A DNA stretch of 46,046 bases from Ruminococcus sp. (GTDB lineage: Bacteria > Bacillota > Clostridia > Oscillospirales > Acutalibacteraceae): the NCBI GenBank assembly GCA_017473775.1, contig JAFUJH010000062.1, forward strand, positions 1-46,046, given 5' to 3'. Below are positions 1-46,046 of the stretch, piece by piece; position 1 is the first letter of the stretch; each line of letters starts with the position of its first letter. The notes beneath the pieces are model-generated. The model saw only the letters and a program-made list of their open reading frames with translations, searched no databases and had not been told where the DNA came from. Position numbers and translations under genes: made by a program.

Positions 1-484
1 CGTTGGAGGTAAGGTGGACCCACATATTCTCAGTACCAATGAAGAAAAGGTCAAACTCAAGGTAGCTCTCGTTATTCTCGCTTCTCTGGATGCCGTCCTC
101 TGTATAGAGGGTGATGCCGTTAGAGGTGGTGAGAGGATTGAGCTTCATTCTGTCAAGGGTTGTATTGTAAGCAGAAAGCTGCTTGTTGATTTCTACCTCA
201 GTAACCTCGTTGGTGTATTCGGACAGAGTAGCACCGTGATCCTCATCAGAGATAAGGAGCTGTACACCTGTACCGATTGTAATTTCCATATTATGAACAG
301 AAGATATACTGGAGATGGTAAACCATGCAAAGGTGGTAGTAACCATTGAAACCAATAATAAAACAAGCAGGAGAACAGACAGCTTTACCCTGACGCTCTT
401 AATCTGCTTGCGTTCGGCTCTCAGTAATTCAATTTCTCTTTTCAGCTGTTCGTTCTGGTGCTGAAGCTCTGCATTGTAGTCCAT
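1..484 (-). CDS. Membrane-anchored surface protein, 3' part outside the window
   Basis: Partial gene of about 161 visible codons; the C-terminus lies beyond position 1. ATG at 484-482 follows a good AAAGGAG. The first ~28 residues are charged and heptad-like (a short cytoplasmic coiled coil, LKREIELLRAERKQ), then comes a ~20-residue hydrophobic segment that ends in TFAWFT, then a polar, Ser/Thr/Asn-rich domain predicted outside the cell. The AWFT motif just after the membrane segment is common in small Firmicutes surface proteins of the SipW-cargo/TasA-like kind, but the coiled coil ahead of the hydrophobic segment is unlike a simple signal peptide, so a type II membrane protein is more likely. 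No enzyme motif is visible. Function is unknown. Confidence 0.75.
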   Translation of the reverse strand, partial: MDYNAELQHQNEQLKREIELLRAERKQIKSVRVKLSVLLLVLLLVSMVTTTFAWFTISSISSVHNMEITIGTGVQLLISDEDHGATLSEYTNEVTEVEINKQLSAYNTTLDRMKLNPLTTSNGITLYTEDGIQRSENNESYLEFDLFFIGTENMWVHLTSN

Positions 485-566
485 AAACGAAGCTCCTTTT
501 CTGAGATGATTTATTAATGTAATATACAAAAAAATATATATTTACATATTCTTTCTTATACAAAAT

Positions 567-595
567 ATTATATTATAATTTGATGAATAAAGCAA
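567..595 (-). promoter_or_regulatory. Sigma-A-type promoter of the partial surface-protein gene
   Basis: On the minus strand TTGCTT (590-595) lies 17 bp from TATAAT (567-572), about 85 bp before the ATG at 484. The rest of 485-866 is AT-rich and holds only this promoter and the mreB terminator. Confidence 0.6.
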
Positions 596-796
596 CAAAA
601 TTTGACACATTTGTTACAAAAATTGTTCACAAATATTTTACTGAAATTTCAGCGAATTCGTGAATTGAAATATAAATCGTTGGTTGATTTTAACAACAAT
701 GAATTTAAATAGTTGTTAAAAATAGACAAGCACTTGATAAATTATATTACACATTCGGTCAGGTTATGATTACACAAACTGTTTTAGTTTTGTTAA

Positions 797-835
797 CAAA
801 AAAACAAAACGGTAACAACCAAAGCTGTTACCGTT
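797..835 (-). terminator. Rho-independent terminator of the recD2-comFC-mreB operon
   Basis: A 10-bp stem (808-817 with 826-835, core CGGTAACA/TGTTACCG) is followed on the minus strand by a T-rich tract (797-807). It lies about 30 bp after the mreB stop codon. Confidence 0.85.
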
Positions 836-866
836 ATCGTATGCATAAATATGCCGTGATATTTAA

Positions 867-1883
867 TTAATATGCCGCCATCAGGGGATTAACATTAGTA
901 GCCCCGCCGGACTCAACATCTGCAATATATTCAATAGCACTGCCACAGCCCTTTACCACACAGTCGGCAGGGTCGTCGGCAAGGTGAACATTCAGGTTTG
1001 TATACTGAGATATAAGGTCGCAGAAGCCCTCAAGCTGGGATAATCCGCCGGAGAGTGTGATTCCGTCTGTGTAAACATCGCCGATAAGCTCAGGGGGAGT
1101 CTTCTCCAGTACCTCCATAATGCCCTTTACAACGCCCATTGCAGTTTCGATGATTGCCTCGTAAATCTCCGAGGATTTCATATCCACGAATCTTGGCAGA
1201 CCTCTCATAGAATCCCTGCCCTTAACGCGGAAGACTTTCTCCTCAGCAGGGGGTACAACACAGCCGATGGCGTTCTTGCACTGCTCTGCAGTGGTACCGC
1301 CGATAATCAGTGAATATTTACGGCGGACATACTTGATGATTTCTTCATCCATCTGCTTTCCTACATCCTTAATGGTACGGCTGACAGATACACCGCCAAG
1401 AGACAGCACCGCAATATCCGCAGTACCGCCGCCGATATCAACTATCATACATCCGTGGGGACTTGTGATGTCAAGCCCTGCACCCATAGCCGCCGCCTTG
1501 GCGGATTCAATCAGATATACCCGTCTGACGCCGAAGCTGGAGATAGCATTGACTACTGCTCGCTTTTCAACCTCAGTAATCTCACCGGGGATACAAGCTA
1601 CCACACGGGGCATTATAACCTTGCTTGTGCTTACCTTTGACAGGAAGATGCCTATCATTTCCTCTACAAGGTCCAGCTCAGCAATAACTCCGCCCTCAAG
1701 AGGATATACTGCGTGTATTTTTGTGGGGGTTTTGCCAAGCATTCTGTATGCATCCTTGCCTGCGGCAAGTATCTCGTTAAGAATAGCGTCATAGGTGATA
1801 ACAGAGGGCTCGTCCAGCACCTTTCCTTTTTCATTTATATATATTCTTGTGTTACAGGTGCCCAGGTCAAGAGCAATATCCAT
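867..1883 (-). CDS. mreB: MreB/Mbl-family rod-shape actin
   Basis: A 338-residue protein of the bacterial actin family, which polymerises under the membrane and guides elongasome peptidoglycan synthesis. It begins MDIALDLGTCNTRIYI, the phosphate-1 loop of the actin ATPase fold. IVDIGGGTADIAVLSLGG is the phosphate-2 loop and ITLSGGLSQLEG the adenosine-binding motif; length fits the family. ATG at 1883 follows AAAGGATG. It is the last gene of the recD2-comFC-mreB unit, 64 bp after comFC, with a terminator behind it. The usual mreC/mreD partners are not adjacent, so it may be a stand-alone mreB or mbl paralogue; which paralogue cannot be decided here. Confidence 0.92.
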   Translation of the reverse strand: MDIALDLGTCNTRIYINEKGKVLDEPSVITYDAILNEILAAGKDAYRMLGKTPTKIHAVYPLEGGVIAELDLVEEMIGIFLSKVSTSKVIMPRVVACIPGEITEVEKRAVVNAISSFGVRRVYLIESAKAAAMGAGLDITSPHGCMIVDIGGGTADIAVLSLGGVSVSRTIKDVGKQMDEEIIKYVRRKYSLIIGGTTAEQCKNAIGCVVPPAEEKVFRVKGRDSMRGLPRFVDMKSSEIYEAIIETAMGVVKGIMEVLEKTPPELIGDVYTDGITLSGGLSQLEGFCDLISQYTNLNVHLADDPADCVVKGCGSAIEYIADVESGGATNVNPLMAAY

Positions 1884-1947
1884 ATATATACATCCTTTCG
1901 GTTTGCTTTTGTATCTTTCATAATTATATTATAGCGAAAGTTTTATT

Positions 1948-2640
1948 TCAAGTCGTTTTTACAACTGTAACGGCAAAAGTTGCACAGAGTACCTTCTCAG
2001 CACCGCCTGCCACAAGAATCCTGCCACATTCGCCGAGTGTGTTGCCTGTGGTGATTATATCATCAATAAGGAGTATCCGCTTACCTTCTGCGATCCTTTT
2101 GTCTGTAAGTCTGTATACTCCTTTTACATTGCTCTCTCGCTGAGATGCTTTCTTCTGCGTATGCTGAGGCTGATTGTTCCTCGTCTTTTTCAGTGCGGTA
2201 ACAACCGGAATACCTGACAGCCGTGACAGCTCTGTTGCCAGAAGCTCACTTTGATTATAGCCTCTTTCCCTGAGCTTTACGGGATGCAAGGGGACAAAGG
2301 TTATCATATCGAATTCCTCGTCCTTATATTCCTTCACAATGGCATCAGCCATGACTCTTGCCAGTTGATATGCATACTGCTGACTGTTGTTGAATTTGAA
2401 TCTTTTTATCGCTTCAGCAAAAATATCTGTATATGGCACAGCGCTGACAGTGTAGAAGCCTCCCCGTGCATAGGTGTGATATGTGATTGAGTTGAATTTC
2501 TCTGCACAATCATCACAGCACAAATCTCCCAGAGGAATAACCCGTGTGCAGTAGGGGCAACGCTCAGGAAACAAAGCATTCTTTATTTTGTCCCTGAAGG
2601 TGAACTTTCTTTCTGATATTTCCATCTTAGTTCCGCTCAA
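1948..2640 (-). CDS. comFC: ComF-family phosphoribosyltransferase-like protein
   Basis: A 230-residue ComF/GntX family protein, linked in Gram-positives to DNA uptake or nucleotide salvage; the exact reaction is not established. An N-terminal zinc-binding cluster, CPYC-x10-CCDDC, is followed by a type I phosphoribosyltransferase domain with the PRPP loop ILLIDDIITTGNTL near residues 190-203. The start is TTG at 2640-2638, placed just after GAGGAG; an ATG 15 bp further in (2625) has a poorer Shine-Dalgarno. It overlaps the end of recD2 by 14 bp, which implies translational coupling. The partner comFA is absent from the window. Confidence 0.88.
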   Translation of the reverse strand: MSGTKMEISERKFTFRDKIKNALFPERCPYCTRVIPLGDLCCDDCAEKFNSITYHTYARGGFYTVSAVPYTDIFAEAIKRFKFNNSQQYAYQLARVMADAIVKEYKDEEFDMITFVPLHPVKLRERGYNQSELLATELSRLSGIPVVTALKKTRNNQPQHTQKKASQRESNVKGVYRLTDKRIAEGKRILLIDDIITTGNTLGECGRILVAGGAEKVLCATFAVTVVKTT

Positions 2641-4831
2641 GCATACTCCTCAGTCCGCTGTATCTGAGTGTCCTAACATTGTTGTTTACCATATATTCCA
2701 CAGTATCACGGTTGCCAACCAGTATCAGGAGCTTCTTGGCTCTGGTAACTCCCGTGTACAGCAGGTTTCTGTAGAACAGGTACTGAGAATTTTTAATCAA
2801 AGGCATAACAACTGCCTCAAACTCGTTACCCTGACTTTTGTGTACAGTGCAGGCGTAGCTCAGCTCAAGGTCACCTACACAGTCTCCGTCATATACAGCA
2901 ATTCTGTCGTCAAACTTAATCTGCATCCTCTTGGAGACCTTGTCTATTGCCTGAATAATGCCGATATCGCCGTTGAAGATTCCCTCGCCGTATTCGCCTG
3001 TAGACTCCTTCACCCATGTGATATTGTAGTTGTTCTTCACCTGCATAACCTTGTCACCAATGCGGAAGGTGGCAAATCCGAAGGTTACCTCATCTTTGCT
3101 TTTTGCAGGTGGATTGAGAGCTTCTCTCAGATGTTGGTTGAGTTCATATGTACCCAGTATACCTTTCCTTCCGGGGCATAACACCTGAATATCACTGACG
3201 GGGGAAAATCCGTAGCTTCTGGGAAGTCGCTCACTGCAAAGACTGACTATCAGCTTTCTTGCCTGTGTGGGGTTTGAGCAGGGGAGAAAGAAGAAGTCGT
3301 TATCCTTGATGCCAAGCTCAGGCATAACACCCGATACAATCCTGTGAGCATTAGTGACTATGAGACTTTTCTGAGATTGCCTGAATATTTCTTTAAGTGC
3401 CACAACAGGTATAATCTCCGATGCTACAAGGTCGGCAAGCACATTGCCTGCACCTACCGATGGAAGCTGGTCGCTGTCGCCTACAAGGATTATCCTGCAT
3501 CCTAAGGGCAAAGCTCTGAGGACACTTTCAAAAAGCAGGGAATCTACCATAGAAAGCTCGTCCACGATAAGTGCATCGCAGTTAAGCATATTCATTTCAT
3601 TTTTTTTGAATTCGGGTTGGTCGTTTCTGTTGTACTGTACCTCAAGCAAACGGTGCAGGGTCTTTGCCTCACAGCCTGTCAGCTCGCTCATTCTCTGTGC
3701 TGCTCTGCCTGTAGGTGCTGCAAGAAGTACTGTCTGACCTTTACTTTTCAATATACTTATTATTGCATTCAGTGTGGTGGTTTTGCCTGTACCGGGACCG
3801 CCTGTCAGTACAAGCAGACCCTTCTGCAAGGCCTGCATGATGGCTTCTTTCTGAAGGGCGGCATATCGGATTCCTGTGCGGTTTTCTATATCCTCAATAA
3901 GCTCTTTTGCGTCATTCATAGGAGCAACAGGGAATCTCAGGAGCATCTTCATTCTTGCGGCAGTGTAGCTTTCACACAGATGCAGGTCAGGAAGGAAAAT
4001 AAACTCCCTGTCATAAAAAACATCTCTGATAAGAGTTCCGTCATCAATCATACTCTCCAGAGCGGACTGTGCACTGATAATTTCAATCTGCAGGAATTCA
4101 GCGGTTTTACTCAGTAGCTTGTCCTGTGGAACGCAAGTGTGACCTGAGTTGCGGTTGTGTTTGAGCACATAGGCAAGTCCTGCACGGATTCGCAGACTGT
4201 TATCAGGTGAGAAATTCTTTTTGCCTGCAATCATATCCGCTGTTTCAAAGCTGATTGTACTGCCTTCAATGCATAGAGTATAAGGATTGTCCTCGATAAT
4301 ACTAATTGTATCGTTGCCGAATTTTTTCCACAACGCGATAGCATCCTGAGCGTTTATGCCGAAAGCTCCTAAGTACATCAGAAGTTCCCTGATGCTTGTA
4401 TTTGCCTTGAGCTGTTCGCTGAAGCTTCTGGCTTTTTCAATGGAAATACCCTTGAGTTTTGCGACTCTTTCCGGGTCGTTCTCCAGCACTTCAAGGGTGT
4501 TTTCTCCGAATTCCTTAACGAGCCTTGCGGCAGTAGACGGACCGATACCTTTAACCGCTCCTCCTGAAAGATATTTGAGTATTCCCAGTACCGATGTGGG
4601 TATTCCACGCTCAAAGGCGGATACAGACAACTGCTGTCCGTAGGTAGCGTGACTTGTGAAGGTGCCGATAAGCTTCAGCTCCTCACCCTCAAAAACCATA
4701 GGCATAATGCCGACTGCGGTGATGGTGTCATCTCCGCAGCCAAGCTCCAGCACCGTATATTCATTTTCTTCGTTACGATATACGATTCTCTCTACAGTAC
4801 CGCATACCTCATACATTTCATTCTGTGACAT
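2627..4831 (-). CDS. recD2: RecD2-type ATP-dependent DNA helicase
   Basis: A 734-residue SF1B 5'-3' helicase of the RecD2/TraA type, the stand-alone RecD of bacteria lacking RecBC, involved in replication-fork and recombination repair. It has an N-terminal OB-like region, helix-hairpin-helix segments (GGAVKGIGPSTAARLVKEFG, about residues 89-108), Walker A GGPGTGKTTT near residue 342, the DELSMVD Walker B, GDSDQLPSVGAGN, and the C-terminal motif VHKSQGNEFEAVVMP. ATG at 4831 follows GAGGAA, and a promoter lies directly upstream. It is the first gene of an operon with comFC and mreB; the link to mreB is probably positional. Confidence 0.95.
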   Translation of the reverse strand: MSQNEMYEVCGTVERIVYRNEENEYTVLELGCGDDTITAVGIMPMVFEGEELKLIGTFTSHATYGQQLSVSAFERGIPTSVLGILKYLSGGAVKGIGPSTAARLVKEFGENTLEVLENDPERVAKLKGISIEKARSFSEQLKANTSIRELLMYLGAFGINAQDAIALWKKFGNDTISIIEDNPYTLCIEGSTISFETADMIAGKKNFSPDNSLRIRAGLAYVLKHNRNSGHTCVPQDKLLSKTAEFLQIEIISAQSALESMIDDGTLIRDVFYDREFIFLPDLHLCESYTAARMKMLLRFPVAPMNDAKELIEDIENRTGIRYAALQKEAIMQALQKGLLVLTGGPGTGKTTTLNAIISILKSKGQTVLLAAPTGRAAQRMSELTGCEAKTLHRLLEVQYNRNDQPEFKKNEMNMLNCDALIVDELSMVDSLLFESVLRALPLGCRIILVGDSDQLPSVGAGNVLADLVASEIIPVVALKEIFRQSQKSLIVTNAHRIVSGVMPELGIKDNDFFFLPCSNPTQARKLIVSLCSERLPRSYGFSPVSDIQVLCPGRKGILGTYELNQHLREALNPPAKSKDEVTFGFATFRIGDKVMQVKNNYNITWVKESTGEYGEGIFNGDIGIIQAIDKVSKRMQIKFDDRIAVYDGDCVGDLELSYACTVHKSQGNEFEAVVMPLIKNSQYLFYRNLLYTGVTRAKKLLILVGNRDTVEYMVNNNVRTLRYSGLRSMLERN

Positions 4832-4872
4832 AAATTCCTCGTATTTTGCGATTTTCGTTAACTATACAATAT

Positions 4873-4901
4873 ATTATAATATAAATTTAAACAGGACACA
4901 A
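4873..4901 (-). promoter_or_regulatory. Promoter of the recD2 operon
   Basis: On the minus strand TTGTGT (4896-4901) and TATAAT (4873-4878) are separated by 17 bp, about 40 bp ahead of the recD2 ATG. Confidence 0.65.
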
Positions 4902-4943
4902 TAAATTGAAAGCATAAAATGAAAATTTTGTATTAATAATTTA

Positions 4944-5309
4944 TTATTCTATGTAAGAATTATTGCTTTCTTTAACGCCAAAAAGTTCAGTCAACTCATC
5001 GGTTTTCATAATAGTCATAAATTCATATTCTGAGCAGATTTTTGTGCATATTTCTCGTGTGATGTCATCCATTCCGTTATCAAGACAAACCACCATATAA
5101 GGTCGGACTTTACCCATCCACCTTACTTTTACAGCACAGCTTCTCAGTGTGTACTCAATATCCTCACAGTCACTTGATGCAGGAGTTATCAACATAATTG
5201 TTTTGTCCTTACTGCTTTTGTATATTCCGAAAAGCAGAAATCTGACTATAGAAACAGCACCGACCAGAGATAATATAACCACCATAAAGCCCAAGATAAT
5301 ATCAATCAT
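4944..5309 (-). CDS. Small single-pass membrane protein of unknown function
   Basis: About 121 residues. I chose ATG at 5309-5307 because AGAGG sits 8 bp before it; the upstream in-frame GTG (5318) has no ribosome binding site. The first ~25 residues form one membrane segment (IDIILGFMVVILSLVGAVSI). The remainder is a mixed alpha/beta cytoplasmic domain with two Cys (SDCEDIEYTLRSC) and no catalytic motif I recognise. It is transcribed divergently from the DUF1540 gene. Many Clostridia have short proteins of this design beside unrelated genes. Function unknown. Confidence 0.7.
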   Translation of the reverse strand: MIDIILGFMVVILSLVGAVSIVRFLLFGIYKSSKDKTIMLITPASSDCEDIEYTLRSCAVKVRWMGKVRPYMVVCLDNGMDDITREICTKICSEYEFMTIMKTDELTELFGVKESNNSYIE

Positions 5310-5405
5310 AGTAAGCACCTCTTTACATAATATCCATAATTAAAAATTATGTGCAGCGAATAGTGCAAAAAACATAGGGGATAATACTATCGAGGTGAGA
5401 AAAAG

Positions 5406-5600
5406 ATGATGGACAATAGTGTTAACAAGTGCATCCATTGCTCTGTAAGAAACTGTGCATACAACAATGCAGAGCAGGGTTATTGCAAGCTGGATTCAAT
5501 CAAAATCGGTACTCACGAGGCTAATCCCACAGAGAAGAAGTGTACCGATTGCGAAAGCTTTATGCTCAGAAGCGGCTGTTCAGGTTCAACCTGCGGCTGA
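5406..5600 (+). CDS. DUF1540 small cysteine-rich protein
   Basis: A 64-residue protein with eight Cys in the pattern C-x2-C-x4-C ... C ... C-x2-C near the centre and two near the C-terminus (SGCSGSTCG). The core (CIHCSVRNCAYNN) matches the DUF1540 family common in spore-forming Firmicutes, which is probably metal- or disulfide-stabilised; its role is unknown. GAGGTGAG precedes the start; ATG at 5406 or 5409 is equally possible. It forms a one-gene unit with a strong terminator behind it. Confidence 0.85.
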   Translation: MMDNSVNKCIHCSVRNCAYNNAEQGYCKLDSIKIGTHEANPTEKKCTDCESFMLRSGCSGSTCG

Positions 5601-5617
5601 TAAAGTATGAGCAAGCT

Positions 5618-5657
5618 CACAGGCGGTCAGGTTATTCCTGTCCGCCTGTGTTTTTTT
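5618..5657 (+). terminator. Terminator after the DUF1540 gene
   Basis: CACAGGCGG-T-CAGG pairs with CCTG-T-CCGCCTGTG around a TTAT-centred loop and is followed by seven T. It insulates the exopolysaccharide operon from the small gene. Confidence 0.92.
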
Positions 5658-5779
5658 ATTGTCACAGGAATAATATTACGACCGTTACTGTATTTTGTAT
5701 CATTTTTTATGAATAAATGCCACATTTAGTTATTATTATAAAATTATTATTATAAAAAACAATAAAATATTACTTGTAT

Positions 5780-5807
5780 TTGTTCTTGTCTTATGATACT
5801 ATATTAT
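5780..5807 (+). promoter_or_regulatory. Candidate promoter of the exopolysaccharide operon
   Basis: TTGTTC (5780-5785) and TATTAT (5802-5807) lie 16 bp apart. A second pair, TTGTCT (5786) and TATAAT (5811-5816), has a 19-bp spacer. Both leave an untranslated leader of about 75 bp before the ATG at 5891. No operator is obvious. Confidence 0.4.
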
Positions 5808-5890
5808 ATGTATAATAATGTCGGATTGTATGTATGGGGCATACGATACCATATCAACGGTATACAAATAATTTAAGGAGATTTGTACCA

Positions 5891-6664
5891 ATGAATAATG
5901 AAAATACAAAATCACAGGATTACTATGTAATAGATTTTATACATATTTTAAAATCTGTTTGGAGAAGAATGTGGATAGTTGTTTTAGTAGCTATCTTAGG
6001 AGGATTCGTTGGATTCTTTTCCTCCTCTTTCTTGATTACTCCAGAGTATTCTTCATCAATAATGTTGTATGTTAACAACAGCTCCTTTTCTTTAGGCAGT
6101 TCCAGCTTCAGTATCAGCTCATCTGAGCTTACAGCAGCTCAGAGCCTGGTAAAGACATACACTGTTATACTTAAAAATAAGACAACTCTTGATCAGGTTA
6201 ACGAAAAACTCAAAGAAAAAACAGATATTGAATACACATGGGGTGAGCTCTACGATATGATAGAAGCTTTCTCTGTAAATGAAACCGAAATTCTTGAGGT
6301 TAAAGTTACTGCTAACGACCCTTATGTTGCAGCTGAGATTGTTAATACCATAGCTGAGGTGCTTCCTGACAGAATATCCGAGATTATCGAGGGCAGTTCA
6401 ATGGAAGTAGTCGATATCGGTGCTGTCAGAGAACAAAAAGTTTATCCCAATATAACAAGATTTACAGAGGTTGGTTTGTTAATAGGTGCTGTTGTAGCTT
6501 TGGTTGCACTTGTTATTCTTGCTCTTATTGATGATACCATCCACGATGACGAGTATATTCTCAGAACCTACGATTATCCCATTCTCGCCAAGGTTCCCAA
6601 TCTGCTCGGAACTTCTGATAAGCAGTACGCTTACTATTATCAGAGAAAAAAGAATATTAAGTAA
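5891..6664 (+). CDS. Wzz/CpsC-type polysaccharide co-polymerase
   Basis: A 257-residue chain-length regulator, the membrane partner of the BY-kinase encoded next. Two membrane segments (about residues 27-48 and 193-213) flank an extracellular domain of ~140 residues, the Wzz/CpsC layout without a fused kinase. A proline-bearing stretch (YPNITR) precedes the second segment as in the family. The cytoplasmic tail would activate the kinase in trans. ATG at 5891 is preceded by AAGGAG at a 10-bp spacing; the in-frame ATG 57 bp upstream has no such site. It is the first gene of the capsule operon, 15 bp before the kinase gene. Confidence 0.92.
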   Translation: MNNENTKSQDYYVIDFIHILKSVWRRMWIVVLVAILGGFVGFFSSSFLITPEYSSSIMLYVNNSSFSLGSSSFSISSSELTAAQSLVKTYTVILKNKTTLDQVNEKLKEKTDIEYTWGELYDMIEAFSVNETEILEVKVTANDPYVAAEIVNTIAEVLPDRISEIIEGSSMEVVDIGAVREQKVYPNITRFTEVGLLIGAVVALVALVILALIDDTIHDDEYILRTYDYPILAKVPNLLGTSDKQYAYYYQRKKNIK

Positions 6665-6679
6665 GGAGGAGAGAATAGT

Positions 6680-7438
6680 ATGGCAATCAAGAAAAAAAAC
6701 AGCAGATCCTTTTTTGATGCTGTAGTAAACAAGAAAACCCTGCATAAAAATCTTGAGTTCACTGCTGTTGAGCAGTATAAGCTGCTGAGAGCTAATCTTT
6801 CCTTCACCCTTCCCGAAGGCGTCAAGTGTCCCATTATCGGCGTTACCAGCTCCATGCGAGGCGAGGGTAAGAGTACAACCGCTATCAATCTGTCTTATGT
6901 TCTGGCTGAAAGCGGCAAGAGTGTCCTGCTTATTGACGGTGACCTGCGAATCCCCAGCGTTGCTAAGAAGATGGACATCAGCAGTTCTCCCGGTCTTACC
7001 GACCTGCTTATGGGCTACGAGTCACATCAGATGGGTGTGTTCAAAACAAGCTTGCTTGAGAACTGGTATGTTATGCCCTCAGGTGATCTTCCTCCAAATC
7101 CTTCCGAGCTTCTCGGCTCACGCAGAATGGAGTCTATTCTGAGGCTCGCTGCAGAGAAGTTTGATTATATTATAGTTGACCTTCCTCCCGTCAATGTAGT
7201 TTCCGATGCTCTTGCAATCTCCAAATATCTGACCGGTATGATTGTTGTTATCCGTGAAGATTATACAGAGAAAAAAGAGCTTGAGGCTTGCTTCAGACAG
7301 CTGAAGCTTTCCAATGTAAATGTGCTCGGCTGTGTTATGAATGAGGCAGAAAACTCCAACGGTACACACAGCAGATATAGAAAGTACTCCAAGTATTACC
7401 GCAAGTATTACACCTCATCGGGTACACACCAAAAATGA
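6680..7438 (+). CDS. Bacterial tyrosine kinase CpsD/CapB type
   Basis: A 252-residue BY-kinase that autophosphorylates and controls polymer length and export with the Wzz-like protein. Motifs: Walker A GVTSSMRGEGKSTT (54-67), Walker A' LLIDGDLR (83-90), Walker B IIVDLPP (164-170), and a C-terminal tyrosine cluster with six Tyr between SRYRKY and RKYYTS. AGGAGG is well placed before the ATG at 6680. Its stop overlaps the next start by 4 bp (ATGA), so kinase and phosphatase are translationally coupled. Confidence 0.95.
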   Translation: MAIKKKNSRSFFDAVVNKKTLHKNLEFTAVEQYKLLRANLSFTLPEGVKCPIIGVTSSMRGEGKSTTAINLSYVLAESGKSVLLIDGDLRIPSVAKKMDISSSPGLTDLLMGYESHQMGVFKTSLLENWYVMPSGDLPPNPSELLGSRRMESILRLAAEKFDYIIVDLPPVNVVSDALAISKYLTGMIVVIREDYTEKKELEACFRQLKLSNVNVLGCVMNEAENSNGTHSRYRKYSKYYRKYYTSSGTHQK

Positions 7439-8139
7439 TTGATTTTCACAGTCACATTCTACCTGCTGTTGATGACGGAAGTCGGGATGTGGAGGAAAGT
7501 TTACAGCTTCTGGGGATGTTGAAGTCTCAAGGAGTTAATACGGTGGTTGCTACACCGCACTTTTTATCAAACAGAGAATCTGTTGATGAGTTTCTCATGC
7601 GGCGTCAGGCGTCCTTCGATATTCTCACTTCTGCTTTGTCTTGTGATTTTCCACAGATAATTCTCGGTGCCGAGGTGGCATATTACGAGGGTATCAGTAA
7701 GCTTGAGGGACTCCATAAACTCAGTGTGGGGGACAGCAGGCTTCTGCTTATAGAGATGCCTATGTGCAAGTGGTCAGAATATTCTGTTAAAGAAATAACC
7801 GAACTTGCCTGCTCAAACAGAGTCACCATCGTCCTTGCTCATATAGAACGATATCTCGCTTTTCATAATACCGAAGCTATCAGGACGCTTCTGGGGTGTG
7901 ATGTACTGATGCAGGTGAACGCAAGTTTCTTTAACGACTTCTTCACAAGACACAAAGCCTTTTCAATGCTCAAGTCAGGCAGTATACATTTTATCGGCTC
8001 GGATTGCCACAATATTACACACAGACCTCCCCGTATAGGGCAGGCGTTTGACCTGATTTGTAAAAAATCAGGACCTCATTTTCTACAGGATTTCGCCGAT
8101 TTCCAGCGGAGTATTATATTCTCTGATGAAAACGGTTAA
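7435..8139 (+). CDS. PHP-type tyrosine phosphatase CpsB/CapC
   Basis: A 234-residue manganese-dependent phosphatase of the PHP superfamily that dephosphorylates the BY-kinase. It starts MIDFHSHILPAVDDGS (metal ligands H5, H7), with further ligands in ATPHF, the LAHIERY motif and GSDCHN near the C-terminus. There is no Shine-Dalgarno of its own; it overlaps the kinase gene by 4 bp. The kinase-phosphatase pair resets the phosphorylation cycle of the capsule machinery. Confidence 0.93.
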   Translation: MIDFHSHILPAVDDGSRDVEESLQLLGMLKSQGVNTVVATPHFLSNRESVDEFLMRRQASFDILTSALSCDFPQIILGAEVAYYEGISKLEGLHKLSVGDSRLLLIEMPMCKWSEYSVKEITELACSNRVTIVLAHIERYLAFHNTEAIRTLLGCDVLMQVNASFFNDFFTRHKAFSMLKSGSIHFIGSDCHNITHRPPRIGQAFDLICKKSGPHFLQDFADFQRSIIFSDENG

Positions 8140-8181
8140 TCAATATTCGCAACTATTTTATCTTGAAAGGATGATTTAATT

Positions 8182-8850
8182 ATGAAAAAGGTATTTGCAA
8201 TTTGTCTGGCACTTGTTATGGTGTTCTCTCTCAGCGTGACTGTTTGTGCTGCTCCCGGCTCATTTGTGAACAGCCCCTCAAACAACAACGCACCTGTTAT
8301 CGAAGAATTCGAGAATGAGAGCGACGATTGTACAGCAGACCTTGATATCACCTCCTTTGGTGACCGTAACAGCCTCAGCGATGCTGATAAGAAGGAGATG
8401 GAGGATGCATACGATATGATCAAGAACTCCACTGACCTTACCGATATGTTCTCAGGTCTTAACGCAGTTGTTGATGACCTTGATATTCTTCCTTCTGACC
8501 TTGCTGTCAGCGACCTGTTCCACATTGACTACACAGATTGTGTAGAGCATGACGAGCACGGCGCATTCAAAATCAAGCTTTCTGCTGATACACTCAAGGG
8601 CTTTGCAGGTCTTATCCAGTACATCAACGGAGAGTGGAAGCTTATTGACAATGCAAAGGTTGAAGATGACGAGTACCTCATCTTCACAGCTGATGACCTC
8701 TCTACATTTGCAATCGTAGTTGATTCCACAAAGTCTGCAACTACTTCTCCTGTAACAGGTGATCCCACTCTTACAATTGTTGCAGGTGTTGTTACACTGG
8801 CACTGTGCACAGCTTTCGCAGTAGTTACAGTCAGCAAGAAGAAGGCATGA
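8182..8850 (+). CDS. Secreted protein with SPVTG sorting-type C-terminus
   Basis: 222 residues: a signal peptide (1-23, ending VCA), an acidic globular middle (about 30-185) with many Asp/Glu, then SPVTGD (189-194), a hydrophobic segment and a KKKA tail. The tail is the layout of a sortase substrate; (S/N)PxTG motifs are used by class B sortases such as that of Clostridioides difficile. No sortase gene is in the window. It sits inside the capsule operon and its last codons overlap the LCP start (ATGA), so it is likely made together with the ligase. The middle domain is not a family I recognise. AAAGGATG precedes the ATG. Confidence 0.8.
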   Translation: MKKVFAICLALVMVFSLSVTVCAAPGSFVNSPSNNNAPVIEEFENESDDCTADLDITSFGDRNSLSDADKKEMEDAYDMIKNSTDLTDMFSGLNAVVDDLDILPSDLAVSDLFHIDYTDCVEHDEHGAFKIKLSADTLKGFAGLIQYINGEWKLIDNAKVEDDEYLIFTADDLSTFAIVVDSTKSATTSPVTGDPTLTIVAGVVTLALCTAFAVVTVSKKKA

Positions 8851-9854
8851 GTCGTCACCGCCATATAAGTGACAAAAAATCAAACAGAAGAAAATTACTG
8901 AAGGGTCTCGCTATAATCCTTGCAGTAGTTTTAGTGATATCAGTAGCCTTGCTGATTCTCAGAACATGGGAAAATCAGCAGGGCAATGTTCCTATTGCCA
9001 CACCTGTTGATAATACGGTTACATATAACGGTCAAAAGTACAAAGCAAAGAATGTAGACACCTTCCTTGTTATGGGTCTTGATAAGTATGAGGGGGATAT
9101 AGACTCTGATTCTTACAATAACGACCAACAGGCAGACTTTCTTATGCTCTTTGTTATTGATAATAAGAACTCAACCTGTACTGCTGTGCATATAAACCGC
9201 GACACAATGGCAGATATTCCGGTGCTCGGTATTGCAGGTGAGAAGGTAGGTACTGTCAATAAGCAGTTAGCTCTTGCCCATACCTATGGCGACGGCGGTA
9301 TGCAGAGCTGTCGTAACACAGCTACTGCTGTGTCAGGTGTCCTGCCCGGGGTGGAGATACATGATTATATCTCTGTAACTATGGATTCGGTGCCTGTATT
9401 CAACGACCTTGTAGGTGGTGTAGAGGTTACTGTGCTTGATGATTTCACAGGCATAGATGATACTCTCGTAAAAGGTGAAGTTGTGACTCTCAGAGGTGTG
9501 CATTCCCTCAACTATGTCCGTACCCGTTACGGATTGGATGACAGCTCCAACAGCACCCGTATGCAGCGTCAGCGTCAGTATATTAACGCACTTGTGGACA
9601 AGGCTTCTCAGTGTGTTGAGGCTGATGATACCTTTATTTTTGATGCATTGGAAACAGTATCAAAGTATATGGTGTCGAACTGCTCGGTTACACAACTGGA
9701 GCATTTCTTTGAGAGTATATCCTCCTATGATTTTTCTGATATCCGATATCTTGAGGGCGAAAACCGAATGGGTGAGACTTTTATGGAGTTTTACCCTGAT
9801 GAAGCCTCAACACAGCAGCTTATTATGGAGCTGTTCTACGAGCCTGTTCATTAA
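8847..9854 (+). CDS. LytR-CpsA-Psr (LCP) family phosphotransferase
   Basis: 335 residues from the ATG at 8847, which overlaps the previous stop and follows AAGAAGG; an upstream in-frame ATG at 8805 lies inside the preceding gene. A basic N-terminus and one membrane segment (about 17-39) precede an extracellular LCP domain: FLVMGLD, the INRDTM segment with the catalytic Arg/Asp, a GDGG loop and RTRYGLDDSSNSTRMQRQRQ. LCP enzymes move undecaprenyl-linked polymers onto peptidoglycan. Its place in the operon suggests that the polysaccharide is attached to the wall. Confidence 0.94.
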   Translation: MSRHRHISDKKSNRRKLLKGLAIILAVVLVISVALLILRTWENQQGNVPIATPVDNTVTYNGQKYKAKNVDTFLVMGLDKYEGDIDSDSYNNDQQADFLMLFVIDNKNSTCTAVHINRDTMADIPVLGIAGEKVGTVNKQLALAHTYGDGGMQSCRNTATAVSGVLPGVEIHDYISVTMDSVPVFNDLVGGVEVTVLDDFTGIDDTLVKGEVVTLRGVHSLNYVRTRYGLDDSSNSTRMQRQRQYINALVDKASQCVEADDTFIFDALETVSKYMVSNCSVTQLEHFFESISSYDFSDIRYLEGENRMGETFMEFYPDEASTQQLIMELFYEPVH

Positions 9855-9920
9855 CCGAGGGGTCTGAACAAGCGGTATCGGTATGACTGATGCTATAAGT
9901 GATAAATGGTGATTTGCAGT

Positions 9921-10625
9921 ATGAGTGTACAGGTAAAAGAAAGAATCACAATTGAATCAGATAAGGTATCGTTGAGTGATTGTATTGACAGACTCAACAC
10001 AATGTCCGTGGAGAAAAAGCCTGTATACAGCTTTTTCAAGCGATTGTTTGACATTGTTTTTTCCGTTATATGCCTTTTGGTCCTTGTTGTGCCTATGGCT
10101 ATCCTTGCGCTCGTTATTGTAATTGACAGCCCGGGAGCTTCTCCCATATATATTCAGGAGCGAATCGGCAAAAACGGCAGAAGGTTCAAGTTTTTCAAGT
10201 TCCGTTCTATGGTTGCAAATGCCGATAAAATGCTTGACGACCTTATGCATAAAAACGAGATGGAAGGTCCCGCCTTTAAGATTAAGGATGACCCAAGACT
10301 CACCAAAGTGGGTAAGTTTATCCGCCGTGCAAGTATCGACGAGCTGCCTCAGCTCCTTAACATTCTCAAGGGTGATATGAGCTTTGTCGGTCCCAGACCT
10401 CCCCTTGAGCGTGAGGTAGTACAGTATACAGACGACCAGCTTATAAGGCTCCTTGTTACTCCGGGACTTACCTGCTATTGGCAGATACAGCCCAGCCGTA
10501 ACGAGCTGACCTTTGACCGATGGATGGAGCTGGATGCACAGTACATAAAGGACAGAAGCCTCTGTACTGATATCAGCATTATGTTCAAAACTGTTGGTGC
10601 AGTGTTGGGAATGGAAGGGGTATAA
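9921..10625 (+). CDS. Undecaprenyl-phosphate sugar phosphotransferase (priming enzyme)
   Basis: 234 residues. This is the small polyprenyl-phosphate hexose-1-phosphate transferase type that starts each repeat unit. It has the re-entrant membrane helix (FDIVFSVICLLVLVVPMAIL), then YIQERIGKNGRRF, KFRSM, DPRLTKVGKFIRRASIDELPQ with the catalytic Asp-Glu, and FVGPRP. It lacks the N-terminal four-helix domain of WbaP and instead carries ~30 polar residues. I prefer ATG at 9921 (GGTGA upstream) to the ATG at 9906. The sugar (Gal, Glc or GalNAc) cannot be told. Confidence 0.93.
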   Translation: MSVQVKERITIESDKVSLSDCIDRLNTMSVEKKPVYSFFKRLFDIVFSVICLLVLVVPMAILALVIVIDSPGASPIYIQERIGKNGRRFKFFKFRSMVANADKMLDDLMHKNEMEGPAFKIKDDPRLTKVGKFIRRASIDELPQLLNILKGDMSFVGPRPPLEREVVQYTDDQLIRLLVTPGLTCYWQIQPSRNELTFDRWMELDAQYIKDRSLCTDISIMFKTVGAVLGMEGV

Positions 10626-10646
10626 CTCTTAATGAAGGATGGCAAA

Positions 10647-11777
10647 ATGAGAATTGCAATGCTTGGCCATAAGCGAATCCCCTCCAGAGAAGGCGGAGTC
10701 GAGGTTGTTGTGGGTGAGCTTTCCACAGGTATGGTGAGTCGCGGACACAGTGTAGTCTGCTATAACAGGCGTGGGCACCATATCAGCGGTGAGAAGTTCG
10801 ACACAGAAAAACTCAGTGAATTTCAAGGCGTTGTCCTGAAGGATGTGCCTACTATTCAGAAGAAAGGTCTGGCTGCTCTTACATCTTCATTTTTTGCATC
10901 TGTTCGTGCCGCTTTTGGTAAGTATGATGTTGTGCATTTTCACGCAGAGGGTCCCTGTGCCATGCTGTGGCTCCCCAAACTGTTTGGTAAAAGATGCATT
11001 GCTACAGTACACGGACTTGACCATCAGCGTTCCAAGTGGGGTAGTTTTGCCTCTAAATATATACTTTTCGGAGAAAAATGTGCAGTGAGATTTGCTGACG
11101 AGATTATCGTTCTCAGCAAGAATGTACAGGATTATTTTCTCTCAACCTATTCAAGGCAGACTGTGTTTATACCTAACGGCGTAAACAAAGCAGAGGTTCT
11201 GCCTGCGGATATGATATCCGATAATTACTCAGTTAATAAGGATTCTTACATTCTTTACCTTGGCAGACTTGTACCTGAGAAGGGCGTTCATTATCTGATT
11301 GATGCTTTTAAGCAGATAACTACAGATAAGAAACTTATAATAGCAGGCGGCTCCTCAGATACAAGCGAATACGAGCAACAGCTCCGTTCCCTTGCAGAGG
11401 ATGATGACAGAATCATTTTCACAGGCTTTGTTCAGGGACAGCTCCTTTGTGAGCTGTACAGCAATGCCTATATTTATGTATTGCCCTCTGATTTGGAGGG
11501 TATGCCACTGAGCCTCCTTGAGGCAATGAGCTATGGTAATTGTTGCCTTACCTCAGATATCCCCGAGTGTGCTGAGGTTACACAGGAATTTGGTGTTACC
11601 TTCCCAAAGGGTGATGTTAAAGCTCTGGCTGATAAACTGCAATACCTGTGTGATAACTCGGATATTGTGGGTAAATACAAAGAAAATGCTGCCGATTATA
11701 TAACAAATAAGTACAGTTGGAGCAGTATAATCGACAGAACACTGGAGCTTTACAGAAAGCCCGATAAACACAGATAA
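10647..11777 (+). CDS. GT4 glycosyltransferase with DUF1972-like N-terminus
   Basis: 376 residues from ATG 10647, which follows AAGGATGG at 7 bp; an ATG at 10632 is an alternative. The N-terminus (MRIAMLGHKRIPSREGGVE) is typical of the DUF1972/rhamnosyltransferase group that usually adds the second sugar to the primed lipid. The C-terminal GT-B domain has YLGRLVPEKG and the SDLEGMPLSLLEAMSYG segment with the nucleotide-binding Glu pair. A role as the second-step transferase is inferred from its position directly behind the priming enzyme. Donor and linkage unknown. Confidence 0.88.
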   Translation: MRIAMLGHKRIPSREGGVEVVVGELSTGMVSRGHSVVCYNRRGHHISGEKFDTEKLSEFQGVVLKDVPTIQKKGLAALTSSFFASVRAAFGKYDVVHFHAEGPCAMLWLPKLFGKRCIATVHGLDHQRSKWGSFASKYILFGEKCAVRFADEIIVLSKNVQDYFLSTYSRQTVFIPNGVNKAEVLPADMISDNYSVNKDSYILYLGRLVPEKGVHYLIDAFKQITTDKKLIIAGGSSDTSEYEQQLRSLAEDDDRIIFTGFVQGQLLCELYSNAYIYVLPSDLEGMPLSLLEAMSYGNCCLTSDIPECAEVTQEFGVTFPKGDVKALADKLQYLCDNSDIVGKYKENAADYITNKYSWSSIIDRTLELYRKPDKHR

Positions 11778-11798
11778 ACTCCGATGGGGGAATCATGG

Positions 11799-12995
11799 GT
11801 GAAAATTCTACTTATCAATAAATTCCTGTATCCCAAGGGCGGAGCAGAAACCTATGTGTTCAAATTAGGTCAGCTCCTGAGTGCAAAGGGACACAGTGTG
11901 GAGTATTTCGGACTTGAGCACGAGGATAACATAGTTTTCAATTCTGCGGATTCATATGTAAGCCATATGGATTTCAGTACAGGTGCAAGCAAGAATCTTA
12001 CAGCGCCTTTCAAGATTATTTATTCCCGTGAAGCAAGACGCAAGCTTCGTCTTGTGCTTGATACATTTCAACCCGATATAGTCCACCTCAATAATATACA
12101 GTTTCACCTGACTCCCAGCATTATTCTTGAAGTTGAAAAATACAGAAAATCCACAAACCGCAAGGTTAAAATTATATATACAACCCACGATTATCAGCTT
12201 ATATGTCCAAGCCATGGCTTGTTTGACTCAGAGCTCAATATATGCGAAAAATGCTTAGGCGGTAACTTCACCCACTGTTTGCGTACAAAGTGTCATAAGA
12301 ATTCAAGAGCTAAAAGCTTCCTTGCAATGCTTGACGCCTATTACTGGAAGTTCAGCAAAGCATACAGTTATGTTGATGCTTTTGTATGCCCCTCTGAATT
12401 TCTCAAGGGTAAGCTTGATACTCAGCAAAGATTTGCTGACAGAACAGTAACCCTCCACAATTTTATTGAGAAGCAGGCTCCTGTTAATGTAGAAAAACAG
12501 GATTATGTCCTTGAGTTTGGTCACTTGTCCCGTGATAAGGGTACTCTTACTCTGCTGGAGGTTGCAAGGCGTATGCCTGATGTTCACTTTGTTTTTGCAG
12601 GCTTTGGCAGTGCAGTGGAGGCTATTTCTCAGGTGCCTAACGCAGAGTATGTGGGATTCAAAACAGGTGATGAGCTGAAGATGCTTATTGCAAAGGCAGC
12701 TGTCAGTGTTTGCCCTACAGAAATATTCGAGAATTGTCCATATTCTGTTATCGAGTCACAGATTTACGGCACACCTGTAATCGGCTCTCAGATGGGCGGA
12801 ATCCCTGAGCTTATACAAAATGGCAAGACAGGACTTATCTTCAAAGCAGGAGTTGACTCCGACCTTGAGGATAAGCTCAGATATCTTTTAAATACAGATG
12901 GAGTTTTACAAGCATTCACAGAGAATTGTAAAAATGCAGAGTTTGAAACTCCAGATACCTACTACGAAAAACTAATCAGAATCTACGGAGAATGA
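11799..12995 (+). CDS. GT4 family glycosyltransferase with Cys cluster
   Basis: 398 residues from GTG 11799 (GGGGGA 8 bp upstream); an ATG at 11784 lies in the Shine-Dalgarno region. GT-B fold: N-terminal KILLINKFLYPKGGAETY acceptor domain, and C-terminal EFGHLSRDKGTL and ENCPYSVIESQIYGTPVIG with the catalytic Glu. Between them is a Cys/His-rich insert (about residues 130-165: ICEKCLGG, THCLRTKCHKNS) seen in a subgroup of GT4 enzymes and possibly zinc-binding. It ends 4 bp into the next reading frame, in a tight operon. Confidence 0.87.
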   Translation: MKILLINKFLYPKGGAETYVFKLGQLLSAKGHSVEYFGLEHEDNIVFNSADSYVSHMDFSTGASKNLTAPFKIIYSREARRKLRLVLDTFQPDIVHLNNIQFHLTPSIILEVEKYRKSTNRKVKIIYTTHDYQLICPSHGLFDSELNICEKCLGGNFTHCLRTKCHKNSRAKSFLAMLDAYYWKFSKAYSYVDAFVCPSEFLKGKLDTQQRFADRTVTLHNFIEKQAPVNVEKQDYVLEFGHLSRDKGTLTLLEVARRMPDVHFVFAGFGSAVEAISQVPNAEYVGFKTGDELKMLIAKAAVSVCPTEIFENCPYSVIESQIYGTPVIGSQMGGIPELIQNGKTGLIFKAGVDSDLEDKLRYLLNTDGVLQAFTENCKNAEFETPDTYYEKLIRIYGE

Positions 12996-12997
12996 TA

Positions 12998-14179
12998 ATG
13001 AAGATTTACGAAATCGGCACAGGCTACACATCTATCCCAGCCAAGGTTCCTGCCGCAACAGAGAGTATCGTTGAGGAGCTCACCAAGGCATTTTTACAAA
13101 AGAATACTGATGTAGAAATTATAGATGTTTCTGACAAAAACCGTGCAGAACACAGCCTGCCGATTATAGAGGTCAGAGTTCCCTCTGTATTTACCAAATC
13201 CGATGTGAGCCTTGGCATAGTCCATAAGCTCAAGCGTGTTGTATACTCTGTTGCACTCTCCTCAAAGCTTAAAATAATCCTCAGAAAATCCGCAGAAAAG
13301 GTAGTTCTCCATTTCCACAATCAATACAACCTTTTCTTTTTTCTCAAGCTTTCTTCAAAGAAACTGAGAGGCAAAGCTTTAATTGCATATACAAACCATA
13401 ACGGTATGTGGTCGCTTCCTTGGGAGGAGTCCCGGGATATTATCCGTAGCCGCTATTTCCAGGAGATAACAGCTATGGAAAATGCAGATGTTGTCTTTGC
13501 TCTTAATAGAAAGATGCAGGCTAATATCTGTGAGCACATCAATATAGATAAAGACAGAGTCAGAGTAATTGACAACGGCGTTAATACAGATATTTACGCA
13601 CCTCTCAACGCTTCAGATAAAGAAAAGATAAAATCCGAGCACAACCTGAGCGGCAAGACAGTTATCCTTCAGGTGGGCTCTGTTAATGAGAATAAAGGTC
13701 AGGAGCGTTCTGTCAGAATGCTTGCACCACTGCTGAAGGACAATCCCCATATTGTCTTTGCTTATGCAGGCGGTATTGTTTCTGAGGAGTATCATCAGCA
13801 GGTTAAGTCAACCGCAAATGACCTTGGAGTAGGGGAGCAGGTTGTGTATCTTGGCTCTGTGTCTCCCGGTGAGCAGATGAACAGACTCTACAATATGGCT
13901 TCGGCTACAGTGTTTGTCTCACGATATGAAAGCTTTGGACTTGTGTGTATAGAGTCACTTTCAGCAGGAGTCCCTGTTCTTGTTTGTGATGACTCTCTGC
14001 TTGATTTCGGCAAGGGTTGTATTATATCCTCGCCTGAATCTGTATCTGAGGATTTGTCTGAAATACTGTCAGGCAGGAATACTGAGATTTCACACCTTTC
14101 CCGCGAAAACGCCATCAATAACTTTACATGGGCTAAGATTTCTCAGGATTATTATTCTTGTTTTGCTCAGCTGATTTAA
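12998..14179 (+). CDS. GT4 family glycosyltransferase
   Basis: 393 residues; ATG 12998 follows GGAG at 7 bp, and an ATG at 12992 is a second option. GT-B enzyme with NHNGMW in the acceptor domain, VIDNGVNTDIY at the hinge, ILQVGSVNENKGQ, and the donor-site segment VSRYESFGLVCIESLSAGVPVL. It would add one sugar of the repeat unit on the cytoplasmic side of the membrane. Coupled to the previous gene (start and stop lie within a few bases). Confidence 0.87.
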   Translation: MKIYEIGTGYTSIPAKVPAATESIVEELTKAFLQKNTDVEIIDVSDKNRAEHSLPIIEVRVPSVFTKSDVSLGIVHKLKRVVYSVALSSKLKIILRKSAEKVVLHFHNQYNLFFFLKLSSKKLRGKALIAYTNHNGMWSLPWEESRDIIRSRYFQEITAMENADVVFALNRKMQANICEHINIDKDRVRVIDNGVNTDIYAPLNASDKEKIKSEHNLSGKTVILQVGSVNENKGQERSVRMLAPLLKDNPHIVFAYAGGIVSEEYHQQVKSTANDLGVGEQVVYLGSVSPGEQMNRLYNMASATVFVSRYESFGLVCIESLSAGVPVLVCDDSLLDFGKGCIISSPESVSEDLSEILSGRNTEISHLSRENAINNFTWAKISQDYYSCFAQLI

Positions 14180-14191
14180 CAAGGTGGTAAT

Positions 14192-15205
14192 ATGATAACA
14201 ACAATTATTATGCTGTTAATTCTCAGCTTCCTTGGGTTTATTCTGGTCTATCGTGATTCCAAGGGGAAGGACTCATCTTTCTTTGATATTCAAACCTCAG
14301 AGTGTATGCGAGGTTTCTGGTGTCTTATAGTTCTTCTTGTTCATATTCCTTTGGAGCAACAGAATACAATTCAGGATGCCATCGGTAGTTTTGCTTTTAT
14401 AGGTGTAACCTTCTTCTTTATGACATCCAGCTACGGACTGACCCTCAGTGCTTTGAAAAAGCCCGAGTCCTATCTTCACGGATTCTGGACAAAGCGTTTA
14501 TCAAGATTAATGTTACCAATGCTGTTTGTAAATGTTTTTACAATTCTGGCTGAGGTGATAACAATCAAAGAATTTGATTTCTGGCAACTGTTCAGACTTA
14601 CAGGTTGGGTCAGACAGATTCTTTTCTTTTATCTGATGTTCTGGCTTTTACACAAGTTTTTACCTTCAAAGCTTGATGTAAAATCAAAGAGCTTAATTGT
14701 CATTCTCGTAACCTGTGTTTTTTCTCTGTTTGTATACATCACAAAGGGAATGGGCGTTTTTGGTTGGCCTACAGAAACAATGGGATTCATATACGGAATC
14801 CTTCTTGCTTTGTTCAAAGATAAGTTCCAACGCTTTGCACTGAATAAATGGTTAATCAAGACTATTACGGCATTGATACTATCGGCTGTACTTGGCGTGG
14901 CTTATCTCTGTTTTAAGACTATACCTGTTATAGGTGACTATATCCTCAAAATTTTTCTTGGGGCGGCAATACTTTCATTGATTTTTATTGCAAATTCCAA
15001 AATCTCAATCGGAAATCCTGTCAGCAGGTTTCTTGGTTCTATTTCATACGAGATTTATCTTTTTCATTCAGTGGCATTCATCCTGTTGGAGGCATTTTCT
15101 TCTCAGCTTGAATCCGGTGTATATGTTCTGCTCAGTATGCTTATTACCATAGTGCTGAGTTATGTTGTAAATCGTTTGTGTTCATTAATAATGAAAAAGC
15201 GTTGA
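14192..15205 (+). CDS. Acyltransferase-3 family membrane protein
   Basis: A 337-residue integral membrane protein with about ten hydrophobic segments. The family motif R-x10-H is present (R40 ... H51, CMRGFWCLIVLLVHIP). Acyltransferase-3 proteins O-acetylate sugars from acetyl-CoA across the membrane; in this operon the target is most likely the repeat unit. AAGGTGG precedes the ATG. There is no fused SGNH domain, so it may act alone as OafA-short enzymes do. Substrate specificity is inference. Confidence 0.88.
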   Translation: MITTIIMLLILSFLGFILVYRDSKGKDSSFFDIQTSECMRGFWCLIVLLVHIPLEQQNTIQDAIGSFAFIGVTFFFMTSSYGLTLSALKKPESYLHGFWTKRLSRLMLPMLFVNVFTILAEVITIKEFDFWQLFRLTGWVRQILFFYLMFWLLHKFLPSKLDVKSKSLIVILVTCVFSLFVYITKGMGVFGWPTETMGFIYGILLALFKDKFQRFALNKWLIKTITALILSAVLGVAYLCFKTIPVIGDYILKIFLGAAILSLIFIANSKISIGNPVSRFLGSISYEIYLFHSVAFILLEAFSSQLESGVYVLLSMLITIVLSYVVNRLCSLIMKKR

Positions 15206-15227
15206 TTTTTTTTCAAGGGTGGTTCAA

Positions 15228-16310
15228 TTGGCAAAGAAACTTAACGGTACAGTTATTGTTACCTACAGATGTAACGCAAAATGCACAATGTGCAACAGAT
15301 ATAAAGTCCCCTCAAAACCCGAGGAGGAAATATCAATCGAAACTATCAAAAAGCTCCCCGAGATGTATTTTACCAACATTACAGGTGGCGAGCCCTTTAT
15401 CCGTGAGGATTTGAAGGATATCGTCCGTGAACTTTACAAAAAGAGTGACCGTATCGTTATCTCCACAAACGGTTTCTTTACTGACAGAATCGTTGACTTG
15501 TGTAAGGAATTTCCTCAGGTTGGCATCCGTATTTCAATCGAGGGGCTTGAGCAGACAAATAACGAGATACGCGGTCTTGATGACGGCTTCAATCGAGGAT
15601 ATACTACTCTTAAAACCTTGGTTGATATGGGTATGAAGGATGTAGGCTTCGGTATGACTGTTCAGGATAAGAACGCTCCTGACCTTGTTCCTCTCTACAA
15701 TATCTCTGACGAGCTTAATATGGAGTTTGCAACTGCATCTCTGCACAACAGCTTCTACTTCGTTGAGTCAAATAATATCATCCACGACAGATTGATGGTT
15801 GCTCAGAATTTCGAGGACCTTATCAACAGACTTCTTGATTCCAACAGCCCGAAGAAGTGGTTCCGTGCATATTTCAACCACGGACTTATCAATTACATAT
15901 TCTCACAGAAGCGTCTGCTTCCCTGTGATATGAGTTTTGATACCTTCTTTATCGACCCTTACGGCGATGTAATGCCCTGTAATGGTACAAAAGAAAAGCA
16001 GGTTATGGGTAACCTGAATAATCAGACCTGGGATGAATTATGGAACAGTGAGGATGCAGAGAATGTCCGCAAGAAGGTACGCTGTTGTGACAGAAACTGC
16101 TGGATGATTGGCTCTGTTTCTCCTGCAATGCACAAGTACATCTGGGTGCCCTTCTTCTGGGTGCTCAAGCATAAGTTCCTTTTCTTCTTCAAAAAGAAGA
16201 AGTATTCAATGTTTGAAAATAAAATCGTCCGCGATTATCGCGACGGCAAGGTTACTAAAGAAGAACTGGATGCTTGCTCAACCTGCGAGCGATGCACAGT
16301 AACTAAATAA
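15228..16310 (+). CDS. Radical SAM/SPASM domain protein
   Basis: 360 residues from TTG 15228, well spaced after AAGGGTGG; the in-frame GTG at 15219 lies inside that site. The radical SAM cluster motif CNAKCTMC has Cys at 15, 19 and 22, followed by the GGEP SAM-binding motif (NITGGEPF). A SPASM-like region carries CDMSFDTFFIDPYGDVMPCNG and a CCDRNC group, and the tail has CSTCERC. A hydrophobic/basic stretch (WVPFFWVLKHKFLFFFKKKK) may lie at the membrane. Such proteins occur in some polysaccharide and lipid-sugar loci; the reaction here is unknown. About 40 bp follow before the next gene. Confidence 0.9.
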   Translation: MAKKLNGTVIVTYRCNAKCTMCNRYKVPSKPEEEISIETIKKLPEMYFTNITGGEPFIREDLKDIVRELYKKSDRIVISTNGFFTDRIVDLCKEFPQVGIRISIEGLEQTNNEIRGLDDGFNRGYTTLKTLVDMGMKDVGFGMTVQDKNAPDLVPLYNISDELNMEFATASLHNSFYFVESNNIIHDRLMVAQNFEDLINRLLDSNSPKKWFRAYFNHGLINYIFSQKRLLPCDMSFDTFFIDPYGDVMPCNGTKEKQVMGNLNNQTWDELWNSEDAENVRKKVRCCDRNCWMIGSVSPAMHKYIWVPFFWVLKHKFLFFFKKKKYSMFENKIVRDYRDGKVTKEELDACSTCERCTVTK

Positions 16311-16350
16311 ATATAATCAAAGTAAATTATAAATGTGAGGGGTGATAGGT

Positions 16351-17370
16351 TTGATTCTTTCCAATAGTTTGTCTGTAACAACTGATGAAGGTTGTCTCCG
16401 ACTTTCCGAAAGTCTTGTAAAGAGAATCAAACGGCAGTACCCTGACACCTTTATCGCTACTTATGAAAGGGAATCATCCCTATCAGATACGCACCTTCAA
16501 CTCAATAAATTTTTACTTAACAAAAGTCTGATTGATATTATCAGAAAGAGGAAAGAGAATTTGCTGTATGTTCCTTTCCCTTCCAAGGCATCTTCTACAG
16601 TGCTCAGAGTTTTCATTCTCTCTCTGTTTCAAAGAAACAAACTCAGTGTAATATTTCCTATGAGAATATGTATGAGCGGTTTGTTTAAACTTCTTTTTAA
16701 AATCAGTGGTGCCGGTATTATTGCTTTTTCCTCTGCTTCGGCTGAGTATTATGCAGATATGTTCGGCAGTGACAGAGTGACCTACCTGAAAGCAGGTGTG
16801 GATTCCAAAAAGTTTGTTCCTGTGTCTGAAGAAGAATCAAAACAACTAAAAATCAAATACAGCTTCAATCCGGATGTGCCCGTTGTTCTTCATGTAGGGC
16901 ATCTTAACAATGGCAGGGGAGTAGCTGAACTTATGAAGCTCAGCAAGGATTATCAGGTGCTTCTTGTAGTAAGTACACTTACTAAGAATGAGCAGGATTT
17001 GAAATTAAGAGAAGAATTGCTCAGGCATCCGAATATCAGAATTATAGATGATTATATTCAGGATATAGAAGAAATATATCAGCTTTGCGATGTTTATTTC
17101 TTTCCTGTTAAAACTTCGGGATGCTGTATCGATATACCCTTGTCTTGTATGGAAGCAGCCGCTTGTAATAAGCCGATAATTACTACAGATTACGGAGAAA
17201 TGAAGAACTTTTACGGCAAAGATGGTTTTTGTTTCATGGATTCATTTGATGCAAATACTCTCAACGATGCAGTTGATAAGCTCTTGAAGTTACCTGTAGT
17301 TAACAGTAGAGATGCTGTTCTTGATTACGATTGGGATAAGGCAATTCCTGCTTTTGCGGATTTAGTATGA
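16351..17370 (+). CDS. GT4-like glycosyltransferase
   Basis: About 339 residues. I favour TTG 16351, 8 bp after GAGGGG; a GTG at 16342 is too close to that site. The N-terminal half is divergent. The C-terminal half shows the GT-B donor domain: LKAGVDSKKF, VVLHVGHLNNGRGV and DIPLSCMEAAACNKPIITTDYG with the conserved Glu. The family is clear from the C-terminus, but the sugar is not. It lies between the radical SAM gene and a GT2 gene in the same transcription direction. Confidence 0.8.
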   Translation: MILSNSLSVTTDEGCLRLSESLVKRIKRQYPDTFIATYERESSLSDTHLQLNKFLLNKSLIDIIRKRKENLLYVPFPSKASSTVLRVFILSLFQRNKLSVIFPMRICMSGLFKLLFKISGAGIIAFSSASAEYYADMFGSDRVTYLKAGVDSKKFVPVSEEESKQLKIKYSFNPDVPVVLHVGHLNNGRGVAELMKLSKDYQVLLVVSTLTKNEQDLKLREELLRHPNIRIIDDYIQDIEEIYQLCDVYFFPVKTSGCCIDIPLSCMEAAACNKPIITTDYGEMKNFYGKDGFCFMDSFDANTLNDAVDKLLKLPVVNSRDAVLDYDWDKAIPAFADLV

Positions 17371-17391
17371 TTATTGTTCAGGTGAATATAT

Positions 17392-18408
17392 ATGTTAAAC
17401 CCTTTGGTTTCGGTGGTTATACCGATTTATAATGTTGAGGATTACCTTGATAAATGTATAGAATCCGTTGTGTGTCAGACATATTCCAATCTGGAAATTA
17501 TTCTTGTGGATGACGGAGCTACTGACAGCTGTCCTCAGATATGCGATAAATGGTCAATCAAGGACAGCCGAATTAAAGTTGTTCATAAGAAAAACGCCGG
17601 TCTGGGTATGGCACGCAACACCGGTATTGATAATGCTAACGGAGATTACATATTATTTTTTGACAGTGATGATACTGTGGATAAGGATACTGTCAGGAAG
17701 TGCCTTGATTGTGCAGAAGCTACCGGTGCTTCTGTAGTAGCTTTTTATGGTTGCGATGTTTTTGACGATGGCAGAGTTATAAAAAAAGATATACCTGACT
17801 GTAAGCGCGTTTTTGTTGGGGAAGAAGTACAAAACGAGTTTCTTCCCGGACTTTTTTCTTACACTTTCGGACTGGGCGTCAGCTCTTGTATGAAGATGTT
17901 TAATCTGAAAGTGCTCAAGGCTTCTTCTGTAAGATTTAAGTCAGAAAGAGAGATTATCTCAGAAGATGCTTTTTTTGCTATGGAATTTTTCTCCGAAGTG
18001 TCGGTTGCGGCAATATTGCCCGAGTGTTTGTATTATTACTATAAACGGTGTAATTCTTTGACTAAAACATACAAAGCCGACCGTATGCAGAAGAATAATA
18101 TTTTTCTCAGCAGGTGCCTTGATTGCATCAGAGAGAAGCATCTGCCTGCCAAGGTGTCACACCACATTACAGTCAGATATCATCTCTATTCCTTTGAGGC
18201 TATGAAGCAGATACAGATGTCAGACTTGCCAAAATCAGAAAAAAAAGAGAAGCTTCTCAAAGCTTTTTCCGATGAGGTTTTACTGTCAACTCTTAATAAG
18301 GAAGTATTGAGTTTACACAGTAAATCCCTAAGGCTGTTCTTTTCTCTGCTTAAATTAAGAATGTATGGTATTTGCCGTTTACTTATAAAGATTAAAGTCA
18401 AAGGATAA
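17392..18408 (+). CDS. GT2 family glycosyltransferase
   Basis: 338 residues. The GT-A fold starts SVVIPIYNVEDYLDKCIESV, followed by NLEIILVDDGATDSC, KKNAGLGMARNTGI and the DXD-type FDSDDTV near residue 90. The C-terminal region (basic, with IISEDAFFAMEFF) is the usual acceptor-binding extension of capsule GT2 enzymes. It uses an NDP-sugar and is normally inverting. AGGTGA precedes the ATG at 17392. Confidence 0.9.
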   Translation: MLNPLVSVVIPIYNVEDYLDKCIESVVCQTYSNLEIILVDDGATDSCPQICDKWSIKDSRIKVVHKKNAGLGMARNTGIDNANGDYILFFDSDDTVDKDTVRKCLDCAEATGASVVAFYGCDVFDDGRVIKKDIPDCKRVFVGEEVQNEFLPGLFSYTFGLGVSSCMKMFNLKVLKASSVRFKSEREIISEDAFFAMEFFSEVSVAAILPECLYYYYKRCNSLTKTYKADRMQKNNIFLSRCLDCIREKHLPAKVSHHITVRYHLYSFEAMKQIQMSDLPKSEKKEKLLKAFSDEVLLSTLNKEVLSLHSKSLRLFFSLLKLRMYGICRLLIKIKVKG

Positions 18409-18426
18409 TATCAGCGAGGTTTTTCG

Positions 18427-19743
18427 ATGCGAAGTATTAAATCAGGAAATTTATATATCAAGAAACGCACCTTCCCTGAGTGGCTGATGTTTTTGATTTT
18501 CTTTACTCCTTTTACTCTGGCTTTCTTTACAGAGTTAATCGGAGGTATGGGTTTTGTCAAGTTTATAATCGATGTTTCATTGATTGTTGCTCTGGCAATT
18601 CTTATCACAAAGTCAATTTCACAGTCGAAGGGTTTGTATGCTGTATCACGGGATGTTTTACCATTTCTCATATTGGTGTGCGTTTTTCTTGTGTATACTT
18701 TTATAGTCTATCTGTGTAACTATGAATCTCCCTTTTATTATTTATGGGGTGTTCGTAACAATTTCAGGTTTTATCTGGCGTTTTTTGTTTTTATTGCTTT
18801 TTTGTGTGAGGAAGAAGTCCTCCGCTTTTTTGAAATATTAGATTTCCTTTTCTGGGTGCATGTGGTTATCTGCTTTATTCAGTTCTTTTTCTTTGATATT
18901 GAGCAGGACTATTTGGGTGGAATATTCGGTGCACAGAAGGGATGTAACGGTTACCTCATAGTGTTTATGAGCGTTATAGTTACAAGGTCTATTCTAAGGT
19001 TTATGAACGGTACCGAAAATACATTCAACTGCTTTATGAAGTGCGGTGCATCGCTTTTGGTTGCCGCACTTGCAGAGCTTAAATTCTATTTCTTTCTTTT
19101 TATTTTTATTCTTGTACTGTCAGCAATTTTTACTTCCTTTTCTTTCAGAAAGGTTATCATCATCGTTGCAGGCTCCATCTTCCTGATGATTGCTTATACA
19201 ATCTTAGTAGCATTCTTTGATATGTTTGACGGCTTCCTGTCCTTTGAATATCTCTGGAATTCCATAACCCGTACAAACTACGCATCTAAGGATGATATGG
19301 GCAGATTGACAGCGATACCAACCATAAGCAGACTTTTTCTCACAACACCTGCACAGCAACTGTTCGGAATGGGTCTTGGCAACTGCGATACATCAACAAT
19401 TGATATTTTCAATACAGAATTTTATGTGAACTATGTGGACTTGCATTATTCTGTGTTTTCTATATCATTTTTGTTTCTGGAGACAGGTGCTTTTGGTTTG
19501 ATTATGTATACTCTGTTTTTTATACTATGTTTTGCTTTTACTTTTAAAAAGTTCAAAAAGAACATGGGTAACAGATTTTTCAATCAGATGGCAATGATTA
19601 TTTCCATCCTCAGTGTGATAATGATGGTATATAACTCGTCATTGCGTACCGAGGCGGGATATATGTATTTCTTTATTCTTGCTTTACCGTTTATCGAATC
19701 CGGCAGGGCAGGAGTTGATAATTTAAAGAAATCAAATATTTGA
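18427..19743 (+). CDS. Wzy-like polysaccharide polymerase (O-antigen ligase fold)
   Basis: A 438-residue protein with about 11 hydrophobic segments and one larger extracellular loop (about residues 275-340, containing RTNYASKDDMGRL and FGMGLGNCD). This layout and its place among glycosyltransferases fit Wzy, which joins flipped repeat units. Sequence identity in this family is always low, so the call rests on topology and context. GAGG lies 8 bp before the ATG. It is followed by a strong terminator that closes the first part of the operon. Confidence 0.78.
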   Translation: MRSIKSGNLYIKKRTFPEWLMFLIFFTPFTLAFFTELIGGMGFVKFIIDVSLIVALAILITKSISQSKGLYAVSRDVLPFLILVCVFLVYTFIVYLCNYESPFYYLWGVRNNFRFYLAFFVFIAFLCEEEVLRFFEILDFLFWVHVVICFIQFFFFDIEQDYLGGIFGAQKGCNGYLIVFMSVIVTRSILRFMNGTENTFNCFMKCGASLLVAALAELKFYFFLFIFILVLSAIFTSFSFRKVIIIVAGSIFLMIAYTILVAFFDMFDGFLSFEYLWNSITRTNYASKDDMGRLTAIPTISRLFLTTPAQQLFGMGLGNCDTSTIDIFNTEFYVNYVDLHYSVFSISFLFLETGAFGLIMYTLFFILCFAFTFKKFKKNMGNRFFNQMAMIISILSVIMMVYNSSLRTEAGYMYFFILALPFIESGRAGVDNLKKSNI

Positions 19744-19761
19744 ATATAACTAGCTTTTATC

Positions 19762-19798
19762 GGCAATTGGTAGCTTTTCTGCCAATTGCCATTTTTTT
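19762..19798 (+). terminator. Terminator after the polymerase gene
   Basis: GGCAATTGG (19762-19770) pairs perfectly with CCAATTGCC (19782-19790) and is followed by A and seven T. Confidence 0.92.
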
Positions 19799-19819
19799 AT
19801 AAAAGTCAACAAATTTTAC

Positions 19820-19849
19820 TTGCCTTTTATGTATAAACAAGTGTATAAT
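19820..19849 (+). promoter_or_regulatory. Promoter of the giant secreted protein gene
   Basis: TTGCCT (19820-19825), an 18-bp spacer and TATAAT (19844-19849). The leader to the ATG at 19911 is about 55 bp and contains AAGGAG. Confidence 0.6.
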
Positions 19850-19910
19850 ACATATGGATTGTATTCTTTTGTAAAATAGAATACAAAATTTTATTAAGGA
19901 GAGAAACATT

Positions 19911-22900
19911 ATGAGAAGTTTTTCGATGCGTGTTTTAGCATGTCTTATCGTTGCTCTTATGGTTATCAGTATTATACCTGTTTCTGTAATGGCATCTGAT
20001 GTGGCAGTTGCTTCAAGCACAAACACAAGTGTCACTGATAATTTTGGTGATGTTGGACTCAATGTTATCACAGATGACCAGTCCAATCTTGCCCCCGGTG
20101 TTACTATGAACGAAGTCGTTGCATACGACTCTAACGGTGACCGTGTAGAGATGTATATTACTACAGCTGACACATCAGTTGACACTGTTGAGGTGTACGC
20201 AAACTACAAGGATAATCAGGCAAGTTCCTGGGGTTTGCAGACACTCAGCGAGCAGGTTGCTGCTCTTGAGGCTAACTATGAGGAGCCTTTCAAGGTTGTT
20301 GCAGGTATCAATGCTTCTTACTACAATACAGCAAACGGTAAGCCTACAGGTGCTTTTGTAATGGAAGGCGTTGATGTAACAACTGAGTCCGAAGGTAATG
20401 CTTACGCTTTCTTTGCTGTTCTTAAGGATGGTACCTATATGATAGGTGGAAAGGGCGAGTATTCAAACTACAAGGGCCAGATAAAAGAAGCTATCGGCGG
20501 ATATGTTCACATCGTTAAGAATGGTGCTGTAGTATCAGGTCTTGACAAAACAACAAAATATCCCCGTCAGACTCTGGGACTTACTGCTGATGGTAAGCTT
20601 ATTACAATGACAGCAGATGGTAGCCAGGTTCCCAAGACTATCGGTCTTACATATCAGGAGCAGGCAGAGGTTATGCTTGCAATGGGTTGTGTAGAGGCTA
20701 TCCATCTTGATGGCGGTAACTCTGCTACCTTTGGCGGTGTAAGAGAGGGAACTGATGAGTTTGTACTTATCAACACACCTTCAGGTAATGTTGAGCGTGC
20801 AGTTTCCAACACACTCTGTATCGTTTCCACAGCAGTTGCTGATGGTACCTTTGATCACGCTACCATTTCAGGTGAGTATGATTACTTCCTCCCTTATTCA
20901 ATCTACACATTCTCAGCTATGGGTATCGATGCTTCAGGCGGTCCTGCTGATGAGATTCCTGCTGATGTAGTATGGACATTGTCCGATTCTTCTTTCGGTA
21001 CAATCGAAAACGGCACATTTACCTCCAATGGTAAAACAGGCACTGTTGCAGTACAGATGGAGCTTAACGGAAAAGTTGTAGGCTCTACAACCATCAATGT
21101 TGTTAATCCTACTTCAATTTCTTTTGATGCTTCTGAAAAGACAATTCCTTACGGAAAGACTTCTGCTCTTACTATTGAGGCTATGTACAACCTCAACGAG
21201 ATTTATGCTACAGCGGATGCTTTTGATTTCATAATTGCAGATGCTGCTGCAGGTTCAATGAGCGGTTTTGATTTTACTGCTACCACTACTGAGACCATTA
21301 CAGGTACATCTGTAACTGCAGAGTACAAGTATGCCGTGATGGATGCTATCAGTGTTACTCTGAAGTTCGGTAAGGGCTCTGAAATTATTTATGATTTTGA
21401 GGCTGACAATGTTGACGAGTGGGTTGGTGCCGATTCTATTAATGTCTGGGTTGATTCAGAGAACGAGAAACTCTTAGAAGAGTATCCTGATGCTAAGTAC
21501 ACTATTCTTGATACTCCTAATTCCAGCAATGGTTGCGGAACGAAGACAAGCTCCACTTTCCTTGCTACAGAGGATAACGGTGGACAGGTTAAGCATGGTG
21601 AAAGTGCTCTCGGTGTAACACTTGACCGTACATACGATAAAGATGTAGGCTCTTGGTCTTACAACTACCTGTTCTATACAGGTGATACTCAGGTATGGCG
21701 TGATGTAGCAAACGGCAAGAACGCTACCAAGATTGGTATGTGGATGTATCTGCCTCCTGAGGCAGCAGGCCTTTATGCTCGTATTTGCCGTACATTTACA
21801 AAAGATTCCACAGGCAAGCTTTATACAAACTATGACTATCTTACAGTGGATGGAACAAAGTTCTCCCAGTTTGTAAATATTCCTGAGGATGGTTGGGTGT
21901 ATGCAGAGTTTGACCTGTCAGCTTATAACTATCAGTCTTCGCTTCAGTTTAATCCTTATGAGGATTATGCCATTAACAATGGTAAATCTGCAGACTCTAA
22001 CTATTATCCCGGCTTCCTTCAGTTCTTTGTAAATACATATGATATGGAAGCTGAGAAGGTTACTATTTATATCGATGACATTACTCTTGATTACAGTGAT
22101 GTTACGGATGATAGACATGCACCTGTAATCAGTGCACCTCAGGTTTCTGCAAGTGTTGACAATTTCGTTGATATTACAGGTCAGACTGTTACCAGTAACT
22201 ATCTGTCATTCATAGCTACAGTTGCTGAGAATACAACTAAGTCTAATTACACAGGTCTTGACTATTCAACAGCTAAGATTTATATAGATGGCATTGATAT
22301 GTCTGCTGCTTCTTCATTCAAATGTGCAGGCACAACAATTGCACTTTCCGATGCATACCTCTGCGACGGCAAGCACGAAATCGTATTTGAGATTGCTGAC
22401 AAGCAGGGTAACTACACAAAGCTTACCAAGACACTTGTTGTTGATGGTGATGCAGATAATGCTGTTGTTTCACTTGTTGGTCGTAACAACGGCGGCGATA
22501 CTCCCAAGGCTGGTTCTCTTTATTATATTGATGTGAAGGCTTCTGATGCATCTCAGGTAACCGGTGTTAAGACTACTCTCAAGATGCAGACAGCAAACCA
22601 GTTCCAGCTTGATTACATCACGGCTGCAGAGGGTGTAGAGTTTACATACAAATTCGATGAGCTCAACAACGCACTTACTCTTGATATCAAGAACAATTCC
22701 GCTACAGGTGAGACAGCTCTTGTTACAATTCCTGTGAGAGTTTGGTCTTGGAGTGAAGAAGCAACAGGTGTTACTGCTGAAGCACAGTGGGCTACAACAC
22801 AGACACCTATTGTTAAGATTCAGGTTGAAAGTGTTTACGGTGAGGTTGATTTTGCAGAAGGCGTTCTTGACAGCAATTATGTCTGCAGTTTCTACTCAAA

Positions 22901-25292
22901 CCTTAATGTTGCTACCGAGGTTGACGATGCTACAAAGTGGCATTCACATACAGATACCGCAGTGGATGATCTTGCAGCAACCTGTACTGAGCCCGGTTAC
23001 ACAGGCAGAACATATTGCGAAGGCTGTTCATCCATCGTTGATTGGGGTACAACAGTTGATGCAACTGGTCACAATTATGTTGTAATCGACGGACTTCTCC
23101 AGTGTGAGGATTGCGATGTTCTGTTTAGTGGAGAGTACATTGATGGCAAATCCTATGTTGACGGTGTTACAGTTGGAGGTTGGGTTGACGACTCTTACTA
23201 TGTAGATGGCGTTAAACTTACCGGAATCAATGAGGTTGACGGTTATTACTATGACTTCGGCGATAAGGGTGTATGCACAGGTAAGGTTAAGTATACAGGT
23301 ATCATTACCGACGCTGATGGTTTAACCCGTTGCTCAAAGGTAGGCGTTATTTCTACTGAGTGGCAGTTTATCGGTGATTCATGGTATTACTTTGACCCCG
23401 ATACAACTTATGGTATCAACGGTACACATAAGATTGGTCAGGTGACATATGACTTTACAAACGGTAAGATGGATAGCGGTGTATGGGTAACTACACTCTA
23501 TGGTATCAGATATTATGATGGTCCCACAGCTCTTCGTACAGGTTGGTACGAGATCGACGGCAAGGACTACAACTTCGAGGATTATTACCTCGTTTATGGC
23601 GGATATCAGGTTGTTATCGAAAATCTCGTAACTCCTACTATCTACTACTTTAAGGAAGATGGTTCCTGTGACAGAGATACAGTAATTCCTGACGGTTTCT
23701 ATACAGATAGAAACGGCCTTGCTTATGTAAAGAACGGCAAGATCGCAATGGGATTACAGAATATTGATGGTGATTACTACTACTTCGGTGCTAAGGGTTA
23801 TGCTATCACAGGTGAGTATGCAGGCTACCTCTTCGGTGACGATTATAAGGCTGTTTCCGGTCTTATCGATAGAAACGGCGTTCTCTGCTATTATGAGAAC
23901 GGTAAGCCCAGAATGGCCGGTCTTATCGAGATTGACGGTGACTACTACTTCGCAGGCGGCTCTAAGGGTCAGGTTGCAATCGGTACTCAGTATGTTTGGG
24001 AAGGTAACGGTATTCTTCCTAACGGCACATACACCTTTGGTGCAGATGGCAAGATGCTTCAGGGCATTGTCGATGATAATGGCGTTCTCAAGTATTATGA
24101 GAATGGTCAGCCTAAGATGGCTGGTCTTATAGAGGTTGATGGTGCATATTACTTTGCATACGGCTCCAAGGGTGAGGTTGCTACAGATACATACTATGTA
24201 TGGCAGGGCAACGGAATTCTCCCTGAGGGAACATATAAGTTCGGCGCAGACGGTAAGATGCTCGATGGTGTTGTTAACGACAACGGTGTTTACAGATATT
24301 ATGTAAACGGTCAGCCTAAGATGGCAGGTCTCGTTGAGATTGACGGTGACTATTACTTCGCATCCGGCTCCAAGGGTGAGGTTGCAATCGGTACTCAGTA
24401 TGTATGGCAGGGTAACGGAATCCTTCCCAACGCAACATACAAGTTTGGCGAAGACGGCAAGATGCTTCAGGGTATTGTTTACGAAGACGGCGTTATCAGA
24501 TACTATGTAAATGGTCAGTATAAGATGGCAGGTCTCGTTGAGGTTGACGGCGATTACTACTTCGCAGGCGGCTCCAAGGGTGAGTGCTCTGTTGGTACAC
24601 AGTATGTATGGCAGGGTAACGGCATTCTTCCCAATGCAACATATAAGTTCGGCGAAGACGGCAAGATGCTCAAGGGCATTGTTGAAGAGGACGGCGTTCT
24701 CAGATACTATGTAAATGGTCAGCCCAAGATGGCAGGTCTTATCCAGATCGACGGTGACTATTACTTCGCATACGGCTCTAAGGGTGAGATCGTTGTTGAT
24801 CAGGTATACTATGTATGGCAGGGCAACGGCATCCTTCCCAACGATAACTACGAGTTCGGAGCAGACGGTAAGATGCTTGACGGTATTATCGAGAAGAATG
24901 GCACACTCTATTACTACGAAACAGGTAAGCCCAGAATGGCAGGTCTTGTAGATGTAGATGGTGACTATTACTTCGCAGGAGGCTCTAAGGGTGAGATTTC
25001 TACAGGCAAGACCTATGTATGGGAAGGCAACGGAATTCTCCCCGAGGATAACTACTACTTTGATGAAAACGGTAAGATGCTTGACGGCTTTGTAACTGAG
25101 GACGGCGTTCTCAAGTATTACGAAAACGGTAAGTATGGTAAGGTAGGTCTCCATTACATAGATGGTTACTATTACTTCATCGATTACGGTGCAAAGGTAA
25201 TTACAGATCAGTCCTACTATGTATGGGAAACCAACGGTTACACAATTCCTATGACTTACAAATTTGATAGTCTTGGTAGAGTAATCTTATAA
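19911..25292 (+). CDS. Secreted phosphodiester glycosidase (NAGPA domain) with wall-binding-type repeats
   Basis: 1793 residues. A signal peptide (1-29, cleaved near VMA-SD) precedes a NAGPA-type phosphodiester glycosidase domain (about 55-305) with VVAGINASYYN and HLDGGNSAT (265-273), which hydrolyses sugar-phosphodiester bonds. Then follow a bacterial Ig-like segment (about 310-400), a beta-sandwich region (about 490-720), another beta-rich segment (~845-960), a CTEPGYTGRTYCEGC motif and a YYY/DG-rich tail with seven ~68-residue repeats resembling cell-wall/glucan-binding repeats. AAGGAG precedes the ATG. It has its own promoter and terminator within the capsule locus. It probably acts on, or is anchored by, the surface polymer made here; this is inference. 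Confidence 0.88.
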   Translation: MRSFSMRVLACLIVALMVISIIPVSVMASDVAVASSTNTSVTDNFGDVGLNVITDDQSNLAPGVTMNEVVAYDSNGDRVEMYITTADTSVDTVEVYANYKDNQASSWGLQTLSEQVAALEANYEEPFKVVAGINASYYNTANGKPTGAFVMEGVDVTTESEGNAYAFFAVLKDGTYMIGGKGEYSNYKGQIKEAIGGYVHIVKNGAVVSGLDKTTKYPRQTLGLTADGKLITMTADGSQVPKTIGLTYQEQAEVMLAMGCVEAIHLDGGNSATFGGVREGTDEFVLINTPSGNVERAVSNTLCIVSTAVADGTFDHATISGEYDYFLPYSIYTFSAMGIDASGGPADEIPADVVWTLSDSSFGTIENGTFTSNGKTGTVAVQMELNGKVVGSTTINVVNPTSISFDASEKTIPYGKTSALTIEAMYNLNEIYATADAFDFIIADAAAGSMSGFDFTATTTETITGTSVTAEYKYAVMDAISVTLKFGKGSEIIYDFEADNVDEWVGADSINVWVDSENEKLLEEYPDAKYTILDTPNSSNGCGTKTSSTFLATEDNGGQVKHGESALGVTLDRTYDKDVGSWSYNYLFYTGDTQVWRDVANGKNATKIGMWMYLPPEAAGLYARICRTFTKDSTGKLYTNYDYLTVDGTKFSQFVNIPEDGWVYAEFDLSAYNYQSSLQFNPYEDYAINNGKSADSNYYPGFLQFFVNTYDMEAEKVTIYIDDITLDYSDVTDDRHAPVISAPQVSASVDNFVDITGQTVTSNYLSFIATVAENTTKSNYTGLDYSTAKIYIDGIDMSAASSFKCAGTTIALSDAYLCDGKHEIVFEIADKQGNYTKLTKTLVVDGDADNAVVSLVGRNNGGDTPKAGSLYYIDVKASDASQVTGVKTTLKMQTANQFQLDYITAAEGVEFTYKFDELNNALTLDIKNNSATGETALVTIPVRVWSWSEEATGVTAEAQWATTQTPIVKIQVESVYGEVDFAEGVLDSNYVCSFYSNLNVATEVDDATKWHSHTDTAVDDLAATCTEPGYTGRTYCEGCSSIVDWGTTVDATGHNYVVIDGLLQCEDCDVLFSGEYIDGKSYVDGVTVGGWVDDSYYVDGVKLTGINEVDGYYYDFGDKGVCTGKVKYTGIITDADGLTRCSKVGVISTEWQFIGDSWYYFDPDTTYGINGTHKIGQVTYDFTNGKMDSGVWVTTLYGIRYYDGPTALRTGWYEIDGKDYNFEDYYLVYGGYQVVIENLVTPTIYYFKEDGSCDRDTVIPDGFYTDRNGLAYVKNGKIAMGLQNIDGDYYYFGAKGYAITGEYAGYLFGDDYKAVSGLIDRNGVLCYYENGKPRMAGLIEIDGDYYFAGGSKGQVAIGTQYVWEGNGILPNGTYTFGADGKMLQGIVDDNGVLKYYENGQPKMAGLIEVDGAYYFAYGSKGEVATDTYYVWQGNGILPEGTYKFGADGKMLDGVVNDNGVYRYYVNGQPKMAGLVEIDGDYYFASGSKGEVAIGTQYVWQGNGILPNATYKFGEDGKMLQGIVYEDGVIRYYVNGQYKMAGLVEVDGDYYFAGGSKGECSVGTQYVWQGNGILPNATYKFGEDGKMLKGIVEEDGVLRYYVNGQPKMAGLIQIDGDYYFAYGSKGEIVVDQVYYVWQGNGILPNDNYEFGADGKMLDGIIEKNGTLYYYETGKPRMAGLVDVDGDYYFAGGSKGEISTGKTYVWEGNGILPEDNYYFDENGKMLDGFVTEDGVLKYYENGKYGKVGLHYIDGYYYFIDYGAKVITDQSYYVWETNGYTIPMTYKFDSLGRVIL
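23851..25289 (+). repeat. Seven tandem ~204-bp coding repeats
   Basis: The C-terminus of the 1793-residue protein repeats a ~68-residue unit. Fixed parts are GKMLxG, the YYxNGxPKMAGL segment, VDGxYYFAxGSKGE, YVWxGNGILP and YxFGADG. Units start near 23851, 24052, 24253, 24460, 24661, 24867 and 25074; the first and last are more diverged. The repeats are similar at DNA level, so unit number may vary by recombination. Confidence 0.85.
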
Positions 25293-25299
25293 TTTAAAA

Positions 25300-25337
25300 G
25301 TCCCCCAACTATCCTTGGGTGGTTGGGGGACCTTTTT
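25300..25337 (+). terminator. Terminator after the giant secreted protein gene
   Basis: GTCCCCCAAC (25300-25309) pairs perfectly with GTTGGGGGAC (25322-25331), followed by CTTTTTC. Confidence 0.93.
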
Positions 25338-25393
25338 CGTTTATTTACAGTATATTTTGTGTGTATTTCTGTACAGAATTTGTGGTGAGTTGT

Positions 25394-26548
25394 ATGAAAA
25401 GCAGATTTAATTATAAAGTTCCAATCGTTATTGCTTCCTTTATATTAATCGCTGTGTTGCTTATTGTAACTATGCAGATTGATAAGGCACATCGTTATGA
25501 GGGCCCTGAATTGGAGGTAAAGCAAAGCACACCTACTCTTGAGCTTAAACCCGTAGACGGCGAGGTATTCCTCGTCAATCCTGTTATAGCTGAGTGGATG
25601 AACAGCGATGAATCCGCTATATCTATGTATAACTCATTCAGAGAAGCAGGTCGTATTGATAATCCCGACCCCTTTACAGTTGCTTATTCACTTAAAGGTT
25701 TGCCTTATGATGTTAAGGTTGAGTCGCAATATGTAGAAGTTTCAGAGAATAAGGATTTCAGTAACGCAATAAAGGTTTCTGTTGACACCAAAAAACGCTT
25801 TGCAGAAATATACAATCTTTATACAAATACAACCTATTATTGCCGTGTAACCGTCAATCTTTCTAACGGAGAGACACTCACTGCTCAGGGCGAGTATAAA
25901 ACTGCGGTCTCACCCCGTCTTATTTTGGTTGATGGTATAAGAAATGTTCGTGATGTAGGCGGCTATGTCAATTATGAGGGTAAAACAATTAAGCAGGGAA
26001 TGGTTTACAGAGGAACCGAGCTTGACGGAGCAATAAGTAAGAAATACACCCTTACAGATGCAGGCGTTAATACTATGGTAAATGAGCTCGGCATCAAGAC
26101 CGAGATTGACCTCAGAGGCTCAGAGGTTACAGATGTTAAGCACTATCTTGGTGAGGATACAGAGCATACTTATCACAGCTTTCTGGCGTATATGGACCTT
26201 TTCACAGAACACGGCATGAATAAAACAAGAGAGATATTCCAGATTCTCGCTCAGCCTGAATCATATCCGGTTTACTTCCATTGCACATATGGTGCCGACC
26301 GAACAGGTACCCTTGCATATCTGATTCAGGGCATACTTGGTTTATCCGAGGAACAGCTTCATGACGAATGGGAGCTTTCTGTATTCTTTGCAGGCGGAGC
26401 CTTTGATGAAGATATGGCTAAGTTTGAAGCAGCTATTATGGAGTATAGGGGAGACACAATTCAGGAGAAAATTGAGAACTTCATTCTTGATACCGGTGTT
26501 ACCTATGAAGAAATTGAGAGTATCAGAAATATACTTCTCTCTGAATAA
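25394..26548 (+). CDS. Membrane-anchored, extracellular tyrosine-phosphatase-like protein
   Basis: 384 residues from ATG 25394 (GGTGAG upstream); the longer frame begins inside the preceding terminator. An N-terminal membrane anchor (about 9-27), an Ig/Fn3-like segment (about 40-170), then a Y_phosphatase3-type domain: GIRNVRDVGGY, YRGTELDG, IDLRGSEV and the active-site loop HCTYGADRTG (296-305; catalytic Cys 297, Arg 303). The active site would face outward, which is unusual for a Tyr/Ser phosphatase in a capsule locus. Possible targets are surface phospho-proteins, phosphoglycans or phospholipids; none is shown by the sequence. 33 bp before the flippase gene. Confidence 0.87.
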   Translation: MKSRFNYKVPIVIASFILIAVLLIVTMQIDKAHRYEGPELEVKQSTPTLELKPVDGEVFLVNPVIAEWMNSDESAISMYNSFREAGRIDNPDPFTVAYSLKGLPYDVKVESQYVEVSENKDFSNAIKVSVDTKKRFAEIYNLYTNTTYYCRVTVNLSNGETLTAQGEYKTAVSPRLILVDGIRNVRDVGGYVNYEGKTIKQGMVYRGTELDGAISKKYTLTDAGVNTMVNELGIKTEIDLRGSEVTDVKHYLGEDTEHTYHSFLAYMDLFTEHGMNKTREIFQILAQPESYPVYFHCTYGADRTGTLAYLIQGILGLSEEQLHDEWELSVFFAGGAFDEDMAKFEAAIMEYRGDTIQEKIENFILDTGVTYEEIESIRNILLSE

Positions 26549-26581
26549 ACACAATGTTTTTTATTTAGGAGGTGAAAGCAT

Positions 26582-27892
26582 TTGAACAGCAAAAAAGTAT
26601 TAAATAATGCTAAATGGATTATTATTTGTAAAATTGTTCAGTCTGTTATTCAGCTTGTTGTTGGAATGCTTTGTGCCAGGTTTTTAGGACCGGATAACTA
26701 TGGACTTATTAACTATGCAGCTTCAATTGCGGCATTTGTAACCCCTGTGATGAGACTTGGCTTTGATGCTACACTTGTTCGCGAGTTAGTAGAATCCCCC
26801 GAAAAAGAAAAAGAGATTATGGGTACATCTCTTTTACTTAATTTTATTTCCAGCATTGTTTGTGTAGGAAGCGTAACTCTTTTTGCAACCTTTATGAATA
26901 TGGGTCAGGGTGAAGTTATACTTGTTTGTTTTCTTTACAGTATCTCACTCTGCTTTGGTGCGATGGAGATGATACAATATTGGTATCAGTATAAGCTGAT
27001 GTCAAAATATTCTTCTCTTGTAGCGCTTACTTCTTACATAATCGTATCACTTTATAAGATATTTTTACTTGTCAGTGCAAAAAACATATATTGGTTTGCG
27101 TTATCGCATTCAGTAGAGTACGGCACAATTGCACTGATTCTTATTGCTATTTATTTAAAGAAAGGTAGCGGCTTTGCTTTTTCTTTTAATATCGCAAAAA
27201 GTATGTTAAGCAGAAGTAAGCATTACATAGCTGCTTCGCTTATGCTTGTTGTGATACAGCATACAGACCACATTATGCTTACAACAATGGTTGGTACGGA
27301 AGAAAACGGTTACTATTCTGCTGCTATAACTACCACTACAGTAGTTCAGTTTGTTTATATGGCCATTGTTGATTCTTTCAGACCTTTAATTCTGCAGAAT
27401 AAAAAAGACAATTCTCCTGAATATGAATTGAACACAACTCGTCTATATAGCATAATTCTATATCTCGCTTTGGCTCAGAGTATAGTGTTCACTTTGCTTG
27501 CAGGTTTAATAATAAAAATCCTGTACGGTGCTGATTTTTCAAACGCAGTACCTGTGTTACAGATTCTTTCCTGGTATCTTATGTTTTCCTTTATGGGTGT
27601 TGTACGCAATGTCTGGATTCTTGCAGAAGGAAAACAAAAATATCTGTGGAGAATTAATCTTACAGGTGCTCTTTTTAACATCGTGTTCAATACAATTCTG
27701 ATTCCGTTTTATGGTGCAAAAGGTGCTGCCTTTGCATCGTTTATGACTCAGTTGTTTACAAATTTTATACTTGGGTTTATAATTAAAGAAATGAGACCCA
27801 ATAACAGGTTAATTTTAAAAAGTCTTAATCCTGTATTTTTCTTTAAAGAATTAAGAAAAATACTGAATATGATAGTTAAGCGTAAAACCTGA
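26582..27892 (+). CDS. Wzx-like polysaccharide flippase
   Basis: A 436-residue protein of the MOP/PST superfamily with about 12-14 membrane segments. It has the family N-terminus (ARFLGPDNYGLINYAASIAAF) and the usual LPFYGAKGAA-like motif near segment 11 (IPFYGAKGAAFASF). It would move the lipid-linked repeat unit across the membrane for polymerisation. The start is TTG at 26582, set by AGGAGGTG 7-8 bp upstream; no ATG fits. It follows the phosphatase gene closely, so the two are probably co-transcribed. Confidence 0.9.
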   Translation: MNSKKVLNNAKWIIICKIVQSVIQLVVGMLCARFLGPDNYGLINYAASIAAFVTPVMRLGFDATLVRELVESPEKEKEIMGTSLLLNFISSIVCVGSVTLFATFMNMGQGEVILVCFLYSISLCFGAMEMIQYWYQYKLMSKYSSLVALTSYIIVSLYKIFLLVSAKNIYWFALSHSVEYGTIALILIAIYLKKGSGFAFSFNIAKSMLSRSKHYIAASLMLVVIQHTDHIMLTTMVGTEENGYYSAAITTTTVVQFVYMAIVDSFRPLILQNKKDNSPEYELNTTRLYSIILYLALAQSIVFTLLAGLIIKILYGADFSNAVPVLQILSWYLMFSFMGVVRNVWILAEGKQKYLWRINLTGALFNIVFNTILIPFYGAKGAAFASFMTQLFTNFILGFIIKEMRPNNRLILKSLNPVFFFKELRKILNMIVKRKT

Positions 27893-27944
27893 GATTTGCT
27901 TGTATCTGAGGTTTTAATATATAAATATTATACGGGGTGGCATT

Positions 27945-28982
27945 ATGTCAATACTCATCACCGGCGGCGCCGGATATATCGGAAGCCATACCTGCGTAGA
28001 GCTGATAAGTGCAGGGTACGATATCTTAGTTGTAGATAATTTTTCCAACAGCTGTGCTGAGTCACTCAGGCGTGTTGAGCAAATCACAGGTAAGTCTATA
28101 AAATTTTATGAGGCAGATGTATGTGATAAATCAGCCCTCAGAATTATCTTTTCTGAGAATAACATTGATGCTGTTATACATTTTGCAGGCTACAAGGCTG
28201 TAGGCGAGTCTGTGGAGAAGCCTATGATGTATTACGAGAATAACCTGATGAGCACTGTTTCTCTCATAGATGTTATGGAGAAATATGGAGTCAGAAATCT
28301 TGTTTTTTCCTCCTCGGCTACTGTGTATGCAGGGGATAACCCTATGCCTCTGACAGAGGATATGAAGCTGGGTGCAATCAACCCTTACGGTAAGACAAAG
28401 TTGTTTATCGAAGAAATACTCAGGGATTTGTGCTCTGCTAAAGATAACTGGTGCGTGGCACTGCTCAGATACTTCAATCCCATCGGTGCTCACAAAAGCG
28501 GCCTTATCGGTGAATCACCCAAGGGTATTCCCAACAATCTGATGCCCTATATCTCTCAGGTTGCCGTGGGTAAGCTTCAGCGGCTCAATGTTTTCGGTGA
28601 TGACTACGATACCCGTGACGGCACTGGAAGCAGGGATTATATCCATGTGGTTGACCTTGCAAAGGGCCATGTCAAGGCAATACAGTGGGCTATTAATAAC
28701 ACAGGCTGTGAAGCCTTCAACTTAGGCACAGGTAAGGGTACAACCGTACTTGAGCTCCGCAATGCATTTGTACAGGTTACAGGTATGGATGTGCCTTATG
28801 CAATTGCTCCCCGCAGGGCAGGGGATTTGGCTGAAGTTTATGCACTTCCTGCGAAAGCTAAGGATGTTCTTGGCTGGGAGGCTGAGCTTGACATAAGCCG
28901 TATGTGTGAGGATGCCTGGCGTTGGCAGAGCAACAATCCCATGGGTTATGAGATTGACAATACAATAGATATACTTAAATAA
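27945..28982 (+). CDS. galE: UDP-glucose 4-epimerase
   Basis: A 345-residue extended SDR enzyme, full length. It interconverts UDP-Glc and UDP-Gal (perhaps the GlcNAc/GalNAc forms), feeding the glycosyltransferases of this locus. Rossmann motif GGAGYIGSH, DNFSNS, HFAGYKAVGES, SSSATVYAG with the catalytic Ser/Thr, and NPYGKTK with the Tyr-x3-Lys. GGGGTGG precedes the ATG. Last gene of the locus, with a strong terminator behind it. Confidence 0.95.
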   Translation: MSILITGGAGYIGSHTCVELISAGYDILVVDNFSNSCAESLRRVEQITGKSIKFYEADVCDKSALRIIFSENNIDAVIHFAGYKAVGESVEKPMMYYENNLMSTVSLIDVMEKYGVRNLVFSSSATVYAGDNPMPLTEDMKLGAINPYGKTKLFIEEILRDLCSAKDNWCVALLRYFNPIGAHKSGLIGESPKGIPNNLMPYISQVAVGKLQRLNVFGDDYDTRDGTGSRDYIHVVDLAKGHVKAIQWAINNTGCEAFNLGTGKGTTVLELRNAFVQVTGMDVPYAIAPRRAGDLAEVYALPAKAKDVLGWEAELDISRMCEDAWRWQSNNPMGYEIDNTIDILK

Positions 28983-28987
28983 AATCA

Positions 28988-29030
28988 AGAGCAAGGACAT
29001 AAGGTATCACCTTTATCCTTGCTCTTTTTT
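28988..29030. terminator. Terminator between the convergent galE and sbcC genes
   Basis: AGAGCAAGGA (28988-28997) pairs with TCCTTGCTCT (29016-29025), with an inner TAAGGT/ACCTTTA stem, then TTTTT on the plus strand. It clearly serves galE; the minus-strand T tract for sbcC is weak. Confidence 0.85.
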
Positions 29031-29048
29031 GCTTGTACTTATAATGTT

Positions 29049-31814
29049 TTACAGCTGGAGAGTAGCTTTGCTGCCTCCGCTTTTTTCTTTAGTTACAATT
29101 ATCTGTTTGTCAACTCTTTGTTTCAGCTCTGCAACATGAGAGATTATGCCTACAAGTCTGTTACCCTCAACAAGACCCATCAGAGCCTTCATAGCCTGAG
29201 ACAGGGATTCCTCGTCAAGGGAGCCGAAGCCCTCGTCAACAAACATTGTGTCAAGTCTCACTCCGCCTGCAGATGCCTGTATTTCGTCAGAAAGCCCTAA
29301 CGCCAGAGACAGAGACGCCTTGAAGGATTCACCACCGGATAAGGTTTTAACACTTCTCTGAGTGCTGTTATAGTGATCAATAACATCCAGCTCAAGACCG
29401 CTTTGACTGCGGTTGTTGGCGGCCTTTTTCTGTCTTATAAGCTCATACTGACCGCCTGTCATCACCATAAGCCTCAGGTTGGCACGCTCTATAATTCTGT
29501 CAAAGTAGGTCATCTGAATATAAGTCTCCAGCATAACCTTCTCCTTTGCCTGAATCTTGCCGTTTGCAGTGTCGGCAAGTGCCTTTATCCAGCGTAATCT
29601 GTTCTCTGTGCTTATAAGCTCCTCTGATTTACCTTTGATATTTAACAGTGAATGGCGGTTGGCAGACAGTCTTGTGGCCAACAGCTGTCGCTTGCTTGTA
29701 AACTTTGCTTTCTCTGCGGATATCTGCATTTTTTTCGCAAGCATCTCATCAAGGCTATGCTCACAGGTAGCAGTGGCGTGTTCTTTAAGCTGTGCAGTCT
29801 TTGCTTTGAGTGCAGAGTGTTCCTCTCTGATTTTTCTCAGGCTATCTGCGGCGGCTTCGATTTCCTTGATGATTGCATCACGCATAAGCTTCAGTTGATT
29901 TATATGAGCAGACGCAATCTCCTTGGTTGCAAACCTGAGCTTTGCTCTGAGCTTTTCGGCTTGCTGTGTCAGACTTCTGATTTTCTCTGTATCAGCGGCA
30001 ACAGCAGTTTCTGTTTGTGCAAGAGAAGCCTTGAGCTGTTCAAGCTTAATCTCAAGCTGAGGAAGCTGTTCATCCAAGTGAGCTTTCCTGTTGATTTTGC
30101 TTTCTTCTGCTTTGATTTCCTCTGTAAGTCTTATGATTTCACTTTGGGTGCTGTTGTAGAGCTCCTGCATTTTTTCGGGGATTTCCACAATATCTTTAGT
30201 AGCAATCAGTGCCTCAGCCTGAGTCAGCAGGTTATCCTCTGCACTATTCATAGTTGCCCGTGCAGCCGCACAATCCTGACTTGCCTTTGCTGTGATTGCC
30301 TGTGCTTTGTCTGCTTCGTCCTTAGCTTTTTTCAGTTGTGCTTCTGTAGGAGCGTCCGAGGACAGGGGTGCAGGTGTTGGATGAGTCTTTGAGCCGCATA
30401 CAGGGCAGGGAGTGCCCTCCGCAAGTGTGGCGGCAAGGATTCCTGCCTGTTCATCCAGAAACGCTTTGTTCATTGTTCTGTACTTCCGGTCTGCTTCGTT
30501 TGACGCTTTCTCTGCTTGTGTGTAGCTCTCAACACTCACAATGTAAGCTTTGGCTGCCTTGTTGTATTCATCGAGCAGTGTCCTCAGTGCGTCAAGCCTT
30601 GCAAGTATATCACGGGCTTTGTCCAGTGCGTTAATAAGAAATGCCTTGTTTTCTCCTGCATTCTCCAGAGAGAGTCTCTCTGCCCTCAGACTTATAAGAA
30701 CCTCTGCCAGCTTTTGCAGTTCGCTTTCTGTTTGGGCTTTTTGGCATAACTTTTTTTCAAGACTCTGCTCTGTAGCTGTAATCTCTTTGGTTACAGCCTC
30801 ATCCTCGTCATACATTACCAGTTCGCTTGAAAAAAGCGTTATCTCTGAACTGAGCTTGTCCTTTTCAACCTCTTTGGCTACAGCTTTGCTGTGCAAGGCT
30901 TCGGCATCTGCAAGGTCCATTGCCTTTTTCTCAAGGAGAGCTTCACTTTCCTCGAGTGCTGATTGTGCCTTCTGTGCTTCTTCGATTTTTCCGATAATTC
31001 CGTTTATCTCTGCAAGCACGCCGTCAAGCTCTGCAATCTCCTTGTCAGCAGCTTCTGCTTTCTTGTTGTCGTTATCAATCAGTACTTCAATAAGCTCAAT
31101 TACATCCTCTATGAGCATTTCGCCATTCTTGGCTTTTTCTACCTGAAATGACAGTGCATCCTCCTCGTCACAGAGTATTCCGCCTATGTACTGGTCAACA
31201 CTGCTTCGTACCTGCTCACATTTCTGAGCAAGGTCTCCTGAGGCACCCTTGAGTCGGTCCTGCAGTGTTCTGTATTTTGTTGTTTTGAAAATCTGTCTGA
31301 ATATCTTGATTCTGTCCTCGGTTGAAGCAAGCAGCAGTTTCAGGAAATCTCCCTGAGCAATCATTGCAATCTGCAGGAACTGCTCTCTGTCGATTCCCAT
31401 TATTTCTTTGATTTTTGTATCAACATCCTTGCGTTTGGCTATCACCTTACCGTCAGGCATTTTAAGCTCTGCCTCTGCCTTTTGGGTTGTAAATCCGTCA
31501 CCGCGGCTTTTAGGTCGGTCATACTCTGGATTACGCTTTACCTTGTACTGTTTGCCGTTGTATTCAAAGATAAGCTCAACCTCGGTTGGAGTTTCGTCTT
31601 TTGCATATTTTGAGCGGAACATTCCTGCTTCTCTGTTCTGACCGCTTGCCTCTCCGTACAGAGCAAACACAATTGCATCAAAGATGGTAGTCTTGCCTGC
31701 ACCTGTGTCACCTGTGATAAGATAAAGTCCGCTTGTACCTAAATTATCAAGCTCAAGCACCTGTGTGGCGGCATAGGGGCCGAAGGCTGTCATTGTAAGC
31801 TTTATAGGTCTCAT
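29049..31814 (-). CDS. sbcC: SbcC exonuclease subunit (Rad50 homologue)
   Basis: A 921-residue SMC-like ATPase that with SbcD cleaves DNA hairpins and processes double-strand ends. Walker A GDTGAGKTT (35-43) is followed by a long coiled coil interrupted by the zinc hook CPVC (about 468-471), a returning coiled coil, the signature LSGGES and Walker B MFVDEGFGSLDEE. Length is typical for Firmicutes. ATG at 31814 overlaps the sbcD stop by 4 bp (ATGA). Confidence 0.96.
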   Translation of the reverse strand: MRPIKLTMTAFGPYAATQVLELDNLGTSGLYLITGDTGAGKTTIFDAIVFALYGEASGQNREAGMFRSKYAKDETPTEVELIFEYNGKQYKVKRNPEYDRPKSRGDGFTTQKAEAELKMPDGKVIAKRKDVDTKIKEIMGIDREQFLQIAMIAQGDFLKLLLASTEDRIKIFRQIFKTTKYRTLQDRLKGASGDLAQKCEQVRSSVDQYIGGILCDEEDALSFQVEKAKNGEMLIEDVIELIEVLIDNDNKKAEAADKEIAELDGVLAEINGIIGKIEEAQKAQSALEESEALLEKKAMDLADAEALHSKAVAKEVEKDKLSSEITLFSSELVMYDEDEAVTKEITATEQSLEKKLCQKAQTESELQKLAEVLISLRAERLSLENAGENKAFLINALDKARDILARLDALRTLLDEYNKAAKAYIVSVESYTQAEKASNEADRKYRTMNKAFLDEQAGILAATLAEGTPCPVCGSKTHPTPAPLSSDAPTEAQLKKAKDEADKAQAITAKASQDCAAARATMNSAEDNLLTQAEALIATKDIVEIPEKMQELYNSTQSEIIRLTEEIKAEESKINRKAHLDEQLPQLEIKLEQLKASLAQTETAVAADTEKIRSLTQQAEKLRAKLRFATKEIASAHINQLKLMRDAIIKEIEAAADSLRKIREEHSALKAKTAQLKEHATATCEHSLDEMLAKKMQISAEKAKFTSKRQLLATRLSANRHSLLNIKGKSEELISTENRLRWIKALADTANGKIQAKEKVMLETYIQMTYFDRIIERANLRLMVMTGGQYELIRQKKAANNRSQSGLELDVIDHYNSTQRSVKTLSGGESFKASLSLALGLSDEIQASAGGVRLDTMFVDEGFGSLDEESLSQAMKALMGLVEGNRLVGIISHVAELKQRVDKQIIVTKEKSGGSKATLQL

Positions 31815-32950
31815 TCTTCATCCTCCCAGATTTCCTCAATAAGCTCCAGCATAAAGGCGTTTTGCTCATCACTCATTGGCTGATTGTTCTGTTCTTCATA
31901 GAAGTCTGCAAACAATTCCAGCGGAGACTTCCTCTCTACATCTGTTGCACCTGTGATTGATGTGCTTTGACGAGTCCGCTTGTTATCGTAATCAAGCTTC
32001 ATCAGGTTTGTGTACACAGTACGAAGAAGCCCCAGAGCATTGGGCACATCCTCCTCGTCCGTGAGGGTAATGTGCATATAGTCGGTTTTATAGGTGGTGT
32101 CCTTGTAAAACTTCTTTGCCATAATCTCCTGATATGTACCCCTTATTTCCTTCATATCTCTCATGGGAGTCAGTGGCACAGTGCTGATTGAGAGGCTTCC
32201 TTTTTCACAAAGCTCTACTACAGTGACTGATTTTTTATCATTAGCTTCAGAGAAGGAATACTTCAATGGAGTTCCGCAGTATCTTACTCTTTCACTTTTG
32301 CAATTCTGTGGAGAATGCAGATGTCCCAGTGCCACATAATCAAAACTGTCAAATACACTCACATCTACATTATCTGTACCACCCACAGAGATATCCTCCG
32401 ACTCACTGCGTGTAGCACCTGTTACAAACTGATGTGTAATAAGCACATTTCGTTTGCTTTCGTCAATATTCATATTATCCACAGCAACACGCATGGCATC
32501 TGTGTAGGACGCAATCTCCTTGTCTGCAAAGAATCTGCGTACATGAGCAGGCTTTACAAAGGGGAGCATATATAAATTTACCTCGCCGTATTCGTCGCTG
32601 AGTGTAACAGGCTCAACCTTGCCGCTATAAACAGGGGACAGGTGAATACCTTGTGAGCTCATCAGCCGAGAGCCAAAAGCAATACGCTCAGGGGAGTCAT
32701 GGTTGCCGCTTATAATTAACACCTGCAGATTCCTCTTTGACAGCCTGTACAGAAAGTCATCAAACAGCTGTACCGCCTCTGCACTGGGCACAGGCTTATC
32801 ATACACATCACCTGCAATAATAACTCCCTGAGGCTCAACCTCGTCAATAATACCTAATATCTGCATCAGTATGTATTGCTGATCCTCAATCATAGAGAAC
32901 TCATTGACCCTCTTGCCAATGTGAAGGTCAGATAAATGAACAAGTTTCAA
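31811..32950 (-). CDS. sbcD: SbcD nuclease subunit (Mre11 homologue)
   Basis: A 379-residue metallophosphoesterase. Manganese ligands lie in LSDLHIG (Asp 8, His 10), AGDVYD, SGNHDS, THQF and GHLH. It forms the SbcCD complex with the next gene. The start is TTG at 32950, 8 bp after AGGAGG. It is divergent from the WYL regulators across ~200 bp, so both promoters share that gap. Confidence 0.96.
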   Translation of the reverse strand: MKLVHLSDLHIGKRVNEFSMIEDQQYILMQILGIIDEVEPQGVIIAGDVYDKPVPSAEAVQLFDDFLYRLSKRNLQVLIISGNHDSPERIAFGSRLMSSQGIHLSPVYSGKVEPVTLSDEYGEVNLYMLPFVKPAHVRRFFADKEIASYTDAMRVAVDNMNIDESKRNVLITHQFVTGATRSESEDISVGGTDNVDVSVFDSFDYVALGHLHSPQNCKSERVRYCGTPLKYSFSEANDKKSVTVVELCEKGSLSISTVPLTPMRDMKEIRGTYQEIMAKKFYKDTTYKTDYMHITLTDEEDVPNALGLLRTVYTNLMKLDYDNKRTRQSTSITGATDVERKSPLELFADFYEEQNNQPMSDEQNAFMLELIEEIWEDEE

Positions 32951-33079
32951 TTCTATATTCCTCCTTTGCGGAATATGTCATAATAATTACATTATTATTG
33001 TATATTTATAAGGTTGCTATTGTCAAGATGACGAACTTTATCTTATTTGCACAGACCCGTTTATCGTACAACTGGGTAC

Positions 33080-33108
33080 TTGCTTATTACAGGTGTTTAT
33101 AATATAAT
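33080..33108 (+). promoter_or_regulatory. Promoter of the WYL gene pair
   Basis: TTGCTT (33080-33085), a 17-bp spacer and TATAAT (33103-33108), about 48 bp before the TTG start at 33156. Confidence 0.65.
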
Positions 33109-33155
33109 TGTCTTGTTAATCAATGTTGATTCTATGCAGATAGGAGGTGGAGAAT

Positions 33156-34397
33156 TTGTCTGCATACAGTGAGCTTATCAAGAATTTTGAGAAGATTCGT
33201 GCCTATATGCGTGACTTCTATGTGTACGGATTCAAGAGCCGAGGCGAGTATAACACCAAAAGCTCCCGTTCCTACGACGATGAACGCCGCCGTATGGAGA
33301 GCTGGCTGGGTGACCATATGAGCTTTGTCAGGAGCAAAGACGGCAAGAATATGTTTATATCTATCGACAGCCGTGTAATATCCCATAACCCTCTGTACAG
33401 AGCGTGGAAGACTAAGTCCTTCACTGATAGGGATGTTACCCTGCATTTCATTCTCTTTGATATTCTCCACACACCTGATATAGCACTCACTTTGTCAGAG
33501 CTTCTCACTGAGATTGACACCTATCTTGCTGATTTTGACGAGCCTCTGGCTCTGGATGAATCCACAGTCAGAAAGAAGCTCAAGGAGTATACCGCAGAGG
33601 GAATAATTATTGCAGAGAAACAGGGCAGAAGTGTGGCATACCGCAGAGCAGGGGATACCTTCTGCGTTAAAGATACCGACGCTATCCATTATTTCTCTGA
33701 GGTTTTACCTTGCGGAGTTATCGGCTCCTACATACTTGACAAACAGCCCGAGCATCCCGACAGACTCTACTTCAAGCATCATTATATAACCTCAGCACTG
33801 GACAGCGATGTGCTGTGCACTTTGTTTGATGCTATCCGACGCAGATGCTTTGTCACTCTTAACAGCTTCACCCGATACAGTAGCGACAGCTCTGTTCTTA
33901 AACTTGTACCGCTGAAGATCTACATTAGCGCTCAAAGCGGCAGACAGCATCTGCTTGCCTATGATACTCGTCTGAAGTATATCAAAGCTTTCAGAATTGA
34001 TTCCCTGTCTGATGTGCAAATCGAAGATACCTGTCAGGAGTACGGGGAATTAAGAGCAAAGCTGGATTCTTTATCCGAGCATATGTGGGGAGTCAACTGC
34101 AATAAAAGCGAACGACTCAGCCGCGTGGACTTTACTGTTCGGATAGATCCTGACGAGGATTATATCGTCCGCAGACTATATCGTGAGAAGCGGATAGGTA
34201 CTGTAGAAAAGCTGGACGAAAGCCACTATCGCTTTTATGCAGATGTATATGATACAAGCGAGTTGATTCCTTGGATTCGTACTTTTATCTGCCGAATCAC
34301 ACAGCTTAGCTTCTCTGATAGAACGACAGAAAACCTGTTCAAAAAGGATATAGAAGCTATGTATAAATTGTATTCTGTAGGAGGTGAGCAGTCTTGA
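33156..34397 (+). CDS. WYL-domain regulator, first of a pair
   Basis: About 413 residues. TTG 33156 is best: AGGAGGTGG lies 6-7 bp upstream, whereas the GTG at 33147 falls within it. The N-terminal ~80 residues are basic and winged-helix-like (RGEYNTKSSRSYDDERRR). A second helical segment follows (DESTVRKKLKEYTAEG), then a WYL domain (about 245-300; LLAYDTRLKYIKAFRIDSL) and a C-terminal extension. WYL domains sense nucleic acid or nucleotide ligands in defence, repair and SOS-like regulators. It overlaps the next gene (TTGA), like the PafB-PafC pair. Its targets are probably the downstream SPFH/rtcB unit, sbcDC, or both; this is inference. Confidence 0.83.
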   Translation: MSAYSELIKNFEKIRAYMRDFYVYGFKSRGEYNTKSSRSYDDERRRMESWLGDHMSFVRSKDGKNMFISIDSRVISHNPLYRAWKTKSFTDRDVTLHFILFDILHTPDIALTLSELLTEIDTYLADFDEPLALDESTVRKKLKEYTAEGIIIAEKQGRSVAYRRAGDTFCVKDTDAIHYFSEVLPCGVIGSYILDKQPEHPDRLYFKHHYITSALDSDVLCTLFDAIRRRCFVTLNSFTRYSSDSSVLKLVPLKIYISAQSGRQHLLAYDTRLKYIKAFRIDSLSDVQIEDTCQEYGELRAKLDSLSEHMWGVNCNKSERLSRVDFTVRIDPDEDYIVRRLYREKRIGTVEKLDESHYRFYADVYDTSELIPWIRTFICRITQLSFSDRTTENLFKKDIEAMYKLYSVGGEQS

Positions 34398-35305
34398 TTT
34401 TCAGCGAGCTTTACTCAGCCTATTACAATGCTATTGCAGAGATACTCACTTGCCTGATTAAAGGTGAAAAAGACGAGGCAACCCTTCGTCAGGCGGTACA
34501 GCGTCACGCTTTTTCAGACAGTGTGCTCACTGTTCTTCCATCCCTTAAATCCCAGAAGTGGCAGCTTGTACACAGCGATATGACAACTCCTGTCAGGAAT
34601 ATCCCAACAATGCCCCTCACAGATTTACAGCGTCGTTGGCTCAAGGCTGTTTCACTTGACCCCCGTGTGCGTTTGTTTGATATGGACTTTTCGTCTCTTT
34701 CGGATGTGGAGCCCCTGTTCACTCCCGAGGACTATGTGGTATATGATGCTTACAGAGACGGCGACCCTTATACAGACGAGCAATATATCAGGAACTTTAG
34801 AACCATTCTTTCTGCTATAAAAGAGCACAGCACAGTGAAGTTTGAAACCGTCAACCGTTCCGGCAGGAATATAAGTCTTGTGATGTTACCTAAGCATCTG
34901 GAGTATTCTCAGAAGGATGACAAATTCCGCGTGATATGTGCAGGCCACCGCTTCAGCAATACTTTGAATCTTGCCCGTATCATATCCTGTCGTAAGTGTT
35001 ACAGCGTGAAGGAGTATTTCTCCTGCGAGCATAAGCGAGAGACGCGGACTCTGACACTGAGGATTACCGATAAGCGTAACGCTCTTGAACGAACTATGCT
35101 TCACTTTGCACACTTTGAGAAGCAGGCAGAGCGGATTGATGATATTCATTACAATTTACACCTGACCTATGACAAAGAGGACGAGACCGAGCTTGTTATC
35201 AGGGTGTTAGGCTTCGGCCCTCTTATAGAGGTAACATCGCCACAAAGCTTTAGAAATTTAATAATAGAACGGCTTGAAAAGCAAAAAAGCTGCGGACTTG
35301 CGTGA
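34394..35305 (+). CDS. WYL-domain regulator, second of a pair
   Basis: 303 residues starting with TTG 34394, 9 bp after AGGAGG and overlapping the previous stop. The N-terminus is shorter than in the first protein, with no obvious winged helix. The central region (LTDLQRRWLKAVSLDPRVRLF) resembles WYL proteins, and the WYL domain follows (about 135-210; SLVMLPKHLEYSQKDDKFR, RFSNTLNLARI). It may need the first protein for DNA binding, as heterodimeric PafBC does. The stop codon lies inside a hairpin. Confidence 0.78.
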   Translation: MIFSELYSAYYNAIAEILTCLIKGEKDEATLRQAVQRHAFSDSVLTVLPSLKSQKWQLVHSDMTTPVRNIPTMPLTDLQRRWLKAVSLDPRVRLFDMDFSSLSDVEPLFTPEDYVVYDAYRDGDPYTDEQYIRNFRTILSAIKEHSTVKFETVNRSGRNISLVMLPKHLEYSQKDDKFRVICAGHRFSNTLNLARIISCRKCYSVKEYFSCEHKRETRTLTLRITDKRNALERTMLHFAHFEKQAERIDDIHYNLHLTYDKEDETELVIRVLGFGPLIEVTSPQSFRNLIIERLEKQKSCGLA

Positions 35306-35327
35306 GTGTCCTCGGGACATTCACGCA
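35299..35327 (+). promoter_or_regulatory. Hairpin overlapping the WYL2 stop codon
   Basis: A 13-bp stem with one G-T pair (35299-35311 with 35315-35327) and a 3-nt loop. The stop codon at 35303-35305 is within the left arm. No T tract follows, so it is not a simple terminator; it could stabilise or process the mRNA end. Confidence 0.4.
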
Positions 35328-35414
35328 GCGATATAAATTCTTTCCGAAATTTGTGATATGTTGCTGATGTAACTCATTATGCCATTTGCTTTATATGTTT
35401 GCTACACAAACAAT

Positions 35415-35557
35415 AGATTTATATCATATCGTATCCGAATTTAGTGAGGATATATCGCATTTACAAGGTAAATATATCGTGTTGAGCTTTGCTCAACATA
35501 TCGTAAAAGAAACAGAATCATATGGGTTTTCCCAAATGGTTCTGTTTCTTTCTTTTT
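35415..35557 (+). repeat. Palindromic intergenic repeat ending in a terminator
   Basis: An AT-rich stretch with recurring ATATCG/CGATAT words, the perfect hairpin GTTGAGC-TTT-GCTCAAC (35481-35497), and a final stem AGAAACAGAA/TTCTGTTTCT (35508-35517 with 35540-35549, inner TGGG-TTTT-CCCA) that runs into T-rich TTTCTTTTT. It resembles the non-coding palindromic elements scattered in gut Clostridia genomes and would terminate the WYL transcript. Only one copy is visible here, so repeat status is not proven. Confidence 0.45.
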
Positions 35558-35629
35558 AAGTTCGCAGCTTTTTTTCCGTGTTAAATGTTTACTCAATTGC
35601 TAAAATATCCTTGCAAGGTTACTCAAACG

Positions 35630-35795
35630 GGTGATTGACGCTCACCGTGGTGCACGAAGCTGTGCTTTCAGTGTATGCCGAGAACACTTGCACCTATGAC
35701 AGCCTGAGGAGTACTCAGGAATAGGGAGCAGTGCCTCCCGTGCGTCTTATCCTTTTTGATCGTGGGTTCAATTCCCACCGTGTGTAATATACACG
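35630..35795 (+). ncRNA. Candidate structured RNA with a tRNA-like T-arm
   Basis: A chain of stems: GGTGA/TCACC (35630-34, 35642-46); GGTGCA/TGCACC (35649-54, 35689-94) enclosing GAAGC-TGT-GCTTTC and AGTGT/ACACT (35670-74, 35684-88); CCTGAG/CTCAGG (35703-08, 35714-19); GGGAG/CTCCC (35724-28, 35735-39); and a canonical T-arm GTGGG-TTCAATT-CCCAC (35762-35778). The T-arm is followed by CGTGTGTA, which can pair with GTGCACG (35650-56) using wobbles. It is not a normal tRNA: no D-arm fits and the anticodon-like loop lacks T33. It lies between WYL regulators and rtcB. Bacterial Y RNAs also mimic tRNA near RNA-repair genes, but no Ro gene is seen. Ends are approximate. Confidence 0.45.
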
Positions 35796-35855
35796 CTGAT
35801 TGGTTATGTCAAGAAAGATAAAAACATTTTTGGTAATGTAAAAAAAGAGCTCTCA

Positions 35856-36031
35856 GCAATTACTCCGCCTTTGATGTATAAGCATAGCTTTAATACTCAA
35901 AAGGCAAATATGCTCTCAGCCTTGTCTCGTTGCAGATACCGTGTAAGTTTGCATAGTACCAGAAGCTCTGCTTTCCGTTCTATGCAAGGTGCACTCAAGC
36001 TCTGAGCCGCCGTGAGTATATGAGTAATTGC
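35856..36031. ncRNA. Second candidate structured RNA, closed by a 10-bp terminal stem
   Basis: GCAATTACTC (35856-35865) is the exact reverse complement of GAGTAATTGC (36022-36031), closing a ~176-nt region. Inside, TTGCATAG/CTATGCAA (35949-56, 35980-87) encloses GAAGC-TCT-GCTTTC, a near copy of the hairpin in the first candidate, and GGTGCAC recurs at 35988. Orientation is undecided: on the minus strand a run of seven T lies 9 nt beyond the terminal stem (35841-35847), which would suit a minus-strand RNA; on the plus strand it lies directly before the SPFH gene and could be its leader. No ORF of note. Confidence 0.35.
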
Positions 36032-36096
36032 AAAGTCGCAGACCACCGCAAGTCGGTTTACATAAAATATAATTATTAATAAAGAGGTGTTATAAT

Positions 36097-37197
36097 ATGA
36101 GAAAAATCATCATTAACGACAACCAAAGAGGATTCCTATTCAAAAACGGAAAGTATGAGAAAATGCTTACAGCAGGTAAGTACAACCTCAGCCGCAATAT
36201 GGAGGTTGAGATAGCTCGGCTTGATGCCGCCATAGCTCCCAAGCATTGCACTCTTGATACCTTGCTTGCAGATAAGGCAGTATCACAGTATCTTGATGTT
36301 ATCGAGGTGCTTGATATGCAGATTGCACTCCACTATGTAAACGGAGTTTTTGAGTCAATCCTCAAAAGCGGCAGGCACGCATTCTGGAATATCCACCAGA
36401 ATCACCGGTTCACCATTGTGGATATATCAGATCCTATGATGAACGGCAAAGTTCCTGAGCACATCTTCAGCCGAATTGCCAATATCTACTACACAAAGGT
36501 AGAGATTGCAGACTACGAGAAAGGCCGTCTGTATTATAACAGCAAGTTCATAAAGCTTCTGGATGCAGGTACATACTATTTCTGGAAGAACGGCACCAAG
36601 GTAGATGTTGGTATCGTTGATACCAGACTTACACAACTGAATATTGCAGGTCAGGAGATTCTCACTCTTGATAAGGTAGCAGTAAGAATCAACTTTGTTC
36701 TGAATTACCGCGTCACGGATTATGTGAATGTTCTGACACAAATCGATAATTTTACCGAGCAGATACATGTGTGTGCTCAGCTTGCACTCAGGGAGTTTGT
36801 CGGCAAGCACAAGCTTGACGAAATACTGGATTCCAAGGATGAGCTTGGTCAGTATGTGTTCTCAAAGCTTAAAGCAAAGGAGCAGGATCTGTTTGTAACC
36901 TTCAGCGATGCAGGTGTCAAGGATATTATCCTTCCCGGCGAGGTTCGTTCCATTATGAACACTGTCCTCATTGCAGAGAAGCGTGCACAGGCAAGCATCA
37001 TCACACGCCGCGAGGAGGTAGCTTCTACCCGTTCACTGCTCAACACTGCCCGTCTTATGGACGAGAATCAGACTCTCTACAGACTCAAGGAGCTTGAGTA
37101 CATCGAGCGTATTTGTGAGAATGTAGGTAACATCAATCTGAGCGGTGGGGATATGCTCACTCAGCTTGCAGGAATTATCGGAGCAAAAAGCTCCTGA
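36097..37197 (+). CDS. SPFH/band-7 (slipin-like) protein linked to RtcB
   Basis: 366 residues. No signal peptide or membrane helix. The N-terminal ~170 residues hold three copies of a short motif: FLFKNGKYEKMLTAGKYNL (~13-31), LHYVNGVFESILKSGRHAFW (~74-93) and LYYNSKFIKLLDAGTYYFWK (~151-170). The last leads into the SPFH core (VRINFVLNYRVTDYVNVL, DEILDSKDELGQYV), with a coiled C-terminal part (AEKRAQASIITRREEVAST). SPFH proteins assemble into membrane-associated rings. Families of this type sit beside rtcB in several bacterial RNA-repair loci. AGAGGTG precedes the ATG; 72 bp before rtcB. Confidence 0.85.
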   Translation: MRKIIINDNQRGFLFKNGKYEKMLTAGKYNLSRNMEVEIARLDAAIAPKHCTLDTLLADKAVSQYLDVIEVLDMQIALHYVNGVFESILKSGRHAFWNIHQNHRFTIVDISDPMMNGKVPEHIFSRIANIYYTKVEIADYEKGRLYYNSKFIKLLDAGTYYFWKNGTKVDVGIVDTRLTQLNIAGQEILTLDKVAVRINFVLNYRVTDYVNVLTQIDNFTEQIHVCAQLALREFVGKHKLDEILDSKDELGQYVFSKLKAKEQDLFVTFSDAGVKDIILPGEVRSIMNTVLIAEKRAQASIITRREEVASTRSLLNTARLMDENQTLYRLKELEYIERICENVGNINLSGGDMLTQLAGIIGAKSS

Positions 37198-37215
37198 TAC
37201 AATACAGTAACTCAG

Positions 37216-37250
37216 GAGGATTCAGCAAAGCTCTGCTGAGTCCTCATTTT
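37216..37250 (+). promoter_or_regulatory. Hairpin between the SPFH gene and rtcB
   Basis: GAGGATTCAGCA (37216-37227) pairs with TGCTGAGTCCTC (37234-37245) around AAGCTC, with one T-G pair, then ATTTTC. This is a weak or partial terminator that may lower rtcB output relative to SPFH, or a processing site. Confidence 0.5.
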
Positions 37251-37269
37251 CTATGAAAGGAGAATTAAT

Positions 37270-38472
37270 ATGATAGAAGTAATCGGAAAGCATAACACAG
37301 CCCTGTGTTATACAGATATACTGGAGAGCTCAGCCTACGGACAGATTCTGGCTGTTTGTAACGAATCAGCCTTCGCTGACTCCAAAATCCGCATTATGCC
37401 TGATGTTCACGCAGGTCTGGGCTGTACCATCGGCACAACTATGACAGTAACTGATAAGGTTGTCCCCGGTATGGTGGGCGTGGATATCGGTTGCGGTATG
37501 GAAACAGTAAAGATCAAAGAAAAGGATATCGACTTTGAAAAACTGGACACCCTCATCCGCAAGGAGATTCCCTGCGGCAGAGCGGTCAGAAGGATATCTC
37601 ATCCTCTTAATAAAGAGATAAGCCTCAAGGAGCTTGTCTGTGCATCTGCAGTTGATATAGAATACGCCGGAAAAAGCATCGGTACTCTGGGGGGAGGCAA
37701 TCACTTCATTGAGCTTGATAAGGACAGCGACGGCAATGTATACCTTGTTGTACATTCAGGAAGCCGTCACTTAGGTTGTGAGGTTGCAAAGCTATATCAA
37801 CTGGAGGGCAGGCGTGCAATGTGGGGCGGAGCCCGTCACCAGATTTTAGAGGTCATCAGTAACCTGAAGGAACAGGGCAGGCACAAGGAGATAGAGTCCA
37901 CTGTCCGCTCTCTCAAGCAGGACCACAGAATCGACATTCCTCATGAGCTGGCATATGTAGAGGGCAGGCTCTTTGATGACTACATCCACGATATGAAGAT
38001 AGTACAGCATTTTGCAACCCTCAACAGAAAGGCTATGACCGATATAATTTTAGAGGGAATGGGCTTTACAGAGATTGAGCGTTTTACTACAATTCATAAC
38101 TACATTGATACAGATTCTATGATTCTCAGAAAAGGTGCAGTGTCTGCAAAAGCAAGGGAGAAGCTTCTGATTCCTATCAATATGCGTGACGGAAGCCTTA
38201 TCTGTATTGGCAAGGGTAACGAGGATTGGAATTGCTCAGCACCTCACGGAGCAGGCAGGCTTATGTCTAGAAGTGCCGCATCACAGACTCTGTCTATGGA
38301 TGAGTACAAGGAGCAGATGTCGGGAATTTTCACTACCTGCATCAGCCCCGACACCCTCGACGAATCTCCTATGGCATACAAAAGTCTGGAGAATATTGTC
38401 AGCAATATTACTCCTACTGCGGATATAGTCTGCAGAATCACTCCCATCTATAATTTCAAGTCTGCAGAATAA
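37270..38472 (+). CDS. rtcB: RtcB RNA ligase
   Basis: A 400-residue GTP/Mn-dependent ligase joining RNA 2',3'-cyclic phosphate (or 3'-phosphate) to 5'-OH ends. Visible motifs: MPDVHAGLGCTIG, GVDIGCGME (metal-binding Cys), GGGNHFIEL, VHSGSRHLG, TIHNYID, and GKGNEDWNCSAPHGAGRLMSR with the His that becomes guanylylated. Length fits the bacterial short type. GAAAGGAG precedes the ATG. No rtcA, rtcR, archease or Ro gene is nearby; the partners here are SPFH and, upstream, two WYL regulators and candidate RNAs. Confidence 0.95.
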   Translation: MIEVIGKHNTALCYTDILESSAYGQILAVCNESAFADSKIRIMPDVHAGLGCTIGTTMTVTDKVVPGMVGVDIGCGMETVKIKEKDIDFEKLDTLIRKEIPCGRAVRRISHPLNKEISLKELVCASAVDIEYAGKSIGTLGGGNHFIELDKDSDGNVYLVVHSGSRHLGCEVAKLYQLEGRRAMWGGARHQILEVISNLKEQGRHKEIESTVRSLKQDHRIDIPHELAYVEGRLFDDYIHDMKIVQHFATLNRKAMTDIILEGMGFTEIERFTTIHNYIDTDSMILRKGAVSAKAREKLLIPINMRDGSLICIGKGNEDWNCSAPHGAGRLMSRSAASQTLSMDEYKEQMSGIFTTCISPDTLDESPMAYKSLENIVSNITPTADIVCRITPIYNFKSAE

Positions 38473-38495
38473 AAGAAAAAACTCAATTCTGTCTA

Positions 38496-38524
38496 TTGCA
38501 ATCACTCGTTTTCGGTGCTATAAT
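38496..38524 (+). promoter_or_regulatory. Promoter of the CHAP-dockerin gene
   Basis: TTGCAA (38496-38501), a 17-bp spacer and TATAAT (38519-38524), about 32 bp before the GTG start. Confidence 0.7.
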
Positions 38525-38556
38525 TTCAGCATATAAAACAGAGAGGATTTTAATCA

Positions 38557-39495
38557 GTGAAATCATTATTCAGAAGATTTACCGCTTCTTTTCTTGTGTT
38601 AATGCTTCTTTTCGCTTCGGTATGCTTTACTGCAACTGCTGCTGCAGATGAGTTCCCCAATACCCACATCAACACAGGCAATCAGCGGATTGATATTATT
38701 GAGATTGCAAAAACTCAGGTAGGATTCAGAGAAGGTCCCCATAACGACACAAAGTACGGCAGCTGGTACGGACTTCCAAATCAGCCTTGGTGCGCAATGT
38801 TTGTGTCATGGTGTGCACGGCAGGCAGGTATCCCTACGGATATTCTCCGTAACTGTGCTGTTGCTGCTCCTGACTACGGCTACTTTGATATTCCTTACTA
38901 TGACGGTGAGGAATACACTCCCCAGACAGGCGACCTGTTTTTTACCAAGACCTTCAGCCATGTTGGACTTGTCTATTATGTAGATGGAGAGTATTGCTAC
39001 ACTATCGAGGGCAACACCAATATTGACGGAAGTAACGAGGGAATAGGTGTGTTTATCCGCACAAGAAAGATTAGCGATTATTATTTCGGTGTGCCTGATT
39101 ATAATTACAAATCACAGCAGACCCACCAGTGCGATAAATCATCCTGTATCAGCGTTGAATCCGCACATCCTCATTACTCCAACTATCTTTGCTCTGTGTG
39201 CAAGGCGATCACACCTGATTATTCCAGCTTCAATTACGCTGACAAATGTATCGATTGTGCCAAGAATCACCACCGAGGCTATGTGGGTGACTGCGACGGC
39301 GACAGGATAGTAACCATCAAGGATGCTACCGCAATCCAGAAGCATATCGCTCAGGTTGCCCTGATACCTGATAATTATCTTGGTTTTGCAGATGCAGATA
39401 CGGACACTGTCCTTACCATCAAGGATGCCACTGCAATTCAGAAGCACATCGCAGGCATAGACACAGGATATCCCATAGGTGTAGCAGTAACATAA
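38557..39495 (+). CDS. Secreted CHAP-domain amidase/peptidase with type I dockerin
   Basis: 312 residues, GTG start after GAGAGGA. A signal peptide (1-30) precedes a CHAP-like cysteine peptidase/amidase domain (about 44-185; NQPWCAMFVSWCARQAG with the catalytic Cys, and FSHVGLVYYV with the His). A Cys/His-rich linker (about 188-240; CDKSSC, CSVC, KCIDC) may bind metal. At the C-terminus is a dockerin with two calcium-loop repeats (DCDGDRIVTIKDATAIQKHI and DADTDTVLTIKDATAIQKHI). Dockerins bind cohesins of cellulosome-type scaffolds; a peptidoglycan-cutting enzyme attached this way suggests wall remodelling at the scaffold. Own promoter and terminator. Confidence 0.9.
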   Translation: MKSLFRRFTASFLVLMLLFASVCFTATAAADEFPNTHINTGNQRIDIIEIAKTQVGFREGPHNDTKYGSWYGLPNQPWCAMFVSWCARQAGIPTDILRNCAVAAPDYGYFDIPYYDGEEYTPQTGDLFFTKTFSHVGLVYYVDGEYCYTIEGNTNIDGSNEGIGVFIRTRKISDYYFGVPDYNYKSQQTHQCDKSSCISVESAHPHYSNYLCSVCKAITPDYSSFNYADKCIDCAKNHHRGYVGDCDGDRIVTIKDATAIQKHIAQVALIPDNYLGFADADTDTVLTIKDATAIQKHIAGIDTGYPIGVAVT

Positions 39496-39513
39496 CAATA
39501 GTTTTATAAGACT

Positions 39514-39545
39514 AACGGCTCCCGATTTGTTTTGGAGCCGTTTTT
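39514..39545 (+). terminator. Terminator after the CHAP-dockerin gene
   Basis: AACGGCTCC (39514-39522) pairs with GGAGCCGTT (39534-39542), then a T run to 39545. Confidence 0.92.
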
Positions 39546-39612
39546 CTGTGCTATTTACTTTTTATAAAAATATAATCCGAATGTTATATTTTGGGATAAT
39601 TAAAACTAACTA

Positions 39613-39641
39613 TTGAAATCGAACAAACATTCTGTTATTAT
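39613..39641 (+). promoter_or_regulatory. Promoter with LexA-like SOS box ahead of uvrX
   Basis: TTGAAA (39613-39618), a 17-bp spacer and TATTAT (39636-39641). The spacer holds CGAACAAACATTCTG (39620-39634), one base from the Gram-positive LexA core GAAC-N4-GTTC. A repressor bound there would block the promoter, as expected for a damage-inducible polymerase. Confidence 0.6.
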
Positions 39642-39672
39642 ATATGTAGCGAAGTTTAAAGGAGGGGTAGAA

Positions 39673-41160
39673 GTGAATAAGAAATATTTGTGTATAGATT
39701 TAAAGTCCTTCTATGCCTCTGTTGAGTGTGTAGAAAGACGCCTTGACCCGTTGACTACAAATCTTGTTGTTGCGGATATAAGCAGAACAGAAAAGACCAT
39801 TTGTCTGGCTGTTACGCCTTCTCTGAAGTCCTTTGGGATATCAGGCAGAGCAAGGCTCTTTGAGGTTCTTGAACAAGTAGGAAGAATCAACGCAGACAGA
39901 CAAAGAAAAGCCGGAACAAAAAAACTTTTAAAAGGTGTTTATGATATTCGGGAGATACAGAGCAATCCCTATGTTGCTCTTGATTTTGTCATAGCTCCCC
40001 CCCGTATGTCCCACTATATGAAATGGAGCACATACATATATCAGATATATCTTAAATATGTTTCACCTGATGATATTCACGCCTACTCCATCGATGAGGT
40101 TTTTATTGATATTACAGGTTATCTGGAGAATGCAAAGATGACAGCCCGTGAGTTTGCGCAGACAATTATTCTGGATGTAATGAGGAGCACAGGCATTACA
40201 GCCACCGCAGGTATAGGCACAAATATGTATCTTGCAAAAATTGCAATGGATATTTCTGCTAAGAAGATGCCTGCAGATGAGAACGGAGTACGAATCGCTG
40301 AGCTTGATGAAATGTCATACAGAGAGAAGCTGTGGTCCCATACACCTATTACAGACTTCTGGCGAGTTGGCAGAGGCATTGCAAAAAAACTTGAAAATTA
40401 CGGTATGCACACTATGGGGGATGTAGCCCGTTGTTCTCTGGAATGTGAGGATTGGCTCTATCAGATGTTTGGAGTGAACGCAGAGCTTCTCATAGACCAC
40501 GCCTGGGGTTGGGAGCCTTGCACCATTGCCGATGTAAAAGCATACAAGCCCACCTCAACAAGTCTCAGCACAGGTCAGGTACTGCATTGTCCCTACACCT
40601 TTGAAAAAGCAAGACTTATCGCAAGAGAGATGATAGACCAGCTTGTCTACGACCTTGTAGAAAAGAAGCTTGCAACTGACCAGTTGGTGCTCACCGTTGG
40701 TTACGATATAGAGAATCTTCGGAATAAAGAGATTATGAGCACATATAAGGGTGAGATATGTGTTGACCACTATGGCCGCAAAGTTCCAAAGCACGCCCAT
40801 GGCACAACAAACCTGCCAAGCAAAACTATGTCATCAACAGCACTTATCAATGCACTCGTAGAATTATTTGACAGGATTGTTGATAAAAACCTTTTGGTCC
40901 GCAGACTTACAATTGCAGCCTGTAAGCTTGTTGATGAGGCAGAGGTTACAAAGGGCTTTGTTGCTGAACAGCTGGACCTGTTTACGGATTATGATACACA
41001 GTCAAATTCGGAATCGCTCTCAAGAGAAAAGAAAATGCAGGACGCAGTTGTAACTATAAAACACAGATTTGGCAAGAACGCCATCTTCAAAGGTATGAAT
41101 CTTCAGGATGGTGCAACCGCAATAGAGCGTAACGGCCAAATCGGCGGACATAAAGCGTGA
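39673..41160 (+). CDS. uvrX: Y-family DNA polymerase, UvrX/UmuC type
   Basis: 495 residues from GTG 39673, preceded by AAAGGAGGGG; the frame is open 60 bp further upstream without a ribosome site. The catalytic palm shows CIDLKSFYASVECVERRLDPL (first Asp) and YSIDEVFIDITGY (Asp-Glu pair); the thumb and little-finger regions follow. QLDLF (433-437) is a beta-clamp-binding motif. It performs error-prone lesion bypass. It is followed 11 bp later by a YolD-like partner, the same pairing as uvrX-yolD on SP-beta and on many Firmicutes plasmids and ICEs, so mobile origin is possible. Confidence 0.94.
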   Translation: MNKKYLCIDLKSFYASVECVERRLDPLTTNLVVADISRTEKTICLAVTPSLKSFGISGRARLFEVLEQVGRINADRQRKAGTKKLLKGVYDIREIQSNPYVALDFVIAPPRMSHYMKWSTYIYQIYLKYVSPDDIHAYSIDEVFIDITGYLENAKMTAREFAQTIILDVMRSTGITATAGIGTNMYLAKIAMDISAKKMPADENGVRIAELDEMSYREKLWSHTPITDFWRVGRGIAKKLENYGMHTMGDVARCSLECEDWLYQMFGVNAELLIDHAWGWEPCTIADVKAYKPTSTSLSTGQVLHCPYTFEKARLIAREMIDQLVYDLVEKKLATDQLVLTVGYDIENLRNKEIMSTYKGEICVDHYGRKVPKHAHGTTNLPSKTMSSTALINALVELFDRIVDKNLLVRRLTIAACKLVDEAEVTKGFVAEQLDLFTDYDTQSNSESLSREKKMQDAVVTIKHRFGKNAIFKGMNLQDGATAIERNGQIGGHKA

Positions 41161-41171
41161 GGTGAGATGTT

Positions 41172-41591
41172 ATGGCAGATAATTATAAGGATATAATCCA
41201 CCTTCCGCACTATACATCAAAGACAAGACCGCGAATGTCTGTGTATAACAGAGCGGCTCAGTTTTCTCCCTTTGCGGCATTGACAGGTTATGACGAAGCA
41301 GTAAAAGAAACCGCAAGATTCACAGATGATAAAGCAGAGCTTGACGAATATCAGATTGAAGTAATCAACAACAAGCTCAATATCGCCTTGGAAAAGAAAG
41401 ATCAAAATCCTGTCCTGAGCATTACCTTTTTCAAGCCCGACAGCAGAAAAAAAGGCGGCGAGTACATAACAGTATCAGGTATTATCAAACGAATAGACGA
41501 AACCAGCCACACTGTTGTTCTGACAGACGGCTCAGAAATTCCCATAAGGCTTATATACGACATAAACGGAGAAATTTTTGAAGCTATCTGA
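41172..41591 (+). CDS. yolD: YolD-like protein
   Basis: 139 residues. The N-terminus (YKDIIHLPHYTSKTRPRMSVYNRAAQFSPFAALTGYDEAV) is diagnostic for the YolD family; the C-terminal half is a small beta-barrel-like domain (GEYITVSGIIKRIDE, VLTDGSEIPIRLIYDI). YolD proteins are encoded next to UvrX-type polymerases and are thought to be functional partners; their activity is not established. AGGTGAGATGTT precedes the ATG. Confidence 0.92.
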   Translation: MADNYKDIIHLPHYTSKTRPRMSVYNRAAQFSPFAALTGYDEAVKETARFTDDKAELDEYQIEVINNKLNIALEKKDQNPVLSITFFKPDSRKKGGEYITVSGIIKRIDETSHTVVLTDGSEIPIRLIYDINGEIFEAI

Positions 41592-41627
41592 GAATTAAAG
41601 GAGATGAATAATTATTAAAGGCCTGAG

Positions 41628-41774
41628 AATTTTTTTACTGATAAGCAAAATGAAATGCTCAAGAGTATAGGCATAGATTTGTTCGATGAAGTTGACTATA
41701 CAGATGATTAATTAAATGATATGTATGATATGATTCAGAATAATATATATAAGCATTCGGTTGTGTTCTTATAA
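41628..41774 (+). pseudogene. Decayed small gene after yolD
   Basis: One reading frame reads NFFTDKQNEMLKSIGIDLFD..., is stopped by TAA in DYTDD-stop-LNDMYDM, and continues in the same frame to a stop at 41774. A one-base change (TAA from GAA) would join the halves. An AAAGGAG lies upstream at 41597-41603, but the frame has a stop between it and the first residues. Short helical proteins like this often follow uvrX-yolD in Clostridia. The rest of 41592-41801 shows nothing else. Confidence 0.35.
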
Positions 41775-41801
41775 GCTGACACAATTTATACTACAGGTTT
41801 A

Positions 41802-41830
41802 TTGACTGAGGCATAACTATGTGTTAAGAT
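41802..41830 (+). promoter_or_regulatory. Promoter of the 44-residue gene
   Basis: TTGACT (41802-41807), a 17-bp spacer and TAAGAT (41825-41830). Confidence 0.6.
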
Positions 41831-41877
41831 AACATCAGAAAAACAGAGAGGCAAGACCTTTCGGAAAGGAAATTCAA

Positions 41878-42012
41878 ATGTTCAACATTAACTTCAGATT
41901 TACTGTAAACGAATATGGATACGAGTTCATATCCTCAATAGAATTTGAGGGTATTAATAAAGTGCACCCATATGAGAACGGTAAAAATGAACGGTTGAAC
42001 ACGCCCGAATAA
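41878..42012 (+). CDS. 44-residue protein of unknown function
   Basis: ATG 41878 follows GGAAAGGA; the frame reads MFNINFRFTVNEYGYEFISS and ends at TAA 42012. It has a promoter with a near-consensus -35 box ahead and a perfect terminator about 20 bp behind, so the unit is complete despite its size. The sequence is acidic/aromatic with alternating polar-hydrophobic residues, suggesting a small beta-sheet. No family recognised. Confidence 0.6.
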   Translation: MFNINFRFTVNEYGYEFISSIEFEGINKVHPYENGKNERLNTPE

Positions 42013-42032
42013 CCTTTTGCGTGCTGAAAATC

Positions 42033-42066
42033 ACCGCCTGCCTCTCATATGTGGCAGGCGGTTTTT
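42033..42066 (+). terminator. Terminator after the 44-residue gene
   Basis: ACCGCCTGCC (42033-42042) pairs perfectly with GGCAGGCGGT (42053-42062), followed by TTTT. Confidence 0.92.
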
Positions 42067-42112
42067 ATATGCAAAAAATTCAGGGCGAATTTGAATTTCG
42101 GAGGTGAAAGAA

Positions 42113-42340
42113 ATGTCTTCTTATCCTGTAATCAATATGGTTGCAACAGGTCAGAATATCCAGCAGTTAAGAATCAACGCCGGCCTTTCAGTAGTGAATC
42201 TTCAACAGATTTTCGGCTTTTCAACACCGCAGGCAATCTATAAATGGCAGCGAGGTACAGCACTGCCGACACTTGACAATATGGTTATTTTGGCAACGAT
42301 TTTTAACACAAATATCGATGATATTCTGGTGTTTTCATAA
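42113..42340 (+). CDS. Small XRE-type helix-turn-helix regulator
   Basis: 75 residues from ATG 42113, after GGAGGTG. A single HTH domain: GQNIQQLRINAGLSVVNLQQIFGFSTPQAIYKWQRGTALPTLDNM, in which PQAIYKWQRG is the recognition-helix region. There is no ligand domain. It lies between a small orphan gene and the tRNA cluster, so its target is unknown; autoregulation is usual for such proteins. Confidence 0.85.
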   Translation: MSSYPVINMVATGQNIQQLRINAGLSVVNLQQIFGFSTPQAIYKWQRGTALPTLDNMVILATIFNTNIDDILVFS

Positions 42341-42409
42341 TTATGTAATAATAATTTTCAAATAACAAATCGGATTGACGGTTGACATCTCGGACAGACG
42401 AGAATAAAT

Positions 42410-42484
42410 GCTCCGGTAGTTCAATGGCAGAACGAGCGACTTATAATCGCTTAATGATTGGTTCAAATCCATCTCGGAGCACCA
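42410..42484 (+). tRNA. tRNA-Ile (UAU), T-stem defective
   Basis: Acceptor GCTCCGG/TCGGAGC with encoded CCA; D-arm GTTC/GAAC; anticodon arm AGCGA-CTTATAA-TCGCT with anticodon TAT, reading AUA. The T-arm is ATTGG-TTCAAAT-CCATC, in which the two outer pairs are broken; deleting one T would restore GATGG/CCATC. Bacteria normally read AUA with a lysidine-modified CAU tRNA, so UAU is unusual. Could be a pseudo-tRNA. Confidence 0.75.
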
Positions 42485-42557
42485 CAAATAACTCTGATGT
42501 TCAATTGGTTGAATAATCAGATAATGCATTTTTGAGTTCCGTCCGAGCTGCTAATAT

Positions 42558-42633
42558 GACGCCTTCTTCTAATCGGTAAGGAAAACGGACTTTCAATCCG
42601 TTAATGTGGGTTCGATTCCCGCAGGCGCCACCA
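42558..42633 (+). tRNA. tRNA-Glu (UUC)
   Basis: Acceptor GACGCCT/AGGCGCC with one A-C mismatch at pair 2-71, CCA encoded; D-stem TTCT/AGGA; anticodon arm ACGGA-CTTTCAA-TCCGT (TTC); T-arm GTGGG-TTCGATT-CCCGC with one T-G pair. Confidence 0.85.
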
Positions 42634-42637
42634 ATAC

Positions 42638-42711
42638 GCCCCCTTCGTCAAAGGGTAGGACGCGAGATTCTCAATCTCGAAACACGGGTTCGAGTCCCGT
42701 AGGGGGTACCA
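42638..42711 (+). tRNA. tRNA-Glu (CUC)
   Basis: Acceptor GCCCCCT/AGGGGGT (first pair G-T) with encoded CCA; anticodon arm CGAGA-TTCTCAA-TCTCG (CTC); T-arm ACGGG-TTCGAGT-CCCGT intact. It starts 4 nt after the previous tRNA, so the two are co-transcribed. Confidence 0.88.
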
Positions 42712-42976
42712 AAGCAATATAATCCGAACCATATCTTCCAAATCGGAAGCGGGTTCGGATTATTTGTTTATTTCCCATAATGGAAACAAGGGTTGCCGTT
42801 TTGGCAACCCTTGTCTTTTTGTTTGCATCCCGTTCCGCAAGCCACCGCTGAAAATCAGCCTGCACTTCTGGCTTGGCATAATCGGCTCTAATATCATCAA
42901 ACACGCAGCGAGCGAACCGCTCAACGGCATATTGCGGAATGGTTGTATTGTTTACCAGCTTTTTCTTTCTTCCCAT
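42671..42976 (-). CDS. Small mobile-element-type protein running into tRNA-Glu
   Basis: A 101-codon frame; ATG 42976 follows AAGGGTG. The first ~52 residues (MGRKKKLVNNTTIPQYAVER, FQRWLAERDANKK) look like a real small protein of the kind found in gut Firmicutes conjugative elements. The rest is translated through two hairpins and the antisense of tRNA-Glu(CUC), giving a meaningless PPTGLEP tail. The natural 3' end was probably lost where the accessory segment joins the tRNA. Function unknown; an intact short product is possible but not shown. Confidence 0.45.
   Translation of the reverse strand: MGRKKKLVNNTTIPQYAVERFARCVFDDIRADYAKPEVQADFQRWLAERDANKKTRVAKTATLVSIMGNKQIIRTRFRFGRYGSDYIALVPPTGLEPVFRD
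42719..42766 (+). terminator. Terminator of the tRNA cluster
   Basis: ATAATCCGAACC (42719-42730) pairs perfectly with GGTTCGGATTAT (42752-42763), with inner CTTCC/GGAAG, then a T-rich tract. Confidence 0.75.
42786..42820 (+). terminator. Second plus-strand terminator
   Basis: ACAAGGGTTGCC (42786-42797) pairs perfectly with GGCAACCCTTGT (42803-42814), loop GTTTT, then CTTTTT. It lies within the frame of the minus-strand small gene. Confidence 0.8.
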
Positions 42977-43045
42977 ATAAACGGCACCCTTTCTTAATTT
43001 TTAGGTACCATATTTTAGTTAGAAACTGAAGATAGTGGAGGGCAG

Positions 43046-43085
43046 CAGAAAACCCAGACCATTACGGCCTGGGTCATTTTTTTAT
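43046..43085. terminator. Hairpin after the secreted-protein gene
   Basis: ACCCAG (43052-43057) pairs with CTGGGT (43069-43074); T-rich on the plus side (43077-43083) and TTTTC on the minus side. It is joined to GGGCAGCAGAAAACC (43040-43054), which recurs at 43612. Confidence 0.55.
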
Positions 43086-43534
43086 GCGATTGGGCCGCGT
43101 GGGACGTCGTCTTTAATCTCAACATTATAGTTGAACTTACCAGACCAGGTGCCGAACAGAGCATTCTCGATAGCTTCAACCTCAACTTCTCTTCCCAGGG
43201 CAATATCAGTAGTATTGTCACCAGGTATTGTAAAGGTTTGGAATATAACATCCAATGTTTTTGTGTCCTGAGTGTCGATGCTGTTGGTCAATGTAACTGT
43301 TGCATCGGCTGTAACAGTCAGCACGCGGTTGCTTGCCCATGTACCCTCTACGATGACGGAGCCACTTTCACCAGGAGCCAATTCAGCTGGAACAGTTACT
43401 GTATATTGCTCAGTACCTGTGCCAGTATATGAAACTGCGGTGCCTTGTGTGTAGTCTACATCGGCTGCATATACCATTGGTACGACTGATACCAACATCA
43501 ATGCGGCCAGGGCTAAACTAAGAATCTTTTTCAT
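43082..43534 (-). CDS. Secreted beta-rich protein of unknown function
   Basis: About 150 residues from ATG 43534, 8 bp after GAGAGG; the longer frame to 43585 has no ribosome site. A signal peptide (1-24, MVYA-AD) is followed by a Thr/Val-rich domain with alternating hydrophobic residues (QYTVTVPAELAPGESGSVIVEG, WASNRVLTVTADATVTL), typical of an Ig-like or pilin-like beta-sandwich. No sorting motif, one hydrophobic segment only. Possibly a surface or conjugation-related cell-contact protein. It lies between two copies of a 15-bp sequence with hairpins. Confidence 0.72.
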   Translation of the reverse strand: MKKILSLALAALMLVSVVPMVYAADVDYTQGTAVSYTGTGTEQYTVTVPAELAPGESGSVIVEGTWASNRVLTVTADATVTLTNSIDTQDTKTLDVIFQTFTIPGDNTTDIALGREVEVEAIENALFGTWSGKFNYNVEIKDDVPRGPIA

Positions 43535-43610
43535 GAAAAATACCTCTCTTTTATTATTTTTTGCTTCTTTCAAAGCTAAAAACATTATAGAATATTAAAA
43601 ACGAAATGGG

Positions 43611-43658
43611 TGGGCAGCAGAAAACCAGGCTATTTTTAGCCTGGTTTTTTGTTGCCCA
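43611..43658. repeat. Long palindrome between divergent genes
   Basis: AAAACCAGGCTA/TAGCCTGGTTTT (43621-43632, 43637-43648) around TTTT, extended by TGGGCA/TGCCCA (43611-16, 43653-58). It could terminate in both directions or mark an element part. Between it and 43831 I see no gene. Confidence 0.65.
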
Positions 43659-43831
43659 TCCACATTTTTTGCTTGCAACTATAATACCGCAAGAAGACTT
43701 TTTCGGCCCTGGTCGGTCTTCTATATTTTTTACATCCAAATGTAAAGGAAAGTCTATTGATAATATACGGGATGCTCTAGTGTTATAGTAGGTACTGTTA
43801 TAGCTGCATCCTGTTGAAAGGTGTGGTTATT

Positions 43832-45445
43832 ATGGCTAACAAATTGAAAAGAACTGTGCTGTCAAAATATATGCATGGTTTGGGTTTTGAATCCATACCA
43901 CCGCATGAGTTCTACAGAGCAATGTTTCCATCTGGAGAACTCATCGAGTGGTGTCCGAATCCTAAATACCAGGATGAAACCGAATGGAAGTATAATGCTG
44001 TACTCCTTCAGTTTACAGACAAGACTAGAACTGTTCCCAAAAGATGCAAGCTTACTGGTGATACCATCTATGTAGAGAAACCTATTGTTAAAAGGCATAT
44101 GGTATTTGATGACTTACTTGCCATAGACAGAGTACTGGAGCAAGCAAATAAAACTGGTAACTTCTGTTGTATGGCTCCAATCTCATATTGTGGAAGAAAT
44201 CGTTCTGCTAAGAATGAACGATTCCTTTATGTCCTTACAATAGAGATTGACCATCTAATCACAGAAAAGGTACCAGGTAAAAGAGATAAGTTTCAAAAGG
44301 GTATGCGTAATCTGTTGCACCAATGGGGTTATAACAATACCCCCAGATGGACTAAGGGTCTATATCAGCCACCAACAGCAGTTACTTGTTCTGGCAGCGG
44401 TGTACATTTGCATTGGTTCCTTAAAGAGCCATATCCGCTGTTCGGTAAAAAAAGCAGCCTGGGTGAATCGGACTATGCTTTTCAATGGGACGAGTTTCGC
44501 CGCAAGTTTACAAACTACATATGGAACGATGCAGTTTCTAATGGCTGGGTAGAACAAGAATCCCACAGCCAGGCTTTTCGTTTAGTGGGTTCTACATCAA
44601 AACAAGGCCACCTGGTAGAAGCCTTTTGGGTAACGGGCAAGCGGTATTCCATAGAAGAACTGTTTGACCAAAAGGGCTTTGCTGTTGGTGACCGCATGGA
44701 ACCAGCACCCAGAGAGGGCTGGTATACTACCACCAAAAAGGATTTTGACCTAACCAAGAAGAAAGAGAAAATCGAAACACCCAAAATGCTTGAAGCCAAA
44801 GCTTTATATCCAGAATGGTACCAACGCAGAATAGTAGAAAAAAGGCCCCCTCTGGCCCCTGGCAGTTGGGAAGCTTCTGTAAATGTGTATAACTGGTATA
44901 AAGCCCTTATCCAAGACCGCCCAACAGTTGGCTGCCGATACTGGCGGCTTTACACCTTGGCCCAGTATGGAGCCAAGTGTGGCATCCCGTATGAACAGGT
45001 TGCAGCCGATTGCGTGGAAATAGGAGAACTGTTCAAAACAGTAGGTGAAGAAAAGCCCTTTATGGATTGGGAGATTCAAAAGGCAGCGCTGACCTATTTC
45101 CAGCCCAATGCAGCCGAAAGCAAGATTGATTTCATAACCAGACGGGCGCAAGTGACCATCCATAAAAACAAACGGAATTTCAATAAACAATATGACCATC
45201 TCCAGGCACCGACCCTGGTTAATAAGCAGACGGGCCGCCCTGTTTCAAATGTATGCAAGGCCAATAGAGAATTGACCCTTCAGTATATGCGTGAGAATGG
45301 CCAAATCCATGGCCGTCCGCCTGGTTCTGGGTCAAAACGGGAAGCTATTGAAGAATGGCAGCTTGCTAATCCAGGCGGCACAAAAATGGAGTGTCACAGA
45401 GCAACAGGCATTTCCAGGCCCACCATTGATAAATGGTGGCAATAA
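43832..45445 (+). CDS. Primase-like (AEP-type) replication protein with C-terminal HTH
   Basis: 537 residues from ATG 43832 (AAAGGTG 8-9 bp upstream; a TTG at 43814 is less likely). Features fit an archaeo-eukaryotic-primase-like domain: LTIEIDH (about 135-141) as the acidic motif, SGSGVHLHWF (187-196) as the His motif, and the AFRLVGSTSKQGHLVEAFW segment (about 245-265). A helical middle part follows (about 330-430). The C-terminus has GRPPGSGSKREAI and a helix-turn-helix (MECHRATGISRPTIDKWWQ). Primase-HTH proteins initiate or support replication of plasmids, phages and integrated elements. Not assigned to a named family; the call is from motifs only. Confidence 0.55.
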   Translation: MANKLKRTVLSKYMHGLGFESIPPHEFYRAMFPSGELIEWCPNPKYQDETEWKYNAVLLQFTDKTRTVPKRCKLTGDTIYVEKPIVKRHMVFDDLLAIDRVLEQANKTGNFCCMAPISYCGRNRSAKNERFLYVLTIEIDHLITEKVPGKRDKFQKGMRNLLHQWGYNNTPRWTKGLYQPPTAVTCSGSGVHLHWFLKEPYPLFGKKSSLGESDYAFQWDEFRRKFTNYIWNDAVSNGWVEQESHSQAFRLVGSTSKQGHLVEAFWVTGKRYSIEELFDQKGFAVGDRMEPAPREGWYTTTKKDFDLTKKKEKIETPKMLEAKALYPEWYQRRIVEKRPPLAPGSWEASVNVYNWYKALIQDRPTVGCRYWRLYTLAQYGAKCGIPYEQVAADCVEIGELFKTVGEEKPFMDWEIQKAALTYFQPNAAESKIDFITRRAQVTIHKNKRNFNKQYDHLQAPTLVNKQTGRPVSNVCKANRELTLQYMRENGQIHGRPPGSGSKREAIEEWQLANPGGTKMECHRATGISRPTIDKWWQ

Positions 45446-45450
45446 GAAAA

Positions 45451-45480
45451 CCCAGGCTACAAAGCCTGGGCATTTATATT
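45451..45480 (+). terminator. Terminator after the primase-like gene
   Basis: CCCAGGCT (45451-45458) pairs with AGCCTGGG (45463-45470), loop ACAA, then a moderately T-rich CATTTATATTT. Confidence 0.75.
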
Positions 45481-45592
45481 TCTCTGGCTTCGGTTTTTGA
45501 GCCAATGACCATAGACGGGCCTTGCCTGTCTATATTGGCGCACTCTGCACTTTTTCAAATGCGAGTGAATCCAAAACCCCACCGCACATAAA

Positions 45593-45622
45593 CTGTTAGA
45601 CAAATTGGAATTTGACTAACAG
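45593..45622. repeat. 30-bp near-perfect palindrome
   Basis: CTGTTAG-A-CAAATT-GG-AATTTG-A-CTAACAG. The only unpaired bases are the two A and the central GG. No T tract follows, so it looks more like a protein-binding or recombination site than a terminator. The surrounding 45481-45638 has no ORF, only two weaker hairpins near 45485 and 45510. Confidence 0.6.
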
Positions 45623-45638
45623 CTTTGCATCTTACAAC

Positions 45639-46046
45639 TTAGCTATAGAGGTCTATTAGAACGGCTCTACATGGAGAACCGTCTGCACCTGATAAATTCA
45701 ACGGTGCAGCATTCAAGAAATAAACACCTTCCGACACCTCTAATAAACGAATTCCTTCAAGCAAGATAACATTGGCACCCAAGAGTGCAAGATGGACTGC
45801 CATTGGGGTACTTTGTGGACCGATTGTCTGGGATTCATTTCCCAGAAGTAAAATATTGGAAGAGGCAAATACCTTCGCAGCCTCTAATGACACTTCAACA
45901 TCTCCTTTAATTAGAATTCACTTTGCCGCTTCTGGGTTCTGTTTTTTTGCTTTTTCAAGTATCTGGGAAGCATTATCACCCGTGACAATCCCATGATGCT
46001 CTGCCACATAAGCCATTCCCACATATGCCTCTAAACATATCTCATC
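45639..46046 (-). pseudogene. Cyclase-family (kynurenine formamidase-like) gene, nonsense-interrupted and partial
   Basis: One minus-strand frame from the window edge reads LEAYVGMAYVAEHHGIVTGD..., meets TGA at 45920-45918 (after NPEAAK), and continues ILIKGDVEVSLEAAKVF to GNESQTIGPQSTPMAVHLAL and SPCRAVLIDL with a stop at 45639. The C-terminal part matches cyclase-family metal hydrolases (PF04199 type). The joined frame is consistent with a single CGA-to-TGA change. A GTG restart after AAAGGAGATG (near 45893) could make an 84-residue fragment lacking the N-terminal metal site. The 5' end is outside the window. Confidence 0.65.

What the first reader, a model, noticed from the sequence alone, without database searches (positions are those of the whole stretch)
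33156..38472. RNA-repair island: WYL pair, two candidate RNAs, SPFH protein and RtcB
RtcB seals broken RNA, and known bacterial rtcB operons are controlled by RtcR (a CARF regulator) and can carry Ro and Y RNA. Here none of those is present. Instead, two overlapping WYL regulators, a 790-bp non-coding gap with tRNA-like structure and an SPFH ring protein stand in line on one strand. The arrangement suggests WYL-sensed damaged RNA, a resident tRNA-mimic RNA, and RtcB localised by a band-7 scaffold. The gene families are seen; the joint function is inference.
Basis: partly seen in the sequence, partly recalled or inferred. Interest (0 to 1): 0.82.

Follow-up and report, generated by a model that had tools for sequence, protein, structure and literature searches.

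The report
RNA-repair operon with a tRNA-mimic RNA
A bacterium carries an RNA-repair gene cluster that hides a large folded RNA with a tRNA-shaped piece whose parts stand in rotated order, kept next to a stomatin-like protein and an RNA-sealing enzyme in many bacteria; what the RNA does is untested.

Summary
The genes are as described: two overlapping WYL regulators, a 791-bp gap, an SPFH (slipin-like) protein and RtcB, all + strand. The gap is two things. 35325-35515 is a dispersed repeat. The rest (about 35612-36031) is a structured RNA of about 420 nt: 30 of 34 pairs of its 3' core show compensatory changes in 43 sequences; no Rfam 15 family reaches its gathering score there. It holds a tRNA-like module in circularly permuted order (T-arm, closed acceptor stem, D-arm; in relatives then an anticodon arm or a tetraloop hairpin), the topology known from the Y RNA YrlA. 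RNA and SPFH go together: T-arm in 74 of 77 gaps. Repair partners vary: RtcB, RlaP, Pnkp/Hen1. A conserved element 20 nt before the -10 box accompanies the WYL pair; Citrobacter has RtcR there. I read it as a WYL-controlled RNA-repair ribonucleoprotein. SPFH with a tRNA-like RNA in RNA repair was, as I recall, reported in 2016 (paper not held). Permuted cloverleaf, varying anticodons, 3' domain and WYL element look new to me. Function is untested.

The parts
33147..34397 (+). WYL1: HTH plus WYL-domain regulator
   Evidence: PADLOC WYL 2.5e-11 over 215-385 and Csa3 1.2e-5 over 102-175; alignment of 22 sequences
34394..35305 (+). WYL2: WYL/WCX partner, overlaps WYL1 by 4 bases
   Evidence: PADLOC WYL 3.3e-11; WCX 9.2e-5
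35325..35515 (.). dispersed intergenic repeat in the gap; not part of the conserved RNA
   Evidence: 16 further partial matches in own genome
35561..35580 (+). putative WYL operator TTCGCAGCTTTTTTTCCGTG
   Evidence: its first 17 bases have no second site in the own genome even with 1 mismatch; binding is inference
35598..35606 (+). extended -10 box TGC-TAAAAT, 20 nt after the element; RNA start about 35612 is inferred from it
   Evidence: spacing 20 in 29 and 22 in 3 of 32 matching gaps
35611..35692 (+). 5' module of the RNA, motif GGTGCAC...GTGTATGCC at 35649-35679
   Evidence: alignments read by eye
35762..35808 (+). permuted tRNA-like module: T-arm 35762-35778, closed acceptor stem 35779-35795, D-arm-like 35796-35808; no clear anticodon arm in the window copy
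35856..36031 (+). 3' domain of the RNA; 35902-36025 matches covariance model R1 (88.4 bits; the window is one of the 43 sequences the model was built from)
36097..37197 (+). SPFH/Band-7 (slipin-like) protein, 366 aa, no predicted TM helix
37270..38472 (+). RtcB-family RNA ligase, 400 aa

Best explanation
This is a dedicated RNA-repair operon. Its constant core is a soluble SPFH (slipin-like) protein and a structured RNA of about 420 nt with a 5' module, a tRNA-like module (here circularly permuted; two in some relatives) and a conserved 3' domain. The repair enzymes beside it vary: RtcB here, RlaP or Pnkp/Hen1 elsewhere. The WYL pair acts at one element upstream of an extended -10 promoter and switches RNA, SPFH and rtcB on when damaged or cyclic nucleic-acid ends appear; in Citrobacter RtcR stands in that place. 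The RNA sits on an SPFH ring and offers a tRNA-shaped face that brings the ligase and broken tRNA-like RNA together. Shown by sequence: anatomy, conservation, permuted order, change of partners, association of the element with the WYL pair. Inferred: that the RNA is a free transcript, that RNA and SPFH bind each other, the ring, the ligand of WYL, and the repair role of the particle.
For: T-arm in 74 of 77 gaps; GATACC in 71 of 77. In 391 class genomes 10 have SPFH (E<=1e-20) and 6 the RNA model, 5 shared; the other 5 SPFH loci carry a T-arm and GATACCG upstream, and the RNA without an SPFH hit (G365) has the SPFH start, 88 residues at 36%, cut by its contig end. 3' core: 30 of 34 pairs with compensatory changes, 43 sequences. 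tRNA-like module: covariation score 0.234 against 0.130 shuffled, 0 of 500 (36 sequences) and 0.216 against 0.096, 0 of 500 (17 sequences). Partners: RlaP, Hen1, PNKP ligase, RtcB. Promoter pattern in 32 of 35 gaps, present also where the WYL pair is divergent (L040, L043), one site in the own genome. RtcR beside SPFH and RlaP in Citrobacter. In Anabaena a repressor relieved by translational stress controls rtcB, a slipin and a tRNA operon (passages of PMC10272220).
Against: No expression, binding or repair data. 32 of 57 fully held loci have neither the close WYL pair nor an adjacent rtcB. Two of five measures did not exceed shuffles (pairs with double change 10 against 8.9, 164 of 500; pair types 28 against 26.5, 146 of 500). 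The 3' domain model was not found in E. coli, Citrobacter or Burkholderia loci and in only 20 of 31 loci given at E<=1, so the RNA is not shown to be one family throughout. E. coli TUM12355 keeps the T-arm region and RlaP without an annotated slipin gene, so SPFH can be lost. RtcB may have been exchanged: that of L022-L024, L028 and L034 is 66-70% identical to the window's, that of L003-L014 about 56-59%, the reverse of SPFH. The structure tool was off.
Confidence: 0.55

Rival explanations
1. The RNA is a cis-acting leader of the SPFH-rtcB mRNA that senses damaged tRNA or another ligand, not a free RNA that works with SPFH.
For: It lies directly upstream of SPFH on the same strand; in the five shared genomes the R1 match ends 27-72 nt before the SPFH start.
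Against: The module copies a tRNA rather than binding one; a promoter-level element already goes with the regulator; modules are doubled in L111-L114 and stand in canonical order as tRNA-like units in Photobacterium and Burkholderia. None of this excludes a leader.
Confidence: 0.2
2. The tRNA-like module is bait for anticodon nucleases and other tRNA-cleaving toxins; the linked ligase reseals it, and its cut ends feed the WYL or RtcR sensor.
For: In 45 distinct Paenibacillus-type modules with a 7-nt loop, U33 is kept in 41 and a purine at 37 in 44, while positions 34-36 vary (13 triplets among those with U33; UUC 11, UUU 9, UCC 7) on a nearly fixed stem (42 of 45 CTCGA/TCGAG); partners are RNA end-joining systems.
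Against: Many clostridial modules carry GAAA or UUCG tetraloop hairpins instead of an anticodon, and the window shows neither; of 99 Paenibacillus-type loci 18 have the T-arm but not this arm, and 8 of 64 arms have loops of 4-6 nt; the commonest triplets differ by single transitions, so drift is possible.
Confidence: 0.15
3. A permuted tRNA gene that is matured into a working tRNA, as in red algae and archaea (recalled).
For: Complete cloverleaf in rotated order in many Paenibacillus-type loci; RtcB could circularise a precursor.
Against: No clear anticodon arm in the window and tetraloop hairpins in many clostridial copies; the module sits inside a larger conserved RNA.
Confidence: 0.03
4. 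A divergent tmRNA.
For: A tmRNA model fragment matches the T-arm (17 bits, E 1.2e-4).
Against: The genome has a full tmRNA elsewhere (156.8 bits); the match covers model positions 346-363 only and lies below the gathering score of 47.
Confidence: 0.01

Closest known systems
SPFH/Band-7 modules with a cognate 'novel tRNA-like molecule' in RNA-repair systems (Burroughs & Aravind 2016, NAR gkw722; abstract recalled, paper not held; its title seen in reference lists)
   Same: SPFH protein, tRNA-like ncRNA and RNA-repair enzymes in one neighbourhood
   Different: Whether that paper gives the permuted order, the 3' domain, the varying anticodons or the WYL element could not be checked
YrlA bacterial Y RNA (PDB 6CU1)
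   Same: tRNA-like module with T, D and acceptor arms, circularly permuted against tRNA (passages); Y RNA and rtcB share an operon in some bacteria
   Different: Gene partner is SPFH, not Ro/Rsr; no TROVE gene in this genome; about 420 nt against 90-150 nt; own conserved 3' domain; some relatives have full anticodon arms
RtcR-controlled rtcBA operon (Salmonella, E. coli)
   Same: RtcB under a ligand-binding regulator; CARF and WYL are treated together in a review (title and start of abstract seen)
   Different: WYL pair instead of RtcR here; no rtcA among the adjacent genes scanned
Anabaena TrcR regulon (PMC10272220, passages)
   Same: rtcB, a slipin and extra tRNAs are co-regulated, with relief by translational stress
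   Different: Different repressor family; genes not in one operon; the term tRNA-like does not occur in its text
Pseudomonas aeruginosa PaFlo8 (PMC13086221, one passage)
   Same: SPFH gene embedded in the rtc locus
   Different: Its upstream RNA, if any, was not examined here

Membership tests
SPFH/Band-7 RNA-repair module (recalled, 2016) | SPFH gene beside RNA ligase or end-healing enzymes | tested here: met
SPFH/Band-7 RNA-repair module (recalled, 2016) | cognate tRNA-like ncRNA | tested here: met
   74 of 77 gaps; identity with the published RNA not checkable, paper not held
YrlA / bacterial Y RNA | tRNA-like module in permuted order | tested here: met
   against passages
YrlA / bacterial Y RNA | Ro/Rsr (TROVE) partner | tested here: not met
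   0 matches in own genome, 94% complete
YrlA / bacterial Y RNA | match to an Rfam Y RNA family | tested here: not met
tRNA | canonical cloverleaf found by ARAGORN or Rfam RF00005 | tested here: not met
   none in the window gap; L050, L067, L070 exceed the RF00005 gathering score with matches that start after the T-arm
tmRNA | full RF00023 match | tested here: not met
RtcR-rtcBA operon | RtcR divergent from rtcBA, rtcA present | tested here: not met
   nine window proteins scanned, neither found; the Citrobacter relative has RtcR
RtcB ligase | conserved catalytic blocks (their role recalled) | tested here: met
   PDVH, DIGCG, GGGNHF, VHSGSR and HGAGR align to 4dwr
PafBC-type WYL pair (recalled) | tandem WYL regulators with sequence match to PafB/PafC | tested here: inconclusive
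   tandem pair yes; WYL1 profile 0.035 to a regulator-like chain of 7p5x and 0.58 to PafC, WYL2 0.21 to PafBC
Vault (MVP) | MVP repeats before the SPFH domain | tested here: not met
   no Vault/MVP Pfam or PDB sequence hit; 5 of 7 N-termini tested, not the window's, hit the start of Band_7, one above cut-off
SPFH ring or cage | oligomeric ring | not testable with these tools
   structure prediction switched off

The most novel reading that the evidence does not exclude
A bacterial RNP like a small vault: an SPFH cage with a circularly permuted tRNA decoy whose anticodon diversifies, which baits tRNA-cleaving toxins, is resealed by the linked ligase, and whose cut form is the signal read by the WYL pair or RtcR. 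As far as I recall, a natural complete permuted cloverleaf with its anticodon has not been described in bacteria; the listings showed none.
Probability: 0.14. Interest if true: 0.92.

Novelty: new variant of a known kind. Interest (0 to 1): 0.72.

Why it matters
It gives a group of bacterial SPFH/slipin proteins a concrete RNA partner that can be tested. It is another case, beside YrlA, of a circularly permuted tRNA fold next to RNA repair. It supplies a covariance-ready RNA that no Rfam 15 family covers at its gathering score apart from partial tRNA hits in three relatives, and an element that makes WYL control of RNA repair testable. A related slipin module lies in E. coli, a laboratory species: a 1.1-kb Citrobacter query over the gap and the slipin start matches 1624 of 5426 complete E. 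coli genomes, none over 80% of its length.

Tried and rejected
Fold of the SPFH protein against the vault: not possible, so the vault stays an analogy; sequence searches gave no MVP hit. tmRNA reading: rejected. Canonical tRNA reading of the window: rejected. The idea that TTCGCAGCTTTTTTTCC is only the terminator of WYL2: weakened, since it also stands in L040 and L043, where the WYL pair is divergent; a double role is possible. Phage origin: no SPFH match at 1e-5 in 50,697 phage records.

Limits of the counts. One search kept the best 80 of 126 relatives. Of 81 gaps (80 loci and the window) 77 were used; L031, L048, L072, L077 had no usable SPFH start, and L062 held only 29 nt. A4 has 36 and A5 17 of the 74 modules; the other 21 are in neither, among them odd or missing ones (L014, L021, L022, L025, L029, L032, L041, L042) and near-duplicates. 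MAFFT misaligned the acceptor stem of the CTGAC group in A4, so understates pairing there. The expected value comes from mononucleotide shuffles, and its 35 gaps were chosen by me for a WYL gene upstream. In one search some arms were mis-called (L074, L078, L080, L081, L111, L114, L172, L173); one search is the stricter count, but its 17 'no T-arm near GATACC' include loci such as L129, L135, L169, L189 and L196 that do have a module. RlaP was tested for one of the 10 loci of its cluster in Bacillota and for two enterobacterial proteins. Literature: 10 of 10 searches used; no listed title or abstract start is about this RNA, but the library lacks most subscription papers. Of PMC7790460, PMC11090510, PMC7824862, PMC11472068, PMC8394870, PMC13086221, PMC13100048 and PMC10272220 I saw passages only.
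Full report
What is in the window. Four genes stand in line on the + strand: 33147-34397, 34394-35305, 36097-37197 and 37270-38472. The last two are an SPFH/Band-7 protein and an RtcB-family ligase. The first two are weak in Pfam but hit PADLOC's WYL model at 2.5e-11 and 3.3e-11. In the own genome (94% complete) I found one rtcB gene, no TROVE/Ro gene, no RlaP and a normal tmRNA elsewhere. RtcB keeps the blocks that align to solved RtcB chains. SPFH shows no membrane helix by hydropathy: highest 19-residue Kyte-Doolittle mean 1.04 in the window protein and at most 1.46 among 52 aligned proteins. Against solved structures its profile positions 135-340 match stomatin (2.5e-26); positions 1-134 match nothing convincing.

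The gap is a repeat plus an RNA. 35325-35515 has 16 further partial matches in the own genome. The rest carries a predicted promoter and a structured RNA. 35609-36060 folds at -141.4 kcal/mol, z -3.38, 0 of 100 shuffles as stable. The tRNA-like part alone gives z -1.24, so single-sequence folding proves little; comparison does.

Comparison. A scan with the SPFH protein found 126 relatives and kept the best 80, mostly Clostridia and Paenibacillus by record title, with a few Bacteroidota. Of 81 gaps 77 were usable. A T-arm motif stands on the coding strand in 74 of 77 and on the other strand in none; the misses are L035, L045 and L062 (29 nt held). GATACC stands in 71 of 77. The 3' core of 43 sequences has 34 predicted pairs, 30 with at least one compensatory change. 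Its covariance model R1 finds one copy in the own genome. In 391 genomes of the class R1 matches 6 and SPFH (E<=1e-20) occurs in 10; five are shared. I then read the rest: the five SPFH loci without an R1 hit in the strict scan carry a T-arm and GATACCG upstream; three of them (L110-L112) also reach R1 with laxer filters, two (L113, L114) do not; one shared locus (L115) has R1 but no T-arm motif; the RNA without SPFH (G365) has the start of SPFH (88 residues, 36%) cut by its contig end. So in this sample I saw no clear case of one without the other. Outside it there are limits: of the 31 loci given, R1 matched 20 at E<=1 (one of these at 0.42) and missed 11, among them the Bacteroidota loci L078, L080 and L081; and it found nothing in the E. 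coli, Citrobacter and Burkholderia loci. Within the own genus 1 of 35 relatives has a strong SPFH match (G028, 73%); the others show only weak matches (best about 1e-6) or none. By contrast 160 of 394 genomes of the family of G659 have SPFH at E<=1e-60; that this family is Paenibacillaceae is my inference.

The permuted tRNA-like module. After the T-arm comes not a single acceptor strand but a closed hairpin, then a D-arm, then in many loci an anticodon-like arm. A stem of 5 bp or more follows the T-arm directly in 67 of 74 loci, against 26.7 expected from dinucleotide shuffles; 6 bp or more in 47 against 12.6. Pairs of the clostridial form covary (36 sequences: score 0.234, shuffled 0.130, 0 of 500, slid controls at most 0.109; but double-change pairs 10 against 8.9 and pair types 28 against 26.5 do not exceed shuffles). 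So do those of the Paenibacillus form (17 sequences: 0.216 against 0.096, 0 of 500; double-change pairs 8 against 3.6, 0 of 500). ARAGORN called no tRNA over this module in the Clostridia and Paenibacillus loci among the 30 scanned, as expected for a permuted order; the Rfam tRNA model passes its gathering score in 3 of 9 loci tested at places that begin after the T-arm. YrlA superposes on tRNA with a circular permutation (passages of PMC11472068), so the topology has a precedent. Many clostridial loci replace the anticodon arm by a short hairpin with GAAA or UUCG loops (by eye); the window copy has a weak D-arm and no clear anticodon arm. In the Paenibacillus type 64 of 99 loci have the arm, 18 have the T-arm but not this arm, and 17 had no T-arm motif near GATACC. 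Of 64 arms 56 have a 7-nt loop and 8 have 4-6 nt. Of 45 distinct modules with a 7-nt loop 41 keep U33 and 44 a purine at 37, while the anticodon positions vary most (0.95, 1.26, 1.55 bits at 34-36 against 0.31-0.52 at the other loop positions) and 13 triplets occur among those with U33. Two modules stand in tandem in L111-L114.

Partners and regulators change. Neighbouring genes include RtcB, RlaP (PF10127), Hen1 and a PNKP-ligase protein; RlaP often stands beside RtcB rather than in its place. Of 57 loci with both flanks held 17 have the close WYL pair upstream and rtcB directly downstream, 7 only the WYL pair, 1 only rtcB, 32 neither; among L003-L049 (29 fully held) the WYL pair is in 23 and rtcB in 18. 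Before the RNA stands TTTTTCCRYG, then 20 nt (29 gaps) or 22 nt (3 gaps), then TANNNT: 32 of 35 gaps that I chose for a WYL gene upstream, against 0.01 in mononucleotide shuffles. The longer motif (TTCGCA, two or three bases, then a run of T) is in 39 of 77 gaps and, by my count on that listing, in 31 of 34 loci with a WYL1 match of 300 bits or more, two of them with the WYL pair divergent, so it is not only a terminator; it is absent from the Paenibacillus gaps. The own genome has a single site. In Citrobacter an SPFH protein of this family sits beside RlaP and divergent from rtcR, after a sigma54-like promoter that I recognise from memory, with a T-arm and a closed acceptor stem upstream (by eye). 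E. coli PT109 has slipin and RlaP between yjbD and lysC, with a zeta toxin gene and no rtcR adjacent; a query from the Citrobacter locus matches 1624 of 5426 E. coli genomes. E. coli TUM12355 keeps the T-arm region and RlaP but has no annotated slipin gene. One Photobacterium and two Burkholderia records have tRNA-like units in canonical order, in Burkholderia with a GAAA loop in place of the anticodon. In Pseudomonas aeruginosa a paper places an SPFH gene in the rtc locus (one passage of PMC13086221).

How it most likely works. The WYL pair probably activates one promoter that makes the RNA and then SPFH and RtcB. SPFH likely forms a ring; the RNA likely sits on it and offers a tRNA-shaped face; the ligase seals broken tRNA or tRNA-like RNA there. 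Anabaena gives outside support: a repressor relieved by translational stress controls rtcB, a slipin and a tRNA operon (passages of PMC10272220). The bolder reading is that the module is bait for anticodon nucleases: varying anticodons on a fixed stem fit it, the tetraloop forms do not. All functional steps are inference.

Known or new. I recall that Burroughs and Aravind (2016) named SPFH/Band-7 proteins with a novel tRNA-like molecule as parts of RNA-repair systems; the paper is not held, so I could not see how much of this anatomy it gives. No Rfam 15 family reaches its gathering score over the RNA in the window or in 9 relatives, apart from the partial tRNA hits and two true tRNAs. I file it as a new variant of a known kind.

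Noticed in passing
window 29049-32950 and 39613-41160: sbcC and sbcD homologues stand divergent from the WYL pair, and an impB/mucB/samB-family polymerase lies downstream: DNA-repair genes on both sides of the operon.
   Followed up: no
window 38557-39495: CHAP-domain protein with a dockerin between rtcB and the polymerase gene.
   Followed up: no
window 35325-35515: Dispersed repeat; 8 of its 16 further partial matches lie on one contig, C43; 35318-35512 folds with z -3.25.
   Followed up: partly
L201 5787-6713: In E. coli PT109 a zeta toxin family gene on the other strand follows slipin and RlaP; TUM12355 has it too.
   Followed up: no
L078, L080, L081 upstream of SPFH: Bacteroidota loci carry true tRNA genes (Gln, Tyr; Cys, Ile; Glu, Tyr, Gln, Asn) within about 1.6 kb upstream of SPFH, beside the tRNA-like units.
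   Followed up: partly
L203 3665-3806: Photobacterium: two tRNA-like units in canonical order, one called tRNA-Met (CAU) by ARAGORN, after a 5' module that resembles the clostridial one.
   Followed up: partly
L004, L006, L008, L009, L010, L013, L018, L021, L023, L028: A second T-arm-like hairpin (GAYGGGGTTCRACTCCCC) stands 23-42 nt before the main T-arm; in L029 and L032 it is the only one.
   Followed up: partly
L053-L058, L060, L073, L075: In these loci a PNKP-type ligase protein, mostly with a Hen1 methyltransferase, lies upstream of the RNA, and the blast search saw no rtcB match in the stretch held.
   Followed up: partly
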